The notes beneath the pieces were generated by a model, which was not told the origin of the DNA, made no database searches, and saw only the letters and a list, made by a program, of their open reading frames with translations. Shown here piece after piece: positions 1-63,468 of a stretch of DNA of 63,468 nt. A program made the translations under genes and the position numbers. Each line of letters starts with the position of its first letter. Within the stretch, counting starts at the first letter, position 1. Source of the stretch: Pirellulales bacterium (GTDB lineage Bacteria > Planctomycetota > Planctomycetia > Pirellulales > JADZDJ01); contig DATJYL010000179.1 in the NCBI GenBank assembly GCA_035499655.1, forward strand, positions 1-63,468, written 5' to 3'.

Positions 1-359
1 AGCTGGCCAAGGGTGATGTGCTGGAAGTGTCCCGGCTGGCGGGCGTTATGGCCGCTAAACGAACCGCCGATTTAATTCCCCTGTGCCATCCTTTGCCGCT
101 GGATGGCGTGACGGTCGATTTTTCATTTCCCGACGATGAGCGCGGCGCGCCGCCAGATGCGGGCCTCATCCGCATCGAGGCCACGGTTTCCTGCACCGGC
201 AAAACCGGCGTCGAGATGGAGGCCCTCACGGCGGTCAGCGTGGCCGCGCTGACCATCTACGACATGTGCAAAAGCGCCGAGCGCGGCATCACCATCGAGC
301 GCGTGCAACTGGAAGAAAAAACTGGCGGCCGCTCCGGACATTGGAAGGCAGAAGCATGA
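1..359 (+). CDS. moaC: Cyclic pyranopterin monophosphate synthase MoaC (3' part)
   Basis: MoaC converts the GTP-derived cyclic intermediate made by MoaA into cyclic pyranopterin monophosphate, an early cytosolic step of molybdenum cofactor synthesis. The open frame is already running at base 3 and encodes LAKGDVLEV, followed by the very typical MoaC stretches [17 protein letters not shown] and [19 protein letters not shown], so the 5' end lies outside the window. The visible part covers about 118 residues of a protein usually near 160. The tail, [13 protein letters not shown] then KTGGRSGHW, is the normal family C-terminus. The gene ends 22 bp from the stop of the convergent nrdR. A GTG at 18 exists but lies inside the conserved region and is not the real start. 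Confidence 0.95.
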
Positions 360-381
360 AGTCGGCCAACGCCGCCCGCGC

Positions 382-852
382 TTATTTGGGCGCGCGCTTC
401 GCTTCGGCCAAAATCGGCTTCAGCTCCTGGACAAAGTCGCGCAAGTCCTTGAATTCGCGGTACACGCTGGCAAAGCGAACATAAGCAACCTGATCTAAAT
501 CACGCAAGTATTGCATCACCAGGTTGCCCAGGTAATGGCTGTCGACCTCGGTCTCGAAATTCGTGAAGGCGTCGTTTTCCACTGCCGTCACAATGGCTTC
601 CAATTGTTCATCGCTCACCGGGCGCTTCCAACAGGCTTTGAGCAAGCCCGATTTAATTTTTTCACGATTGAATGGCTCCCGCACGCCGTCTTTTTTCACG
701 ACGTTGATCACCGGCTCCTCGACGCGCTCGTAGGTAGTGAAGCGGCGATTACAATGCACGCATTCCCGGCGGCGACGAATGGCAAAACCGTCCTGCCCCG
801 TGCGGGAATCGATCACCTTGTCGTTATCCACTCGGCAATAAGGACATCGCAT
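382..852 (-). CDS. nrdR: Transcriptional repressor NrdR
   Basis: NrdR is the ATP/dATP-sensing repressor of ribonucleotide reductase genes. The 156-residue product has the usual full length. It starts MRCPYCRVDNDKVIDSR, whose CPYC pair, together with the later CVHCNRRFTTYE, forms the N-terminal zinc ribbon. An ATP-cone follows from about residue 49 (VVKKDGVREPFNREKI). The C-terminus is basic. The start ATG at 852 is the only sensible one because the zinc ribbon begins immediately. It lies about 90 bp downstream of rpoN, transcribed the same way, so the two may be cotranscribed. No ribonucleotide reductase gene is in the window. Confidence 0.96.
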   Translation of the reverse strand: MRCPYCRVDNDKVIDSRTGQDGFAIRRRRECVHCNRRFTTYERVEEPVINVVKKDGVREPFNREKIKSGLLKACWKRPVSDEQLEAIVTAVENDAFTNFETEVDSHYLGNLVMQYLRDLDQVAYVRFASVYREFKDLRDFVQELKPILAEAKRAPK

Positions 853-938
853 GCGGTTGCTCTACAAGAGCCTAGGATGAGTTTACAACGCTGGGAACAA
901 CTTGAAATGCCAGAATAAATGCCAGCAGATGCAATCGA

Positions 939-2618
939 TCATCCGAATTGAATTGGCGAGTCTCCGTCCAGCGGCGTTGGCTGCGGGTTAGCCGCCGAAT
1001 TACTGCTGCTTGATGTTTCCTGATGGGTCGCTTCCGCTGGCGGCGGACTGCCCTGGGGCCCCACCGGTAAACCATTTGGCAACGGCGGCAGAGCTTCCAC
1101 TGCGGGCGAACCATTTTCCTTCGGCGCCTCGCGCGCCGTCGCCGTCCAATCTCGACGCTGGCGCGAACTGGGAATGTTCATCGCCTTGCGGTACTTGGTC
1201 ACCGTGCGCCTGGCGACCGTCAGGCCGTGTTTGCCCAACTCACTGACCAAATCATCGTCCGAAAGCGGGTTGGCCTTGTCTTCCTTGTCGATGATTTCCT
1301 GCAATTTCATCCGCACGGTGTCCCAGGCGACTTCTTCGCCAGCGGCGCTGACCGTGCCACCCACAAAAAACCGCTTCAGCGGAAAAATGCCGCGCGGCGT
1401 TTGAATCCATTTATCATCCACCGCCCGGCTGACCGTCGTCACATGCACGCCTACCTTGTCGGCAATTTGCTGCATTTTCAACGGTTCGATCGCTTCCGGA
1501 CCTTTGTTCAGGAACTCGGTTTGATGATCGACAATCGCCTGCGACACTCGGGTGAGCGTGTTGCGGCGCTGTTCGATCGATTCGATGAGCCACTGCGCGG
1601 CGTTGATTTTCCGCTTGATGTATTCCCGCGTTTTTTCATCCGTGTCGGGGCTTAACAGCAATTTGCGATAATAGGGGCTGATGAACAAATTCGGCGTGCG
1701 GCCGTCTTCCAAGCGGATTTTATATTTCCCGTTCTCGCCCAATTCCACAAACACGTCCGGCTCCACCGGCTGCACGTACGTCGAAGTGAACGCGGCCCCC
1801 GGCTTGGGATTGAGATGCCGCAAATGCTCCAGCGTTTCTTTAATTAGCTCCAGTGAGTAACCGGTTTTGCGCTCGATCTGCGGCAGCCGATTGTGCTCCA
1901 AATCTTCCAGGTGATTGGAAATCAGCGTTTTCAACTGCTCGTACTTTTCCATTCCCGGAACAAGTTGCAACAGTAAGCATTCTTTCAGGTCGCGCGCGCC
2001 CACCCCCGGCGGATCCAGCTTTTGCACAATCGACAGCGCCTGCCGCGCTAATTCCAACTGCGCCGGCGGCGCATCGGGCTCTAAAAAATCTTCCAAGCGG
2101 CCTTGCAGATAGCCGTTGGCGTCTAAATTGTAAATAATGCGGTCGCACCACTGGCGAACCGTCGGATCAATCTCGAACCAACTAAGTTGATGGTGCAGAT
2201 AATCGTTGAGCGATTCCGGCCGATCCACGGCGTTGGCCATGGCATCGTGCTTGCGCTCCCCTTCCTCTTCCATGCGCGAGGCCGAGGGACGGCTACGCTC
2301 CTCGAAGTGGTCGGGCCATTCCTCGTCGAGTTGCAGCAGGCGTTCAAAATCGTCTTCGTTGTTCTTTTTTTCGTCGACGACCAGTTCGCGCTCTTCGACC
2401 GTGGGGGCGTCGGGGTTTTCCTGCTCGGCCGCTTGCTCCTCCGGCAAATCCGGATCAAGCTCCTGCAATTCCAGCGCCTCGTTTTCCTGCATTTCCTGAT
2501 CGATCCGCTCCTGCAAAGCCAGGATCGGCAGTTGCAAAATTTCCATCGACTGAATCATCCGCGGCGCCAGAATTTGCTTCTGGACCATCCGCAGCTCTTG
2601 TCCGAAGGAAAGTCGCAT
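939..2618 (-). CDS. rpoN: RNA polymerase sigma-54 factor RpoN
   Basis: This is the alternative sigma factor that recognises -24/-12 promoters and needs AAA+ activators. The 559-residue product shows the whole architecture. The N-terminal activator-interacting region is QILAPRMIQSMEILQLP. A long acidic linker covers about residues 50-130. The core-binding region follows, with a DNA-binding HTH around 390-420 (VGVHVTTVSRAVDDKWIQTP). The RpoN box is ARRTVTKYRKAMNIPSSRQR near 485-505. A low-complexity Pro/Gly/Ser tail of roughly 55 residues follows the RpoN box, where many homologues stop soon after it; this extension is unusual. The upstream region 2619-2756 carries dispersed repeats rather than an obvious promoter. 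Confidence 0.96.
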   Translation of the reverse strand: MRLSFGQELRMVQKQILAPRMIQSMEILQLPILALQERIDQEMQENEALELQELDPDLPEEQAAEQENPDAPTVEERELVVDEKKNNEDDFERLLQLDEEWPDHFEERSRPSASRMEEEGERKHDAMANAVDRPESLNDYLHHQLSWFEIDPTVRQWCDRIIYNLDANGYLQGRLEDFLEPDAPPAQLELARQALSIVQKLDPPGVGARDLKECLLLQLVPGMEKYEQLKTLISNHLEDLEHNRLPQIERKTGYSLELIKETLEHLRHLNPKPGAAFTSTYVQPVEPDVFVELGENGKYKIRLEDGRTPNLFISPYYRKLLLSPDTDEKTREYIKRKINAAQWLIESIEQRRNTLTRVSQAIVDHQTEFLNKGPEAIEPLKMQQIADKVGVHVTTVSRAVDDKWIQTPRGIFPLKRFFVGGTVSAAGEEVAWDTVRMKLQEIIDKEDKANPLSDDDLVSELGKHGLTVARRTVTKYRKAMNIPSSRQRRDWTATAREAPKENGSPAVEALPPLPNGLPVGPQGSPPPAEATHQETSSSSNSAANPQPTPLDGDSPIQFG

Positions 2619-2623
2619 AACGG

Positions 2624-2715
2624 GGTTCAGGGGACAGGGTTCGGAGTTCAGGATCCAGGATTCGGGAAACTCAATCTCGCACCATCATCCATCGGCTTGC
2701 GGTTTAGCATCAACC
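2624..2715. repeat. Intergenic dispersed repeat elements (TTCAGG-type and GCTTGCGGTTTAGC)
   Basis: The rpoN-recR gap holds two kinds of short sequence that recur elsewhere in the window. One is a run of TTCAGG/GGTTC variants at about 2631-2665. The other is GCTTGCGGTTTAGCAT at 2694-2709. The first kind reappears near 23370-23405, 40430-40525 and 52465-52490. The second reappears near 23441, 51623, 53964, 55244 and 55283. All copies lie at gene boundaries. They look like non-coding dispersed repeats of unknown role. Confidence 0.6.
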
Positions 2716-2756
2716 TCATATACACTCTCCCGCCACCATAACTCTACCACGTTTGG

Positions 2757-3350
2757 TTAAAATTTCTGTCGCCCGGACAGGGCATCGGCCAAAATTTCTT
2801 TATTCGCAAATTCCAACACACTGCCAGTGGTAATGCCGCGGGCCAGCCGCGTAATCTCTACGGGAAACCCCGCCAACTGCTGCGAAATGAACAGCGCGGT
2901 TCCGTCCCCTTCCAGGGTCGGATTGGTCGCCATAATCACTTCCTTAAATTCGCCGCTTCTCACCCGATTTACCAACCCCTCGATGGTCAACTGCTCGGGG
3001 CCCATTCCCTCCAGCGGAGCAATCCGGCCCAACAACACGTGATACAGCCCCTTGTATGTTCCCGGCTGCTCCAGGGCAATCAAATCGCGAGGCTGCTCAA
3101 CCACGCACAACAACCGCCGGTCACGCTTGGGGTCGCGGCAAATTTCGCACTCGTCGCTTTCCGACAGATTGAAGCACGTTTTACAGTAGCGAACGTTCTC
3201 CTTCACATCGCGAATGGCATCCGCCAGGGCCAGCGCATCGATTTTCGAAACTCGCAACAAATGGTAAGTCAGTCGTTCCGCGCTTTTCCGCCCAATGCCT
3301 GGCAGCTTGGCCAGTTGCTCGATCAGCTTGGTGACGGACTGGGTAATCAA
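2757..3350 (-). CDS. recR: Recombination mediator RecR
   Basis: RecR acts with RecO (and RecF) to load RecA on gapped DNA. The 197-residue product has the standard length and layout: a helix-hairpin-helix near the N-terminus (LAKLPGIGRKSAERLTYHLL), a Cys4 zinc finger (CKTCFNLSESDECEIC) at about 57-72, and a Toprim domain beginning RRLLCVVEQPRDL at about 79, with EVIMATNPTLEGDGTALFI further on. The apparent start is TTG at 3350, because the family-typical N-terminus begins right there and no in-frame ATG precedes it. It is the last gene of the SRP RNA - dnaX - ybaB - recR block; the gap to ybaB is 35 bp. Confidence 0.95.
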   Translation of the reverse strand: MITQSVTKLIEQLAKLPGIGRKSAERLTYHLLRVSKIDALALADAIRDVKENVRYCKTCFNLSESDECEICRDPKRDRRLLCVVEQPRDLIALEQPGTYKGLYHVLLGRIAPLEGMGPEQLTIEGLVNRVRSGEFKEVIMATNPTLEGDGTALFISQQLAGFPVEITRLARGITTGSVLEFANKEILADALSGRQKF

Positions 3351-3385
3351 GGTTCAACAGTACAACTTTCAAAATGGTTGAAGTT

Positions 3386-3769
3386 TCAAGTCGGTTTCGA
3401 TTGGACGCCGGGTGTCGATTCCACGTCGGCCGCGGCGGCCAACGCTTCCTTCAATCCTGGCAAATCCATGCCATCGGTCAAACCACGCAGCACTTCAGCG
3501 TGGAGTTCCTTCGATTTGGCAATCGCCGCATTGACCGCCGCAGGAACCAAATCTTCCATCAATTCGCGATCCTTGCGTTCCACCAACGACGGATCGATGG
3601 TGACGCGCAGCACTTGACCCAACCCATCGACTTCCGCTTCCACCATGCCGCCGCCTGCCTTGCCGGTGGCGCGGCGAGTTTTAAGCTCGTCGTTCATGGC
3701 CTGCATGCGGCTGCCAACCTGCTGAGCTTGCTTAATCAGCGACGCTAGATTGGTAAGACCTTTGAACAT
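3386..3769 (-). CDS. YbaB/EbfC family nucleoid-associated protein
   Basis: YbaB/EbfC proteins are small dimeric DNA-binding proteins of the nucleoid. The 127-residue product begins MFKGLTNLASLIKQAQQVGS and has the family's helical start, a central strand region (GGGMVEAEVDGLGQVLRVTIDPSLV) and the conserved DLVPAAVNAAIAKSKELHAE helix. It extends about 15 residues beyond the usual end (residues EALAAAADVESTPGVQSKP). Its position between dnaX and recR is the classic one. No strong ribosome-binding site precedes the ATG at 3769. An organism-specific symbol is not assigned because naming varies (ybaB, ebfC, yaaK). Confidence 0.93.
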   Translation of the reverse strand: MFKGLTNLASLIKQAQQVGSRMQAMNDELKTRRATGKAGGGMVEAEVDGLGQVLRVTIDPSLVERKDRELMEDLVPAAVNAAIAKSKELHAEVLRGLTDGMDLPGLKEALAAAADVESTPGVQSKPT

Positions 3770-3852
3770 AATATTGTGTATTTGCGAGCCGTGTTTTTTA
3801 TTCCAGGTTGGAAAGCGAAGGCGAATCGTCGGGATCCGTTCGCTGTCAGCGT

Positions 3853-5727
3853 CTAAACAAACCTTGGGTCAGAGGCGTCGAATAACTCCATCGCTTGCCG
3901 AACGAAAGTCCGCTGACAAGCTTCGTACATTCGCTGCCGCGAATTGACTACTTTTTGCGGCCCCTCCGGTTGATGCGGCTCGTCGTCATTCAACCGAAAC
4001 TCCAATCGTAGTTCTTGGCCTGCCAACCGCGACAAGTTGTCTCGCAATTGTTGAGCGATTTCAGGTCGCTCACAGAACTGCTTGCAAAAATTATACCTTT
4101 TAGGAAATGTAACTACTAGCTGATTCGGCGCGCAAATTGCAGCATTTTCGGCCTGCATCGCCTTTTCGCCTGCTAACCCTCCCAATTGTTCCGCGGCCAA
4201 TTGCCAGATATCCCAAGTCGAACCCTGGGAGGTATCGCTGATTTGTGAGGTCCGCCGGGTAAATTCTTCCGTCGGTGCGCTTTGTTCCCCTAGTTCAGCC
4301 GGCGGCGCGTGGCTTTTACCATTTCCCTGTGAATCACCGGCTAGAACCGTCGAACCGACGGCGGATGTGTTATCCGAGACAGCCGCGTCTTTGACGAAAG
4401 CCGATCTCAGCGCAGTTCCCCCCAAGCTAGTAGATTTCGTTCCCTCTACCGGCTCATCATACTTTTTTTTTGACGCCGCTGCGGATCCCAGCGGCTGGGC
4501 AGTCGCGCTGGCAGCGGTTCCTTCAGGTATCGCCGGCAATCCCTCGCGGATTTGAGAAATGAGTTGCGGCAGGGCGTCAAGATCTTCCAACTTGCAAATT
4601 CGCACCAAGGCGATTTCCGCCACGGTGCGCGGATGCGTCAAATACTTCAGCCGAGAAATCGTTTGATCCAGAATTTGCAGCACGGCTAAAGTGGTCTCCA
4701 GCCCCAATCGCTGACCGGCGCTTTGCACGGCCGCGACTTCCCCCGCCGAAATGTGTAACAGCGCATCGGCCGGACAGCCAACCGTCGCCGCCATCACATC
4801 GCGGAAGTATCCCAGCAATTGATCGAGCAACTGCCCCACGTCCACCCCTTCCGTTACCGCTCGATCGAATTCAGCCAGCGTTCCTGCAGCATCGTGGGCA
4901 ATTAGTTTTGTCGCCAAGCCGGCGATCCGCTCCGCGCCGGCGGTGCCCAGCAGGCGATGCACGTCGGTCACGCTGATTTGTTTCGATCCAAACGCCAGCA
5001 ATTGCTCCAACAGCGATTGGCTGTCGCGCATCGAGCCTGCCGCTCGCCGGGCCAAAATCTCCAACGCTTCCGGTTCTGCTTGTGCCCCTTCGCCGGAGGC
5101 AATTTGCCTTAGCCGCTGGACAATTTGCTTCGTCTGAATGCCGGCAAAATCGTATCTCTGGCAGCGAGAAAGAATCGTGATCGGGATTTTTTCCGGCTCG
5201 GTCGTGCAAAAAATAAACTTCACATGCTCCGGCGGCTCTTCCAGTGTCTTGAGCAGCGCGTTGAAGGCCGGTTCGGTCAGCATGTGCACTTCGTCAATGA
5301 TGTACACTTTGAACCGCGCTCGGCTGGGCCGCACATTCACGTTTTGCCGTAGTTGGCGAATTTCGTCGATGCCGCGATTGCTGGCACCGTCGATCTCCAA
5401 CACATCCATGTCGTCGCCTGCGGTAATGGAAGAGCAAATATCGCACTGATTGCAAGGCGTCGGCGTCGGGCCATGCTCGCAATTCAGCGCCTTCGCCAGA
5501 ACGCGGGCCGCCGAAGTTTTTCCGGTCCCGCGCGCCCCGGTAAATAAATAGGCGTGGCCCACGCGGCTGGCCGCAATCGCCGCCGCCAAGCCCTGGGCCA
5601 CGTGCTCTTGGCCAATCAGTTCCGCGAACGTCTGCGGCCGATACCGCCGGGCGATGACCACATATTCGCCGCTAGTCCGCCTAGCGGCTTCTTGCTCCAA
5701 ACCGTCCGTGGTGATTTCATCGGCCAT
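3853..5727 (-). CDS. dnaX: DNA polymerase III subunits gamma/tau DnaX
   Basis: DnaX is the clamp-loader ATPase of the replisome. The product is about 624 residues from the chosen ATG at 5727 (MADEITTDG). A longer frame reaches back to 5832, but that segment would run into the SRP RNA gene and has no homologous look. Visible motifs are YRPQTFAELIGQEHVAQGL, Walker A GARGTGKTSAARVLAKALNC, a Cys4 zinc-binding set (C...CNQCDIC) near residues 80-95, DEVHMLTEPAFNALLKTLEEP with the Walker B region, and the sensor-1 region FCTTEPEKIPITILSRCQRY. The C-terminal third is Ala/Ser-rich and ends in a tau-like domain. I saw no clear slippery heptamer giving a separate gamma form, though an 8-T/A run near 4463-4470 is a candidate. 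Confidence 0.95.
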   Translation of the reverse strand: MADEITTDGLEQEAARRTSGEYVVIARRYRPQTFAELIGQEHVAQGLAAAIAASRVGHAYLFTGARGTGKTSAARVLAKALNCEHGPTPTPCNQCDICSSITAGDDMDVLEIDGASNRGIDEIRQLRQNVNVRPSRARFKVYIIDEVHMLTEPAFNALLKTLEEPPEHVKFIFCTTEPEKIPITILSRCQRYDFAGIQTKQIVQRLRQIASGEGAQAEPEALEILARRAAGSMRDSQSLLEQLLAFGSKQISVTDVHRLLGTAGAERIAGLATKLIAHDAAGTLAEFDRAVTEGVDVGQLLDQLLGYFRDVMAATVGCPADALLHISAGEVAAVQSAGQRLGLETTLAVLQILDQTISRLKYLTHPRTVAEIALVRICKLEDLDALPQLISQIREGLPAIPEGTAASATAQPLGSAAASKKKYDEPVEGTKSTSLGGTALRSAFVKDAAVSDNTSAVGSTVLAGDSQGNGKSHAPPAELGEQSAPTEEFTRRTSQISDTSQGSTWDIWQLAAEQLGGLAGEKAMQAENAAICAPNQLVVTFPKRYNFCKQFCERPEIAQQLRDNLSRLAGQELRLEFRLNDDEPHQPEGPQKVVNSRQRMYEACQRTFVRQAMELFDASDPRFV

Positions 5728-5821
5728 GCTGATCGATTGAATCTGTCGCTTCGAATTTATTTCGCCCCCGTCGTCTGCCCCGTCGTTGCCGAGCCATCGC
5801 ACTTTCCAAGCGGCCTCCGAT

Positions 5822-5911
5822 GAGAGGCCCACCGCACAAAGAGGTGACCGCTTATGGCTGCTGTATTTCTACCCTGACCAGGTTCACAGGCCTCCATTGC
5901 GGGGGCCTCTC
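5822..5911 (-). ncRNA. ffs: Small signal recognition particle RNA (4.5S type)
   Basis: Read on the minus strand, the segment starts GAGAGGCCC and ends GGGCCTCTC, which pair to close a hairpin of about 90 nt. At its apex is GGTCAGGGTAGAAATACAGC followed by AGCC. This is SRP RNA helix 8, with the GGUCAGG/AGCAGCC asymmetric internal loop and a GAAA tetraloop closed by GUA/UAC. These features define the bacterial 4.5S RNA that binds Ffh. It lies directly upstream of dnaX in the same orientation, as scr does in Bacillus subtilis. Exact 5' and 3' processing ends are inferred from the closing stem only. Confidence 0.92.
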
Positions 5912-6022
5912 ATCCGAAGCCGCCGCGCCACTACCATTGTTTTACGGCCAATGGGGCATGCCGTCAAACCGCTAAACCGTTACGATAGTACCAACGACTT
6001 TTTTTCACATGGAGCTTCTGGA

Positions 6023-6514
6023 ATGGACCTTAAACAACGCATCGTTTGGCAACTTCAGGTCATTCGGCAATTGAGCGATCAAATGCTCTCCGCGTTCACC
6101 TCGCCGGAAGAATGGACCCGCCAATTATTTCCCGGGGCAAACCATCCCTTGTGGATCGCCGGTCATGTGGCCTTCGTAGACAATCGCATTTTGGGAGTCT
6201 TTTTTTCCAAGTCGATGGAAAAACCTGGATACGCGGAAAAGTTCGGCAGGTCGTCCAAACCTTCGCCCAATCCGGCCGACTATCCGCCGCCGGACGAGGT
6301 GCTAAATTTCCGCCGCGAGCGCCGGTCAACTTTGCTCGATTGCATCGCTACGCTCTCCGATGCTGATTTCGAGAAGCCAGTTCCCGCCGGCCTGCCTCCA
6401 TTCGTACAAAATTATGGACAGATGTTCGCCTTCTTGGCCGTTCACGAGGGCACGCATACCGGTCAGCTTTCCATGTGTCGCCGGGTGCTGGGCCACGCCC
6501 CGGTGGTTGGATAG
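6023..6514 (+). CDS. DinB-like domain protein
   Basis: The 163-residue product resembles the DinB/YfiT-like four-helix-bundle metalloprotein family, which includes thiol-dependent S-transferases and many uncharacterised members. Visible features are the N-terminal helix DLKQRIVWQLQVIRQLSDQM, a first histidine in ANHPLWIAGHVAFVDNRILG, and the C-terminal helix FLAVHEGTHTGQLSMCRRVLG, where the HEGTHTGQ pattern carries the second metal-ligand histidines. The ATG at 6023 is chosen because the helix starts there; the same frame is open back to 5786 but crosses the SRP RNA. Enzymatic role is unknown. It stands alone between SRP RNA and a convergent regulator gene. Confidence 0.82.
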   Translation: MDLKQRIVWQLQVIRQLSDQMLSAFTSPEEWTRQLFPGANHPLWIAGHVAFVDNRILGVFFSKSMEKPGYAEKFGRSSKPSPNPADYPPPDEVLNFRRERRSTLLDCIATLSDADFEKPVPAGLPPFVQNYGQMFAFLAVHEGTHTGQLSMCRRVLGHAPVVG

Positions 6515-6548
6515 TTCCAGCAAAACGCAATCAACGGTAGCGACGAGA

Positions 6549-7223
6549 TTACGGCCGCGCCACCAAAAGTTTTTCCGCCACGTCGCGCCCCAGCGAAGTC
6601 ACTTGCCCGGCCACTTCGACCGACAGCAAGCCCGCTTCGGTCCGATTGGCCACCACCCGCCCTTGCGTGCCCGGCAAAAGTTCCGCCGTAGTCAAATAAC
6701 GCAAAAACTCCGGCGATTGGTCCAATACGCGCACCATGCGGAAGCGTTCCCCCTCGCGGCACGAAGCCAAGCTGTGCGTCGTCGGCGCCGCTACCGAGCC
6801 ATCGGCCCGCGGAATCGGATCGCCGTGCGGGTCGGAGTCGGGGTAGCCCAAATAGGCATCGATCCGATCAATTAGCAAATCGCTGACCGCGTGCTCCATG
6901 TGTTCAGCTTCTTCATGAACTTCATCCCAAGTCAGATCCAGTGTCCGCACTAAAAACAACTCGATCAACCGGTGCCTCCGCACAACGCGCACCGCCAAAG
7001 CGTGCCCCGACGGCGTCAGCCGCGCCCCATGATGCGGCGTGTACTCCGCCAAATTGCTTTCCCCCAGCGTCTTGAGCATGCTGGTTACCGTGCCGGGCGA
7101 AACCCCCAGGGCCGCGGCCAATTGGCCGGTGCCCGCCGGCCCACCATTTTGCTCCGCGCAAATTTGATAGATCGCCTTGACGTAATTCTCAACGGTTAAG
7201 CTGGGCAAGTTCTGTTCCTCCAT
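6549..7223 (-). CDS. DtxR/MntR-family metal-dependent transcriptional regulator
   Basis: This is a 224-residue iron- or manganese-responsive repressor of the DtxR/MntR/IdeR family. The N-terminal winged helix (residues about 8-70) contains TGQLAAALGVSPGTVTSMLKTL. The dimerisation and metal-binding part follows, with HRLIELFLVRTLDLTWDEVH and EEAEHMEHAVSDLLIDRIDA, including the E-x-x-H ligands of the family. The C-terminal third (from about residue 150) is an SH3/FeoA-like domain (LLPGTQGRVVANRTEAGLL). It diverges from oleC with 157 bp between starts. No metal transporter lies beside it, so its targets are not evident; Mn versus Fe specificity cannot be decided by eye. Confidence 0.9.
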   Translation of the reverse strand: MEEQNLPSLTVENYVKAIYQICAEQNGGPAGTGQLAAALGVSPGTVTSMLKTLGESNLAEYTPHHGARLTPSGHALAVRVVRRHRLIELFLVRTLDLTWDEVHEEAEHMEHAVSDLLIDRIDAYLGYPDSDPHGDPIPRADGSVAAPTTHSLASCREGERFRMVRVLDQSPEFLRYLTTAELLPGTQGRVVANRTEAGLLSVEVAGQVTSLGRDVAEKLLVARP

Positions 7224-7380
7224 TCGGGTGGCCCGTCACGGCACTCAATTCTAGCCCCGTCGGGCAATTCCGCAAACCGGCCCAATTGCGAGAAATCCAA
7301 AACCACGACATGATGGATGTCTTTAACTTCTCACTTGCAGTGATCTTTTCATTAGCGTCCTTCAAGGCACGGGCAATGTT

Positions 7381-9177
7381 ATGGAATCGACGACCACACG
7401 TCTCGCTTCGCCATTCGCTCGAATGGAACCGCCTGCGGTGAACGTGGCACTTCGATTAGCCGATTTCGCCCGCACCATGCCCCGTGCTGTCGCCGTGGCC
7501 GAAGCGTTGCGAATCCGCGCCGCCACCGCGACCCACGCAGCAACCATTGATGTCGCGATTTCTCCGCCTGGTTACCGTTGCCTGTCCTTCGCACAGCTCG
7601 AAACAGACAGCACCAACATCGCCGCCGGGCTGGCCGATTTAGGGATTGAGCCTGGCATGCGGCTTGCGTTGCTCATGCGTCCGGGCATCGATTTTGTTTC
7701 GTTAGTTTTTGCACTGCTCAAACTGGGCGCCGTGCAAGTGTTGATCGACCCTGGCATGGGCCTACGGAACGTTGTTCGCTCGCTGGCCGAAGTGCAACCG
7801 CAAGGATTCATTGGCGGGACCTCCGTCCAGGCAGCGCGAGCGCTCTGCCAAAAACAATTTCCCAAAGCGCGTTACAACATCCATGTTGGTGGCGGTTGGC
7901 TCGCTCGCATCCCAACGCTGGAACTCATCCGTCGCCGCGGCGCCGCGCAATCCGGTTTCAAAACCGCCGCTTCCACCGGCGAAACGCCCGCAGCCATTAT
8001 CTTCACCAGCGGCAGCACAGGCCCCGCCAAAGGTGTGCTGTATCGCCACGGCAATTTTGATCGACAGGTGACCGAAATCCGTGACTTTTACGGCATTCGC
8101 CCGGGCGAGGTTGATGTCTCCTGTTTCCCGCTGTTCGGCCTGTTCAACGCCGCGATGGGCGTCACCAGCATCATTCCGCGGATGGATGTTACCCGACCGG
8201 CCCGCGTCGATCCGCGCCGAATCATTTCGGCCGTTAAGGATTGGAATGCCACGCAGGCGTTCGGCTCGCCGGCGGTGTGGAACGTGGTCGGGCGATATTG
8301 CGAAGCCGAACATCTCCGCCTGCCAAGTTTACGCCGCGTTTTTTCCTCCGGTGCGCCTGTTGCGGCCCACGTCCTGCGCCGCATGACGGCGTGCATTCAC
8401 CCGCAGGGAGAAATGCATACTCCCTATGGCGCTACCGAGGCCTTGCCCGTGGCGTCGATTTCAGCCTCCGCCGTCCTGCGCGAAACGTGGCCCCGCACCG
8501 AGCAAGGCGCCGGCGTGTGCGTGGGCAACCGCTTCAAAGGCATCCAGTGGCGCGTGATTCGCATCACCGATGGGCCAATCCGCGACTTGGCCGAAGTGGA
8601 AGAACTGCCGCGCGGCCAGATCGGCGAACTCATCGTCCGAGGCCCGGTGGTTACGACCGAATACGTCACTCGAACGCAAGCCAACGCCACAGCAAAAATT
8701 CGCGACGGCACAGGAAACAGCTTTTGGCATCGCCTGGGCGATGTTGGTTATTTGGACGAACACGATCGCTTCTGGTTTTGCGGCCGTATGTCCCAGCGTG
8801 TGGTTGCGGCAGCGGCACACGGCACCAATGCCACGCTCTTCACTATCCCGTGCGAAGCTATTTTTAACCGCCATCCTGATGTCTTTCGCACGGCATTGGT
8901 CGGCGTCGGCCCACAGGGTGCTCAAACCCCGGTCATCATCGCGGAACCACAACCCGGTTGCTATCCGCGCGGACCGAAGCAGCGCGAAAAACTGATCGCC
9001 GACTTACGCAAGCTCGCCCAAGCCGGCGACTGCACGACGATGATCCAAAATTTTCTCATTCGCAAATCGCTCCCAGTCGATGTCCGACATAACGTGAAAA
9101 TCAATCGCGAAGCATTGGCTCGTTTGGCCGCACGCAAGCTCCGCCCCCGGCCGAAATCGCAAGGGCACAACACGTGA
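7381..9177 (+). CDS. oleC: OleC-like AMP-dependent beta-lactone synthetase
   Basis: OleC adenylates the beta-hydroxy acid made by OleD and closes it to a beta-lactone, which OleB turns into a long-chain olefin. The 598-residue product has the ANL adenylate-forming fold: P-loop AAIIFTSGSTGPAKGVLYRH at about 200-220, the A5-type motif YGATEALPVASIS, the A7-type motif GDVGYLDEHDRFWFCGR, and the catalytic lysine in VDVRHNVKINREALARLAA close to the C-terminus. The last motif is characteristic of OleC rather than of acyl-CoA ligases. The stop overlaps the start of oleD by 4 bp (GTGA), so the two are translationally coupled. oleA and oleB are not in the window. Confidence 0.88.
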   Translation: MESTTTRLASPFARMEPPAVNVALRLADFARTMPRAVAVAEALRIRAATATHAATIDVAISPPGYRCLSFAQLETDSTNIAAGLADLGIEPGMRLALLMRPGIDFVSLVFALLKLGAVQVLIDPGMGLRNVVRSLAEVQPQGFIGGTSVQAARALCQKQFPKARYNIHVGGGWLARIPTLELIRRRGAAQSGFKTAASTGETPAAIIFTSGSTGPAKGVLYRHGNFDRQVTEIRDFYGIRPGEVDVSCFPLFGLFNAAMGVTSIIPRMDVTRPARVDPRRIISAVKDWNATQAFGSPAVWNVVGRYCEAEHLRLPSLRRVFSSGAPVAAHVLRRMTACIHPQGEMHTPYGATEALPVASISASAVLRETWPRTEQGAGVCVGNRFKGIQWRVIRITDGPIRDLAEVEELPRGQIGELIVRGPVVTTEYVTRTQANATAKIRDGTGNSFWHRLGDVGYLDEHDRFWFCGRMSQRVVAAAAHGTNATLFTIPCEAIFNRHPDVFRTALVGVGPQGAQTPVIIAEPQPGCYPRGPKQREKLIADLRKLAQAGDCTTMIQNFLIRKSLPVDVRHNVKINREALARLAARKLRPRPKSQGHNT

Positions 9178-10214
9178 GCGTTCTCGTCACCGGAGCCGCC
9201 GGCTTTCTGGGTCGCCACCTCGTGCAACAATTGCTGGCACGAGGCGAGCGAGTCCGCGCCTTTTGCCGCACGCCAAACGATTCGTGGGCCGGGCTGTTTG
9301 GCCCCGCTGCCCCGCATGTCGAAATTGTGCTGGGCGATGTTCGCGATCCCGCGGCCATCGGCGCGGCGCTGCGCGGCGTAAGCACCGTATTCCATACCGC
9401 TGGCGTGGCCGGCCTGTGGGGACCCTGGAAACATTATTTCGAAGTGAATGTGCTGGGCACGCGTAACGTCATCGCCGCCTGCCGCCGCAACGGCGTGCAG
9501 CGCCTGGTGTTCACCAGCAGCCCCAGCGTGGTGTTCACCACGACCGATCAGCACGGCGACGACGAATCGCTTCCCTATACGCGCCGATGGCTGTGCCATT
9601 ATTCTCACAGCAAAGCGCTGGCCGAACAGGCGGTGCTGGCCGCCAGCGGCAGCGGCAGCGGCGATTTGCTCACCTGTGCGCTGCGGCCACATTTGATATG
9701 GGGTCCGGGCGACCGCCACCTTTTGCCTCGTCTGTTGGCCCGCGCTCGTTCCGGCCGCTTGCGCCGCATTGGCGACGGAAGCAACCTCATCGATACCGCC
9801 TATGTTGACAACGCCGCTGCCGCGCATTTGCAGGCCGCCGACGCATTGCTCCCCGGCTCCCGTGTTTGCGGGCGACCCTATTTCATCAGTCAAGGCGAAC
9901 CGGTGAATTGCTGGCAATGGATCGACCAACTGTTGGCCTTAGCCGGCCTGCCGCCGGTCGCACAAACCATTTCCATCTCACAAGCGTGGCGTGCCGGACT
10001 GACGATGGAAACCGCTTATCGGCTCCTGCGGCTCCGCAAAGAACCGCCGATGACTCGCTTTCTCGCCGCTCAACTCGGTCGTTCCCATTGGTTCAATATC
10101 GCCGCCGCTGGACGCGATTTCGGCTACCAGCCGCACGTATCCACCATCGCCGGCATGCAGCGATTAAAAGATTGGCTTGCTGCCGGACAATCTGCCGACC
10201 TGGCGTATTCTTAA
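9174..10214 (+). CDS. oleD: OleD-like NAD(P)-dependent 2-alkyl-3-ketoacid reductase (SDR superfamily)
   Basis: OleD reduces the 2-alkyl-3-ketoalkanoate made by OleA. The 346-residue product is an extended short-chain dehydrogenase related to 3-beta-hydroxysteroid dehydrogenases. It has the Rossmann glycine motif VTGAAGFLGRHLV at residues 5-17, ALRGVSTVFHTAGVAGLWG, the serine region LVFTSSPSVVF and the YSHSKALAE catalytic Tyr-x-x-x-Lys near 143-147. It starts with GTG at 9174 inside the oleC stop (GTGA), so it is the second gene of an oleCD operon. A separate NAD-dependent epimerase role is possible on fold alone; the pairing with oleC is what makes OleD the best call. Confidence 0.86.
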   Translation: MSVLVTGAAGFLGRHLVQQLLARGERVRAFCRTPNDSWAGLFGPAAPHVEIVLGDVRDPAAIGAALRGVSTVFHTAGVAGLWGPWKHYFEVNVLGTRNVIAACRRNGVQRLVFTSSPSVVFTTTDQHGDDESLPYTRRWLCHYSHSKALAEQAVLAASGSGSGDLLTCALRPHLIWGPGDRHLLPRLLARARSGRLRRIGDGSNLIDTAYVDNAAAAHLQAADALLPGSRVCGRPYFISQGEPVNCWQWIDQLLALAGLPPVAQTISISQAWRAGLTMETAYRLLRLRKEPPMTRFLAAQLGRSHWFNIAAAGRDFGYQPHVSTIAGMQRLKDWLAAGQSADLAYS

Positions 10215-10320
10215 CACTGTTTACCGGGCGATGTTCCGCTCTGCGCGCGGCACTTGCTACAATAACACTGGTGCTGCGCACGACCGCCGAATCCCTAGCC
10301 CGATTGACGAATTTGCCTCC

Positions 10321-10563
10321 ATGAAAACCATTGATGTCCTGCTCGAAGAAACGGCGATCTCGCTCGACGAACTGTCGGCCCGCGCGGGCTTGCCGATCGA
10401 GCGCGTAGCCGCTATTGCCGACGGCCGCTGGACTCCCAGTCCGGCCGAACGCGAAAAATTGGCCGCGGCCTTAGGCGTGCCGGGCTCGGAAATCAGCTGG
10501 GGCCACACCATGAACCCACGCAACGTCCGCTATCACCGCTTTGGCCTGAAAGAGGATTTTTGA
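10321..10563 (+). CDS. Small helix-turn-helix protein, copy 1
   Basis: The product is 80 residues from the ATG at 10321. It resembles a minimal XRE/Cro-type helix-turn-helix: LLEETAISLDELSARAGLPIERVAAIADGRWTPS, written here in pieces, matches the scanning and recognition helices. A second conserved block is AEREKLAAALGVPGSEISW then GHTMNPRNVRYHRFG. A close paralogue lies 250 bp downstream at 10813; both share the RWTPSP-ER-K and I-WGH cores. It follows oleD by about 100 bp and could be read through from oleCD. DNA target and role are unknown. The upstream extension to 10177 overlaps oleD and looks non-coding. Confidence 0.75.
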   Translation: MKTIDVLLEETAISLDELSARAGLPIERVAAIADGRWTPSPAEREKLAAALGVPGSEISWGHTMNPRNVRYHRFGLKEDF

Positions 10564-10575
10564 AGGGCTGAATCA

Positions 10576-10800
10576 ACCGCGGAGACGCTGAGTCGCAGAG
10601 AAAGAATTGTGAAAACACAACAGATGAATGCCTAAAAGCCTCAATGACGAAATGACTAAATGCTTGCCAAAAATCCGGGAATAGGATTTCATCATTTAGT
10701 CATTGAGAAATATAGACATTCAGTCATTGGACATTCATTCGTCATTCGAATTTAGTCATTCGTCATTCCTCTCCGTGTCTCTGTGCCTCCGTGGTGAAAA
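10576..10800. repeat. Dispersed inverted-repeat element with internal GTCATT repeats
   Basis: The arms are about 29 nt. ACCGCGGAGACGCTGAGTCG at 10576 has a near-inverted partner at about 10769-10796 that includes TCTCTGTGCCTCCGTGGT. Between them is an AT-rich stretch crowded with TAGTCATT/CATTTAGTCATT/GTCATTCG units in both orientations (about 10640-10768). The same arm sequence recurs at 15992-16067 and as a half copy at 59684. The element separates two paralogous HTH genes and contains no coding frame of note. It could be a miniature mobile element or an RNA-forming intergenic repeat. Confidence 0.7.
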
Positions 10801-10812
10801 AACAGGTGCTTT

Positions 10813-11043
10813 ATGCCGCAAACCGTCGCCGAATTATGCATCTCGCAAAGCATCAGCTTCGAACAATTGGTGGAGCGGTCCGGTTTGGAAGCGGAGCGCG
10901 TAAAAGCGATTCTATTGCGCCGCTGGACGCCCAGCCCTACTGAGCGGCAAAAAATCTCCACCGTGTTCAACGTGCCCGTCGACGACATCGTCTGGGGCCA
11001 TGCCACCCCCATCCAACATCTCTACGGCCACGGGCCGGGGTAA
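10813..11043 (+). CDS. Small helix-turn-helix protein, copy 2
   Basis: This 76-residue product is a paralogue of the gene at 10321. Matching segments are AELCISQSISFEQLVERSG, AERVKAILLRRWTPSPTER and FNVPVDDIVWGHATP. It lacks the last part of copy 1 (RYHRFGLKEDF) and ends in a Gly/His-rich tail. The ATG at 10813 follows the repeat arm at 10769-10796 by only a few bases, so its promoter or leader must lie inside or upstream of the repeat. A minimal DNA-binding role is inferred. No ligand domain is present in either copy. Confidence 0.72.
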   Translation: MPQTVAELCISQSISFEQLVERSGLEAERVKAILLRRWTPSPTERQKISTVFNVPVDDIVWGHATPIQHLYGHGPG

Positions 11044-11111
11044 AGCAGATTGGCCTGGCCACAGCTTTCGCCCGAACGCTACTTGCCGCGGCGCAAGCCT
11101 TATTCTTTGCC

Positions 11112-11383
11112 TGCCCGCCGTGGCGGGCACGCAGGATGGCCGGGTAGTCCCTGAACCTAGCACGGTCCTGTGAGCTTTTTGACCAACGGGAATCAGGCCG
11201 ATTCGAGACCTGGCCACGCCACGACTCCAAATTCCTATAACTCCTGGAATCGCGATTCATGTGGTGCCGAAGGCCCGACCTGCAACAACGATTCATGTGG
11301 GCCGAAGGCCCGACCTGCAAAAGCCAGGGGCATCGCCCCTGGAACTGAATCGCGCATAATAGACCTCGAAGCCCCAAGGGGGC
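11112..11383. repeat. REP-like palindromes upstream of the IS200-like transposase
   Basis: The segment is a string of short hairpins. There is GCCCGCC-GT-GGCGGGC near 11112-11128. Two direct copies of GATTCATGTGG(t)GCCGAAGG follow, continuing CCCGACCTGCAA, at 11254-11285 and 11290-11320. Each contains a GGGCC-GAA-GGCCC stem. A CCAGGGGC-ATC-GCCCCTGG hairpin lies at 11325-11343, and a GCCCC-AAG-GGGGC hairpin at 11371-11383. The same units, inverted, flank the other side of the transposase. This is the arrangement of REP/BIME sequences around a RAYT. I saw no coding gene in 11044-11413. Confidence 0.8.
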
Positions 11384-11413
11384 GTTCTGCCGCGTATCAA
11401 GATAAGGTCCGCC

Positions 11414-12094
11414 GTGCCGCAATCATTATCGTCAATTCTGATTCACTTAATGTTCAGCACCAAAAACCGCGAACCATGGATTCGCGCCGCCATTGAATCG
11501 GAGCTGTTCGCCTACGGCACGACCGTCCTGAAAAACGCCGGTTGTCCGACGCTGGCCATGAATGGCACCGCCGATCATATTCACGCGCTGTTGAATCTGT
11601 CGCGCACAAAATCAATGGCCCAGATCGTCGAAGAATTGAAAACCAGCACATCCAAGTGGATCAAAACCAAGGGGCCTGATTTTCGCGGGTTTCATTGGCA
11701 GGCCGGTTACGGCGCGTTCTCAGTGAGCCCGTCAAAAGTTGAGGATGTCATCGAATATATCCGTCGACAAAAAGAGCATCATTGCGGGCAATCGTTCCAA
11801 GATGAATTCCGTGCGCTGTTGGAGCGGCACAAAATATCATTCGATGAGCGTTATGTGTGGGATTTATGGTGGTCGGCCAGCGCCGTCAAAGCGCCCCGTT
11901 GGGGCTTTACAAAAACGTTGTCGCGCCCCGAACCAGGGGCGATGCCTCTGGCGTATCACAGGTTGGGCCAACGGCCCACCGTTTGCCCCAACGGGGCAAC
12001 CCGCATTAGCCCAGGCCAAGTTCCGGCCGCCGGGACGTCGGCCTGGGATCAAAGATCGACAAGATTATTATCAAGCCCCAACGGGGCGCGCTGA
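11414..12094 (+). CDS. IS200-like Y1 transposase of RAYT type
   Basis: The product is related to TnpA of IS200/IS605, a single-strand DNA transposase with HUH and tyrosine motifs. It starts GTG at 11414 (MPQSLSSILIHLMFSTKNRE), has the HUH motif in NGTADHIHALLNLSR (DHIH at about 54-57) and the catalytic tyrosine region in HWQAGYGAFSVSPS. The family-typical end ISFDERYVWD is reached near 11860. The remaining 75 or so codons read straight into REP-like repeats (residues such as KAPRWGFTKT) and are probably an accidental extension. Flanking palindromes on both sides suggest a REP-associated transposase that mobilises REPs rather than an intact IS; no TnpB partner or defined IS ends were found. 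Confidence 0.85.
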   Translation: MPQSLSSILIHLMFSTKNREPWIRAAIESELFAYGTTVLKNAGCPTLAMNGTADHIHALLNLSRTKSMAQIVEELKTSTSKWIKTKGPDFRGFHWQAGYGAFSVSPSKVEDVIEYIRRQKEHHCGQSFQDEFRALLERHKISFDERYVWDLWWSASAVKAPRWGFTKTLSRPEPGAMPLAYHRLGQRPTVCPNGATRISPGQVPAAGTSAWDQRSTRLLSSPNGAR

Positions 12095-12340
12095 GCCAAC
12101 CGCCGACAGCACAATGGTGATGATCTCGTCGCATCGACGGCATTTGTTCACCCATCGCCGGCCACGGCAAGAGCGCCCCGTTGGGGCTTTACAAAAACGC
12201 TGTCGCGCCCCGAATCCAGGGGCGTTGCCCCTGGCTAGCGCAGGTTGGGCCGTTGGCCCACGACGCGGGTTATTCGCCCGTCCGAAACCAGGGTGCGCGA
12301 CGCCTAGCTGGCGCAGGTTGAGCCTTCGGCCCACACTCAC
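11890..12340. repeat. REP-like repeat array downstream of the transposase
   Basis: Two direct copies of a unit of about 90 bp lie at about 11890-11980 and 12172-12261. Each reads AGCGCCCCGTTGGGGCTTTA, then CAAAAACG, a CGCGCCCC spacer, an AGGGGC...GCCCCT-like hairpin and a GGTTGGGCC-NNN-GGCCCAC palindrome. A partial inverted copy (AAGCCCCAACGGGGCGCG) is at 12074-12091. A further GAGCC-TTC-GGCCCAC unit is at about 12319-12335. Related GCCCCAACGGGGC stems occur at 11985-11998. The units are inverted relative to those at 11254-11320. The first copy overlaps the 3' end of the transposase reading frame. Confidence 0.8.
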
Positions 12341-13401
12341 TTGCGCCTCCTGCGTAACGCTATCATCAAACCACAGGCAATCCCCGCTAACACTGCTGTA
12401 CTTGGTTCAGGAACAATTGCCACACGGAATCCGACGACGGCGTTGTCGTGGTCCTCAACCGACGGATTGATGTCGTACCGATACGAGGATGACATGTCGA
12501 ACGAGCTGCTGCCCCACGAACCCCCGCGCAAGCCACGAAACGAACCGATCTGCGTCTCGTTCCACTGAAACACATCCCCACTCTGGTCAAACGTGCCGTA
12601 GGGGCTGGCCGAGGCGGTATAGGCCCCCACATCGGTCAAATAATTCTGACTGCTGCTGTAACTCGATGAGCCTGTAACGGCGAAGTTGCCTGTGTTGTCA
12701 TCTTCGTAGTTAGCGGTGTTGGGTGTGTTTCCTGGCGGGGCTGAAGCGGGCGTAGTGTTCGTTCCGGTGGCGTAGCTCCAGTAGTGGCTGTCCGACGGTG
12801 GCCCACCTTGTGCCGTGGTTCGCGGGTCATATTACGCCGCTTTGTACCATTTGTTTTCCGTCGGGATGACCCACGTGGCGTTGGTGTTGCGCCCGACGTT
12901 GATGGGATTGGCACCGTTTAAGCTGTAGGAACCGCTCTCGGTGGTGTTCATACCTTCCGCGCCCGTCGGTTGGCCGTTATAGAGCCAATTGGCGAACCGG
13001 GCGGCATCAAACCAACTAACATACGTAATCGGATGATTGGCCGAGCCGATAACGCTGTGCGTGTAATTGCCCGAAGAGCCATTCTGCTGAATGCCGGCGA
13101 CGTTCCCATCGCTCGCCATGCTGGGATTGTAAAGGCTGTACGTATCTGTCGCCGCCACGGCATTCAGAAATGCCGTGTGCTGGCCGACAGTGACATCGTA
13201 GGTGCCGATGCTGTAGCTATACGACACACCGCCATATACATTGCCAGTGTCGGGGTCATTGGCGTTGCCCGGATTGCCCACCGGCACGGTGAGCAGACTG
13301 GTTTGCCCAGCAGGCATGTTGAACACGTCGGGCAAGGCGGCCTGACAATGAACAAGCGAAGCGGCGCAGAACAGCGCCACGGAAACTAAGATGCGTCTCA
13401 C
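12337..13401 (-). pseudogene. PEP-CTERM SUMF1-like secreted protein interrupted by one in-frame ochre codon
   Basis: From GTG 13401 (AGGAG eight bases upstream) the frame gives a signal peptide (MRRILVSVALFCAASLVHCQA), then a formylglycine-generating-enzyme-like domain: YDVTVGQHTAFLNAVAATD, ITYVSWFDAARFANWLYNGQ, TWVIPTENKWYKAA. The next codon, at 12834-12832, is TAA; the same frame then continues without any shift through YDPRTTAQGGPPSDSHYWSY, LRGGSWGSSSFDMSSSYRYD and GFRVAIVPEPSTAVLAGIA to RRRRK. Family members usually read KAAYYDP, so TAA replaces a Tyr codon by one substitution. The C-terminus is a textbook PEP-CTERM sorting signal. It is either a recent pseudogene or a sequencing error. 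The core lacks the FGE catalytic cysteines, so sulfatase activation is unlikely. Confidence 0.85.
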
Positions 13402-13605
13402 AAGTAGGCTCCTATTTTGAATTCCTGGAGCCTCGCCTCGGTACCGGCAACCCGATTCAATCAGCCGGCACTATACCATCGCACCCCCCCCAATTGTCTA
13501 GCATTTTGCGCGGTCATGCAAAAATCCGCTAAAATGGCGGAAGATGCCTTAAAAGCAGCGTCCAAGCCCAGGGATTGTAATCCCCGGGATACACAGTGTC
13601 TGTGT

Positions 13606-13893
13606 TCAAAGCGAGCGCGGGGCTACGCTTCGCGGGCGGAAATCCGCCTCCAAGTCGCCATCGGCCGGCGTCAGGCTGGTCAACTCCACCAGTCCTTCGC
13701 GGCCATCGTCAATCCGCAACAAATACTGCCGCTCCAACTCCAATTGACTGCCATGCTGCGCCGACAATCGCAATTTTCCGGACAACAACCAGGCGCTGGA
13801 ATTCAGCGCCGGCTCTTCCCGATCCAATTCACCATGCAGTTGGCGCAATGCCAAACCGCCAATAAGCAACTCGCCTCGTTCAAACGCGTGCAT
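13606..13893 (-). CDS. Small conserved-looking protein downstream of the PFOR genes
   Basis: I do not recognise this gene. The 95-residue product starts at ATG 13893 with a good GGGAGGAG six bases upstream; a TTG at 13911 would place that site inside the gene. The sequence looks coding: alternating hydrophobic and charged residues such as GELLIGGLALRQLHGELD, LELERQYLLRIDDGREGLVE and LTSLTPADGDLEADFRP suggest a small beta-rich fold, without signal peptide or membrane segment. It begins 43 bp after the stop of the PFOR beta gene, in the same orientation, so it is likely cotranscribed. A role in PFOR assembly or regulation would be speculation. Confidence 0.6.
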   Translation of the reverse strand: MHAFERGELLIGGLALRQLHGELDREEPALNSSAWLLSGKLRLSAQHGSQLELERQYLLRIDDGREGLVELTSLTPADGDLEADFRPRSVAPRSL

Positions 13894-13936
13894 GTGGGCT
13901 CCTCCCGACAAAACAACAGGTTAGTGTGTAGCGAAT

Positions 13937-15958
13937 TCAAGCCTCCGTATGTTCCATGATGATTCCTTCCGCAAAGCCTGCGGCCAGCACTTCGTGGGTG
14001 GTGTGGATTTCCGTATCGTCGTCGAGCTCCAGCACCGGAGGACTGACCGACTTGATAACACCACTGATCCATTGGTTCGCGTGGCAATCGCGATATTTAA
14101 TTCGTCTGCCCGCGACAAGCCACGGTAGCAATACGCCCTCGACCACTCGCCCCTTGCCAGCGTATCCGCTGCTGGCAAAACCGGTTCCCGCCGTAATTTC
14201 CGTGGGCTTAATGGGCGCTGTTTCGGGCCCAGCAGCTTTCGCGGGGCTCCGGGCGCTGGAGGCGCCTTTCTCTTTGGCTCCCGTTTCCTTTTTGACCGCA
14301 ACCGCTTTTCCGCCGCGCAAACCGGCCAAATCTTGTAATAGGTGCCAGTTTTCCAGCCGATCGGCCTTGGCTCGCAACAGCGTCTCGCTCGGATTTCCAT
14401 CCTTGTCAAAATGCTTGCCGAACCGCCCTTCGCTACGGGCAAAGTCGATGAAATCGACAACCTCGCCCGTCTTCGGGTTGGTCCACCAATCTTCACTCAC
14501 CGCTGGATTTCCCTGCAGTGACAGCCGCTCCCGCAGCGTATCTCCCTTGCGCGGATCGTAAATCAACAGGGGGAAGGCGCGCGTGTCAACGGCCAGCCGT
14601 GCCTGATCGGTGGCCATGTTGTCGGCCACACCATGCTCCGGCTGACACGTCGTGTAGCAGCAAACCAGCGCCGGCCCGTCAAACTCCAACGCATCTAGCA
14701 CGCTGCGATAAAAATGATTCACATGGGCACATGTGGTTTGCGCCACAAACGTGCGCGGGTGCATCATCGCGATCTGCGCGATTTCCTTGCGCCGCTCCTG
14801 CTTACCGGCAATCGCTTTGCCATGCACGCTCATCTTCGTGTTCTGACCGGTGTAGCTGGAAGTCGAGGCTTGCCCGCCGGTGTTGGAATATACCTGCGTA
14901 TCGAGAACAAACACTTTGATGTTCATGCCGGAAGCGAACATGCGAGATAGTGCTTGGAAGCCGATATCGAACATCGCTCCATCGCCCCCCAAGCACCACA
15001 TGGGCTTATTGCCCCATCCCATTTGATCCCACCTGGAGCGCACGCCCATGGCCATGGCCGGCGCGTTTTCGAACAGCGAATTCGTCCACGGCACCAGGTA
15101 AGGATTGTACGGATACGTGCTGGTATACACCGTATTGCAGCCCGTGGCCGCGACAATGGCCCAATCGTCGCCGTACTTGGCGCCGGTGGCGGCGCACATC
15201 ATCCGCAGCGCCGTTCCCTCGCCGCAGCCGGCGCAACTTCCAGCGCCCCCCGTGTAAATGTGCGTTTGCTCCTTCAGCATCATGTCCACGAGCAAATTGT
15301 CGTTTACATAGCGCGGATCAGACGGTCCCACTTGCTTGAACCACCGATGACTCTTCCGCACGTGCGTCATCACCTGTTCGGTCTTGGGAATCATTTTCAG
15401 CGCCAAATCATCGCACACCGTCACGCATTCGGCGCAACCCTTGCATTTGCTTGGGTCGATCATGATCGAAAACAGCCCGCCTTCGCCGACTTTCTTCGCC
15501 GGTCCCTCGTAATACTTGCGGGTTTTAGACCACTGGCTGCGAAAATCTTCCCGTTCCACTGGATCGCTGATGGCCGCCACGCGCTTTTCAAATTCGCTTT
15601 CGCCTAAAACTTTCCCCAAGATGGCCGTATCCGGACACAGCGTGACGCAATCCATGCAGCCGGTGCAATTGCTGGGAATGTATTCTGGAATGTCCGGAGC
15701 GATATAACTGAAGTCGCGCAGCGTGGCGGTGCCCGCCGGAATGAGCGATCGGGCGACCGATAAATCGGCGGCCAGCCCTTTTTCGGCCGTGCCTTCTTCG
15801 TAAGAGCGAATGATCCGCTCGTTGAAATCGTTCACGTCAAGAATGGGCAGCTTGACCGATTTATAACCGCTATCGACCAGCGTACCGTACGAATTATTGT
15901 TGTATGGATCACGCGGATTGGCTTCGTTCATCGACGGCACTTTTTCTACCGTGGCCAT
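13937..15958 (-). CDS. Pyruvate:ferredoxin oxidoreductase, ferredoxin plus TPP-binding polypeptide
   Basis: The 673-residue product carries the electron-transfer and thiamine-binding half of a 2-oxoacid:ferredoxin oxidoreductase. Two 4Fe-4S clusters are visible at about 98-109 (CTGCMDCVTLCP) and 170-181 (CKGCAECVTVC). The TPP domain starts at GGAGSCAGCGEGTALRMM, with the TPP/Mg motif GGDGAMFDIGFQALSR and DTQVYSNTGGQAS. Beyond the normal family end is a tail of roughly 140 residues: an Ala/Lys-rich linker, then a globular-looking stretch (KGRVVEGVLLPWLVAGRRI and LELDDDTEIHTTHEVLAAG) that I cannot assign. It follows the alpha/gamma gene, and the two equal one NifJ-type enzyme split between the catalytic and ferredoxin domains. 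Confidence 0.9.
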   Translation of the reverse strand: MATVEKVPSMNEANPRDPYNNNSYGTLVDSGYKSVKLPILDVNDFNERIIRSYEEGTAEKGLAADLSVARSLIPAGTATLRDFSYIAPDIPEYIPSNCTGCMDCVTLCPDTAILGKVLGESEFEKRVAAISDPVEREDFRSQWSKTRKYYEGPAKKVGEGGLFSIMIDPSKCKGCAECVTVCDDLALKMIPKTEQVMTHVRKSHRWFKQVGPSDPRYVNDNLLVDMMLKEQTHIYTGGAGSCAGCGEGTALRMMCAATGAKYGDDWAIVAATGCNTVYTSTYPYNPYLVPWTNSLFENAPAMAMGVRSRWDQMGWGNKPMWCLGGDGAMFDIGFQALSRMFASGMNIKVFVLDTQVYSNTGGQASTSSYTGQNTKMSVHGKAIAGKQERRKEIAQIAMMHPRTFVAQTTCAHVNHFYRSVLDALEFDGPALVCCYTTCQPEHGVADNMATDQARLAVDTRAFPLLIYDPRKGDTLRERLSLQGNPAVSEDWWTNPKTGEVVDFIDFARSEGRFGKHFDKDGNPSETLLRAKADRLENWHLLQDLAGLRGGKAVAVKKETGAKEKGASSARSPAKAAGPETAPIKPTEITAGTGFASSGYAGKGRVVEGVLLPWLVAGRRIKYRDCHANQWISGVIKSVSPPVLELDDDTEIHTTHEVLAAGFAEGIIMEHTEA

Positions 15959-15991
15959 GTATAACCTCGAATTGTTAATCCTTCAGTCGAT

Positions 15992-16067
15992 GAACCGCAG
16001 AGGCACAGAGACGCAGAAAAATCAGAAATTGATTGTTTTCTTCGCGCCTCCGCGTCTCTGCGGTTCA
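15992..16067. repeat. Dispersed inverted repeat between the two PFOR genes
   Basis: The left arm GAACCGCAGAGGCACAGAGA continues CGCAG (15992-16016). It pairs with the right arm at about 16043-16067, which reads CGCCTCCGCGTCTCTGCGGT then TC. About 25 AT-rich bases lie between, giving a long imperfect hairpin. Arms match those of the element at 10576-10800 and the half copy at 59684-59713. It sits in the 118-bp gap between cotranscribed genes, so it would be in the mRNA and could affect stability or differential expression of the two subunits. Confidence 0.75.
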
Positions 16068-16076
16068 AATACTTTC

Positions 16077-18068
16077 TTAAACCGTTACGGCTTCTTCCAT
16101 CATCGCCTGCGGCACTTCGTGCAGTTCTTGGTAGCCCCGCATGACGCATTTCATATTGTCTTGCACCACCCGGTCACCGCGCTTGCCGAAATATTTCCGC
16201 AGCGCCTTTTCCACGCCGGCGTACACTTGCTCGTCGCTCATTCCGCTTTGCCGGCCGTAGGGGGTCAGCTTGAGGAACGCTCCCAACAGCACAATGCCCT
16301 GCATGCGCATTTGCAAATCGGCCACCGACGCCACCTCGCGGGCAATTTGCACCATGTCGGCATAAAACACGCGCAAGTGCTTCTCACGGATCGTGGCTTT
16401 GTGGTGCTCCGGAATGCGCTGCCACACGTCGTGCGGATCGGTATAGATCGATTGCATCACAATCGCCCCGCCGCCGATCAAACCCTCCAGCGGATTGCCG
16501 CTGAATAAGGCCGTGGTGTCGTTCAACACGACCAAATCGACGTATTCCAATTCGCTGTGCAAATAAATGTGCCGCTCTGCAATCGTCAGGTAATACGTCG
16601 TCGGCAGTCCCTTCTTTTCCGAGCCGTACTTGGGATACGCCTGCACGTCCTTTCCGAACACGTCGCCGCCAATCGTGGCGATCACTTTATTCGTGGTCAC
16701 CGAGCCAAACCCGCCGATGCTATGCCCACGCATCGAAAATGTGCCCGTCTCGCGCAAATCGGGGTCTTCGGTCACTTTCAGCGCCAGTGCATGATCGATG
16801 CCCACGCAGAAGTAATCCCGACCTTCTTCTTGCATGTTTTCGACCACGGCAATGATATCGCCGGGCCGCACGTCACGGCTCCCCAGCCCCGCCGCGCCGG
16901 AATAAATTTGCGGAATGCGTTCGATTTTTTCCAAGCCGTTTTGCCCGGTCACAGCGTCACAAAACGCCGCTTTAATTTCCCGCGTTAAATGATTGCCTGT
17001 GGTCGAAAGCGGATCGTCCATCCGCTCCAGCACGGTGAACGCTTTGCAATGCTGCAAGGCTTCGACAATCTGCCGACTGGGAAACGGCCGGAAACAGCAC
17101 ACCGTCAGGCAGCCCACTTTAATGCCCCGCGTGTTTCGCAAGTAATCGACCGTGGCCTCGCACGTTTCCATGTAACAGCCCATGCCGACGATAATGTACT
17201 CCGCGTCTTCGCAGCGATACGGCAGCACAAAATCGTATCGCCGCCCCGTGTTCTCATAAAACACGTCGAAGGCATCTCGCAGCGCCGGACTAACCCGGTC
17301 GTAATACCACCGCTGCGCTATTTTCCCCTTCATGTACGAATCTTGATTTTGCACCACGCCCGACATCATTGGATTGGCCGGATCCATCAAATTCACCAGC
17401 TTTTCCGCGGGACTGCCGATGTACTGCTTCATGAATTCCGGCTCCGGCAAGCGCACCCGTTCCACGGTATGCGTCGTGAGGAAGCCGTCCTGCACGTTGA
17501 AAAACGGCGTGACCGAGGCTTCCGCCGCTCGCCGGCAAATCAGACATAAATCGCCCGCTTCCTGGGCGTTGCGGCCAAACAGCATGCCCCAGCCGCAATC
17601 GGCCACGCTCATCACGTCGTCATGCCCGGCATGCACGTTGAGCGAATGGCTGGTTAGCGCCCGCGCTCCAATGTTCATCACCACGGGCAACCGTTTGCCG
17701 GCAATGGTGTACAGGACTTCTTTCATCAACACCAAGCCTTGGCCCGACGTGAAATTGGTCACCCGGCCGCCGCTGGCCGCGAAGCCTTCACAAAACGAGG
17801 CGGCAGAATGCTCGCTTTCCGGCTCCACAAAAATCAGCGTGTCTCCCCACAAATTCTTCCAGCCGTTCATCACGGCATTGTTGTATCCGCCGCCCATGGT
17901 GGTGGAGCTGGTGATCGGAAACGCCCCAGCTCCTTGCGTCACGTAAATTTCCACGTGCACCACGGCTTCCGCGCCGTCGCAAGTCGTCGCAATGCCAGGA
18001 TACGGAACCTGCTTGCCGTTTTCATTGGCTGATGTAATGCCGCCGGTCTCGCTGGAACGGATGACCAT
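16077..18068 (-). CDS. Pyruvate:ferredoxin oxidoreductase, alpha plus gamma polypeptide
   Basis: The 663-residue product carries the pyrimidine-binding (alpha) and CoA/gamma domains of a 2-oxoacid:ferredoxin oxidoreductase, which oxidises pyruvate to acetyl-CoA and CO2. Visible are the N-terminal alpha region (GAGAFPITSSTTMGGG, FVEPESEHSAASFCEGFAAS, FTSGQGLVLMKEVLYTIAGK), the transketolase C-terminal-like part (GCLTVCCFRPFPSRQIVEAL, VLERMDDPLS) and the gamma domain (TFSMRGHSIGGFGSVTTNKV, then YGSEKKGLPTTYYL). These equal domains I-III of one-chain NifJ. The ferredoxin and TPP domains are in the next gene. ATG at 18068 is near the expected N-terminus. Substrate preference for pyruvate is inferred from overall resemblance to NifJ. 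Confidence 0.9.
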   Translation of the reverse strand: MVIRSSETGGITSANENGKQVPYPGIATTCDGAEAVVHVEIYVTQGAGAFPITSSTTMGGGYNNAVMNGWKNLWGDTLIFVEPESEHSAASFCEGFAASGGRVTNFTSGQGLVLMKEVLYTIAGKRLPVVMNIGARALTSHSLNVHAGHDDVMSVADCGWGMLFGRNAQEAGDLCLICRRAAEASVTPFFNVQDGFLTTHTVERVRLPEPEFMKQYIGSPAEKLVNLMDPANPMMSGVVQNQDSYMKGKIAQRWYYDRVSPALRDAFDVFYENTGRRYDFVLPYRCEDAEYIIVGMGCYMETCEATVDYLRNTRGIKVGCLTVCCFRPFPSRQIVEALQHCKAFTVLERMDDPLSTTGNHLTREIKAAFCDAVTGQNGLEKIERIPQIYSGAAGLGSRDVRPGDIIAVVENMQEEGRDYFCVGIDHALALKVTEDPDLRETGTFSMRGHSIGGFGSVTTNKVIATIGGDVFGKDVQAYPKYGSEKKGLPTTYYLTIAERHIYLHSELEYVDLVVLNDTTALFSGNPLEGLIGGGAIVMQSIYTDPHDVWQRIPEHHKATIREKHLRVFYADMVQIAREVASVADLQMRMQGIVLLGAFLKLTPYGRQSGMSDEQVYAGVEKALRKYFGKRGDRVVQDNMKCVMRGYQELHEVPQAMMEEAVTV

Positions 18069-18474
18069 CGATACGATCTCCCGAGAAAGAAAATCCGCGC
18101 AATGCGCACCGTGAACTCATCTCACGACGATGCGCCAGATCAAGTCAACACGACGCACGCCGCCGCTCGCCTGGAAAAAATCAGGGCGAGTAGTTACCTC
18201 AATCGACCCAAATTCCTAAATCAACGCACCGCGCGGTTGTTCCCGCTCGATGCGGGTGTACTCGGTTGTAACGAAAGGAAATGCGGTCTCGGTCGTGCGA
18301 AGCGGACAAGCGTGAAAAGAATTTCGAAGTAGAAAAGACGTGTTGCCTAAATGAAACCACGCTTGCGCCGGCCCACTGCCATTAAGATATGACAAATCGA
18401 ACGTGCTGTCAAAGAACTGCCACCTGGTTTCTCGCAAATCGGGCGTCTGCAAATGCCAGACCACAACTCCAGAT
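18069..18474. other. Intergenic region without recognised gene
   Basis: These 406 bp separate the start of the PFOR alpha gene from the stop of the GH71/99-like gene, both on the minus strand. It must contain the PFOR promoter. Short frames exist on both strands (for example 18102-18332 plus) but show no recognisable protein pattern, signal peptide or ribosome-binding site. I see no strong hairpin terminator. Confidence 0.5.
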
Positions 18475-19908
18475 TCAATCTCCGCCGAGCGATGTGTTGC
18501 CCTTGGACCGTGTTGACGGTGGTGTGGTTTCCGGCTGTTTCGGCGGGTATGCGGAAGGTGGAATTTCCCCGCGCAGCAGCTTGCCCCCCATCCCCACCAG
18601 CCACAGATAATAGTCGCTTGGCAAGCCTTCAAATGTCAAAAACTTGCTCTCACCCACGGGCGGGTCCCCCGTGCATTTGAAAATAGCCGTCCCTTCATCC
18701 ATTTCATCGAACATGGCCTGATAAATCATCGTGGCCCCGGCCTGCTTGGCGTCGACGTACTGCCGCCACAAAAACTCTCCCTTCAGCCGGGGAATTTGGT
18801 CCGAAGGAGATTTCGGATTCATGTTGTGCCAACTGAATCCGGGAAATACCACCGGCAAATACTCCTTGCCGTGGTCGCGGCACCATTGGATATCGGGCCG
18901 AATATCGTGCTGGGCATGCTTGTCAACGCCTTCCAGCGTCGAATATCGCCCTACAGTCCACGGGCTAATGATATCGGCCTTGAGCAGCGTGGCCGTCAAC
19001 GCCGGGTCCGCAGTAGTATCGCGATCCAGCGTTCGCCAACCGGTCGGCACGCCAACCATCACGGTGTTGCCGCCGTAGATTGGATCGTTCTTCAAAAAAT
19101 TGATAAAGCGGTCGCAATCGGCCAGCGTGTAAGCCCGATGATCGTTGAACCCCACGCCCCACACGGCCACCACCGGCTTGCCGCCGTGATGCAAATAAGC
19201 GTGGTCTCGCTCATCGTGGCCGATGCGCATTTTATCGACCAGCAGCTTCCAATCGTCGATGGCCGACTGCATCCCGCCGGCTTGAACGCCCGACAGATCG
19301 TACATCACCGCGTAGCACCTGCCGTAACGGTTGGCCCCCTCGCGGCAGGAATTCAACACTGTGTTGCAATGCCGCAAATTTAGCGGCGGAATGGTTTCCA
19401 CCACAAACCGCTGCACAAACACGCCGTCCAAACCGTATTGCTGCATCCACTGGAAATGCCGCAGGATGGTTTTCGCCTGATCGGAACTAAACACGTAGGC
19501 CACGCTCCCATCGGCGTGTGGAAATGGCGTGGCGAATTTTTCATCGGCGTCCAATTCGCTGACGTCAGGCCAAAAATCGATGTTGCACCGGCCCGGCCGA
19601 AACTCCCCGTGCGATTGATAGTGATGCCACCCCAACTCCGCCGAGTCGCCTGCGCACGTAAACCAACCTTGATATCCGGCCATCACTTTACCCGCGAGCG
19701 TGCTGCAATCGACACGGCTGGTTGCTGTCGCCGAATCGTTGGCCGCATCGAAGGAATGCATGGCCGCAATGACATCTTCGCGGGTCGGCTTCGGTGTTGG
19801 TGTCACCGATTGGTTCGGTTCCGCGGCGGCGCTAAGAGCAGCTAAAACGACAATCGCGAAAATGGCAAACAGGATTGCCGCCAGCCGACCAAGACAAAAG
19901 CCATTCAT
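18475..19908 (-). CDS. Secreted glycoside hydrolase family 71/99-like protein
   Basis: The 477-residue product starts with a signal peptide (hydrophobic stretch LAAILFAIFAIVVLAALSAA, then AEPNQS). The body resembles the GH71/GH99-like (xylosidase/arabinosidase-annotated) TIM-barrel proteins common in planctomycetes and Bacteroidetes. Typical stretches are GKVMAGYQGWFTCAGD near residue 72, LGWHHY, FQWMQQYGLDGVFVQRFV, GRCYAVMYDLSG, KPVVAVWGVGFNDHRAY and LPVVFPGFSWHNMN. It would act outside the cytoplasmic membrane on an unknown glycan; no substrate can be read from sequence. It begins 16 bp after the stop of the second RND permease, so it may be cotranscribed with the efflux genes even though the functions look unrelated. 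The C-terminal tail is Pro/Ser/Thr-rich. Confidence 0.82.
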   Translation of the reverse strand: MNGFCLGRLAAILFAIFAIVVLAALSAAAEPNQSVTPTPKPTREDVIAAMHSFDAANDSATATSRVDCSTLAGKVMAGYQGWFTCAGDSAELGWHHYQSHGEFRPGRCNIDFWPDVSELDADEKFATPFPHADGSVAYVFSSDQAKTILRHFQWMQQYGLDGVFVQRFVVETIPPLNLRHCNTVLNSCREGANRYGRCYAVMYDLSGVQAGGMQSAIDDWKLLVDKMRIGHDERDHAYLHHGGKPVVAVWGVGFNDHRAYTLADCDRFINFLKNDPIYGGNTVMVGVPTGWRTLDRDTTADPALTATLLKADIISPWTVGRYSTLEGVDKHAQHDIRPDIQWCRDHGKEYLPVVFPGFSWHNMNPKSPSDQIPRLKGEFLWRQYVDAKQAGATMIYQAMFDEMDEGTAIFKCTGDPPVGESKFLTFEGLPSDYYLWLVGMGGKLLRGEIPPSAYPPKQPETTPPSTRSKGNTSLGGD

Positions 19909-19924
19909 GAAAAATTGCCGTCGC

Positions 19925-22900
19925 TTAGTGTCCGCCTGCCTCCACCACCGTAACCAGCGCCTCCTGCACCGGCCGCTGAATTAAGGGCTTGCTCGACGGC
20001 GTCGCAGGGGCGCGATCCTTCGGCTCTCTGGGGTCTTTCGGCTCCCCTTCCCGCCAGCGCCGGATGCGGCGCATTACATCGTTGATTCCCTCGATCACGT
20101 AGAAAAACACCGGGGTTAGGAAAATTCCGAACAGTGTCACGCCCAACATGCCGCCGAACACGGCGGTGCCCAACGTGCGCCGCATTTCGGCTCCGGCCCC
20201 CACCGACAGCACCAGCGGTACCACACCCAAGATAAATGCAAACGACGTCATCACAATCGGGCGCAATCGCAAGCGGCAAGCCGCTAGCGTGGCGTCAAAC
20301 CGGCTCATTCCGCCTGTCCGCCGCGCCCGCGCGAATTCCACAATTAAAATCGCATTTTTGCACGCCAGCCCAATCAACACGACAAAGCCCACCTGCGTGA
20401 AAATGTTGATATCCAGCTTCGCAAACAGCACCGCCGCAATCGAGCACAACAAGCACATCGGCACCACCAAAATCACGGCCAGCGGCAGCGACCAGCTTTC
20501 GTATTGCGCGGCCAACACCAAAAACACCAGCACTACGGCCAGCAAAAATACCATCATCGCCGTGTTGCCCGTCTGCAATTGCAACAGCGCCAGTTCCGTC
20601 CACTCGGAGCGCATCGACCAACTCAAGTTTTTGTTCACCACGTCCTGCATCATCTCGATGGCTTGCCCGGAGCTGACGCCTGGATCGGCGCTGCCGTTAA
20701 CCGGCGCCGCCGGATACATGTTGTAACGGTTGATCAGCGCCGGCCCGGTAATGTCGCGCACCTGGGCAAACGAGCCGAACGGCACCATTGCACCCCGGTC
20801 GGTGCGGACCTTCAGCTGCTTCAAATCGTCGATCTGCTGGCGAAAATCTTTCTCCGCCTGCACGTTCACCTGCCAGGTGCGGCCAAACAGATTGAAATCG
20901 TTCACGTACAATGAGCCCAAATACACTTGCAGCGTGTTGAACACTTCCGCCATCGACACGCCCAGCGTTTTGGCCGCCGTCCGATCGATATCCAAATACA
21001 ACCACGGCGTGTTGGCCCGAAAACTGGTGAATACGTCGCGCAAACCGGGCGTTTGCAATCCGTCGGCGACCACCGCATCGGCCACGTCTTGCAGCCCTTG
21101 CAAGCCGCTGTTGCCTCGGTCTTCGATCATGATTTTGAAGCCGCCCACGTTGCCCAGACCTTCCAACGGCGGCGCGCCCAGCACATTGACAATTCCCTCG
21201 GTAACGTCGCTCTGCAGTTTTTCCTGGAGCTGAGCGGCAATCGCGTCGGCCGACAAACCGGGCGATAACCGATCGTGAAAATCGTCCAGCATCACATACA
21301 TCGAACCGAAATTCGGCGAATTCGCCCCCAGCAAAATCGATTGGCCCGAGATCCCCACCGTATGTTTGACACCCGGCATCTCGATGGCCTCTTTTTCAAT
21401 CCGCTCCATCACTTGCTCGGTGCGGCCCACCGAGGCCGAATCAGGCAGTTGCAAATTGACGACCAAATAACCCTTATCTTGTGACGGAATAAATCCCTTA
21501 GGCGCCACATTGAAGCCGACATACGTCAGGTACAACAGGAACCCGTAACCCGCCAGCGCTAGTAGCGAAATCCGCAACAGTTTGCCAACGGTCCACGTGT
21601 AAAACCTCGAGGTATAATCAAACCCGCGATTGAACCATCGGAAAGCGAAGCCGAACACCTTGTTCAGCGGCCACGCCACCACAGCCCCACCCGCCGCCCC
21701 CAACGCCGCCGCCATCCACGGCGCGCTGGTGGCCGTAATTTCAATCGGCAAATGGTTCCCCGCCGCCGCCAACCACTTGGATAAAAACTCCCACCCCGCC
21801 CACGCGCCGGCAATCACAAACGCCGGCCAGGGTAGCGGCGGCGCGGCATGTTTATCTCGGGGCCGTAATAATAACGCCGTGAGCGCTGGGCTAAGCGTGA
21901 GCGAATTAAACGCCGAAATCACCGTCGAAACCGAAATCGTCAGCGCAAACTGCCGGAAAAACTGTCCCATAATGCCGCTGATAAACGCGCAGGGAATGAA
22001 CACCGCGCTTAACACCAAACCCACCGCAATGACCGGTCCCGAAACCTGCTCCATCGCCTTAATGGTCGCATCTTGCGGCGACAATCCGTTTTCAATGTGG
22101 TGCTCCACCGCTTCCACCACCACAATGGCGTCGTCCACCACAATGCCAATCGCCAACACCAGTCCGAACAGCGTAAGATTGTTCAAGCTGAAGCCCATCG
22201 CCGCCATTACGGCAAACGTGCCCACAATCGCCACCGGCACAGCAATCAGCGGAATAATGGCCGACCGCCAATTTTGCAAAAACACCAAGACCACAATCGC
22301 CACCAACACCACGGCGTCGCGCAACGTTTTGAACACCTCACTGATCGATTCGTCGATAAACGGCGTGGTGTCGTACACAATGGAATAATCGATCCCCTGG
22401 GGGAACCGTTTCTTCAAATCATCCATCTTAGTCCGCACGCGCTGGGCAATATCCAGCGCGTTGGAACCGGGCAACTGATAAATCGACAGCGCCACCGATG
22501 GCCGCCCATCCAGCCGGCATGTTTGATCATAACCCTGCGCCCCCAGCTCAATGCGTGCCACGTCGCGCACCCGAACAATGCGGCCCGAGGTGTCGGCCTT
22601 CAAAATCATGTCCGCGAATTCGTCGGGGTCGGCCAGACGACCCATCGTCGAAATGGTGTATTGAAATGTCTGCCCCGTGTTGACCGGCGGCTGGCCGATT
22701 TGCCCGGCGGCCACCTGCGTATTTTGTTGCTCGATGGCCTGCACCACGTCGTTGGCCGAGAGATTGAGCGTGGCCATTTTCTCCGGATCGAGCCACAGCC
22801 GCATGCTGTAATCGCGCTGGCCGATGTACGCAATATCCCCCACGCCGTCCAGCCGCGACAATTCGTCCTTCAATTGGATCGTGGCGTAATTGCTCAAATA

Positions 22901-23359
22901 CAAATTGTCCCGGCTGCCGTCAGGCGAAAACAAATTCACAATCATCAGCGTGCTGGGCGATTTCTTCTTCACCGTAATGCCGCGGCGCTTCACCAGGTCG
23001 GGCAAAATCGGCTCGGCCAGCGCCTCGCGGTTTTGCACCAGCACTTGGGCCATGTTCAAATCGACGCCGTTGTGGAACGTCACCGTCAGCACGTATGTCC
23101 CGTCGTTCGTGCACTGGCTCGACATGTACAACATGCCTTCCACACCCACCACTTGTTGCTCCACGGGCGCCGCCACCGTGTCCGCCACCACTTGCGCGTT
23201 GGCCCCCGGATAGTTGGCCGAAACCTCGATCGTCGGCGGCGTAATCAGCGGATACTGCGCAATCGGCAGCGTATACAGCGCCACACCGCCGGCCAACGTG
23301 ATGATGATCGACAGCACGCTGGCGAAAATCGGCCGCTTGATGAAAAAATTAGAAAACAT
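19925..23359 (-). CDS. RND efflux pump permease (HAE1/AcrB type), second copy
   Basis: The 1144-residue product is an inner-membrane proton-driven multidrug pump subunit. The N-terminus FFIKRPIFASVLSIIITLAG is TM1, followed by the porter domain (MSSQCTNDGTYVLTVTFHNG). TM4 retains the proton-relay aspartates in GIVVDDAIVVVEAVEHH, and TM10 the lysine in GLACKNAILIVEF. Between TM6 and TM7, where AcrB has a short amphipathic helix, an insertion of about 80 residues contains two hydrophobic stretches (WPAFVIAGAWAGWEFL and APWMAAALGAAGGAVVAWPL). The same insertion is in the neighbouring permease. The gene is 25 bp downstream of the other permease, and both probably share the single adaptor upstream. 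No TolC-like gene is nearby. Confidence 0.95.
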   Translation of the reverse strand: MFSNFFIKRPIFASVLSIIITLAGGVALYTLPIAQYPLITPPTIEVSANYPGANAQVVADTVAAPVEQQVVGVEGMLYMSSQCTNDGTYVLTVTFHNGVDLNMAQVLVQNREALAEPILPDLVKRRGITVKKKSPSTLMIVNLFSPDGSRDNLYLSNYATIQLKDELSRLDGVGDIAYIGQRDYSMRLWLDPEKMATLNLSANDVVQAIEQQNTQVAAGQIGQPPVNTGQTFQYTISTMGRLADPDEFADMILKADTSGRIVRVRDVARIELGAQGYDQTCRLDGRPSVALSIYQLPGSNALDIAQRVRTKMDDLKKRFPQGIDYSIVYDTTPFIDESISEVFKTLRDAVVLVAIVVLVFLQNWRSAIIPLIAVPVAIVGTFAVMAAMGFSLNNLTLFGLVLAIGIVVDDAIVVVEAVEHHIENGLSPQDATIKAMEQVSGPVIAVGLVLSAVFIPCAFISGIMGQFFRQFALTISVSTVISAFNSLTLSPALTALLLRPRDKHAAPPLPWPAFVIAGAWAGWEFLSKWLAAAGNHLPIEITATSAPWMAAALGAAGGAVVAWPLNKVFGFAFRWFNRGFDYTSRFYTWTVGKLLRISLLALAGYGFLLYLTYVGFNVAPKGFIPSQDKGYLVVNLQLPDSASVGRTEQVMERIEKEAIEMPGVKHTVGISGQSILLGANSPNFGSMYVMLDDFHDRLSPGLSADAIAAQLQEKLQSDVTEGIVNVLGAPPLEGLGNVGGFKIMIEDRGNSGLQGLQDVADAVVADGLQTPGLRDVFTSFRANTPWLYLDIDRTAAKTLGVSMAEVFNTLQVYLGSLYVNDFNLFGRTWQVNVQAEKDFRQQIDDLKQLKVRTDRGAMVPFGSFAQVRDITGPALINRYNMYPAAPVNGSADPGVSSGQAIEMMQDVVNKNLSWSMRSEWTELALLQLQTGNTAMMVFLLAVVLVFLVLAAQYESWSLPLAVILVVPMCLLCSIAAVLFAKLDINIFTQVGFVVLIGLACKNAILIVEFARARRTGGMSRFDATLAACRLRLRPIVMTSFAFILGVVPLVLSVGAGAEMRRTLGTAVFGGMLGVTLFGIFLTPVFFYVIEGINDVMRRIRRWREGEPKDPREPKDRAPATPSSKPLIQRPVQEALVTVVEAGGH

Positions 23360-23384
23360 CGCTCAAGAGTTCAGGGTTCTGTAT

Positions 23385-26300
23385 TCAGGGTTCAGGGTTC
23401 AGCAATTCGGTTCTGCGCTCTACAGCGGGGCTGATCCCACGCTTGCGGTTTAGCACCAAAGAATCCGTGATCGAAGGCTCGGACACCGGTTTTGGAATTT
23501 CAGCCGCATCAACGTGTGTGTTAGCCAGCCCATTTCCATTGGAAGCAACGACAGCGGTGGTATTGGCAACGACCGTGTCGGCCGATGACCTTCGGACCAC
23601 CGGCTTTGCTGCCCTGCGAACCCGTACCCGGTGTGCATACTCCCGCACCGGCCGCAAGCTGACAATGTTGATCGACCACCGACCGACAAACCGCGCCAAC
23701 CACGATGCAAACAGCGGCGTGCCGCCTAGCCAATCGATGGTCGAGAAAAACACCGGTGTCAAAAATATGCCAAACACCGTCACGCCCAGCATGCCGCTGA
23801 ATACCGCGGTGCCCAGCGTGCGCCGCATTTCCGCGCCGGCGCCGGTGGCCAACATCAGCGGCAGCACGCCTAAAATAAACGCCAGCGAAGTCATAATGAT
23901 GGGCCGCAACCGCAAATGGCACGCTTCCAACGTGGCCTGACGGCGCGATTCCCCTTCTTCCCGTCGATGCTTGGCGAATTCCACAATCAAAATCGCGTTT
24001 TTGCTGGCCAATCCCACCAGCACCACAAAGCCGATGCGCGTGAAAATATTGATGTCCATCGCCGCCATCCGCACCCCAACAATGGCGCTGAGCAGGCACA
24101 TCGGCACGACCAGAATCACCGCCATCGGCAGCGACCAACTTTCGTATTGCGCCGCCAGCACCAAAAACACCATCACCACCGCCAGCCCGAAAATCACCAT
24201 CGCCGTGTTTCCGGCCAGCAATTCCAAATAGGCCATGTCGGTCCATTCGAAGGTCATCGACGGCGGCAATACGTCCTTCGCCGTCTTCGCCATCATTTCA
24301 ATGGCATCCGCCGAACTGACCCCCGGCAAGCCTGTGCCGTTGACAGGCGCCGACGGGTAGCTATTGTAGCGCGAGATAAGCAGCGGCCCGTTCACTTGCT
24401 GAATGCTCGCCAGCGAACCCAGCGGCACCATGTCGCCGGAGTGGCTGCGAACTTCCAGCCGCGGCAGGTCTTCAATGCGGTCGCGGAATTGCGGCTCCGC
24501 TTGCACAATTACTTCCCACGTGCGCCCGAACAAATTGAAATCGTTGACGTACAAAGAGCCCTGGTAAATTTGCAACGTGTCGGCAAAATCTCGCAGCGTA
24601 ACCCCCTTTTCCATGCACTCGTGGATGTCCGGCTCAATTTTTAGCTGCGGCACGTTCGCCCGGAACGGGGAAGGAAAAACCATGATTTTCCCAGGGTTCT
24701 GCTGCGACGCCGCCGCGACCAAATTTTCGGTTTGTTCCTGCAACTTATTCGGACCTAAATCCCCGCGGTCTTCCACCATCAGCATGAACCCGCCGGCCCG
24801 CCCCACGCCGCGCACCGGTGGCGGCGGAAACACCATTACTTGGGCGTCGTAAATTTTGGCGGCGAATTGCTGCGTCAACGAAGCGATGATTCGATCGCTC
24901 GATAAACTCGGATCGCGCCGCTCCGAATAATCCTGCAACCCGATAAATACCGAGCCGAAGTTCGAGCCAAACGCGCTCAGCACGAACGACATGCCGGTGA
25001 TCGCCGATGCATGTTTCACGCCCGGCGTATGCTGCGCGATGTCACTGAGCTGGGCCATCACTTTTTCGCTGCGCTCCATTGAAGCCGAATCTGGCAACTG
25101 CACGTTGCACAGCAAGTAACCCATGTCTTGGCCGGGAATAAATCCCTTGGGCGTGTGTTCCAAATCTTGGTACGTCAAATACAGCAGCCCGCCATAAAGC
25201 AATAACACGACCGGCGTGACATACAGCATCAGCCCGACGATCCAGGTGTATCCAATGCTTAGGCCGTTGAAGAATAGATTGAATCCGGCAAACAACAGCG
25301 CCAGCAGCCGGTTCAGCGGCCAACTGACAATGCCGCCTCCCACGGCCCCTAATGCCGCGGCAATATACGGCATCATTTCCGGTCCCACGCCATGCGATTG
25401 CAACCAGCCCGACAGATGCGGCGTCAAATACTCCCACCCAGCCCAGCCGCCTGCAATGACAAACGCCGGCCACGGCAGCGGCGGTGTGGTATGTTTGCGT
25501 TTCTTGTCAATCGGCTTGAGCAGCAGTGCCGCCAGCGCCGGACTAAGCGTGAGCGAATTAAACGCCGAAATCACCGTCGATACTGAAATCGTCAGCGCAA
25601 ATTGCCGGAAGAATTGTCCTGTGATGCCGCTAATGAAAGCGCAAGGCACAAACACGGCGCTCAGCACCAGCCCCACGGCAATCACCGGCCCAGAGACCTG
25701 ATCCATCGCCTTAATGGTCGCCTCGCGCGGCGGCAGGCCCGTTTCAATGTGATGCTCCACCGCCTCGACCACCACGATGGCATCGTCCACCACAATGCCA
25801 ATCGCCAGCACCAATCCAAACAGCGTTAGGTTATTTAAGCTGAATCCCAGCGCGGCCATGGCGACAAACGTGCCGATAATCGCCACCGGCACGGCCACCA
25901 TAGGAATCAGCGACGACCGCCAGTTTCGCAAAAATATCAGCACCACCACCGCCACCAAGGCCACGGCGTCGCGCAAAGTTTTAAACACCTCGTTGATCGA
26001 TTCCCGCGTGTACGGCGTGGTGTCGAACGCAACTTCCCACTTCACCCCTTCCGGAAAACTCCTTTCCAGGTCGTGCATTTTCGAAATCACCTGGTCGTAC
26101 GTTTCGAGCGCATTGGCGTCCGGCAATTGAAAAATCGCCAAAAACACGGTCGGCTTGCCGTCCAGCTTCACGTCGACGTCTTCGTTCTTCGAGCCCAACT
26201 GCACACGACCAATGTCTTTAATGCGGACGTTATCTCCGCGGCCGTCGGTTTTTATAATAATGTTTTCGAACTGCTCGACGTCGCTCAGCCGCCCCAGCGT

Positions 26301-27014
26301 ACTCATCGTGATTTCAAAATCTTGCTTGCTTTGCACCGGCGGCGCGCCAATCATGCCGGTGGCCACTTGCTGGTTCTGCTCGTGAATGGCACGCACCACG
26401 TCGCCGGCGCTTAAGTTTCGGGCGGCCAGCTTGTTCGGATCGACCCAAATCCGCATGCTGTAATCGCGTTCGCCGAACAGCTTCACGTCGCTAATGCCGT
26501 CCAGCCGCGACAGCTCGTCACGAATTTGCATTAAAGCGAAATTGCTGAGATACAATTGGTCGTACCGCTGTTCGTCCGTCGTCGTGATGGCCAAGCCCAC
26601 CAGAATATCGGGAGATTGCTTTTTCACCGTCACGCCCGTTTGCCGAATGACGTCGGGCAGCGACGGCAGCGCCAAATTGACGCGGTTTTGCACCAACACC
26701 TGGGCCATGTTCAAATCGATGCCGTGCCGAAACGTCACCGTCAACGTGTAAGAACCGTCGTTGGTGCTGTTGGACGACATGTAGTACATGCCTTCCACGC
26801 CGTCGACTTGCTCTTCGATGGGAGCCGCCACCGAAGTCGAAACATCCAGCGCGCTGGCGCCCGGATAATTGCATGTGACCTGAATGGTCGGCGGCGTGAT
26901 TGTCGGAAATTGCGCAATCGGCAAATGGAACAAACTGATGGCGCCGGCCAGCGTGATCACAATGGATAGCACCGAGGCGAAAATCGGCCGGTCGATAAAA
27001 AATCGAGAAATCAA
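23385..27014 (-). CDS. RND efflux pump permease (HAE1/AcrB type), first copy
   Basis: The 1209-residue product is a close paralogue of the downstream permease and has the same architecture: TM1 FFIDRPIFASVLSIVITLAG, porter region MSSNSTNDGSYTLTVTFRHG, proton-relay GIVVDDAIVVVEAVEHH, and GLASKNAILIVEFAKHRRE. It also carries the inserted hydrophobic block between TM6 and TM7 (WPAFVIAGGWAGWEYL and MMPYIAAALGAVGGGIVSWP). The C-terminal tail beyond TM12 is long, about 90 residues. Its last part (VLNRKRG and LLNPEP) is encoded by two dispersed intergenic repeats, GCTTGCGGTTTAGC and GGGTTCAG, so the reading frame has been extended into repeat DNA. Two permeases with one adaptor recall the MdtBC heteromeric pump, but heteromerisation is only inferred. 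Confidence 0.95.
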   Translation of the reverse strand: MISRFFIDRPIFASVLSIVITLAGAISLFHLPIAQFPTITPPTIQVTCNYPGASALDVSTSVAAPIEEQVDGVEGMYYMSSNSTNDGSYTLTVTFRHGIDLNMAQVLVQNRVNLALPSLPDVIRQTGVTVKKQSPDILVGLAITTTDEQRYDQLYLSNFALMQIRDELSRLDGISDVKLFGERDYSMRIWVDPNKLAARNLSAGDVVRAIHEQNQQVATGMIGAPPVQSKQDFEITMSTLGRLSDVEQFENIIIKTDGRGDNVRIKDIGRVQLGSKNEDVDVKLDGKPTVFLAIFQLPDANALETYDQVISKMHDLERSFPEGVKWEVAFDTTPYTRESINEVFKTLRDAVALVAVVVLIFLRNWRSSLIPMVAVPVAIIGTFVAMAALGFSLNNLTLFGLVLAIGIVVDDAIVVVEAVEHHIETGLPPREATIKAMDQVSGPVIAVGLVLSAVFVPCAFISGITGQFFRQFALTISVSTVISAFNSLTLSPALAALLLKPIDKKRKHTTPPLPWPAFVIAGGWAGWEYLTPHLSGWLQSHGVGPEMMPYIAAALGAVGGGIVSWPLNRLLALLFAGFNLFFNGLSIGYTWIVGLMLYVTPVVLLLYGGLLYLTYQDLEHTPKGFIPGQDMGYLLCNVQLPDSASMERSEKVMAQLSDIAQHTPGVKHASAITGMSFVLSAFGSNFGSVFIGLQDYSERRDPSLSSDRIIASLTQQFAAKIYDAQVMVFPPPPVRGVGRAGGFMLMVEDRGDLGPNKLQEQTENLVAAASQQNPGKIMVFPSPFRANVPQLKIEPDIHECMEKGVTLRDFADTLQIYQGSLYVNDFNLFGRTWEVIVQAEPQFRDRIEDLPRLEVRSHSGDMVPLGSLASIQQVNGPLLISRYNSYPSAPVNGTGLPGVSSADAIEMMAKTAKDVLPPSMTFEWTDMAYLELLAGNTAMVIFGLAVVMVFLVLAAQYESWSLPMAVILVVPMCLLSAIVGVRMAAMDINIFTRIGFVVLVGLASKNAILIVEFAKHRREEGESRRQATLEACHLRLRPIIMTSLAFILGVLPLMLATGAGAEMRRTLGTAVFSGMLGVTVFGIFLTPVFFSTIDWLGGTPLFASWLARFVGRWSINIVSLRPVREYAHRVRVRRAAKPVVRRSSADTVVANTTAVVASNGNGLANTHVDAAEIPKPVSEPSITDSLVLNRKRGISPAVERRTELLNPEP

Positions 27015-27108
27015 GTTCGCCTCGCTGGTCTGACTCAGAAATCAGCAACGAACCACGGCGATCAATACAAACTGCTACGGGTAATCGCTAATTGCTAACC
27101 GCTGGCTT

Positions 27109-28326
27109 CTAATTGCTCGCCGTCGATGTCACCATCTTCGGTTCCACGACCACGCCTGGCCGCACGCGCTGCAATCCGCTCACCACCACGCGCTCGCCAG
27201 CGGAAATGCCCTTCAATATGACACGCTGGGTTCCCTGCAAGCGGCCAATTTCCACCGGCCGGTACACTATTTTGTTTTGATCGTCCACCACGTAAATGAA
27301 TTTTTTATCCTGATCGGACCCCAACGCCTGCTCCGGAATCGTCAGCGCCTGATACGGCTCACCGAGCGGTAGCCGAATGCGCGCATACAATCCCGGCAAA
27401 ATCGCCCGCTTGGAATTCGGAAACTCGCCGCGCACTTCCAAGGTTCCCGTGCCCGTATCCAGATGGTTGTCGATGAAGCTCACATTCCCCGGGTGCGGAA
27501 AACCATCTTCATTCACTAAACCCATCAGGACCGCAACCTGTCCTTTTTCGTTGGTTTTCACCATCCCTTTGGCAACGTAGGAATGAACCTTCACCAGCAA
27601 TCGTTCATCCACGCCGAAGGTGGCGTAAATGGGGTCCAAGGCCACGATCGTCGTCAATACCGTGTCATCCGCTTTCACCAGGTTGCCTTGATCGTACATC
27701 GTGCGGCTCAATCGGCCGCTAATCGGCGCCGTAATCTTGGTGTAACTCAAATTCAGTTTCGCCAAATCCAAACTCGCTTTGGCCACACCCACGGCAGCGT
27801 CAGCTTCCGACTGGTCGCCAATCACCTGATCGTATTGCTCCTGGCTGATGGTGTGGTTGGGCAACATCAGCTTAGCCCGCTGCATGTCTAAATTCAGCCG
27901 ATTCAAATGCGCCTCAGCCTGCGAAACGTTGCTTTGCGCGCGATCGACTTCCGCCTGATACGGCCGCGGATCGATTTCGTACAATAAATCCCCTTCCTTC
28001 ACGTCCGCCCCTTCCGTGAAATAAATCTTGTCCAAATACCCCGTCACACGCGGCCGAATATCAATCGTCGGCTTGGCCATCGTGCGGCCTGTGAAGTCTT
28101 CATACTCAGTCACCTCCGAAGTCGTTGGCATACTGACCAACACTTCCGGCGGCTTGGGTGACGGTTGTCCCGGCGCTCCGCCTCCTGCGGGCCCGCCAGC
28201 GGCCGCTCCCGGCGCCCCGTTGCCTTGCGAAGGCATAATTTTATCACACCCGGCCAGCACAAAGCCGGCCAGTGTAAAACCGCTAACAAACATTAGCAAT
28301 CGTTTGTGATTTCCCAAAGCAAACAC
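27109..28326 (-). CDS. RND efflux periplasmic adaptor subunit (AcrA-like lipoprotein)
   Basis: The 405-residue product is a membrane-fusion protein linking an RND permease to an outer-membrane channel. A lipoprotein signal ends in the lipobox LAGC at about residues 23-26. Then come a Pro/Gly-rich spacer, the barrel-sandwich half PRVTGYLDKIYFTEGADVKE, a helical hairpin (AEVDRAQSNVSQAEAHLNRL), the second lipoyl half (LSYTKITAPISGRLSRTMYD) and the beta-barrel/membrane-proximal parts (TLEVRGEFPNSKRAILPGLY, ISAGERVVVSGLQRVRPG). The start is GTG at 28326; an ATG eleven codons in would still keep the signal. It lies 23 bp after tetR and 94 bp before the first permease, so it belongs to one operon. 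Confidence 0.94.
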   Translation of the reverse strand: MFALGNHKRLLMFVSGFTLAGFVLAGCDKIMPSQGNGAPGAAAGGPAGGGAPGQPSPKPPEVLVSMPTTSEVTEYEDFTGRTMAKPTIDIRPRVTGYLDKIYFTEGADVKEGDLLYEIDPRPYQAEVDRAQSNVSQAEAHLNRLNLDMQRAKLMLPNHTISQEQYDQVIGDQSEADAAVGVAKASLDLAKLNLSYTKITAPISGRLSRTMYDQGNLVKADDTVLTTIVALDPIYATFGVDERLLVKVHSYVAKGMVKTNEKGQVAVLMGLVNEDGFPHPGNVSFIDNHLDTGTGTLEVRGEFPNSKRAILPGLYARIRLPLGEPYQALTIPEQALGSDQDKKFIYVVDDQNKIVYRPVEIGRLQGTQRVILKGISAGERVVVSGLQRVRPGVVVEPKMVTSTASN

Positions 28327-28349
28327 GTCTTGGTTCTCGAAAGTTGTGA

Positions 28350-29036
28350 TTAATTTTTAAGCTCTGCGCACAATCCGCGCCGCTTGAGTTCCCGCGGGGA
28401 AAGAATTCCGCGGAACACCACGTCGATAATGTTGTCCGCCTCCACATCCACCGAGATGGGCCGCCCGCTGAAATAATTCATAAAAATCGTCCCGTACAGC
28501 AAACTCCCCAGCACGTCGGTAATGCGTTCGGCCGGAATCTTGCGTACTCGATCTTGTGCCATCAGGTCTCGGTAAAACGCCTGCCAGCGCTCCGCATTCA
28601 TCGCCCGATGTTCGATGAACGTGGGCCGCGTGCGATCCTTGAACAAAGCACGCTCTTGAATCAGCAATTCCACGAAGCCGGGGTTCTCGGCAAAAAACGC
28701 GAGAAACTCCCGCACACCAATGATCAACTGTTCCAGCGGATCTTCAATTTGCACCATCCGCGCATCAATCCGCTGACACAGCATCCGCATCACTCGGTCG
28801 GCCGCCGCTAAAAAAAGTTCGCGCTTGCTGGGAAAGTGCCGATACACCGTCCCCTTTCCCACGCCCACCGTTTCCGCTAGCAGCGTCGTGTCGGTCTTGT
28901 CGTAACCGCGCTCGGCAAACAGCCGAGCAGCCTGGGTTAGAATCTCCTCGCAACGCGCCGCACATTGCGGATCATCAACAGCGCGTTTCGACGAACTTTT
29001 CCCGGTCGTTTTTGCCGGCATTGCCATGTAAGCCAT
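28350..29036 (-). CDS. TetR/AcrR-family transcriptional regulator
   Basis: The 228-residue product has the TetR N-terminal HTH at about 30-75 (ILTQAARLFAERGYDKTDTT, LLAETVGVGKGTVYRHFPSK) and an all-helical ligand-binding C-terminal part (LIIGVREFLAFFAENPGFVE, VLGSLLYGTIFMNYFSG). It is the first gene of the efflux operon and most likely represses its own operon until an effector binds. An inverted repeat at 29055-29070, just upstream of the start, is a good operator candidate. The N-terminal 20 residues are basic and precede the domain; the start could also be the second Met, MPAK. Confidence 0.93.
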   Translation of the reverse strand: MAYMAMPAKTTGKSSSKRAVDDPQCAARCEEILTQAARLFAERGYDKTDTTLLAETVGVGKGTVYRHFPSKRELFLAAADRVMRMLCQRIDARMVQIEDPLEQLIIGVREFLAFFAENPGFVELLIQERALFKDRTRPTFIEHRAMNAERWQAFYRDLMAQDRVRKIPAERITDVLGSLLYGTIFMNYFSGRPISVDVEADNIIDVVFRGILSPRELKRRGLCAELKN

Positions 29037-29054
29037 CCCACACTTTAGAGCGGA

Positions 29055-29070
29055 CTGACTGGTCAGTCAG
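29055..29070. promoter_or_regulatory. Candidate TetR operator
   Basis: CTGACTG-GT-CAGTCAG is a perfect 7-bp inverted repeat with a 2-bp centre, located 18 bp upstream of the tetR start. Tetrads of TGACTGGTCAGTCA type are common operators of TetR-family efflux regulators. Its position between the likely promoter and the first gene fits autoregulation of the whole tetR-adaptor-permease operon. Binding is inferred, not shown. Confidence 0.65.
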
Positions 29071-29371
29071 CTTACAATTATCCACACTTTCGGTTGCCAA
29101 GTCAATCGAATTTGCTGCCTTTCCCCGCAAGCGTAGATAGGATCGCCTGAAAGACACAACTGGTGTCGGAAAAATCATTTACGTCGATGCCGCGAGTCGG
29201 AGCCGCTGAAATGATTTCGGAAAGCCGACATGCGATCGAGGCCGGTTGTAATGTAGCGCCAGCGGAGTTGGCAGCAATTCGGGCCACGCGCACTGCTGTC
29301 AACGATTTTTTAGAAAAGATTTTCGGCCAATGAAAGCCACGCCCGGAAGGATGTGTGGCTGATGGCCAGCT
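29071..29371. other. Intergenic region upstream of tetR
   Basis: About 300 bp between the operator candidate and the stop of the outer-membrane protein gene. A short minus-strand frame (29102-29302) has no recognisable pattern or ribosome-binding site. I see no RNA gene. The region should contain the efflux-operon promoter. Confidence 0.45.
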
Positions 29372-30475
29372 CTAGAAGTACACGCCCGTTTTCAGACCCA
29401 CGGTGTACATCGTCGAGTTCGGCTGAAGCCAGCCGTCCGAAATGGCCGATTGCGCCCAGCTCATCACTTCAAAAAACGCCCCCACAAACAACCGCTTTCC
29501 GCGCACTCCGGCTTCGGCCTCCGCCTCCAGCCCAGGCTTCGGATACAGCGTCACTGATGGAATTACATCGGCATTTTGCAAAGTGAAGGCCGTCAGTCCA
29601 ATGCGTCCCGCGGCGTACCATTCCAAATCGGCCTGCGGATTGTGCCGCGTTTCGATTCCCAAATACGGATAAAGGGTCCACCACGTCTCCTGATAACCCA
29701 AAACAAAGCTCCCCTCTTCCGTAAAAGCGTTCGGTAACACGCGATACCAAAGGCGGCTGCCCAAGCCCACGTAAAAGTCGATTCGCGGAAGCGTTTCCGG
29801 TTCAAACAAATATTCGTATTCGACCCGGCCACCCAGGTAATTGGTGTGTGACGAAAGCGGCTCGATGTCGCCGCCGCCAAAATCGACGTCCGAGCCCGAA
29901 TGTACCTGACTGCCGAAAAACTCCGCCCGAAATCGATTGTGTTCCGCGCGCCATTGATAACCCACCGTATATAGCGGCCCTTCTTCCGTCTCAAAATTCG
30001 CCCCATCGACGGTCTCGTTCCAATGAAAATATTCGATCTTCGTATACCAAGACGATTCGAGCCCGCATCCCGCCGGACATGTCATGGGCGTCGGACAAAC
30101 CGTCGGCGGCACATAATCAATCGCCGGCTGTTGGGTCGCCCACGTCGGATTAGAATACGGCGCTGGAACCTGCGCTACGACAACCGGCACGGGCACAAGC
30201 GCTGGACCGGGCGCAGGACTGGACAGTGCAGCAATCGGCGGCACTGGATTGGAAGTCGCTGGATTAGGCAACGCGACGATTTCCGGCCCGGCGGGCCCTT
30301 GCGTCTGCGCTGGCTCATCGAGCAGTCGAAATGTATCCGCGGAATTCGGCGTCCCGTACCCGGCGTAATCAAACGCCAACACAGGAGCGCAAAGTATGGC
30401 TGCAACGGCAACCAAAACGGCCGCGATTCGGGCAACCTGTACTACACCGGCACGAATGTGCGAAGAGATGTTCAT
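29372..30475 (-). CDS. Predicted outer-membrane beta-barrel protein
   Basis: I do not recognise a named family member, but the architecture is clear. The 367-residue product has a long signal peptide (VARIAAVLVAVAAILCAPVL, then AFDYAG), a Pro/Val/Ala-rich low-complexity linker (residues about 50-115), a CPTPMTCPAGCG cysteine cluster, and from about residue 140 a series of alternating amphipathic strands rich in Tyr, Trp and Phe (SSWYTKIEYFHWNE, GPLYTVGYQWRAEHNRFRAE, IDFYVGLGSRLWYRVLPN, ETWWTLYPYLGIETR). It ends in TVGLKTGVYF, and a terminal Phe is typical of barrel proteins inserted by BamA. It is transcribed divergently from the YncE/phosphoesterase gene. Function, such as porin or surface structure, is unknown. 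Confidence 0.72.
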   Translation of the reverse strand: MNISSHIRAGVVQVARIAAVLVAVAAILCAPVLAFDYAGYGTPNSADTFRLLDEPAQTQGPAGPEIVALPNPATSNPVPPIAALSSPAPGPALVPVPVVVAQVPAPYSNPTWATQQPAIDYVPPTVCPTPMTCPAGCGLESSWYTKIEYFHWNETVDGANFETEEGPLYTVGYQWRAEHNRFRAEFFGSQVHSGSDVDFGGGDIEPLSSHTNYLGGRVEYEYLFEPETLPRIDFYVGLGSRLWYRVLPNAFTEEGSFVLGYQETWWTLYPYLGIETRHNPQADLEWYAAGRIGLTAFTLQNADVIPSVTLYPKPGLEAEAEAGVRGKRLFVGAFFEVMSWAQSAISDGWLQPNSTMYTVGLKTGVYF

Positions 30476-30634
30476 AAGGGCCGCGTACCGTACCTCGTCC
30501 GCGATCCAAGTGCGACCCCAATTTAGGGGTCGCTGCTAGCTATTCACACTGCTAGCGTCTTGCACTCTAATGACGTTTGATTTTGCGCACCGCAGATTCT
30601 TTCCACACTATCATTTTTGTTCGCAATCCCACTC

Positions 30635-33430
30635 ATGCGCTTTCGTCTTCTCAGACTCATGCTTGTTGCACTGTCATCACCAGCATGGATGACTTGGCTT
30701 ACCTGCGCCGGCTGCCAAAAAAGCCCGTCTGCTGCCGAGCCGCTGGTCACCGGCAAAACCATTACTCCTCGGCTTAGCATGCAGCAAAATGTCGGCAACC
30801 TGCCCATGAACATCGCGCTCAGTCCCGACGGCCTGTATGCCGTCACCACCGACATGGGCAACCGCCAGGCACTATGGTCCATTCGCACCACCGATGGCGT
30901 CGGTGTCTCGCACGTCGATTTTCAAAACAAGCGTAAATCGGCCAAATCGGCTGACAAAAAAGGCGAAAGCGGCGAAGCTGCGGAAGAAGAAACTCCCTCC
31001 GGCTCCCCCTATTCCATCGGCTTGTACTATGGCCTGGCATTTTCGAAAGATGGCCTGCTGTACGCCGCCCAAGGCGGACACGACAGCATCGCAGTTCTGT
31101 CGCTCGCCGCTGACGGCCAATTGAAACTGCTCGATTCCATCGCGACCAAGCCCAAAGATTTTCCCGCCGGGTTGGCGATCGACAACCGCGGCTGGTTATA
31201 CGTCGGCAACAATGCTTCCGGCGGCGGCAATCCACTGAAGCTTACCGCCAGCATGGCCGTGTACGATCCAGCGAGCCATAGCGAGCTAGGCCGCTACACC
31301 TTTTCCGAAAGTTACGGGGGCACGTCGAATTTTCCGCTGGCCCTGGCCGTGCAGCGCGATGGCGGCAAAACCTACGTCGCCGCGGAGCGCGACGATTGCG
31401 TCTACGTACTCGGCACCACCAACCCAGCGCAAATCAAACAAATCGCCCGCGTCCCCACCGGCGCCCATCCCGACTCGGTGCTGCTTACTCAAAACGGCGA
31501 TCGCTTGTTCGTCGCCAACTCGCTGGGCGATACCATTTCCATCCTCGACACCGCCGCCAACCGCGTCACAAACACCATCCTGCTTCGCCCCGCTTTGGTC
31601 CGCGATCTCCCCGGCGCAACACCCACGGGCATGGCTCTTTCGCTTGACGAAAAACAACTTTACGTTGCTCTGGGCGATATGAACGCAGTCGCCGTCATCG
31701 ATGTGCCCGCCGCCAAAGTGCTCGGCTTCATTCCGGCCGGCTGGTATCCGACGGCGGTGGCTATGACCGCACCGGGCCAACTGCTGGTCGTCAACGCCAA
31801 GGGCACAAAACTTCGCAGCCCCGATAACATGCCCGATCCCTACGATTCCAAGCGCAAGCACGCCTACATCGGCAGCCTTCTAAACGGAATCGTAGGGCTG
31901 GTCAGCATCCCCACCGGCGACGATTTGGATTCCGCCACGCAACAAGTGCTGAAAAACAATCGCCTCGACAACTTCACCCCCGCGGGCGAAAACCCGTTGG
32001 CCGGCATCGGCCTGGCTGCCGGAAAAATCAAGCATGTCATTTACATCATCAAGGAAAACCGCACGTACGACGAAGTGCTGGGCGATCTACCGCAAGGCAA
32101 TGGCGATCCTTCTTTAGTATTGTTCGGCCGCGAGGTCACTCCCAATCAGCACGCACTGGCTGAGCGGTTTGTACTGCTCGATAGCCTCTACGCCTGCGGC
32201 GAAGTCAGCGGCGACGGCTGGTGTTGGAGCACCCAAGGCATGGCCGATGCCTACGTCGTCCGCAATGTGCCCTACGCCTATTCCGACCGGGGCCGCAAGT
32301 TCGATTTCGAGGGGGAAAATAACGGCTATCCCACCGGCGGCGTGCCCGGAAAAGACGAAGCCGGTCAACCGCTCTCCGCCGAAAAATCTCCCTTTCGCGC
32401 CGGCGTGCCGCCGGTGCCCGACGTCGCCAATACCGGACGCAACATTTGGGATGCCGCCCGCGAGGCCGGCCTTTCGCTGCGCAATTATGGCTTCTTCCTC
32501 TACTTTGCCGACGGCACCGTCGGCCTCCGCGGTGGACCCGATAATTATCCCGTCTCGCCCGGTTTGCAGCCCCCCGGGCACAATCTGGCGGGCATTACCG
32601 ATGCCGATTTCCGCCGCTTCGATTTAGATTATCCCGACAGCGACGCCCCGCAGACGGTGTTCCAGCAAAGCGGCGAAAGCAACGCGCTGTTTAACGAGAC
32701 CACGTATGGCAAATACGAAATGCCCAGCCGCTTTGCCGAATGGAATCGCGAATTTCAAATGATGCTGGCCAAAAACCCCGCCGGCGCAGCTGTGCCCGCG
32801 CTCACTTTGGTTCGCCTGGGGGTCGATCACACTTCAGCGGCCTCGGCCGGCAAGCACACTCCCCGCTCTTGCGTGGCCGATAACGATTACGCCGTCGGCC
32901 AATTGGTCGAGGCCGTCAGTCACAGCCCCATTTGGAATAGCACTGCCATTTGCATCATCGAAGATGACGCTCAAAGCGGGGCCGATCACGTCGATTGCCA
33001 CCGCACCACGGCATACATTGCCAGCCCCTGGATCAAAGCCCACAGCGTCGACCATCACTTTTACAACACCGACAGCCTGCTCAAAACGATGGAGTTTCTG
33101 CTGGGGCTAAAGCCCCTTTCGCAGTACGATGCCGTGGCCGATCCAATTTTAGATTGGGATGCCTCTCCCACCAACGCCGAATCGTTCCAGGCCATCATGC
33201 CCAGCGCCGAACTTATCGCCCAGCGCAATCCACGATTGCAAGATTTGGGCGCTTTCGATCCGCGGCGTGAAATGGTTGTCGCCTCGACCGCGATGGACTT
33301 CACCCACGCCGACGCCGCACCGGCAAAAAAAGTCAACGAGATTATCTGGCGCTCTATCAAAGGGATCAATTCGCCCGTTCCGCTGCCGCGCGGCATCCCC
33401 ATCGGCGACGACGATGACGACGAGAAGTAG
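30635..33430 (+). CDS. YncE-like beta-propeller / phosphoesterase fusion protein
   Basis: The product is about 931 residues from ATG 30635; a TTG at 30617 would add six. The N-terminus is hydrophobic and ends near CAGCQKS, so it may be a lipoprotein. Residues about 50-460 form a YVTN/YncE-type propeller with repeats such as PTGAHPDSVLLTQNGDRLFV, ATPTGMALSLDEKQLYVALG and VLGFIPAGWYPTAVAMTAPG. From about 470 a phosphoesterase domain of the acid phosphatase/phospholipase C-like family begins (HVIYIIKENRTYDEVLGDLP), with VSGDGWCWSTQGMADAYV and AICIIEDDAQSGADHVDCHR, whose Asp/His residues are likely metal ligands. This fusion is known as bifunctional YncE family/alkaline phosphatase family protein. 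The substrate is unknown. It is followed by ptsI after 66 bp. Confidence 0.88.
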   Translation: MRFRLLRLMLVALSSPAWMTWLTCAGCQKSPSAAEPLVTGKTITPRLSMQQNVGNLPMNIALSPDGLYAVTTDMGNRQALWSIRTTDGVGVSHVDFQNKRKSAKSADKKGESGEAAEEETPSGSPYSIGLYYGLAFSKDGLLYAAQGGHDSIAVLSLAADGQLKLLDSIATKPKDFPAGLAIDNRGWLYVGNNASGGGNPLKLTASMAVYDPASHSELGRYTFSESYGGTSNFPLALAVQRDGGKTYVAAERDDCVYVLGTTNPAQIKQIARVPTGAHPDSVLLTQNGDRLFVANSLGDTISILDTAANRVTNTILLRPALVRDLPGATPTGMALSLDEKQLYVALGDMNAVAVIDVPAAKVLGFIPAGWYPTAVAMTAPGQLLVVNAKGTKLRSPDNMPDPYDSKRKHAYIGSLLNGIVGLVSIPTGDDLDSATQQVLKNNRLDNFTPAGENPLAGIGLAAGKIKHVIYIIKENRTYDEVLGDLPQGNGDPSLVLFGREVTPNQHALAERFVLLDSLYACGEVSGDGWCWSTQGMADAYVVRNVPYAYSDRGRKFDFEGENNGYPTGGVPGKDEAGQPLSAEKSPFRAGVPPVPDVANTGRNIWDAAREAGLSLRNYGFFLYFADGTVGLRGGPDNYPVSPGLQPPGHNLAGITDADFRRFDLDYPDSDAPQTVFQQSGESNALFNETTYGKYEMPSRFAEWNREFQMMLAKNPAGAAVPALTLVRLGVDHTSAASAGKHTPRSCVADNDYAVGQLVEAVSHSPIWNSTAICIIEDDAQSGADHVDCHRTTAYIASPWIKAHSVDHHFYNTDSLLKTMEFLLGLKPLSQYDAVADPILDWDASPTNAESFQAIMPSAELIAQRNPRLQDLGAFDPRREMVVASTAMDFTHADAAPAKKVNEIIWRSIKGINSPVPLPRGIPIGDDDDDEK

Positions 33431-33496
33431 GGAATTCACTGGACGTCGGCTATGCGGCTGCTGTCCGCTGCCTCACCCAGATGCTAGATTTGTTCT

Positions 33497-35251
33497 ATGC
33501 GAAAAGGCATTGGGGTTTCACCGGGCGTGGCCGTCGGGACGGCTTATTGCATTCACGAAATTTACGTGAATCCGAATACCCGTCGGCTGGCGGCCGCCGA
33601 AGTCCAGCCAGAATTGGCCCGCTACGAAAAAGCCCGCGATGCCACCGCCGCCGATTTACGGGCTCTGCACGCCAAAGTTTCCAGCCAGGTTGGCGCCCAA
33701 CAGGCCGCCATTTTCCTGGCGCACGAATCGATTCTGCACGACCCGGCCTTCACCGAAAAAATCCGCCGCTGGATCGTCGACCAAGGGCAATCGGCCCCCG
33801 CCGCCTTGCACAACGTGCTGAACGAATACACCAGTCTCTTTGCCCGCACCAAGGACGAATACATCAAGGAGCGGCTGACCGATGTCCGCGACGTGGCCGT
33901 CCGCCTCAGCGGCCACTTGTCGGAAATGCTCCAGAAAAAAAACAAGCCCCCCGTATCCGGTCCGCTCATTCTCATCGCCGACGAACTGCTCCCATCACAA
34001 GTGGTCATGCTGGGCGATCGCGAAGTGCATGGCATCGTCACGCAGGCCGGCGGCGAAACCAGCCACGCCGCAATTTTAGCTCGCAGCCGCGGTATCCCCG
34101 CCGTTTCCGGCGTCCGCGGCATGCTCAAGCACGTGAAAAATGGCGATTTAGTCGTCGTCGACGGTCGCGAAGGCCACGTCATCGTCAATCCTGATGCCGA
34201 AACCGCTTCCGCCTATCGCAAACTGCAACGCGAGTTCTTCGATCTCAAAGATCATCTCGCCGCCAACCGGCACCAGCAGGCCATCACCGCCGACAAAATC
34301 GAGGTCGAGCTGATGGCCAACATCAACAATTTATCTGACGCCAAAGCCGCCGGCGCAATGGGTGCATCGGGCGTCGGCCTGTTCCGCACCGAGTATTTGT
34401 TCCTCACCCATCCCGACGTCCCCGACGAAGAGGAACAAACCACCGCATACAAAAAAATCATTGCCGCCAGCCCCAATCACCGCGTCACCATTCGCACACT
34501 CGATTTGGGCGGCGATAAGACCATCCCTTACCTCGGCCATGCCAGCGAAGCCAATCCTTTCCTCGGCTGGCGCTCCATCCGCCTTTCGTTCGAGCACCCT
34601 GAGTTTTTCGCCACACAAATTCGGGCCGTCCTGCGTGCCTCGGCCGGGCCCAAAAAGCACGTCCGGCTCATGTTCCCCATGATTACCACGCTGGAAGAAA
34701 TTCGCAAAGTGCGCAGCATGGTCGATCGGGCCCAACGCGATTTAAGCAAGCAAGGCAAGCCTTTCGGCCGAGTTCCCATTGGACTGATGCTCGAAGTCCC
34801 CGCCGCCGCCGTCATGATCGAATCGCTGCTGGAAGTCGTCGATTTTGTTTCCATCGGCTCCAACGATTTGGTGCAGTACTTGATGGCCGCCGACCGCGAC
34901 AACCCTCGCGTCAGCCACCTGTGCCAACCACTCAGCCCCGCCGTGTTGCACGTCCTGGCCAACACCATCGCCGCCTGCAATCGGGCCCATAAGCCCGTTA
35001 CCTTGTGTGGCGAAATGGCCGGCCGCCCCCGCGCCGTGGTGTTGTTGTTCGGCATGGGCCTGCGCAGCTTCAGCATGAGCCCGGCGTTCATTCCCACCAT
35101 CAAAGAATTGATCTCGAATCTGACGCAGACCAAAGCCGAAAGAATTTTGCAGCGTGCCTTAAAGCTCAAGACGACCGCCCAGGTGATCCGCTACATGGAA
35201 GAAAAAATCGCCGAGCTGGCCCCCAACGTCAAACTTCTCGACACCGCGTGA
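33497..35251 (+). CDS. ptsI: Phosphoenolpyruvate-protein phosphotransferase (PTS enzyme I)
   Basis: Enzyme I takes phosphate from PEP onto a histidine and passes it to HPr. The 584-residue product has normal length. Its N-terminus is KGIGVSPGVAVGTAY. An HPr-binding helical part follows, then the phosphohistidine site GGETSHAAILARSRGIPAV (His near residue 190). The PEP-binding barrel shows ASGVGLFRTEYLFL, RTLDLGGDKTIPYLG, MFPMITTLEEIRKV, GLMLEVPAAAVMIE, VDFVSIGSNDLVQYLMA and the active Cys in TLCGEMAG. No HPr, IIA or transporter gene is adjacent, so it could serve a regulatory (nitrogen-type) PTS, although it lacks an N-terminal GAF domain. No strong ribosome-binding site precedes the ATG. Confidence 0.94.
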   Translation: MRKGIGVSPGVAVGTAYCIHEIYVNPNTRRLAAAEVQPELARYEKARDATAADLRALHAKVSSQVGAQQAAIFLAHESILHDPAFTEKIRRWIVDQGQSAPAALHNVLNEYTSLFARTKDEYIKERLTDVRDVAVRLSGHLSEMLQKKNKPPVSGPLILIADELLPSQVVMLGDREVHGIVTQAGGETSHAAILARSRGIPAVSGVRGMLKHVKNGDLVVVDGREGHVIVNPDAETASAYRKLQREFFDLKDHLAANRHQQAITADKIEVELMANINNLSDAKAAGAMGASGVGLFRTEYLFLTHPDVPDEEEQTTAYKKIIAASPNHRVTIRTLDLGGDKTIPYLGHASEANPFLGWRSIRLSFEHPEFFATQIRAVLRASAGPKKHVRLMFPMITTLEEIRKVRSMVDRAQRDLSKQGKPFGRVPIGLMLEVPAAAVMIESLLEVVDFVSIGSNDLVQYLMAADRDNPRVSHLCQPLSPAVLHVLANTIAACNRAHKPVTLCGEMAGRPRAVVLLFGMGLRSFSMSPAFIPTIKELISNLTQTKAERILQRALKLKTTAQVIRYMEEKIAELAPNVKLLDTA

Positions 35252-35320
35252 GTGTGACTTTCTCATCGGACAGCGGCATCACCATCACCAGAATTCCAGT
35301 CAACCAAATTTCCAATAAAA

Positions 35321-35345
35321 AAGCCCGGGTAAAAAACCCGGGCTT
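35321..35345 (-). terminator. Intrinsic terminator of the Cys-rich protein gene
   Basis: AAGCCCGGGT-AAAAA-ACCCGGGCTT is a 10-bp perfect stem with a 5-nt loop. On the minus strand it is followed by TTTTTTATTGG, a U-tract, so it terminates the gene at 35378-36367. It lies between convergent genes; on the plus strand no U-tract follows, so it may stop ptsI transcription less well. Confidence 0.85.
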
Positions 35346-35377
35346 GCCGTGGGTCTGTTTGATTCTAAGTTATTATT

Positions 35378-36367
35378 TTACTGTCCGTTGCTGGCTTGCC
35401 AGCCGTCCATCGACGCGCCACTGTCCGTGCCCGTGGTCCAGCCGCCATTGGCAGTTTGCTGGGCATTCGGTTGATACGTGGCCTGGTGGAACACCGTGCT
35501 GCTGTCCGCTGTGTTGAAAATCGCCTGGGTGATCATGGGTGGATTCATCGGCGAGGTCGACGTGGTCCGGTCCTGCGGATCCAACAACCGCGGAGCGCTG
35601 CCGGAATTGAACTTGTCGGTATCTGGAATCGGCGTCGTCGGCATCAGCGACGAATTGACCGGCGGCGCCGCGCTGGGTTGCGCTGTGCCGCTCGGCTGGA
35701 ACGTATTCGGCATGCCGCCGCTAGGTGGCGGCGCCGGCGTCGGTGTGCCCAGGGCCGGTGCGCTCATGCCCGGCGAACCCATTCCCGGTGCACTGGCCTG
35801 CACGCTGTACGATGGCTGAGCGGTATAGGCTGGGCCCGTCGCATACGCCGGGGCGGCCGCATAATTCGGCGCTGCATAAGCTGGCGCTGCATAAGCTTGT
35901 CCCGCCGCGACGGCCGGCTGGCTGTACGACACCGCTGCCGCTCCGCTGTAATACGGCGTGCTGGCGCCACAGCTTGTGCATGCCGGAGCCGCATAATTCA
36001 ACTGCGTCACGACCGGCCGATAGCTGGTGTACGGCACCAGCACGGGCCGCCGCACATAGCTGGTCACCGGCTGCATCACCGTTTGCGCTCCGCCGCACGG
36101 ATCGCACGTGCTCACCGGCTGGCATGAAGTGCACGGAGTGCACGTGTATTCGGTGCGGTAGCTCGTCGTCGGCACGTAGCTGATCTGCTGCGGGCAAACG
36201 GCACACGCCGGCGCAGGCGCCGGGCAAACCGGCGCGGCTTCTTTTGCCTTGAACCAATTGCAGCAGCACCAGTCGGTAAAGCAGCAAGCCTGACTCGCTC
36301 TGGTGTTCAACAGCATGGAACTGATGACCACCACCACCGACATGCCCCGGACAAATTTCTTGAACAT
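35378..36367 (-). CDS. Secreted Cys/Pro/Tyr-rich low-complexity protein
   Basis: I do not know its function. The 329-residue product starts at ATG 36367 (MFKKFVRGMSVVVVISSMLL), a clear signal peptide; the frame is open to 36493 but that extension looks non-coding. The mature part opens with a cysteine cluster (QACCFTDWCCCNWF), then CXXC-like pairs within YTCTPCTSCQPVSTCDPCGG, a Tyr/Val-rich part, Ala/Tyr/Pro repeats (APAYAAPNYAAAPAYATGPA) and a Pro/Gly/Ser/Thr-rich end. Similar Cys-rich, repeat-rich exported proteins are frequent in planctomycetes and may be cell-wall or surface proteins cross-linked by disulfides. A strong terminator follows the gene at 35321-35345. Confidence 0.75.
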   Translation of the reverse strand: MFKKFVRGMSVVVVISSMLLNTRASQACCFTDWCCCNWFKAKEAAPVCPAPAPACAVCPQQISYVPTTSYRTEYTCTPCTSCQPVSTCDPCGGAQTVMQPVTSYVRRPVLVPYTSYRPVVTQLNYAAPACTSCGASTPYYSGAAAVSYSQPAVAAGQAYAAPAYAAPNYAAAPAYATGPAYTAQPSYSVQASAPGMGSPGMSAPALGTPTPAPPPSGGMPNTFQPSGTAQPSAAPPVNSSLMPTTPIPDTDKFNSGSAPRLLDPQDRTTSTSPMNPPMITQAIFNTADSSTVFHQATYQPNAQQTANGGWTTGTDSGASMDGWQASNGQ

Positions 36368-36805
36368 AGTATCGCTCCGATACGCAACAGGAACCCTTAT
36401 TTTGTTAAATCCGTAAGTCGACGGAATGTCAATCAGCGCACCCGCACCAGCGACCATTTGGAAGAATTTTATTCGTGGGCAACACGTCTGCATTGCACAA
36501 GGTGTGCCGATGGTGTGTTGCTTTCACTCAACTCTTCACCAACGCTAGTGCGAACCGTGCGCCGAAGCGCCACGGCGCGCAAATCTCGCGCCCACCGCTT
36601 GTCCAAGCGTAGGTTACAAAAACGCAACGTTGCAAAATGTATGAAAACATTGCAGGGTGACGTTTGCCAGCGATGACGCCGCTGTAATTGTTACAATCGT
36701 TACAAACGAAAGCTGCAAACGATAGCGACCCGCAAAGCCTGAACCCGCATCCGGCAAGCCGTGTCCTGGGCAAAGACGTGTCCTGGGCAAAGAAATGAAC
36801 TGCCA
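36368..36805. other. Intergenic region with a short tandem duplication
   Basis: These 438 bp lie between two divergently transcribed genes. No convincing gene is present; frames at 36458-36676 plus and 36528-36806 minus lack protein-like patterns. At about 36762-36794 GTGTCCTGGGCAAAGA is repeated in tandem with one base between copies, immediately upstream of the coiled-coil gene. Several GTTACAA/TTACAAAC direct repeats occur near 36610-36705. Confidence 0.5.
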
Positions 36806-37144
36806 ATGCGTAAACTGCCTCGAACCATGCTCACTCTAAAGAAAAGAGCTGATACGCTTCGCACATTGCTTCGTCAAACCACAAGTGAGCACAAACTCAA
36901 CAAAGCAGCGGCAAAGGTACGTGACGCAAGAATCCAAGTTGTGCGCGCACAAATCGGAGAGATGCCGTCAGTGAAACTAACGGTCCAGCAAAAAAGACGA
37001 ATCGCAAAGCTTGACCTGCAAATTGAATCACTACAGGCCAAGACACCAACTGAAATTCTGATCGAATTCCGACGGATGGCTAAAACCGCGAAGTTAATCC
37101 AAACAGAGCTGCTACCCACTTCTCGGGGCGATGCAGCCGGCTAA
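36806..37144 (+). CDS. Small basic coiled-coil-like protein
   Basis: I do not recognise it. The 112-residue product from ATG 36806 (MRKLPRTMLTLKKRADTLRT) is strongly helical and basic, with heptad-like stretches (HKLNKAAAKVRDARIQVVRA, KLTVQQKRRIAKLDLQIESL). It contains no cysteine, signal peptide or membrane segment. The frame is open to 36761, but that part consists of the tandem duplication GTGTCCTGGGCAAAGA. It is convergent with and overlaps by 4 bp the stop of the P-loop ATPase gene. Base composition is more AT-rich than its neighbours, so it could be acquired. Coding status is moderately sure. Confidence 0.5.
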   Translation: MRKLPRTMLTLKKRADTLRTLLRQTTSEHKLNKAAAKVRDARIQVVRAQIGEMPSVKLTVQQKRRIAKLDLQIESLQAKTPTEILIEFRRMAKTAKLIQTELLPTSRGDAAG

Positions 37145-37854
37145 TTAGAAATGTGCCGGCGCTGCTCGAACAAATCGTACAGCGCAAACAATGCTTCGCG
37201 AACATTGCCCTGTTGGCTGTGGAAGGCCGTCGCCACATCTTCGTGATGAATATATCCACCGTGCGGCGGCAATACTCGCTCGACCATGTGTCGAAGCGTC
37301 GGCAAATCGGCGGCCGTGCGAAACAGCACCGGGAAATCAAAGAACTTTGAAAAAAAGATCGCAGGGAACTTGTTTCGGCGAGGCTCTCGATGCATGGTAA
37401 CCAGCAATCCCCATCCGCTGCGGCGGCACGCTGTCGCCAGCCGTCGCCGTGCCCACCAACTCAGCTGTTCGTAACCATCGACAACAATCAACGCCGCCGA
37501 CCGTTCTGATTCCCGCGGTCCTGTCTCCGACGATTTCTGTAAAAGAGGTAGCGTGAGCACGCCTTGCGGCAAATTTCTCTGCCCATTGTGCAGCGTGATC
37601 CACCGCACGCAGATGCCCATGCACTCGATCAAGGGAAGCAGCGTGGCCAGCAGTGTCGATTTCCCACTGCCGTGCGGACCCACAATCGCGCCGCGCCAAT
37701 TTGCCCGGCGCAATTTTTCGATCAGTAATTTGGCATTTGCCTCCGGCGAAAAAATATACGGCACGGCCCCGGGCCGCACCCAGCGCGTGGCAAACGGATT
37801 GCTCATTCGTGTGGCGACTACCGTTTGTGCCTGTGTTTGCGTTTCGGCACTCAT
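37141..37854 (-). CDS. P-loop ATPase of the arrestin-like cassette
   Basis: The 237-residue product begins with a planctomycete-looking segment NPFATRWVRPGAVPYIFSPE, then Walker A GPHGSGKSTLLATLLPLIE near residues 58-68 and a Walker B-like strand ALIVVDGYEQLSWWARRRLA near 123-142. A sensor-like strand WGLLVTMHREPR follows. The rest (LRHMVERVLPPHGG, NVREALFALYDLFEQRR) resembles the lid of small AAA/STAND-type ATPases. The Walker B aspartate is followed by G rather than E, so hydrolysis may be weak or use another base. It is the third gene of a minus-strand cassette (36 bp after the arrestin-like gene), which suggests it acts with those proteins. Specific role is unknown. Confidence 0.75.
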   Translation of the reverse strand: MSAETQTQAQTVVATRMSNPFATRWVRPGAVPYIFSPEANAKLLIEKLRRANWRGAIVGPHGSGKSTLLATLLPLIECMGICVRWITLHNGQRNLPQGVLTLPLLQKSSETGPRESERSAALIVVDGYEQLSWWARRRLATACRRSGWGLLVTMHREPRRNKFPAIFFSKFFDFPVLFRTAADLPTLRHMVERVLPPHGGYIHHEDVATAFHSQQGNVREALFALYDLFEQRRHISN

Positions 37855-37890
37855 TGACTCACCACCTGCTTTATTTGCCGCCGGCTTCCA

Positions 37891-38346
37891 TTACTCGCCA
37901 CCGGCCTGGGCATCGCTCTTTTTTTCCACTGCTTCTTCAGCCTGCGGCTGGATCAGCGGCACGTTTCCAAGCTGAAACGATTTTTCCGCCACAAAATCGC
38001 GCCCCTGCCGCAAAAACGCCCGCACTCGCACACACCAACAGATTTTCACTGACAGCCCTTCATAACTCAGCGGGCTGTTGGGCAACACGGTTTGAAACCG
38101 CCGCCGCTGGTGCAAATTCAATTCGGGAACATCGGCGGCTGACCAACGTTCAAAATAATGCACGCCCAGGTCTTCATCGCCTGTTCCCTCGGTGAACCAC
38201 AGCACGGAAATTTCCACCGAACTCAATTCCGCCGGCTCGACGGCATCAATTTGAAACGCTCCGGCCAGCACTTCACCAGGCTCGAACACCTGCTGGCGCT
38301 GGTCAATTTGAATGCTAATCAGCGGCTGGCTGAGCATTTTGATCAT
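37891..38346 (-). CDS. Arrestin-like beta-sandwich protein
   Basis: The product is 151 residues from ATG 38346 (MIKMLSQPLISIQIDQRQQV). The frame is open further upstream, but that part overlaps the preceding gene. The sequence has the alternation of an arrestin/Vps26-like beta-sandwich: VFEPGEVLAGAFQIDAVEPA, ELSSVEISVLWFTEGTGDED, RRRFQTVLPNSPLSYEGLSV, KICWCVRVRAFLRQGRDFVA. These are the hallmark of early-strand P-G-x-x-(L/V)-x-G then a later L-P-x-(S)PLSYxG-x-x-(V/I). No signal peptide or membrane segment is seen. The upstream gene encodes a membrane protein with a similar C-terminal domain and the downstream gene a P-loop ATPase. Function is unknown; a scaffold for the membrane partner is an inference. 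Confidence 0.7.
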   Translation of the reverse strand: MIKMLSQPLISIQIDQRQQVFEPGEVLAGAFQIDAVEPAELSSVEISVLWFTEGTGDEDLGVHYFERWSAADVPELNLHQRRRFQTVLPNSPLSYEGLSVKICWCVRVRAFLRQGRDFVAEKSFQLGNVPLIQPQAEEAVEKKSDAQAGGE

Positions 38347-38375
38347 ATCGCGATTCGAACTCACCCACTCACAGG

Positions 38376-39695
38376 TTACACGCCGACTTCGTTCCGCACG
38401 TGATCCACAGGCTCTGCCGCAACATTGCCGTTGGTCCGCGGCGGCGGATAAACCACAACCGGATAACTTCGTTCGAACGGCGGCCAGCCCTCGGCTTCGC
38501 CCCGCACCGCTAACCGCCATTGCACCTGATTATGGTCAGCCTCAAACGAATGCATGGCTCCCTCCGGCACTCGCAATTCACAACGGGTTTCGAAGTGTTC
38601 GCCCGGCAAAATTTGAAAGTCTCCGGTTCGAAACAGCCGCTGGCTGAAGACTTCCCGCCGATCGGTCCGCGTATCGGTCCCTTGCCGAAACGTGGCTTGT
38701 TCTTCGCACCGCAGCAGCACCTCCAGCGATTTCATCGACAAATGCCCCTGCTGCGAGACATACACCTGGTACGCTTGGCCCGGCACCAGCGGATGATCGG
38801 AAATCTCCATAATCGTGGGGCCCACGCCGGTGGCAATTAAAATTTCGCGGACAAAGTAATAGATCAAAAAGCCACCCACCAATAAAAACGGCAGTACCAG
38901 CAAATCGAGCCGCCAATCGAACTCTCCTTGCACATGCTTCCGCACCGCCAATACGACAAATACCGCCACCAAACCGTTCCAAATCAGGCAAGCCGCGGCG
39001 GCCCCCAGCAATCGCCACCCTTGCGATCTGCTGCTGGGCAAGCGAAATTGAAAATGCGTGCCGGGGCTGTTCGTTAAATCCGCATCGTGCGGAATGGTGG
39101 GAAAATCTTTTTCCCGCGCGCCTAGTTCTTCGAATAAGTCGATCCGCCCCAGTTGCCCGCGCGCCGCCTGATGCTCCGGCGATTTCCCCCAGTGCCACAG
39201 CGTATACGCCAACCGCCCGCCCCCAATCAGCATGAAGCCCACCGGCGCCAAGAGCAACATCCAAAACCACAAACTGTAGCCACGCACCAACACCGCCACC
39301 TCTGGGTTCAACGGATCGTACCAACAGGGATACGTTTGTCCCACCTCGAATCGATCTAACAGCGCTTCCGCATCGGCGTCGCGGCTATAAGAGCTGGCCG
39401 AAATGTCGTAGGTCCAGATGTCGTCCGGCGACTGCTCATCATGAATCTTTGCCTGCGGGACAAACAAAAGATTTCCGTCGGGATCGTGCCGATGCTCAAT
39501 CCGCTTGTCGAGGACCGTGGCCGTGGTTTCCAGAAATTCGTGATTGGCGCGCCATTCCGGAATCACCTTCCGCGCCAACAGCAACACCAAAAAGGCCGTT
39601 CCCAACACAAACAACAGCGCGAAGAACAAAATCTCGCCGGCATTCCGCAGGGTTTTTGACCCGGTGCGACGATGGCCGCGCTTTTTACCGAACAT
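38376..39695 (-). CDS. DUF3592-type membrane protein with C-terminal arrestin-like domain
   Basis: The product is about 439 residues from ATG 39695 (a GTG six codons earlier is possible). TM1 is EILFFALLFVLGTAFLVLLL. An extracytoplasmic DUF3592-like segment follows: ETTATVLDKRIEHRHD, the IWTYDISASSYSRDADAEAL stretch and VGQTYPCWYDPLNPEVAVL. TM2 is SLWFWMLLLAPVGFMLIGGG, and TM3 and TM4 are GAAAACLIWNGLVAVFVVLA and LLVLPFLLVGGFLIYYFVRE. From about residue 300 a cytoplasmic arrestin-like sandwich ends the protein (HPLVPGQAYQVYVSQQG, LPGEHFETRCELRVPEGAMH, NQVQWRLAVRGEAEGWPPFE). It heads a three-gene cassette, 29 bp before the arrestin-like gene. Role unknown. Confidence 0.75.
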   Translation of the reverse strand: MFGKKRGHRRTGSKTLRNAGEILFFALLFVLGTAFLVLLLARKVIPEWRANHEFLETTATVLDKRIEHRHDPDGNLLFVPQAKIHDEQSPDDIWTYDISASSYSRDADAEALLDRFEVGQTYPCWYDPLNPEVAVLVRGYSLWFWMLLLAPVGFMLIGGGRLAYTLWHWGKSPEHQAARGQLGRIDLFEELGAREKDFPTIPHDADLTNSPGTHFQFRLPSSRSQGWRLLGAAAACLIWNGLVAVFVVLAVRKHVQGEFDWRLDLLVLPFLLVGGFLIYYFVREILIATGVGPTIMEISDHPLVPGQAYQVYVSQQGHLSMKSLEVLLRCEEQATFRQGTDTRTDRREVFSQRLFRTGDFQILPGEHFETRCELRVPEGAMHSFEADHNQVQWRLAVRGEAEGWPPFERSYPVVVYPPPRTNGNVAAEPVDHVRNEVGV

Positions 39696-39903
39696 CCGGA
39701 ACGATCGAGCCACGTCTGTAACTGGGTTGGGGAAAAAGATGAAAGGCCGAGCGCACGAAAACGGCGCGCCGCCGGTTGAGTTTACACCCTATCCGCCGCA
39801 AAGTCAGCCTGTAGCCATTGCACGGAACCACCTGGCGACGGCCATCCGACCGCTTCACAGCACTTTCCTGCGGCTAAAACAGCCGTTTTTCCCTGTCACT
39901 CTT

Positions 39904-40185
39904 CTACGCCACACTGGCTTCCGGGTATCGACTGCGCCGATAAAAACCGATGCTTTCCAGCGCTTTGTAGACTTCTTCCAGCGTCTTTTCGCCGAAGTTC
40001 GAAATGCTCAGCAAATCTTCCCGGGTGCAATGCAGCAAGTCGTCCACCGTAAAGATGCCCCGCTCCTCCAGGCAATTGGTGGTCCTCACCGACAGGCCGA
40101 TTTCCGCGGTGCTCATCTCCAACCGTTCGGCCAAATCGTCTTGAGGATTGCTGATCGTGTTCAGCGGAATGCGAGTCCGACTCAT
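39904..40185 (-). CDS. Stand-alone RNA polymerase alpha-CTD-like protein
   Basis: The 93-residue product starts at ATG 40185 with GGGAGGG seven bases upstream; the longer frame to 40338 is not needed. Residues about 25-85 match the C-terminal domain of RNA polymerase alpha: IGLSVRTTNCLEERGIFTVD, DLLHCTREDLLSISNFGEKT, LEEVYKALESIGF, with the two helix-hairpin-helix elements that bind the minor groove and activators. The N-terminal dimerisation domain is absent, and the neighbouring genes are not ribosomal-protein genes, so this is not the housekeeping rpoA. It could act as a DNA- or sigma-binding adaptor that competes with or supplements the alpha-CTD. Similar short proteins exist in planctomycetes, but I know of no function for them. 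Confidence 0.85.
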   Translation of the reverse strand: MSRTRIPLNTISNPQDDLAERLEMSTAEIGLSVRTTNCLEERGIFTVDDLLHCTREDLLSISNFGEKTLEEVYKALESIGFYRRSRYPEASVA

Positions 40186-40528
40186 GGGTTCCCTCCCGTC
40201 AAGCAAGCAATAGTGTGCTGGCGCGCGACCCCACCGTGAGTTCGATTTCACGCCAGATATCAAGCGGTAAGTATAGCGATTTTTGCAATCTCGCCAACTA
40301 CCTTGCCTAAATTTCCCAGAATTTTTTGTGCCCGCCATCCTTCGCTTACACTCGCGCGGCCGATGCTAGCAACCAACTCCACTACGCCGCATCGGTGCTA
40401 GCGGTATACTGATGTATGGTATGTGAGGGTTTAGGGTTCAGAAGTCAGGGTTCAGAAATTCGTGAACTGAACTGTGATCTCTTCCCTGCCTCCCAGGACC
40501 CTGAACCCTTCCCCCTGAACTCCGACGC
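40186..40528. repeat. Intergenic region with TTCAGGG/CCCTGAAC repeats upstream of the helicase
   Basis: This 343-bp divergent gap separates the alpha-CTD-like gene and the UvrD-like helicase. The part from about 40425 to 40526 is built of GGGTTCAG/TTCAGG units in one orientation (GGGTTTAGGGTTCAGAAGTC, then AGGGTTCAG) and CCCTGAACC/CCCTGAAC units in the other (GACCCTGAACCC, CCCCTGAACTCC). Together these form an imperfect inverted repeat. The first half (40186-40380) shows no gene. The helicase promoter must lie within or upstream of the repeat. Confidence 0.6.
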
Positions 40529-42880
40529 ATGAACACCGAGCAACTCACCCCTGTTCAACTCGCCGCTGTCCGGCATGTCGATGGTCCGCTGCTTATTCTG
40601 GCTGGACCCGGCAGCGGCAAAACGCGCGTGGTCACACACCGCATTGCGCATTTGCTGGAGTTGGGCATTCCCGCGCGGAACATTCTGGCGCTCACCTTCA
40701 CCAACAAAGCTGCCGACGAAATGAAGCGCCGCGTGGCCCTGCTCGCCCCACTGGCCGCCGTGTGGATGAGCACCTTCCACCGCTTTTGTGCCCGCCTGCT
40801 GCGCGAATATGCCCCGCACATCGGACTGCCCGAAAACTACACCATTTACGACACGTCCGACAGCGCGCAAGCCCTGCGGCAAACGCTTGAAACTCTCGAT
40901 TTAGATCTCACCCACACTACGCCGGAGCGTGTGCAATCGGCCATCAGTTGGGCGAAAAACAATCTCATCACGCCGGAACAATACGAGCCGCGCAAAGGCA
41001 GCCCCGTCGGCGCCATCGTGGCCCGCGTGTATCCGGAATATCAAAAACGGCTGCTGGAAAGCGGCGCGGTCGATTTCGACGATCTGCTGCTGCACACCGC
41101 CGTGCTGCTGCGCGAGAATCCCGAAATCCGTCGCCGCCTGGACGAACGCTACCGTTACATCCTGGTCGACGAATATCAGGACACCAACTTGGCGCAGTAC
41201 ACCATTGTGCGGGCGATGTCGGTCGACTATCCCAATCTGGCCGTCACCGGTGATCCCGATCAATCTATTTACGGCTGGCGCGGCGCGAACCTCAGCAACA
41301 TTCTCGATTTTGAACACGATTACCCCAACGTCAAAATTGTGCGGCTGGAACAAAACTATCGCAGCACGAAACGGATTTTGCGCGTCGCCGACCGGCTCAT
41401 TTCCTTCAACAAACGCCGCAAGCTGAAAACGCTGTTCACCGATAACGCCGAAGGCCGCGCGGTCCAATTGATTTTTCATCCCACGCAAAAAGACGAGGCC
41501 GAGCAAATTGCCAGCGTCATTGAAGGCGACGTTCGCGCCGGCCGCCGCCGCCCGCGCCACTTCGCCATTTTTTACCGCACCAACGCGCTCTCCCGGGCAT
41601 TGGAATTTGCGCTGCGCGAATACGGCATTCCGTATCAAATGATCAACGGTCTGGAATTTTATCAGCGGAAAGAAATCAAAGACGTGCTGGCGTATTTGCA
41701 CTTGCTGAACAATCCGCGCGACAGCGTGGCTTTCACCCGCATCATCAACACGCCGCCGCGCGGCATCGGCCGTGGGACCATCGCCAAACTGCAAGAATAC
41801 GCCGCCGCCCGCGGTCTCACACTTCTTTCCGCCGCCCGCGAGGCCGGGTTGATCGAGGGCTTAACCAAGCGGGCCGCTGTGGCCGTGGCCAAATTCGTGG
41901 CTTTGTTCGATCATCTGGCTATTTCGGCATCCGGCGCGCCGGTGGAGGAAATCATCGGCCGCGTGCTGGCCGATTCCGGCTATCACGACTTCCTCAAAGA
42001 ATCGGAAGACGATGATGACGAGGAACGGCTGGCCAACATCGAGGAATTGCTCACCGCCGCCCGCGAGTTTGACGAAACCCATCCCGACCCCGGCGCGCTG
42101 GAAGCGTTTTTGGAACAGGCGGCCCTGGTCAACGACACCGACGCTTGGGAAGTCGACGACGACCGCGTCACACTGATGACCGTCCACGCCGCCAAGGGTT
42201 TGGAATTTCCCGTCGTGTTCATCATTGCTCTGGAAGAAGGCATTTTCCCGCACGAGCGCAGCCGCAACGAGGAAGATCAGCTCGAAGAAGAACGCCGCCT
42301 GCTGTTCGTCGGCCTCACTCGCGCCCGAGAGGAACTCCATCTCAGTCGCGCTTGCTACCGGCATTACCGCGGACAATTTCGCCCCACCGTGCCCAGCGCG
42401 TTCCTCATGGAGCTGCCGCAGGAAGAACTCGACTTCCAGCAACCCAAAGCGGCGCCGCTGGGTGATGGAGGACTTGCTGACGCCGGACTATCCGAATTGC
42501 ACGGCGAGCACATGCACCCCGACGACGCCATCGATTTCGATCCGCACGATTTAGAATTCCCGCCGCGCGATTCAACAGCCGGCGAAGAAACGCAGAGTGA
42601 GGGCGCCGTCTCCATTCCCACACTTCGTTTAACCACTGCCGCCGAACTCGCCGCCCGCAGCGCGGGAACAGCCGCCAGCGAATCGACTTCCGCACCGCCA
42701 GTCTCGCCGGAAGTGTTTCACCAAGGCATGGTCGTGCGCCATCCCCATTACGGCCTGGGCAAAATCGTCGCTCTCTCCGGCAGTGGCCTGAAACGTAAAG
42801 CCACCATCATGTTCGCCTCCGGCGCCGGCGAAAAGCATTTTCTGCTGGCCCACAGCCCACTCAGTCCTGCATCTTCATAA
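40529..42880 (+). CDS. UvrD/PcrA-type superfamily 1 DNA helicase
   Basis: This 3'-5' DNA helicase acts in nucleotide-excision and mismatch repair and in clearing recombination intermediates. The 783-residue product has all SF1A motifs: Q-motif LTPVQLAAVRHVDGPLLILA, Walker A GPGSGKTRVVTHRIAHLL, motif Ia LTFTNKAADEMKRR, motif II LVDEYQDTNLAQY, motif III GDPDQSIYGWRGAN, motif IV RTNALSRALEFALR, motif V TVHAAKGLEFPVVFIIALEE and motif VI VGLTRAREELHLS. An acidic linker (about 635-720) joins the PcrA/UvrD-type C-terminal Tudor-like domain (GMVVRHPHYGLGKIVALSG). Length and C-terminal domain favour PcrA/UvrD over Rep. The ATG at 40529 is preceded by repeat DNA and no strong ribosome-binding site. Confidence 0.95.
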   Translation: MNTEQLTPVQLAAVRHVDGPLLILAGPGSGKTRVVTHRIAHLLELGIPARNILALTFTNKAADEMKRRVALLAPLAAVWMSTFHRFCARLLREYAPHIGLPENYTIYDTSDSAQALRQTLETLDLDLTHTTPERVQSAISWAKNNLITPEQYEPRKGSPVGAIVARVYPEYQKRLLESGAVDFDDLLLHTAVLLRENPEIRRRLDERYRYILVDEYQDTNLAQYTIVRAMSVDYPNLAVTGDPDQSIYGWRGANLSNILDFEHDYPNVKIVRLEQNYRSTKRILRVADRLISFNKRRKLKTLFTDNAEGRAVQLIFHPTQKDEAEQIASVIEGDVRAGRRRPRHFAIFYRTNALSRALEFALREYGIPYQMINGLEFYQRKEIKDVLAYLHLLNNPRDSVAFTRIINTPPRGIGRGTIAKLQEYAAARGLTLLSAAREAGLIEGLTKRAAVAVAKFVALFDHLAISASGAPVEEIIGRVLADSGYHDFLKESEDDDDEERLANIEELLTAAREFDETHPDPGALEAFLEQAALVNDTDAWEVDDDRVTLMTVHAAKGLEFPVVFIIALEEGIFPHERSRNEEDQLEEERRLLFVGLTRAREELHLSRACYRHYRGQFRPTVPSAFLMELPQEELDFQQPKAAPLGDGGLADAGLSELHGEHMHPDDAIDFDPHDLEFPPRDSTAGEETQSEGAVSIPTLRLTTAAELAARSAGTAASESTSAPPVSPEVFHQGMVVRHPHYGLGKIVALSGSGLKRKATIMFASGAGEKHFLLAHSPLSPASS

Positions 42881-42884
42881 AGCC

Positions 42885-42902
42885 GTCCCGGCGCGCCGGG
42901 AC
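42885..42902. terminator. GC-rich hairpin after the helicase gene
   Basis: GTCCCGGCGCGCCGGGAC is a perfect 18-bp palindrome lying 5 bp after the helicase stop, followed by a second GC-rich half (CCGGTCGCGCCGG). No U-tract follows. It may slow or protect transcript ends between the convergent genes, but its terminator activity is uncertain. Confidence 0.45.
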
Positions 42903-42936
42903 CGGTCGCGCCGGAACTGCCGATACGCGCCGCTAT

Positions 42937-43722
42937 CTACGGATAACTCACATCCGCCGCCGGCGCCGCCACTTTATTTCCCCACAGCTTCACTTCGGCA
43001 ATGTCGCACGTGTCGTCAAAGGTCCCTACCCCAATCCGGCCCGAGGCGAACGTTTTGTCGTGCGCGGTCATCAGCGGCTTATCGGCGTCGGTGAATGGCG
43101 CATCGTCTTCGTGAAAATACGCCTCAATCAGCCCGCTGTCGGCGTCTCGCACAATCTTCAACCGATGCCAGGTTTTTTGATCGCCCCATTTCGCGCCGGC
43201 CGAAAGATGATCTTTGTCCGTAATCGCCGCTCGGTCAGCATTGTTCACGATGAATATTTGGTCCGCGTGCGGATCGCCGGTCACGGGAGCAAAATGCACG
43301 TAATAAAAATGCGACGGGTCTTGATAGCCAAACAGCAAGCATGCATCGCGGTGCGGATACTCGTGGGCTGTTTCCCGCATTTTCACTTCCAGCACGAAAT
43401 CGCCGACGTTCACGTCCTTAAGCAGAGCCACGTCCCACGGACTGCGATGCGGCAACTTCTTCGTGAGATTGGTCACCTTGTCGTTGCTGAACGCCTTGCC
43501 GCCGCCGTCCAGATCGATGATTTTCCACGCTTCCGGACTGGCTGGCTGCCAGCGGTCCGCGCCGCCTGAAAATGTTTCGTCCAACAGCAGCGGCAAATTG
43601 CTTAGGGAGCCGGCCGCCTTCGCCGCCCCCTGATCCGCCGCCAATGCAAAATAGCACGACCCCGTGAATGCAATGACTGTCGCCTGCCAAAATATAACTC
43701 GGCTCAATCGAATCTCGCGCAT
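42937..43722 (-). CDS. Secreted concanavalin-like (DUF1080/LamG-type) protein
   Basis: The 261-residue product has a signal peptide (VIFWQATVIAFTGSCYFALA, then ADQG) and a single jelly-roll domain resembling the 3-keto-disaccharide hydrolase (DUF1080)/LamG superfamily: LLDETFSGGADRWQPASPEA, VLEVKMRETAHEYPHRDACL, LFGYQDPSHFYYVHFAPV, WHRLKIVRDADSGLIEAYFH and SGRIGVGTFDDTCDIAEVKL. It probably binds or hydrolyses carbohydrate outside the cell. Catalytic residues cannot be assigned by eye. It is convergent with the helicase gene and shares orientation with the secreted PL1-like protein upstream, 158 bp away, so the two may work on related substrates. Confidence 0.75.
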   Translation of the reverse strand: MREIRLSRVIFWQATVIAFTGSCYFALAADQGAAKAAGSLSNLPLLLDETFSGGADRWQPASPEAWKIIDLDGGGKAFSNDKVTNLTKKLPHRSPWDVALLKDVNVGDFVLEVKMRETAHEYPHRDACLLFGYQDPSHFYYVHFAPVTGDPHADQIFIVNNADRAAITDKDHLSAGAKWGDQKTWHRLKIVRDADSGLIEAYFHEDDAPFTDADKPLMTAHDKTFASGRIGVGTFDDTCDIAEVKLWGNKVAAPAADVSYP

Positions 43723-43880
43723 GATGAACTCCCTCCGACTTTCACATGAACACCCCGATTATTCTGGCCATCCGCCCACCCCCCGTCAATGAAGCGCCGT
43801 AAAGAATCGCCGCAAACCTCGCGACCACGCATTCCTATGAGCCAGCAACTTCTCGTCAGGCTAACGTACTCAAAGCGACG

Positions 43881-46430
43881 CTAAGCACGCTTTCGACGCA
43901 AAACACATAATCCGAGCAAGCTCAAACTTCCAATCCAGCCCAGTGTCATCGAACCAGGTTCCGGCACGCCCGTGAATTCCAAAAATAAACTTCCCCCTTG
44001 CACGTTGGTAGAAAAACCAGCAGCAATCGAAGCAAAATTACCGCTAATGCTGCTGGCGGCGCCGATTTTCCACGAGTCGCCCACTTTGGGCAAATAGCTG
44101 TTGTCCAAAACCACGTCGAGCGAGCCCCCCAATGACAATTGACTGTCGACCGCGATGGTGTCGAAGCTGGCCAGTGACGCCAAATCGATCTGCAGCGAAC
44201 CGCTTTGCAGCGTCAAATTCCCCACCACGTGCGTGCTGCCGACAAACGGCAAAATGGTTTCCAAGTTATCGTTGATGTCGGGCATCGAGGCGGCGGCGAT
44301 CAATTGCAAATTCAAGTCGCTGCCGGGGGCCAATACACCCCCGGCATTGGTCAAACTGAAATTCACCGTGTTGGCGTGCAGCGTTCCGCCGGTGAAGTTG
44401 AAAGTTCCCCCCATCGCTCCCTGAGTCAGCAACGGCGTGGCCAAGGTTCCGGCGGAAAGCGTATAGGTTCCCGCGTGATTGGTCCCGCCAATGACCACGG
44501 AATTGCCGGCCCGCACAATACCCCCGGTTTGGTTCACTTGCCCGTTGCCGCCCGGGCCGATCATCAAATCTTGAGCCACGTCCAGCCAGCCGGCAGTCAC
44601 TGCCAACGTGGCTGTGTTTCCGCTGCTGGTAGCAATTTTGAGCGTTCCTGCGTGCTGGCCGACCACGTCGATCGTTACCGTGCCGCTGTCGCATTGCACC
44701 GTGTCATAGCGCGTCGGCTTGTACACCCCGGTTTGCCAGTTGCCGATTTCCGCATAGCGGCCGTTGCCATTGCCGTTGCTGAAAATCAGCGCGGTGCTGG
44801 CGGGCCAGGCGGCCAATTCATTCAGATAGCTATCCAAATTCGTGTACCCGTCGTTCATGACCGAGCCATTGTTATCGGCCACCGCGGGATTCAAGCCCAT
44901 CGCCAGTTCCCAAACATCGGGCATGCCGTCACCGTCGGTATCAAAGTTGGCAGGTCGGGTATAAGTTGAGCCTGTCGCGCCAACCCCATTGGCGGTGCTC
45001 ACCCCCGGGTTGTTCGCCGAACGGAGTTCCAATAATTTGTTCCATTCCAAATCGGGATCATTAGGATCGTTGCTCATGTACACGCCGGCGCTGTTGAAGC
45101 CGTTGTTCGGATCATCGAACGCCGCAATTTTTCCCGTGCCGGTCATGACTTCGTTCACGAGCCGGGTGTCCATGGAATCGCGATTCTGCCAGTTCGCGCC
45201 CACGTAGTTGAGCACCTGGTTGTAAGCGACCGCTGCGGTGTCGGTGACGCCGTTATAAGGAATTTGCGTGTATGGCCCGCTTTGCAAAGGTGAGCTGCCA
45301 AAACTCGAATTGGCGAGTGTCGTCGTCGTGCCATTCGTGTTCTGCAACACATTTCCCGTTTGATACACCATGGTCGAACTGGAGTTACTGAACGGACTGG
45401 TGCCGCCGGCGCTTTGATGAATGGTGAAGTCCGTATTGTTACCCGAGGAAGAATCACCGCCGGGCCCGACTTTGTAATAGTTCCCTTCGAATTCGCCCGC
45501 CCCGGGTTCACCGGAAGAGCCGTAGCCGGCATGGCCAAACCAGTTGTACACCACATTGTCGCGGAAATCGGTGTAAGCGGGCACGTTGTTGGTCAACTTC
45601 GATGAAACTGTTTGAATGGTGGGAATTCGGCCGTTTTCGTTCGCGTACAAATTGTGCGAAAACGTGCTCACCGCATTGGAACCCAGGCCCCACAGGTCGC
45701 CGAATGCATGGCTGGTGTAGACGCCATTGTTTTGGGCATCGGCCTGGGGATAACTTTGCCCTTGGGCAATGGTTGAATATTGAACCGTCACGTGACTGGC
45801 CATCTCGTTGGCCGAAATCGATTCGTCGGTGGCAAACAGGGCCGTGACGTGATCGACAATCACCTGGTTCGAATTGATGTCCATGTTGTCGTAGGTGTAA
45901 TTGTCGTAATAATTGCTGGTGCCGTTGGCTTTTCGCTCGCCATAGCCGATGGCGAGCGTAACATCGCGGATAATGTCGTTGCCTTGGGGCAGAGTTTGAC
46001 CCGCCACGGTTTGGCCATTGACTTTAATTTGCGCGCCCATCAGCGTAATTCCGCCGGGCGCGGTCTGGCCGGCAATGGTGACATTAGGCGGAATGTTGAT
46101 CGAGTTTTGCGTGTCCCAGCCTTCGTTATCCGTGGTCTTCAGGCCGAGCCAAATCGTGCCGCCGACATCGAACACAATGGTGGTTGGCCCACTGGCATTT
46201 TTCAATCCGTATTGCAAAGTGCCCGGCGTCAAGTCACCCAGTTTGGAATCCAGCACCGTGACGTGATAAACCGACCCGCCGGAGCCGCCTGTGGCGGCCG
46301 CTCCCGCGCCATCGGCACCGGGAAACGAAGGCACCGCAGCCAGTGAAGCAGCGCTCCACAGCGCGGCCAGCGAAGCCGCAGCCATTAACAAGGAAATAAC
46401 CAAACGAACTGGCAACGACCGCAATTTCAT
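43881..46430 (-). CDS. Pectate-lyase-like PEP-CTERM secreted protein
   Basis: The product is 849 residues from ATG 46430, chosen because GAGGAGG lies ten bases upstream; an earlier start at 46448 lacks this. A signal peptide precedes FPGADGAGAAATGGSGGSVY, the start of a PL1-type right-handed beta-helix with TIAGQTAPGGITLMGAQIKV, NSNQVIVDHVTALFATDESI and YSTIAQGQSY. The parts GNYYKVGPGG and VVYNWFGHAG fit pectate-lyase-like coils. FDTDGDGMPDVWELAMGLNP is a thrombospondin-type-3/dockerin-like calcium loop. Then come autotransporter-like repeats (NQTGGIVRAGNSVVIGGTNH), and the protein ends in the PEP-CTERM signal VPEPGSMTLGWIGSLSLLGL plus RRKRA. It should be exported and sorted to the cell surface. 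Confidence 0.85.
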   Translation of the reverse strand: MKLRSLPVRLVISLLMAAASLAALWSAASLAAVPSFPGADGAGAAATGGSGGSVYHVTVLDSKLGDLTPGTLQYGLKNASGPTTIVFDVGGTIWLGLKTTDNEGWDTQNSINIPPNVTIAGQTAPGGITLMGAQIKVNGQTVAGQTLPQGNDIIRDVTLAIGYGERKANGTSNYYDNYTYDNMDINSNQVIVDHVTALFATDESISANEMASHVTVQYSTIAQGQSYPQADAQNNGVYTSHAFGDLWGLGSNAVSTFSHNLYANENGRIPTIQTVSSKLTNNVPAYTDFRDNVVYNWFGHAGYGSSGEPGAGEFEGNYYKVGPGGDSSSGNNTDFTIHQSAGGTSPFSNSSSTMVYQTGNVLQNTNGTTTTLANSSFGSSPLQSGPYTQIPYNGVTDTAAVAYNQVLNYVGANWQNRDSMDTRLVNEVMTGTGKIAAFDDPNNGFNSAGVYMSNDPNDPDLEWNKLLELRSANNPGVSTANGVGATGSTYTRPANFDTDGDGMPDVWELAMGLNPAVADNNGSVMNDGYTNLDSYLNELAAWPASTALIFSNGNGNGRYAEIGNWQTGVYKPTRYDTVQCDSGTVTIDVVGQHAGTLKIATSSGNTATLAVTAGWLDVAQDLMIGPGGNGQVNQTGGIVRAGNSVVIGGTNHAGTYTLSAGTLATPLLTQGAMGGTFNFTGGTLHANTVNFSLTNAGGVLAPGSDLNLQLIAAASMPDINDNLETILPFVGSTHVVGNLTLQSGSLQIDLASLASFDTIAVDSQLSLGGSLDVVLDNSYLPKVGDSWKIGAASSISGNFASIAAGFSTNVQGGSLFLEFTGVPEPGSMTLGWIGSLSLLGLCVLRRKRA

Positions 46431-46753
46431 TACGCCTTGCCTCCTCAAAGAATTCAGACGCTTCGACCAAGCTGTTCCGCGGCACAGGTCCCAAAAACCT
46501 GTACTCTAAAAATGCGAAGCGGTGTCGATCCGTAAGTTCCCGGTCCTAATTCCCCCCAATCCAGATGCTCCCCTGATGCGCGTTCGACGCCAATCGATTT
46601 CAACAGCGCATCACCGACGAAATTGCACAATTCGTTGGACCCTATCATAACGTGGCGGAATCAATCATTGCAAGAAAAAAGACTGCAATTGCCACGTCGG
46701 TGCGCAAATGTTGGAACTGGAACGACAACGCTGCGACGTCCCACTTTCATTTA
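46431..46753. other. Intergenic region between the PL1-like gene and the YchF-like gene
   Basis: About 320 bp between genes on the same strand. Apart from the GAGGAGG ribosome-binding site of the lyase gene at about 46440-46446, I see no gene, hairpin terminator or repeat of the families seen elsewhere in the window. Confidence 0.45.
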
Positions 46754-47809
46754 CTAAACGCTGAACTTAATGTGCAAAATGTCTCCCTCTTTCACGACGT
46801 AATCTTTCGGCTCCTGCCGCATCAGGCCCTGCGCTTTAATTTCTCGTTCGCTCCCCAGGCGGATCAAGTCGTCGCTGTGCATCACTTCGGCTCGAATAAA
46901 GCCACGCGCTAAATCGGTGTGAATGTTCTCCGCCGCTTCCAAGGCCGTGCCACCGGTACGCAAAATCCAGGTCCTCACTTCTTTCTCGCCGGCGGTAAAG
47001 TACAGCATCTGCCCCGAGGCTTTCATAATCTGCCGAATTACATGGTCCCGATCGACCCGCTCCAGGCCGAATTCTTTTTCGAAGTTGTGGCGATCTTCCG
47101 CGCTCATCTCAGCCAAATCCATTTCCAGTCGCAGCGGCACCGCGGCCCAAGCCAACGACGGCGCACCCTTCTCTGGACTAGCAGCGCTTGACGGCGGCGG
47201 GTATTTGTCCGCGGGGTCATCATCCGCCAAATTCACCAGCACCATTTTCGGTTTTTCGGTCAGCAACCGAAACGACCGGGTGAACTTCCATTGCTCTTCC
47301 GAAAGCGCCGCCTCCCGCGCGTGTTTTCCCTCTTCCAATGTCGCCAACAAAATCTTGAGCGCTGCCAGTTCGTGTTCTTCTAGTTCCCGCTGATCTTTTG
47401 GCCGTGGCTTTTTCAGCGATTCCTCCAAGCGCTGCACGCGGCCGGAAACAATGTCCAAATCCGCCAGCAGCAAATCTTCTTCGAAGGTGCGTAAATCGAC
47501 CAGCGGATCGGCCCCCCCGTGCGCGGCCACGGTGAGCAGCAAACAGCCCGCCTCGCGAATCAGCGCCAGCCGGGCTGCATTCCCTTCATGAGTGCGCGCC
47601 AGTCCCGGCGTATCGACGATTTCCAGCGCCGCCATGGTCACCTTTTTGGGATGATAAATCCCGCACAGCGGTTCAACCCGCGCCTCCGGAATGGGCGCCA
47701 TCGCACTTTGCGAAACGTGCGCCAGCGCCGGGTCGGCTTTCACGCCGGTCAACCAATGGAACAGCGTGCTTTTGCCGGAACCCTGATAACCCACAATGCC
47801 GATTTTCAT
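46754..47809 (-). CDS. YchF/OLA1-like GTPase (DUF933 family)
   Basis: The 351-residue product belongs to the Obg-related YchF family, a ribosome-associated ATPase/GTPase. It has G1 GYQGSGKSTLFHWLTG at residues 7-22, G3 EIVDTPGLARTHEG, a coiled helical domain (RVQRLEESLKKPRPKDQREL), and the C-terminal TGS/DUF933 part (TGGTALEAAENIHTDLARGF, IRAEVMHSDDLIRLGSEREI, DYVVKEGDILHIKFSV), which is almost canonical. Two points differ from standard YchF: G1 reads YQGSGKS instead of the PNVGKS pattern, and the G4 region reads MVLVNLADDDP rather than the usual YVANVDE type. It may therefore be a divergent paralogue rather than the universal ychF. It stands alone, divergent from a small membrane protein gene. 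Confidence 0.85.
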   Translation of the reverse strand: MKIGIVGYQGSGKSTLFHWLTGVKADPALAHVSQSAMAPIPEARVEPLCGIYHPKKVTMAALEIVDTPGLARTHEGNAARLALIREAGCLLLTVAAHGGADPLVDLRTFEEDLLLADLDIVSGRVQRLEESLKKPRPKDQRELEEHELAALKILLATLEEGKHAREAALSEEQWKFTRSFRLLTEKPKMVLVNLADDDPADKYPPPSSAASPEKGAPSLAWAAVPLRLEMDLAEMSAEDRHNFEKEFGLERVDRDHVIRQIMKASGQMLYFTAGEKEVRTWILRTGGTALEAAENIHTDLARGFIRAEVMHSDDLIRLGSEREIKAQGLMRQEPKDYVVKEGDILHIKFSV

Positions 47810-48089
47810 GGAAAACTGTTCTACTCTTCCCTCTTCCGCGCTGTCCAGGGCGTGAAGCGGCCGTCAGAACGCAAACCAGCAGTCCTCCCCGCGATTCGCT
47901 CTGCTGCGCGCGAAAAAACAACTCAACTTCGCCCAATCGCTACACACCGCATTTTCGACATGGACAGTGCGCCTCGCATCGGGCCGGAGATTCCTCGCCC
48001 CACGCGTCGATGATGATTCGGGGCGGTCGGTGTGCCACGGCGATGTCGCCAATGTTCCGGCCGCCGATTATTTGCAGGAGCTCAGAAAC

Positions 48090-48311
48090 ATGTGGCGCTC
48101 ATTCTTTCTCGCGGTCGGTCTGTTTCTGGTCGTCTTAGGCGTGGAATCGATGCTTATCGACCAGGCCACGCTCACCAATCCCAGCAGCGACAGCGGCGGA
48201 CCAGCTGAAATCACTGTCGCCCCGCCCGATTGGGTTCCCTGGAGCCTGGTCTCCGCCGGCGCGGTGACCATCCTGTACTCCTATACCCTGCCGCAGAAAT
48301 TCAAGGGATAA
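48090..48311 (+). CDS. Small two-TM membrane protein
   Basis: I do not recognise it. The 73-residue product starts at ATG 48090 with CAGGAG nine bases upstream. The open frame to 47967 is not protein-like. TM1 is WRSFFLAVGLFLVVLGVESM, a polar loop (TNPSSDSGGPAEITVAPPDW) would lie outside, and TM2 is VPWSLVSAGAVTILYSYTLP, ending in QKFKG. Similar small proteins occur in planctomycetes, but no role is known to me. It is divergent from the YchF-like gene, with 280 bp between the starts. Confidence 0.68.
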   Translation: MWRSFFLAVGLFLVVLGVESMLIDQATLTNPSSDSGGPAEITVAPPDWVPWSLVSAGAVTILYSYTLPQKFKG

Positions 48312-48479
48312 GCTGGCGGAACGTTGTGCCGTTTCAAAGTAGGTCTGTGAAAACTGGCCAGCGAAAGCCGGCCAGGCCGGCGACCTCATTCCTTCGCGCA
48401 CAAAGGTAATTCAGGCTTTCCTGCCTCACGATTACGAGCACAGCTCAGCCAGGAAAGGCTGATTCACGGGACAATTGCT

Positions 48480-49865
48480 TTAATTCGTGACGGCGTTGCC
48501 GTCTTTGTCCCACTGCACCCAATGACCCACGGGCGAACCGTGGAAGAAGTTATTCACGGCCCAAGGACGGCCATCTTCGTACCAATAATCAATCTCGCCA
48601 TTGAGCTGGTCGTGGAAATATTTTCCGACGGACCGCACCTGGCCGTTATCGTACCACTCAGTGTACGGTCCTTCGCGCAGCCCATCTTCGACCGAAACTT
48701 CTAACTCCTTTTGACCATTTTCGTGATATGTAATTTGCTTTCCCTGATACATTCCGTGCTTGTAATTCCGCTCGGCCGATAGCGGATGCACCGGAGGTTT
48801 TTCGTCCGTCGGCGCATCGCAGGCGGTTTTAGCATCCGCTGGGTTCTTTTCGCCGTCTTTGCCGTTCTTCTGGCCGTCCAGTTTTTTGTCGCCGGCAGCA
48901 GTTGTTTTGCCGGCATAGGATGTCTCGCCGGCATCAAGTACGCTCGTCTTATCGCTCACTGCATCCTTTCCGTTGGCATCGTTCACGACAGCCGGGTTGT
49001 CCAAACCGCCCGCCGAAGTTGCGGCGGAATCTGCGGTTGTTTTGGCAGTGTCCGCCAAATGCTTCTTACCCTTGTCAGCTGCTGCCTCTTCGTCCGGAAG
49101 TTCCTTCCATTCCTTCCAGGTTCCATCCATTTGGCCATCGACATACTGCCCGACGCTTTTCAGCGCCCCATCGGAAAACCATTCCTGGATTTTGCCGTTG
49201 GGCGAACCGTGTTTATAATCTGCCAAAAATTTGAGCTGCCCGTTCTGAAACCATTCGCGATATTCGCCGTCCCGTAATCCAGCAACGTAGTTGCCCTCGA
49301 CGAACTTTCGCCCATCAGGATACCAGCGTTGCTCCGGGCCTTCCTGTATGCCGGCTTTGAAATGCCGGACCGAGCTGGGCGCTCCGTTGGTGTACCATTC
49401 CTGCCCCACGCCAACGAGTTTATCGTGGTCGTATTCTGCCTCGTAGACTTTGCTCGTGCCTTGCCAATCCGTCACTTTCCCATTCCGCTGGCCGTCTTGG
49501 TAATGCAGCTCACTCGACTTCTGCCCGTCTTCGGTGTACCGCGTTTCCAAGCCGTCTTTTTGCCCGTGATGATATGTGCCTTCGATTTTGAGCTGGCCCG
49601 AAGGGTAATACTCGCGCCAGGGTCCCTCTTTCACCCCCATGCGGTATGTCACTTCCGAGTCCTTTCCTCCGCCAAGCTGATAATGCGTTTCTACCCCGTT
49701 AGGAACCATTTTGCCGAGCAAATTATCGGCCACTTCCTGGCGCATTTTGAGCGAGCCGTCCGGCCACTTCTCGACGTTTACCTTCACATCGGCCGAGGCC
49801 CAACTCGCTAGCAACACGCCCAGCAATAACAGTGCTTGAAACATACAGAAGTGCCCGAATGCCAA
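48480..49865 (-). CDS. Secreted MORN/YwqK-repeat protein
   Basis: The 461-residue product has a signal peptide (FQALLLLGVLLASWASADVK); the true start may be the second Met at 49844. The mature part has about a dozen MORN-like units of the YwqK type, such as GPWREYYPSGQLKIEGTYHH, GLETRYTEDGQKSSELHYQD, GEYREWFQNGQLKFLADYKH, GKIQEWFSDGALKSVGQYVD and GPYTEWYDNGQVRSVGKYFH. They are interrupted near residues 265-355 by a Lys/Asp/Ala-rich unstructured insert. Such proteins are often annotated as YwqK-family antitoxins, but no toxin gene is adjacent and this one is exported, so an antitoxin role is not supported. A surface or adhesive role is possible. Confidence 0.82.
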   Translation of the reverse strand: MAFGHFCMFQALLLLGVLLASWASADVKVNVEKWPDGSLKMRQEVADNLLGKMVPNGVETHYQLGGGKDSEVTYRMGVKEGPWREYYPSGQLKIEGTYHHGQKDGLETRYTEDGQKSSELHYQDGQRNGKVTDWQGTSKVYEAEYDHDKLVGVGQEWYTNGAPSSVRHFKAGIQEGPEQRWYPDGRKFVEGNYVAGLRDGEYREWFQNGQLKFLADYKHGSPNGKIQEWFSDGALKSVGQYVDGQMDGTWKEWKELPDEEAAADKGKKHLADTAKTTADSAATSAGGLDNPAVVNDANGKDAVSDKTSVLDAGETSYAGKTTAAGDKKLDGQKNGKDGEKNPADAKTACDAPTDEKPPVHPLSAERNYKHGMYQGKQITYHENGQKELEVSVEDGLREGPYTEWYDNGQVRSVGKYFHDQLNGEIDYWYEDGRPWAVNNFFHGSPVGHWVQWDKDGNAVTN

Positions 49866-49958
49866 TGGCGAAAGTTTCGCAGCCCCGCGCTCAACCTACC
49901 TCCATTATAACTTGCAAATCTCGCGGCAATTTCGGCGAAAGAACCGCCGGCGAACGCC

Positions 49959-51581
49959 CTACGGCCCCTGACGAAAAGCGTCGAAGTATTGCTGCACGTG
50001 GTCGCGCTCCTGGCGCGGCAAGCGTTGGCCGGTTAACGGGTCCGACGAATCATGCTTAGCCGCTTCCATTTCGCTTTTAATCTCTTCGGCCACTTGTCCC
50101 TTGGCGTTGGGCCCATCCACCAGGCCGGTAATCGCCGCCGCACCATGGCCGATCTCTTGCTTCACTTTCGAATCGAAGAATTTGGAACCGCCCAGCGCGT
50201 CCGGAATTTGCCCATCGCCGCCGGCGCTGCTCCCTGGCTTTGTGCTGCGATCTTCCCCGTTGCGGCACGCACTGGATCCCAAGGGGCAGTTGATGGCGAA
50301 TTTCGCGTCGTCGATTTCGTCCAGCGTGGTTTCCAACATTTCCATCTCCGCCAGTTCCTGCTGCGACTGTGTCAAATCCTGCGCCATTTCGCTCAACACC
50401 GCCTGGGCCTGGCCGGTATCGCCGGACTTCATCTCCCGGCTCGCTTGGCCAAACATGCTGGCCATCTTCTCCAGTTGATCCATCTGCTGTTGTCGCTCGC
50501 CCAGCTTTTGCAACTGCTGCTGCAGTTTTTTGGCCGCGTCTTGATTGCCCGCCTTGATGGCCAGCGCAAGTTGCCTTTGCAATTCCTCCTCTGTTTTTTG
50601 CTGCGCGTCGGCAATTGTCTCAAGCGCCAACTTCATGGCGTTGAATTGCTCGGCCAACTGCTTTTGCTTGTCCGGATCGAGCTGCCCTTGCGACAATTGC
50701 GCTTGCAGCTTTTCAATTTCCTGGAGCGCTTTGTCGAAGTCGCCATTCTTCAATTCCTGGGCCAGCTTGTCGGCCGGACCACCGGGCAGATTTTTCATCC
50801 CGGCCAATTGTTCCTTCAGCCGTTCCCCCTCGGCCAGTTGACCGCGCCGCTGCTCCAATTGCTGGGCCAAATCGTTCAGCTTGGCCGTGGCCTCGTGGCG
50901 ATCGGTCTCATCCTTCTTCGCCAAATCGCGAGTTCCTGCCTCGAGCTTTTTGAACAAATCCTCGGCGTCTTTCAGCCCCGCATCCGCCGCCTGCTTGGCG
51001 CGCTCCGCCAGCTTCGATTGCAGCGGCTTCACCGATTCGTCGATTTGCTGTTTCACCGCCACCGTGTTGGCATTGGCATCCGCCTGCATAGGCCGAGTCG
51101 GATCTGCCGATAAACAAAGCGCGAACGCCGCCGTCGCCGGAATCAGTGGCAACCATGCGCGCCGCTCAAGCCCAATCGGAAACCGCCCAACCACTTCCAG
51201 TTTGTCAACTCGTCCCCGCGCATCGTCCATCAACGCCCGGCCAAACGGCGTTTGCAACTCTCCCGCAGTCAGCGCCAGCGCACTGGAAACGCGCTCCTTC
51301 AGTCCGAACCGGCGATCAATTTCGATGGCCGCTTCCAATTCCGGCAAGCGATGCATCCACGTCCACACCGCTGCCGCTATGATCGCCGTTCCCACAGCCC
51401 CGACCAACCAGCACACGGCCCAATGCCAACCGTCCACATTCGTCAGCAACCATTTTTGTATGCCGATGGCCACCGCCGCCGGCGCCAGTGTGACAAACAG
51501 GCTCTGCACCAGCGCAGCCAAAAACCGCTGCAGCATCAATCGCCGTCGCGCTTTGCGAACTTGTTTAATAAGCTCGTCCAT
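49959..51581 (-). CDS. Membrane-anchored coiled-coil protein (DUF4175-like)
   Basis: The product is 540 residues from ATG 51581 (MDELIKQVRKARRRLMLQRF). The open frame continues to 51656, but that part includes the dispersed repeat at 51623-51637 and is probably untranslated. TM segments are LVQSLFVTLAPAAVAIGIQK, WAVCWLVGAVGTAIIAAAVW and WLPLIPATAAFALCLS, with ELEAAIEIDRRFGLKERVSS between. This pattern resembles the DUF4175-like proteins found with MoxR/von Willebrand factor A loci in planctomycetes. A long Gln/Lys/Glu-rich coiled coil spans about residues 190-430. The C-terminus has a Cys pair (CPLGSSAC) in a Gly/Ser-rich segment. No MoxR or VWA genes are in the window. Function is unknown. 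Confidence 0.72.
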   Translation of the reverse strand: MDELIKQVRKARRRLMLQRFLAALVQSLFVTLAPAAVAIGIQKWLLTNVDGWHWAVCWLVGAVGTAIIAAAVWTWMHRLPELEAAIEIDRRFGLKERVSSALALTAGELQTPFGRALMDDARGRVDKLEVVGRFPIGLERRAWLPLIPATAAFALCLSADPTRPMQADANANTVAVKQQIDESVKPLQSKLAERAKQAADAGLKDAEDLFKKLEAGTRDLAKKDETDRHEATAKLNDLAQQLEQRRGQLAEGERLKEQLAGMKNLPGGPADKLAQELKNGDFDKALQEIEKLQAQLSQGQLDPDKQKQLAEQFNAMKLALETIADAQQKTEEELQRQLALAIKAGNQDAAKKLQQQLQKLGERQQQMDQLEKMASMFGQASREMKSGDTGQAQAVLSEMAQDLTQSQQELAEMEMLETTLDEIDDAKFAINCPLGSSACRNGEDRSTKPGSSAGGDGQIPDALGGSKFFDSKVKQEIGHGAAAITGLVDGPNAKGQVAEEIKSEMEAAKHDSSDPLTGQRLPRQERDHVQQYFDAFRQGP

Positions 51582-51622
51582 AAGTCGTTCGATCCGTGGC
51601 TTTACGTTGACCAACCCACGCT

Positions 51623-51637
51623 GCTTGCGGTTTAGCA
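51623..51637. repeat. Dispersed short repeat GCTTGCGGTTTAGC
   Basis: A copy of the 14-15 bp element that recurs at gene boundaries in this window (2694, 23441, 53964 as a variant, 55244, 55283). Here it lies just upstream of the chosen start at 51581, and it would be translated as LNRKQ if the longer frame were used, which argues for the downstream start. The gap 51582-51837 shows nothing else recognisable. Confidence 0.55.
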
Positions 51638-51837
51638 TATCCCGCCAACTCAACACCTATTATATGGCATCTTTTCTCGATCCGGCATTGCCGTCATTTT
51701 TCGCCGAGAAAAACGACGGCGGACGCTAATAATTCTATTCCGATTGCATTTTATCCGAACACCCGAAAAACGTATAATTCCCCAGTCCTGCGAATCAGGC
51801 TTCGTAATCACCCGTTCCTTATATAGATTCAGCCTTC

Positions 51838-52287
51838 ATGACTGTTGCCGTCCCCGGCCAACCTGTCGCAGAACATTTGCCGACGCCGGCCCAGCGCCCC
51901 GATGCCGATATTGTCATCTACGACGGCAACTGCCGCATGTGCACGGCCCAAATCCGTTCGCTCGTTTGGTGGGATTGCCAAGGGCGGCTGTCGTACCTGT
52001 CGTTGCACGATCCGGAAGTGGCCCGCCGTTTTCCCGATCTCACGCACGACATGCTGATGGCGCAAATGTACGTGGTCGATGGCCAAGGCAATCCCCATGG
52101 CGGGGCGGCGGCCATTCGTTATCTTTCGCGCCGCCTGCGACGGCTGTGGTGGTTCGCTCCGATCTTGCACATTCCCGGCAGCCTGCCCCTGTGGCAATGG
52201 CTTTACCGCCAAGTGGCCAAACGCCGCTACCGCTTCGGCAAGATCGAACAATGCGACAACGACACCTGCAGTCTGCACGGAAGATAA
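51838..52287 (+). CDS. DCC-family thiol-disulfide oxidoreductase (DUF393)
   Basis: The 149-residue product has the DUF393 pattern: the D-x-x-C-x-x-C active site in DIVIYDGNCRMCTAQIRSL at about residues 24-42, LSYLSLHDPEVARRFPDL, and a hydrophobic C-terminal half that may touch the membrane (LRRLWWFAPILHIPGSLPLW, then WLYRQVAKRRYRFG). Family members are small thioredoxin-like redox proteins of unknown physiological partner. The extra N-terminal 23 residues are Pro/Ala-rich. The extra cysteines near the C-terminus (CDNDTC) form a second possible redox pair. It stands alone, divergent from the DUF4175-like gene. Confidence 0.88.
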   Translation: MTVAVPGQPVAEHLPTPAQRPDADIVIYDGNCRMCTAQIRSLVWWDCQGRLSYLSLHDPEVARRFPDLTHDMLMAQMYVVDGQGNPHGGAAAIRYLSRRLRRLWWFAPILHIPGSLPLWQWLYRQVAKRRYRFGKIEQCDNDTCSLHGR

Positions 52288-52492
52288 GCTTTGAAACCTG
52301 CACGAGCGATAATCTTTCCGCTGGCGGCTTAGCATGTCGGCCCTAACGTAATCCGATCGCACCCGTTGCCGCAATCTTTCGCCTTCCATCGAATGGGCAA
52401 ACTGCGTTATCATGGCGGTTTACCGCAGCCGCCGCATTGCGCGACCACCGGTCGCGGCTTTATACTGAACCCTGCCGCCTGAACCCTTCTTC

Positions 52493-53917
<1,425 letters not shown>

Positions 53918-54029
53918 GAACTAGAGGGGTTAGGGATGAGAGAAAAGAGTTCAATAAATTATTCCGCTTGCGGTTCAGCCGCGACCCGAAGGGGAGCGTG
54001 CCCCCGCATTCACACATGGAGGTTATCCG

Positions 54030-55172
54030 ATGCGTAGTTTCACTGTCGCCCGCTTTTGCCTCGCCGCCACCCTCAGCACGGTGTTCGCCACACTGGCGTC
54101 AGCTCAACAAAGTTCTCCAGCAACCGGCCCGGGCAACGCTTCCGGTGCAGCATCGGCCGATGCCAAGCCCGCGATCAGCGCGGCCGACCAAAAAATCAAA
54201 GCCGCCTACGAAAAAACCAACTCCGCCTCCACGCTGGACGATTTCAGCCAAATCATCTCGCTTTGCCAGGACGGCCTCAGCGAAGGTTCAACCGGCGAAA
54301 GCGCCGCTTATGCCCGCCAGTTGGAAGCCTGGGCCTACAACCGCCGGGGCGAAAAATACTCCGAAGGCAACAACGAAAAGCAAGCCCTCAAAGATTTTGA
54401 AGCCGCGCTGGCCCTCAACGACAAATTGTGGAAAGCCGTCCAAAATCGCGGCGTCAGTCGCGCTTACCTGGGCGACACCAAAGGGGCGCTGGCCGATTTC
54501 GACTCGGTGATTCAGCTCAATCCCAATTACGCCAACGCCTGGTTTAATCGCGGCGAGTTGAAGTACGCCCAAGGCGATGTCAACGGCGCCTTGGCAGATT
54601 ACGATCACGCCATTCAGCTCCAGCCTGGCGACGCCGGCTTTTATAACAGCCGTGGGCACGCCAACTACCGCCTGGGCAACTTCCGCGAAGCCCTGGCCGA
54701 TTACAACCGCGCTGTGCAAATCAATCCCGATGACGCGCTCGCCCTGGTCAATCGTGGCGATGCCTACCGCGAACAGGGCATTTACGGCGCCGCTGCATCC
54801 GATTATCGCGATGCCGTCCGCACCGATTCCAAACTCGGCCGCGCCTATCTCAGCACCGCCTGGCTGATGGCCACCTGCCCCGATCCGCGCTATCGCGATG
54901 CCGACAAAGCCATCGCCGCCGCACAACGGGCCATCGAGCTCGATGGCGACAAAGATTACCGCTATCTCGATACGTTGGCCGCCGCCCAAGCCAGCGCCGG
55001 AAAATTCGACGATGCCAAAACCTCAGTCCACAAGGCCCTGAACGAAGCTCCCAAGAACGAAGCGGCCCACATCCAACAGCGGCTCGATTTGTACGAAAGC
55101 GCCCGGGCATACCGCGAAGGCGCCCCCGCCGAAGCCGTCAAACCCGCCAGCGCCAACCTCCGCGCGCCGTAG
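54030..55172 (+). CDS. Secreted TPR-repeat protein
   Basis: The 380-residue product starts at ATG 54030, with GGAGG seven bases upstream. The signal peptide is FCLAATLSTVFATLASAQQS. After an Ala/Gly-rich linker there are at least six tetratricopeptide repeats, including RGEKYSEGNNEKQALKDFEA, NRGVSRAYLGDTKGALADFD, NRGELKYAQGDVNGALADYD, SRGHANYRLGNFREALADYN and NRGDAYREQGIYGAAASDYR. The region about 280-300 (YRDADKAIAAAQRAIELDGD) is the last typical unit. These domains bind proteins, here in the periplasm or outside. No enzymatic domain is attached and the partner is unknown. A repeat-rich stretch and the mobile islet follow downstream. Confidence 0.88.
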   Translation: MRSFTVARFCLAATLSTVFATLASAQQSSPATGPGNASGAASADAKPAISAADQKIKAAYEKTNSASTLDDFSQIISLCQDGLSEGSTGESAAYARQLEAWAYNRRGEKYSEGNNEKQALKDFEAALALNDKLWKAVQNRGVSRAYLGDTKGALADFDSVIQLNPNYANAWFNRGELKYAQGDVNGALADYDHAIQLQPGDAGFYNSRGHANYRLGNFREALADYNRAVQINPDDALALVNRGDAYREQGIYGAAASDYRDAVRTDSKLGRAYLSTAWLMATCPDPRYRDADKAIAAAQRAIELDGDKDYRYLDTLAAAQASAGKFDDAKTSVHKALNEAPKNEAAHIQQRLDLYESARAYREGAPAEAVKPASANLRAP

Positions 55173-55332
55173 TGCGCCGTTTAGCCGCGACGCGGAGTCC
55201 TCGGAGCGGCCGTTTAAACGGATTCCGCTGCCAGGCTTTTCAATCCGCTTGTGGTTTAGCCGAAATCACCATGGATCGCCCATCCGCTTGCGGTTTAACC
55301 GCGACGCGCTAGTAGAGCGCGCTGTGGGCATG
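55173..55332. repeat. Cluster of short dispersed repeats at the left edge of the islet
   Basis: Three or four related elements occur in 160 bp: CCGTTTAGCCGCGACGCGGA at 55178, CCGTTTAAACGG (palindrome) at 55210, CCGCTTGTGGTTTAGC at about 55245 and CCGCTTGCGGTTTAACCGCG at about 55284. They are variants of the GCTTGCGGTTTAGC family found singly elsewhere. No gene is visible. They lie immediately left of the direct repeat at 55333. Confidence 0.6.
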
Positions 55333-55377
55333 CCCGTTGCCCTCCTCACATCAGCCACCACTGGCCAATTGGCGATC
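55333..55377. repeat. Left direct repeat of the islet
   Basis: This 45-bp copy contains TCACATCAGCCACCACTGGC at 55346-55365, identical to the right copy at 57809-57828, within a longer stretch that differs by a few substitutions and two single-base length differences. The mismatches suggest that the insertion is not recent or that the two copies came from different strains. It behaves like an attachment-site or target-duplication copy, and four bases separate it from the methylase stop. Confidence 0.75.
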
Positions 55378-55380
55378 GTG

Positions 55381-55827
55381 TTAAAAAGTCAGCAAAAGAC
55401 GATCCGCAACAACCTCCGACTCGAGCGACTTTCCTTCCATTTGAAATCGCTTCAACATCGATCGACCACAACTTAGCGAAAGCTCCTGGACAAATAATCC
55501 ATCGGGTAATGGAATGTTGCACATCTGCCCACCCGACTTTTTTGTCCCGTCGATACTGAGAACAACATACACTCCCCGCGATTTGCATCGCTCGATCGCC
55601 GAGAACAGTCTGGAAAGCGAAAAAGTCTGCGCTCCATATAAAATGGTTTGACTGTGCGAATATGGCGGATCGCAATAAACCAAATCACCCTTCTTGGCCA
55701 TATTCATGATTTCTTCAAAATCGGCATGCAGAAAATTTGTACGTTGTGTCCTTTTGTGCCAGATATCGACACGCTGAGAAAAGGCCGTCGGAGATATGGG
55801 TTGATGCACACCGCAAGGCGTTGACAT
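55381..55827 (-). pseudogene. C-terminal half of a D12-class DNA adenine methylase
   Basis: From ATG 55827 the frame gives 148 residues: MSTPCGVHQPISPTAF, DFEEIMNMAKKGDLVYC, the catalytic motif IV DPPYSHSQTILYGAQTFSL (DPPY at 53-56), RGVYVVLSIDGTKKSG and CGRSMLKRFQMEGKSLESEV. These are the C-terminal features of Dam-like (D12 class) N6-adenine methylases. The N-terminal half, with the FxGxG SAM-binding motif, target-recognition start and about 120-150 residues, is missing. The upstream sequence is the end of the nuclease gene, whose TAG stop lies 11 bases before this ATG. It could be a remnant, or an interrupted gene whose N-terminal part was replaced by the nuclease. Activity is not expected. 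Confidence 0.8.
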
Positions 55828-55838
55828 AGCCCATCCCG

Positions 55839-56816
55839 CTAAAGAACTAGAATTAGTCTCAAATTTTCCAAGATTTCTGCAAATGTTCGCGGTTGATCCC
55901 AGTTGCAAATAAGTTCATACCGAATGAGGCGAATTCCCAATTCGGCTGCTCTACTGAGTACAGTCTTTGGAAACGCTTCTGCAATTACGGCTTGGCCAAC
56001 ACATTCAACTCCAAATTCACTGGTGTAACCTTGCAATTGTGACAGGTCCTCTAACTCAGCCTTAGCCAACTTCGCCTCTAAAATAAGCTTATGGGCGACT
56101 CCAATTGGGATTAAATCTTTTATCAAAATATCAACGTGACCTTCCGAAACAGCTTTCTCGCTGAGAACTTCCAAGACATCCGCTTCCAAAGTGTCAACTC
56201 CGAGCATGCCAAGCATGCGTTCTAAATAGCTTTTTTCTGCGATTTGGCGGCGGATAGCAGCTTGTAAGATCAGTTCGTTAAAGGGGCAAACTAAAGGCAC
56301 ATTCACGTCGGACTTGCGACGTGTAAAACGCGGAACAAATGCAGAATATGCCGGAATTTCAAAGGATTGTGCGGCTTCTGTTGCAACGCTTCCCATCTGC
56401 GAAACAACTTGAAGCGTTGTTTGGTCAGCCTGGAAATGAGTCTTGCGATACCCTGCCCTTAATAACAGATTCTCTGCAACATATGCAAATTCGGCTCTGA
56501 CAAGCGGCTCTGTGAAATGCCTTTCACATTGAAGATAAAGCCGAATTGGATAGTAATACGTCTTATTCGACTCCCTGAAGGTTACAGGAGGCCACGGTGC
56601 AGCCTTCTGGAACTCGATAATCGCTTCTTTCCGGATGACCTTGTAAAGGTTGAAAGCACGTGCAGCATAAAGAAACGAAATGTAATCACCTTCTCTGATA
56701 TCGACGTACGCCCAAACGCCAGTACCGCTGTTAGAAAAGCCAGCGAGGGCGTGTCTGATGCAAAGGTCTAGGTTCTGCCGATTTGAAACTGCGAGAAGAA
56801 AATATGACTGTCGCAT
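55839..56816 (-). CDS. EVE-like domain protein with C-terminal PD-(D/E)XK nuclease-like domain
   Basis: The 325-residue product starts at ATG 56816 (a GTG at 56846 is possible). Residues 1-60 (SYFLLAVSNRQNLDLCIRHA, GTGVWAYVDIREGDYISFLY) resemble EVE/PUA-like domains that recognise modified bases. A middle region is unassigned (FVPRFTRRKSDVNVPLVCPF). Residues about 205-300 fit a NucS/DUF91-like PD-(D/E)XK nuclease core: ADVLEVLSEKAVSEGHVDIL, with the Asp near 229, and HKLILEAKLAKAELEDLSQL, with the ExK at 247-249, then QGYTSEFG. This looks like a restriction or modification-dependent nuclease. It is upstream of and nearly abuts the methylase remnant. Assignment is by motif only. Confidence 0.65.
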   Translation of the reverse strand: MRQSYFLLAVSNRQNLDLCIRHALAGFSNSGTGVWAYVDIREGDYISFLYAARAFNLYKVIRKEAIIEFQKAAPWPPVTFRESNKTYYYPIRLYLQCERHFTEPLVRAEFAYVAENLLLRAGYRKTHFQADQTTLQVVSQMGSVATEAAQSFEIPAYSAFVPRFTRRKSDVNVPLVCPFNELILQAAIRRQIAEKSYLERMLGMLGVDTLEADVLEVLSEKAVSEGHVDILIKDLIPIGVAHKLILEAKLAKAELEDLSQLQGYTSEFGVECVGQAVIAEAFPKTVLSRAAELGIRLIRYELICNWDQPRTFAEILENLRLILVL

Positions 56817-56958
56817 AGTATTCGGCTGGAAGACGCATTTTTGCACTAAATGCCATATCCGATTTTGGGATATTTATCCCGTGGCATTATAAAAGGTCAT
56901 ATCGCCTCCGCCATAGCAGATTGTGCGTGCCCTATTGTCGTCAAAAGAGTTGATAGAT

Positions 56959-57207
56959 ATGTGGAAATGTCCGAAATGCGGTCGATCTCGGCTTAATGTG
57001 TACTTTCGGGAAATTATCTGCCGCACATACGTCATGATACGACCCGGCGATGAATGGGAAAACGATAATGTTGTAGAGACGGAGGCTTGTGTCCGGCTTG
57101 AATGTGCCAACTGCGGCATAGATCAATCCAAACACCGTGGGATTGTGAAGAAATACGCCAGCCACACCTCCTACGGATACATGCCAATAGACACTGCTAC
57201 AGATTAA
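56959..57207 (+). CDS. Small zinc-ribbon protein of the islet
   Basis: The 82-residue product starts at ATG 56959 (MWKCPKCGRSRLNVYFREII). Two CxxC pairs, C4-P-K-C7 and C49-A-N-C52, form a zinc ribbon; a further Cys is at 21 and 44. The middle (MIRPGDEWENDNVVETEACV) and end (RGIVKKYASHTSYGYMPIDT) are unassigned. It is transcribed divergently from the nuclease gene and toward the second nuclease-like gene, 29 bp away. It may bind DNA or act as a small partner of the downstream protein. AT-rich codon use sets it apart from the chromosome. Confidence 0.6.
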   Translation: MWKCPKCGRSRLNVYFREIICRTYVMIRPGDEWENDNVVETEACVRLECANCGIDQSKHRGIVKKYASHTSYGYMPIDTATD

Positions 57208-57236
57208 GGAATCTATTCAGAAAAGCGATCTGAAAA

Positions 57237-57785
57237 TTGCGCAGGAAACTCTGCCCCAAATGTCCATTGCCTATGAACAAACAAAAGAAAGCCAAAAAGG
57301 CTAATGCATATTTTTCCGGGATTATAAATATGCTAATTGAAAGCAACTGCGAGGGCATGCCTTGTGATTATGCTCCGGGAGAATTAACAACCATCACACG
57401 CGATGGAGCGCCTTACCGAACGCTTGCACGGCGTATCGATGGGGCATTTCCACGAACAGTGAATCCTATCGCTGTCTGGGAAATAAAAGAGTATTACTAC
57501 ACCACAACTTTTGGCAGCCGCGTTGCTGATGGCGTGTACGAGTCACTTCTCGACGGCATGGAAATCGAGGAAGCGCGTACAGAAGAACCTCACATCAAAC
57601 ATTACTTAATGATTGACGATTACTTTACGTGGTGGGAATGCGGAAGATCCTACCTGTGCCGGATCATCGACATGATGCACATGGGCTATGTCGACGAGGT
57701 TTTGTTCGGAAGAGAAGTTATCAACCGAATTCCAGTTATTGTTAAGGACTGGGTAAAAAGCGCGAAACAAATAGATAAACGTTGA
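57237..57785 (+). CDS. Putative ExK nuclease-like protein of the islet
   Basis: I do not know a named family for it. The product is 182 residues from a TTG at 57237, or 170 from ATG 57273 (MNKQKKAKKANAYFSG); the first version adds LCPKCP, a possible zinc pair. A conserved-looking core contains an Asp in ARRIDGAFPRTVNP and, 13 residues later, an E-x-K in IAVWEIKEYYYTTTFGSRVA, followed by DGVYESLLDGMEIEEARTEE. This spacing fits a PD-(D/E)XK nuclease. The C-terminal part is distinctive (HYLMIDDYFTWWECGRSYLC, RIIDMMHMGYVDEVLFGREV, INRIPVIVKDWVKSA). Its location beside methylase and EVE-nuclease genes supports a restriction role. Confidence 0.6.
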   Translation: MRRKLCPKCPLPMNKQKKAKKANAYFSGIINMLIESNCEGMPCDYAPGELTTITRDGAPYRTLARRIDGAFPRTVNPIAVWEIKEYYYTTTFGSRVADGVYESLLDGMEIEEARTEEPHIKHYLMIDDYFTWWECGRSYLCRIIDMMHMGYVDEVLFGREVINRIPVIVKDWVKSAKQIDKR

Positions 57786-57796
57786 TCGAAGCGTTA

Positions 57797-57839
57797 CCCG
57801 TCGCCTCTTCACATCAGCCACCACTGGCCGCTGGCGATC
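57797..57839. repeat. Right direct repeat of the islet (native CPBP gene end)
   Basis: This 43-bp copy overlaps the last codons and stop of the CPBP-protease gene (stop at 57809-57811). It contains TCACATCAGCCACCACTGGC at 57809-57828, identical to the left copy at 55346. Because the protease gene remains full length, this is probably the original site, and the islet entered immediately after the gene. Confidence 0.75.
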
Positions 57840-58561
57840 ACATACACGCCCAGCAGCAAATTTGTCACGGCATGGGCTAGCACGCAGTCCCAAATGCTAC
57901 GGCTGCGGATCATGAGCCACGTGACGGCGGAAAACCACACCAGCGCCGCCACGGCTTCTTGCGGATGCATCAGCATGGGAACGGCCGTGCCCGCCACTAC
58001 CGCGAGCCGATTCACATTGCCAAACGGCACTTCCCACCATTTTTCCACCATCGCGAACCGCATCAAAAATCCACGTTGAAAAAATTCCTCGATAACCGGC
58101 ACCACCACCGCCAATCCCAACAGCCGCACCGCCAAAAATCCATACGCCAGCGCCGGCTGCGCGCTCAATTCCGTCAGCGGATTGAACGCGCTCCGCTGCC
58201 CCAGCGTTTTGAACCACTCGATGCCGGTTTTTTCGGCCACTAGCGGCATCCACTGTCGTTGCCACGTGGCCAGTGCAATCCATACGGCCGCGCCGATCAC
58301 GCCGACGGCCACGCCTAACCAAGTTAACCGCCGGGTGTATTGCCGATAGCCGGGCCAGACAAACATCATCGCTGCCAGGGTGAGCAAAATCTTCGCCGTG
58401 TAGATTAGCGGATACTGGCGATATTCGATTCCCAGGTCCAACCACGATTTCGTGGCGATTGCGCCCTCGGCTGTTGGCGTCGGCTCCAGACTGCCAACCA
58501 GCATGAACACCACAAACGGCAGCAAACAAACCAGCCACGGATTTGTTCGCCAGTGATTCAT
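57809..58561 (-). CDS. CPBP-family intramembrane glutamic protease
   Basis: The product is 250 residues from ATG 58561, preceded by a G-run (GGGGGGTG) that can serve as ribosome-binding site; a GTG at 58570 is an alternative. It is a multi-spanning CAAX-protease/bacteriocin-processing (Abi) homologue: TMs include WLVCLLPFVVFMLVGSLEP, LIYTAKILLTLAAMMFVWPG and WLGVAVGVIGAAVWIALATW. The catalytic Glu pair is in VVVPVIEEFFQRGFLMRFAM near residue 165, followed by the histidine of MLMHPQEAVAALVWFSAVTW and a final HAVTNLLLGVYVI. Substrate is unknown. Its 3' end was duplicated when the adjacent islet integrated. Confidence 0.9.
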   Translation of the reverse strand: MNHWRTNPWLVCLLPFVVFMLVGSLEPTPTAEGAIATKSWLDLGIEYRQYPLIYTAKILLTLAAMMFVWPGYRQYTRRLTWLGVAVGVIGAAVWIALATWQRQWMPLVAEKTGIEWFKTLGQRSAFNPLTELSAQPALAYGFLAVRLLGLAVVVPVIEEFFQRGFLMRFAMVEKWWEVPFGNVNRLAVVAGTAVPMLMHPQEAVAALVWFSAVTWLMIRSRSIWDCVLAHAVTNLLLGVYVIASGQWWLM

Positions 58562-58571
58562 CGGAAGCACC

Positions 58572-58590
58572 CCCCGGGCAAAGCCCGGGG
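58572..58590. terminator. Hairpin between apbE and the CPBP gene
   Basis: CCCCGGGC-AAA-GCCCGGGG is a perfect 8-bp stem with a 3-nt loop, in the 34-bp gap between two minus-strand genes. On the minus strand no U-tract follows directly; the next bases are a G-run that may act as the CPBP ribosome-binding site. It could attenuate read-through or protect mRNA. Confidence 0.5.
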
Positions 58591-58595
58591 CTAAA

Positions 58596-59669
58596 TTAAT
58601 TCGGCGTCAAAAATTGCGCAAAGCGGCTGGTCTGGAGTGTTTCGATTTTTTTCGATCCGTCGGCCCCGTCCGCTTCGCGTTCCACAAATGCCGCCGCTCC
58701 CGGCGTGGCTTCGATAATTTTGAAGCCCGCCTCCGCTCCTGCCACGCAAATCGGCTTGGTGTAACTGTCGGCCGCAATGCAATCGGGCGCAATCACCGTC
58801 ACGCTGCTGTGCCCCGTCACGCCCAACCCGGTCCGCGGGTCAATAATGTGCGAATATCGCTTTCCGTCAATCTGGAGTGCCTGAAAGGCATCGCCCGAGG
58901 TCGTGATGGCGTAATTCGACAATAATACATATCGACTGGCCGGCCCTTCGCCCGACGGCGGCTCAATGCCGATCCGCCAACCCGACTTGCCCGGCGGCGC
59001 GTCGCTGACGCCAATATCTCCGCTGGCGTCAATCAAGGCGCTTTGAATTCCCTCGCGCTTCAAAACTTTGAACGCTTCGTCCACACCGTAACCCATGCCA
59101 ATGCCGCCGGCATCGAGCCGCATGTTCGGCTTGAGCAATTGCGCTGTGCGCGTGGCCGGATCGAGCCGCAACGCCTTGTAACCAGTCGCTACGCGCGCGG
59201 CGGCGATTGCTTCGGCCGTGGGCATTTCTTTCGTCCGCCGCGCCCGCCGCCACAATTTTGTCAGCGGTCCCACGGTAATGTCGAAAGCCCCGTCGCTTTT
59301 TTCCGACAGCTGCTGGGCCGCCGCCAGCACGCGCCACAAATCGTCGCTCACCGGCACGCCGGTCGGCGATGGCGACGTGGCGCTCAGCCGGCACAATTCA
59401 CTGTCCGCATCATAATCGCTCAGCACTCCGTTCAGTTGTTCAATCCGCGCATACGCCGCCTGCGCCGCCCGGTTTGCGACCGCTTCGTCGGCGGCATACA
59501 ATACCATTTTCCACGGCGCCCCCATGTGAATTTCCGTGAACGTGAAACGCTGCGGCAAGCGTGCATCCGCATCAGCCCCCTGCGCAGTTTGCAGCGCCAA
59601 TAAATAGGCGCATATCGCCACATTCAAACCGCCGATGGCAAGCTGCTTCATACCGACCGGTCGCTTCAT
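58596..59669 (-). CDS. apbE: FAD:protein FMN transferase ApbE
   Basis: ApbE attaches FMN covalently to Thr residues of flavoproteins such as Rnf or Nqr subunits outside the membrane. The product is 357 residues from ATG 59669, with a second start at 59651. The signal segment LAIGGLNVAICAYLLALQTA precedes FTEIHMGAPWKMVLYAADEA. Core ApbE blocks are LNGVLSDYDADSELCRLSAT, GAFDITVGPLTKLWRRA, MRLDAGGIGMGYGVDEAFKV, ALIDASGDIGVSDAPPGKSG, and the end ITTSGDAFQALQIDGKRYSH, IIDPRTGLGVTGHSSVTVIA, PDCIAADSYTKPICVAGAEA. Its flavoprotein target is not in the window. It is divergent from the SUMF1-like gene across a repeat. Confidence 0.93.
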   Translation of the reverse strand: MKRPVGMKQLAIGGLNVAICAYLLALQTAQGADADARLPQRFTFTEIHMGAPWKMVLYAADEAVANRAAQAAYARIEQLNGVLSDYDADSELCRLSATSPSPTGVPVSDDLWRVLAAAQQLSEKSDGAFDITVGPLTKLWRRARRTKEMPTAEAIAAARVATGYKALRLDPATRTAQLLKPNMRLDAGGIGMGYGVDEAFKVLKREGIQSALIDASGDIGVSDAPPGKSGWRIGIEPPSGEGPASRYVLLSNYAITTSGDAFQALQIDGKRYSHIIDPRTGLGVTGHSSVTVIAPDCIAADSYTKPICVAGAEAGFKIIEATPGAAAFVEREADGADGSKKIETLQTSRFAQFLTPN

Positions 59670-59683
59670 GAAATCGTTTTTAC

Positions 59684-59713
59684 TTTGTGCGTCTTCGCGT
59701 CTTCGCGGTTCTC
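59684..59713. repeat. Half copy of the dispersed GTCTTCGCGG-type repeat
   Basis: TTTGTGCGTCTTCGCGTCTT followed by CGCGGTTC in the divergent apbE/SUMF1-like gap is a degenerate arm of the elements at 10576-10800 and 15992-16067. It occupies most of the 46-bp gap, so the two genes have little room for separate promoters. A longer frame of the SUMF1-like gene would translate it, which supports the start at 59716. Confidence 0.55.
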
Positions 59714-59715
59714 GC

Positions 59716-60813
59716 ATGCCGAATTTAGTTGCCGCGCTGGCCGCCATCCTAGTTTACACTCTGGCCCTGCTTGCAAATCAATCCCGGGCTGCCGAGCCTT
59801 CCCCAGTCGACGTGCCCAATGCCGCGGCTTCCACCGCCGCCGACATGAAGCCTTACACCGACGTCATCCCCGGCACCGATGTCAAATTTCAAATGGTTCC
59901 CATCCCCGGCGGCAAATTCACCATGGGCAGTCCCGAAACCGAGCATGGCCACAAGTCCGACGAAGGCCCGCAACACGAAGTCGAAATCGAGCCCTTCTGG
60001 ATGGAAAAATACGAGCTCACCTGGGACGAGTACGAGGTGTTCATGTTCACGCTCGACTTCGAGCGCCGCAAAGTCACCTCCCAGTCTCCCACCGAAAACG
60101 ACAAGCTTGCCGACGCTCTGGCCCGCCCGACCAAACCGTACACCGATATGTCGTTCGGCATGGGAAAGGACGGTTACCCGGCCATCAGCATGACGCACTA
60201 CGCGGCCCGCATGTATTGCCGTTGGCTCAGTGCGAAAACAGGCCGCTACTACCGCCTGCCGACCGAAGCCGAATGGGAATACGCTTGCCGTGCCGGCACT
60301 AACACGGCGTATTCTTTCGGCGACGATCCGGCCAAGCTGAACGATTACGCCTGGTCTTCAGCCAGCGCGGGCGACAGTTACCAAAAAATCGGTCGGAAGA
60401 AACCCAACCCCTGGGGCCTGTACGATATGCATGGCAACGTAGCCGAATGGGTGCTGGATCAATACATCGCCGATTACTACGCCCAGTTTAAAGGCAAAGC
60501 GACAATCGAACCGCTGGCCATCACCAATACCAAGTTCCCGCATCCCGTTCGCGGCGGCTCCTGGCAGGACGACGCCGTCGATTTGCGCAGCGCCGCGCGC
60601 AAGCCTTCCACCAAAGATTGGGAAGCCACCGATCCGCAACTTCCGCAAAGCGTCTGGTATTTAACCGACGCCCAGTTTGTCGGCTACCGCATTTGCCGCC
60701 CGCTGCACGAGCCTACCGCCGAAGAAAAGCAAAAAATTTGGGACGCCGGACTTGATGCCGAAGCCGAAGGGGGCCGTTTCATCTGGCCAGGCGGCGCGCC
60801 CGCAAAAAAATGA
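59716..60813 (+). CDS. SUMF1/formylglycine-generating-enzyme-like protein lacking catalytic cysteines
   Basis: The product is 365 residues from ATG 59716, where a signal peptide begins (LVAALAAILVYTLALLANQS, then RAAEPSP). The FGE-sulfatase domain covers about residues 55-350: MVPIPGGKFTMGSPETEHGH, DEGPQHEVEIEPFWMEKYEL, GYPAISMTHYAARMYCRWLS, YRLPTEAEWEYACRAGTNTA, NPWGLYDMHGNVAEWVLDQY, FPHPVRGGSWQDDAVDLRSA and GYRICRPLHEP. Genuine FGE has cysteines shortly after RGGSW that bind copper; here QDDAVDLRSAARK follows, so conversion of a sulfatase Cys to formylglycine is unlikely. Such FGE-like proteins may bind carbohydrate or act in other enzymes. The start choice avoids the repeat at 59684. Confidence 0.87.
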   Translation: MPNLVAALAAILVYTLALLANQSRAAEPSPVDVPNAAASTAADMKPYTDVIPGTDVKFQMVPIPGGKFTMGSPETEHGHKSDEGPQHEVEIEPFWMEKYELTWDEYEVFMFTLDFERRKVTSQSPTENDKLADALARPTKPYTDMSFGMGKDGYPAISMTHYAARMYCRWLSAKTGRYYRLPTEAEWEYACRAGTNTAYSFGDDPAKLNDYAWSSASAGDSYQKIGRKKPNPWGLYDMHGNVAEWVLDQYIADYYAQFKGKATIEPLAITNTKFPHPVRGGSWQDDAVDLRSAARKPSTKDWEATDPQLPQSVWYLTDAQFVGYRICRPLHEPTAEEKQKIWDAGLDAEAEGGRFIWPGGAPAKK

Positions 60814-60931
60814 ACAACCCGCAAATCAACATTCCAATCGTTGCTAAATAAATTCTGCCAACATAAACTGATCTTCGCCGCGCTCACACGCCACACAGCC
60901 TTCCAACTTCCACACTCTTGGAGCACAATCC

Positions 60932-62305
60932 ATGTCCTCCCACACCAAATCAGCGCTGTCCAAACCCTCGACTACCGCCCATTCCTCTCGGCGGGAATTT
61001 TTGAAGTCGTCCGGCATGGCCGTGGCCGGCGCCGGTTTGGCCGCCACGCTGGGCATTGCCCGACAGGCGCATGCCACTCAAAACGACGACGCCATTCGCC
61101 TGGCGCTTATCGGCTGTGGCGGCCGCGGCGGCGGTGCCGTGATCGATGCCATGTCGACCGGCAACAACATCAAGCTCGTCGCCATGGCCGACACTTTTCA
61201 AGATCGGCTCAATGACAAACTCGCCGAATTGAAAACCGCCCTGGGCGATCGCATCGCCGTCGACGACGATCACAAATTTGTCGGCTTCGACGCCTACCAA
61301 AAGGCCATCGATTCCGGCGTCGACTTAGTCATTTTGGCCACACCGCCGGGTTTTCGGCCCATCCACTTCGACGCGGCGGTGCAGGCCAACAAAAACATCT
61401 TCATGGAAAAGCCACTGGCCACCGATGCCCCCGGCGTCCGCAAAATCCTGGACAGCAACGAAGAGGCCAAGCGACGAAGCTTAATCGTCGGCGTCGGTTT
61501 GCAGCGTCATCATCAGCCCGGTTACTTGGAAGCTCTCAAGCGTTACAAAGACGGCGCCATTGGCGATTTTATCGCCGCCCGCGCATATTGGAACGGCACA
61601 CGCCCTCGCTCCACACCAACGCCAGCCGACCGCGAAAATACCAAAACCGAAATGGAATACCAAATGCGCAATTGGTATTTCTACGTCTGGCTCTGCGGCG
61701 ATCACATCGTGGAGCAGCACATTCACAACCTCGATGTCGTCAACTGGTTCAAGGGCGAAACGCCGGTGCGGGCCGTCGGCATGGGGGGCTCGCAAGTGCC
61801 GCGCCAACCCGGCGATGGCGAAATTTACGACCACCACGCCGTCGAATTTCAATATGCCGATGGCTCGCGCCTGTTCAGCCAGTGCCGCCAAATTTCCGGC
61901 TGCTGGGGCCAGGTTTCGGAGCACATTCACGGCACCAAAGGCACCGTGCATTTAGATTCCGGCCGTTTCACCATGGAGGTCAACGGCGGCGAAGGCTGGA
62001 CTTGGAAACACGACAAAGCCGGGCCCGCGCCTAATCCCTATCAAATCGAACATGCCGATTTGCAAGATGCAATCAAAAACGGCGCCCCCTACAACGAAAC
62101 CGACTACGCCGCCAAAAGCACCATGACCGCCATCCTGGGCCGCATGGCCACGTACAGCGGCAAAGAAATTACCTGGGACGATGCCTTCAACAGCAAGCTC
62201 AGCGTCATGCCCGCCGAATTCACCTGGGGTGCAAAAATGCCGGTCAACCCCGGGCCGGACGGAATGTATCCCCAAGCCATCCCCGGCCTGACCAAAGCCG
62301 TGTGA
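60932..62305 (+). CDS. Gfo/Idh/MocA-family oxidoreductase with Tat signal
   Basis: The 457-residue product starts with a twin-arginine signal (SSRREFLKSSGMAVAGAG, then LAATLGIARQAHA) and is therefore exported folded, with NAD(P) bound. The Rossmann part is IRLALIGCGGRGGGAVIDAM and VAMADTFQDRL. The family motif EKPLATDAPGVRKILDSN (E-K-P) is near residues 155-172, and a GGSQVPRQPGDGEIYDHHAV, HIHGTKGTVHLDSGRFTMEV C-terminal beta domain follows. Planctomycetes have many such secreted dehydrogenases, probably acting on sugars or inositols; the substrate cannot be read. It follows the SUMF1-like gene by 118 bp in the same orientation. The ATG at 60932 is the natural start for the Tat signal. Confidence 0.92.
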   Translation: MSSHTKSALSKPSTTAHSSRREFLKSSGMAVAGAGLAATLGIARQAHATQNDDAIRLALIGCGGRGGGAVIDAMSTGNNIKLVAMADTFQDRLNDKLAELKTALGDRIAVDDDHKFVGFDAYQKAIDSGVDLVILATPPGFRPIHFDAAVQANKNIFMEKPLATDAPGVRKILDSNEEAKRRSLIVGVGLQRHHQPGYLEALKRYKDGAIGDFIAARAYWNGTRPRSTPTPADRENTKTEMEYQMRNWYFYVWLCGDHIVEQHIHNLDVVNWFKGETPVRAVGMGGSQVPRQPGDGEIYDHHAVEFQYADGSRLFSQCRQISGCWGQVSEHIHGTKGTVHLDSGRFTMEVNGGEGWTWKHDKAGPAPNPYQIEHADLQDAIKNGAPYNETDYAAKSTMTAILGRMATYSGKEITWDDAFNSKLSVMPAEFTWGAKMPVNPGPDGMYPQAIPGLTKAV

Positions 62306-62485
62306 ACAATCACCTCGTTTTTGTGTCACCGCCTCTCCATTGAGCCGAGTTGCTTGAAACACGCGGCATCTCGATTCGATGCGGCTACACCGCCCCTCAA
62401 GATCGAGGAAACTTCAGCGAAATACCCTCCAGAGAAAGAGAGGTTGAAAATACCTCTCCGGTGCTACACTTTAGCGGAGGGAATT
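62306..62485. other. Intergenic region with a small hairpin
   Basis: The gap holds GAGAGGT-TGAAAAT-ACCTCTC at about 62438-62458, a 7-bp stem with a 7-nt loop, 28 bp before the esterase start. It may be a weak terminator or a leader structure. GGAGGG at about 62476-62481 is the esterase ribosome-binding site. No other feature was seen. Confidence 0.45.
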
Positions 62486-63468
62486 ATGCACGCCGTCGGC
62501 CAAATGCAAAATGAGCGAAAAATCATGCTGGCAATTCTGTTCACTGTGCTCATGCTCGCCTGGTGGAAGGCCTACACGGCGGCGGCTCAATTTGCGGCCA
62601 AGCTGATTCAACCGGGCGAAAACACGCAGCAAAAAACCATCGAAGTAGGCAACCGGCAGCGAACCTATTATCTACACGTGCCGGAAAACTTATCCGCCGA
62701 ACAACCCGCACCGTTGGTTTTGGTATTCCACGGTGGCGGCGGCAACGCCTTGGGCATGGAACGGTATCTCACCGATTTCAGCAAACTGGCCGATCAAGAG
62801 CACTTTCTGGTCGCGTACCCGGAGGGCGTCGACAAAAGCTGGAACGATGGCCGCGGCACTCCCTCCACCAGCGCCGCCAATGAAAACGTCGACGACTTGG
62901 CGTTCTTCATGGCCATGCTCGAGACAATCTCCAAGCAGCATCCCGTCGATCCGCGCCGCATTTTTGCCACCGGCATTTCCAACGGCGCTATTTTCTCGCA
63001 TTATCTGGCGGCCAACCACGCCGATAAAATCGCCGCCATCGCGCCGGTTGTGGGCAGCATTGCCGATCCATTTTACAAGCAATTCAAACCGTCGCAGCCC
63101 GTGTCAGTCCTAATCCTCCAAGGGACAAAAGATCCACTGGTGCCCTACGATGGCGGCCCAGTCGGCCAAGGCAAGCTTGGCGATCGCGGCAAAGTCATCG
63201 CCACTGATGATGCCGTCAAACTCTGGGTCCAAGCCGATGGCTGCCAAACCCAGCCCGTCGAAGATGCCCTGCCCGACAGCGATCCCGATGATGGCTGCAC
63301 CGTCATGCGCTTCACCTATGGCCACGGCAAGAACGGAACGGAAGTGGTGCTGTATAAAATCGAAGGGGGCGGTCACACCTGGCCCGGCGGCCCGCAATAC
63401 TTCCCGCAGTTTCTTATCGGCCCGGTCTGCCGCGACGTTGACGCCACCCAAGTGATTTGGGATTTCTT
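62486..63468 (+). CDS. Exported LpqC/PHB-depolymerase-type esterase (3' end beyond the window)
   Basis: The frame from ATG 62486 (GGAGGG four bases before) stays open to the window end, 327 codons. It has an N-terminal hydrophobic signal segment (IMLAILFTVLMLAWWKAYTA, then AAQFAAK). An alpha/beta-hydrolase of the polyhydroxybutyrate-depolymerase/LpqC family follows: YYLHVPENLSAEQPAPLVLV, FHGGGGNALGMERYL, the nucleophile in RRIFATGISNGAIFSHYLAA (G-I-S-N-G, near residue 170), LILQGTKDPLVPYDGG with the acid residue, and EGGGHTWPGGPQYFPQF with the histidine. All three catalytic residues are present, so the enzyme should be active. Typical substrates are short-chain polyester or acetylated or feruloylated glycans; the actual one is unknown. 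Confidence 0.88.
   Translation, partial: MHAVGQMQNERKIMLAILFTVLMLAWWKAYTAAAQFAAKLIQPGENTQQKTIEVGNRQRTYYLHVPENLSAEQPAPLVLVFHGGGGNALGMERYLTDFSKLADQEHFLVAYPEGVDKSWNDGRGTPSTSAANENVDDLAFFMAMLETISKQHPVDPRRIFATGISNGAIFSHYLAANHADKIAAIAPVVGSIADPFYKQFKPSQPVSVLILQGTKDPLVPYDGGPVGQGKLGDRGKVIATDDAVKLWVQADGCQTQPVEDALPDSDPDDGCTVMRFTYGHGKNGTEVVLYKIEGGGHTWPGGPQYFPQFLIGPVCRDVDATQVIWDF

Follow-up and report, generated by a model that had tools for sequence, protein, structure and literature searches.

A repeat-flanked islet in a Pirellulales genome and the probable entry of BclI-type restriction-modification genes with long target duplication

The window analyzed here, a 63,468-nt stretch of DNA from a Pirellulales bacterium, contains the 3' end of a CPBP-type protease gene twice, on either side of an islet of putative defense genes, which raises the question of how the islet and the second gene end came to be there. 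A repeat search of the window returned a 26-bp ungapped pair, identical at 25 of 26 positions, that extends to 45/43 bp at 87% identity when gaps are allowed (Table 1). A sequence-only reading of this DNA had described near-identical stretches of about 45 bp in the same orientation and, within them, the sequence TCACATCAGCCACCACTGGC, which we found exactly at the positions it gave, 55346-55365 and 57809-57828. The right copy encodes SGQWWLM followed by the stop codon and is, as that reading held, the native end of the CPBP gene. Searching the whole 4.54-Mb assembly for the 20-base repeat core with up to 3 mismatches, we found only the two sites flanking the islet, and 0 occurrences are expected in shuffled window sequence. 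The islet is indeed AT-rich (45-47% GC, compared with 59-60% in the flanks), and no recombinase is found among the ORFs between the repeats, in agreement with the claim that no integrase lies inside.

Table 1. Features of the islet and its neighbors in the window, and repeat-flanked loci in other planctomycete genomes
Feature	Position	Strand	Basis	Repeat and target
TPR-repeat protein gene, left neighbor	54030..55172	+	Pfam TPR families; synteny with G001	
Spacer, 168 bp, short REP-like repeats	55173..55340	.	Sequence and repeats D6, D7; absent from G001	
Left copy of CPBP 3' end	55333..55377 (core 55341-55366)	+	Repeat alignments	
3' half of putative BclI-type D12 adenine methyltransferase gene (M)	55381..55830	-	PADLOC PDLC03290 142-292 of 292; blastx border; motifs	
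Intact 335-aa nuclease gene, predicted EVE/YTH-like and NucS-like PD-(D/E)XK domains	55839..56846	-	37 homologous loci; alignment; model and fold matches	
94-aa ORF, two CxxC pairs, zinc-ribbon-like	56923..57207	+	ORF list; Pfam and homologue searches	
3' part of putative BclI-type endonuclease gene (R)	57234..57785	+	Pfam PF24736 E 4e-79; PADLOC PDLC03423 101-278 of 285; blastx border	
Right copy, native 3' end of CPBP gene	57797..57839 (core 57804-57829)	+	Repeat alignments	
CPBP-type (Rce1-like) protease gene, end duplicated	57809..58570	-	Pfam PF02517	
Repeat pair of the window				45/43 bp; CPBP gene 3' end
Repeat pair, G360				56 bp, 84%; intergenic stretch
Repeat pair, G020				103 bp, 94%
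Repeat pair, G470				72 bp, 99%; gyrB 3' end
Repeat pair, G055				52 bp, 92%
gyrB cassette loci	L191 (G430:C127), L192 (G387:C12), L193 (G363:C2), L199 (G470:C255)			

In G001, a genome of the same genus, all flanking genes are collinear with those of the window (fumarase, TPR, CPBP, ApbE, FGE, and Gfo), and the single CPBP gene is flush with the TPR gene, the TPR stop codon being followed by 6 bases and then by the CPBP gene end (...CGCACCGTAATTTCTCTCACATCAACCACCATTG...). Because G001 joins the TPR stop to the CPBP end in this way, both the islet and the second copy of the CPBP end are extra in the window, which identifies the islet as an insertion with a duplicated CPBP 3' end at its flanks. 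The check proposed for an insertion, an empty site with a single repeat copy between the TPR and CPBP genes, therefore came out as predicted. The expectation that this copy adjoins the TPR side directly holds for G001 (6 bp) but not for the window, where a REP-like spacer of about 168 bp intervenes. The presence of this spacer means that the locus has changed more than once since the G001 state, and the spacer may reflect a change separate from the islet insertion; the G001 state, in turn, may be one from which an islet was lost through recombination between the repeats. The short repeats of the spacer are CCGCTTGYGGTTTARCCG-like, occur also near 53964, and resemble dispersed REP-type sequence. 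A CPBP homologue is encoded by 33 of 57 relatives. The left copy could alternatively be what remains of a second CPBP gene that has decayed, the islet having fallen between tandem paralogues, and it does match the CPBP end of another genus at 23 of 23 bases. However, the CPBP homology ends at about 45 bp, G001 has one CPBP gene in its place beside TPR, and the same pattern recurs at gyrB, DHDPS, and other genes (see below), making this origin highly improbable.

From left to right, the islet comprises the end of M (-), the 335-aa nuclease gene (-), the 94-aa ORF (+), and the end of R (+), so that the M and R remnants lie at its outer ends, adjoining the two repeat copies. The M remnant corresponds to the last ~148 codons, with the DPPY motif kept and motif I lost (its listed open frame extends to 55908), and the R remnant to the last ~180 codons, with the DUF7687 domain kept. 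Homology to intact relatives stops at sharp blastx borders, 55827-55830 in M and 57201-57234 in R. Among the plasmids recovered with the endonuclease as query is pBcl1, from the strain that yielded BclI, Bacillus caldolyticus NEB414; pBcl1, pBM69, and pGA2 share one layout: a methyltransferase (-), a small HTH regulator C (+), and the endonuclease (+). The same M-C-R trio is found at 14 other planctomycete loci; at one of these, L130, it is broken up or damaged. The recognition sequence TGATCA (m6A, type II alpha) has been assigned to B. caldolyticus strain NEB414 (PMC5805893), and from this assignment, together with full-length PADLOC matches, we infer that the pBcl1 M/R pair is the BclI system. 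Judged by homology of M and R to this pair, the window insert is the remnant of a BclI-type (TGATCA in B. caldolyticus) system with the usual arrangement <-M, C->R->, its full layout visible in relatives and its outer parts in the window. Missing from the window are the first half of M including motif I, the C gene, and R residues 1 to 100-115, leaving no complete working M, C, R set. Thus, the earlier description of a restriction/defense islet stands insofar as R-M genes are there, which intact relatives identify as 3' parts of M and R, but both are truncated, and the intact genes are the nuclease gene and the zinc-ribbon ORF.

Several relatives of this R-M system differ in condition or surroundings. 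At L130 (1264-3310, G437:C317), both M and R have frame breaks and are apparently decaying. At L051 (4112-6802, G052:C41), the regulator of a divergent relative is flanked by a D12-type and an N4/N6-type methyltransferase gene, an arrangement also present on the Marinobacter plasmid pHL2708Z5 (L049). In a distant planctomycete, an intact BclI-type R-M at L050 (4692-9162, G329:C672) adjoins ApbE-FGE-Gfo, the same genes that lie to the right of the window islet, which is either coincidence or a shared hot spot; we rejected it as a sign of co-transfer, since the G329 R-M is not the closest relative of the window R-M.

The 335-aa nuclease is likely the working defense gene of the islet now. Its structural model (pLDDT 90.9) comprises an EVE/YTH-like N-terminal domain, with best fold matches at a VIA Z of 14.5 (EVE-type 2p5d) and 12.4 (YTHDC1), and a NucS/EndoMS-like C-terminal domain that matches NucS-like 2vld (Z 11.5). 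Residues D239, E257, and K259 of the nuclease are invariant in the family alignment and likely catalytic. PDB sequence searches with the nuclease and with R gave no match. The family comprises 37 loci in archaea and bacteria of other phyla, 41-57% identical, and a homologue is present in none of the other planctomycete genomes in a sample of 294. Its commonest Pfam match is NucS_C (23 of 25 members), apart from which the family is apparently nameless in Pfam. PUA-superfamily sensors occur in modification-dependent endonucleases (PMC11037411, PMC7897488), and the fold of the predicted model likewise joins a base-sensing domain to a nuclease domain, making the protein a likely type IV enzyme that senses modified bases. 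A methyltransferase gene adjoins 7 of the 37 relatives, which makes modification sensing less secure and an ordinary restriction role also possible. If the nuclease reads 6mA, we conjecture that it and a functional BclI-type methyltransferase could hardly occur together, a conflict in keeping with replacement of one by the other. The 94-aa ORF has no homologue in plasmids, in viral contigs, or near nuclease homologues, and no plasmid copy of the nuclease was found. We accordingly discarded two ideas: that the ORF is a fixed partner of the nuclease, as it is absent near all 37 homologues, and that either gene is of viral origin, as the viral contigs hold no relatives. The repeat search of the window reported no second repeat pair of at least 14 nt around the replaced core. 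What is left of M and R still reads as open frames, with identities to homologues of up to 76-77%, and the replacement therefore seems to postdate the split of these M/R homologues.

The duplicated gene end is not peculiar to the window. At every BclI-type locus, we aligned the two outer flanks, 250 bp past the end of M and 250 bp past the end of R, with each other; 392 randomly chosen segments, similar in length and drawn from the same sequences, served as a control. Long flanking direct repeats were found at 5 of 15 planctomycete loci, scoring 48-159 bits, and none of the 392 random segments reached the 40-bit mark. The two targets not named in Table 1, at the G020 and G055 loci, are a 386-aa gene and a DHDPS-family gene. 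At the four gene targets, that is, all but G360, the stop codon is part of the repeat, which leaves the target gene with an end of its own. The stretches between M or R and the repeats (4-85 bp) have nothing in common, and no inner termini shared across the BclI-type inserts were found. In relatives of G020 (G044 and G353) and of G055 (G003, G354, and G038), the target gene ends only once and has no R-M beside it, though their downstream sequence is too divergent to place the joint at base level. Flanking long repeats are absent at the other 10 loci, possibly through decay, other routes of entry, or the chance of contig ends. A 104-bp repeat at L125 resembles paralogous gene sequence and was left out of the count. 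Across the order, relatives of the BclI-type R-M are patchy in distribution.

Copies of gene ends also separate other small cassettes. In G470, three gyrB 3'-end copies of 72-79 bp separate a 303-aa ORF, the R-M, and a DUF433/DUF5615 toxin-antitoxin pair; two of these copies begin at the same base, and a different contig carries a fourth gyrB end. A search for gyrB ends in 43 genomes of the same family added G430, G387, and G363. The order in G430 is gyrB, a 133-aa ORF resembling a PIN toxin but without a Pfam match, a 178-bp copy (97%), a DUF433/DUF5615 pair, and a 137-bp copy (88%); the copy nearer gyrB is the more similar, as if the cassettes had been added one by one next to the gene. In G387, gyrB is followed by a DUF433/DUF5615 pair and a 48-bp copy, and in G363 by about 190 bp and a 43-bp copy. 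The gyrB 3' end is, in sum, a recurrent cassette site in one family. Among DUF5615 loci generally, 6 of 30 have flanking repeats of at least 36 bits, compared with 1 of 228 control tests, and about three of these cases look clean (L208, L226, and L223). The 35-bp repeat of the L208 cassette (1144-1178 and 1930-1964) reads as a tRNA 3' end. The repeats at L210, L214, and L218 were discounted as clear cases, since they resemble dispersed or palindromic repeats.

Such series of copies invite an explanation by site-specific integration, in which the repeats would be attL and attR and the integrase would have been lost or would act in trans, as for SCC-type elements and genomic islands at gene 3' ends. 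At four of the five R-M loci, and in every gyrB case, the target is the 3' end of a gene, stop codon included, the cassettes are stacked in series, one repeat reads as a tRNA 3' end, and the common starting base of two G470 copies is better explained by such a process. However, the target sequences are unrelated, the G360 insertion is intergenic, the gyrB copies range from about 43 to 178 bp with differing boundaries, and the inserts have neither an integrase nor common termini; we consider this route unlikely. The earlier reading had left site-specific integration and long target duplication side by side, and because repeat lengths and targets vary, our analysis leans to the latter.

The cassette and its gene-end copies could also have formed in another strain and entered by homologous recombination in the flanking CPBP/TPR sequence, the window then recording transfer alone. 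H. pylori strains exchange R-M clusters that are flanked by direct repeats (PMC4978471), the patchy occurrence of R-M relatives within the order would suit such import, and the shared left boundary in G470 could stem from exchange. Nevertheless, a first insertion with duplication would still be needed, and among the genomes searched there is no donor with the same junction, so that we regard import as distinctly unlikely.

We conclude that, most probably, a BclI-type cassette was inserted with long target duplication and its core was later replaced by the nuclease gene and the zinc-ribbon ORF. The claim that an R-M islet was inserted with a duplicated CPBP end is borne out by the empty site in G001, the M and R remnants, and four more repeat-flanked BclI-type loci at unrelated targets. 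In the proposed course of events, a compact cassette (<-M, C->R->, about 2.1 kb) would have inserted just behind the CPBP gene, and the last ~45 bp of that gene would have been copied, presumably in the same step, leaving the gene whole and a spare end on the far side. In the simplest version, a replication fork or repair patch would have switched to the foreign cassette once it had reached or passed the gene end and, having copied it, would have returned 40-180 bp upstream. This template switch would need no recombinase, no fixed terminus, and no special enzymes, and the bias of targets toward 3' ends would be explained by selection that keeps the target gene intact. Ku-type end joining was rejected as a requirement, because most of these genomes gave no Ku (PF02735) match: Ku was found in G001, G020, G430, and G018 but not in the draft genomes G000, G470, G055, G360, G387, and G363. 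Later, the center of the window cassette (M start, C gene, and R start) would have been swapped for the nuclease gene and the 94-aa ORF, which would have ended R-M function.

A wider proposal, which we put forward as speculative and doubtful, is that the order has a general route, possibly involving a dedicated trans-acting enzyme, by which small addiction modules (R-M and toxin-antitoxin) are placed behind gene 3' ends with 40-180-bp copies and stacked at gyrB-like sites without a recombinase of the integron or SCC type. The loci further suggest that a single entry route may serve R-M and toxin-antitoxin modules, which are both self-preserving. With a set of natural insertions from a single R-M family and order, the mechanism becomes testable by strain comparison, and the gyrB stacks seem to record the order of insertion (97% versus 88% identical copies in G430). 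Moreover, the window suggests that an inserted R-M may be gutted and then reused as a slot for another nuclease.

How do these loci compare with known systems? The BclI system itself (TGATCA, type II alpha; B. caldolyticus NEB414) has M, C, and R in the same order and orientation as the relatives found here, and the window remnants align with it over their length, whereas the window lacks C, the 5' half of M (which encodes motif I), and the first third of R, and its specificity is predicted. Like YTH-McrB, EVE-HNH VcaM4I, and MspJI/AspBHI, which have PUA-superfamily sensors, the window nuclease has a predicted base-sensing EVE/YTH-like domain together with a nuclease domain; in contrast to them, this nuclease domain is predicted to be a NucS/EndoMS-like PD-(D/E)XK, and some relatives have a methyltransferase neighbor. 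The gyrB stacks of G470 and G430 resemble SCC elements and integron cassette arrays in that small cassettes follow one another at a single gene 3' end and are each bounded by a copy of it, but no Ccr or IntI recombinase was seen in the inserts, copy length varies, and the target genes are many.

The closest likeness is to R-M insertions with long target duplication. Such insertion was reportedly proposed by Nobusato et al. in 2000 for Helicobacter pylori and is said to have been treated again by Furuta et al. in 2010. According to reviews that cite these two studies, some R-M systems insert with long, variable target duplications on the order of 100 bp (PMC3874152, PMC3031569), and in the literature searched we found no established mechanism for them, nor, as far as we found, a description of the recurrence in one R-M family, the TA-cassette signature, the gyrB stacks, or the swapped core. 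The features in common are R-M genes alone, a direct repeat of variable length, a single-copy empty site in a relative, and no recombinase: the repeat measures 45/43 bp in the window and 52-103 bp at the four other loci, and the empty site is found in G001 and, less firmly, at G020 and G055. The window is a new, damaged example of this known kind of insertion. Compared with the known cases, one R-M family has here inserted repeatedly across a Planctomycetota order, mostly at gene 3' ends, TA/PIN-like cassettes show similar copies, and the window example has been gutted.
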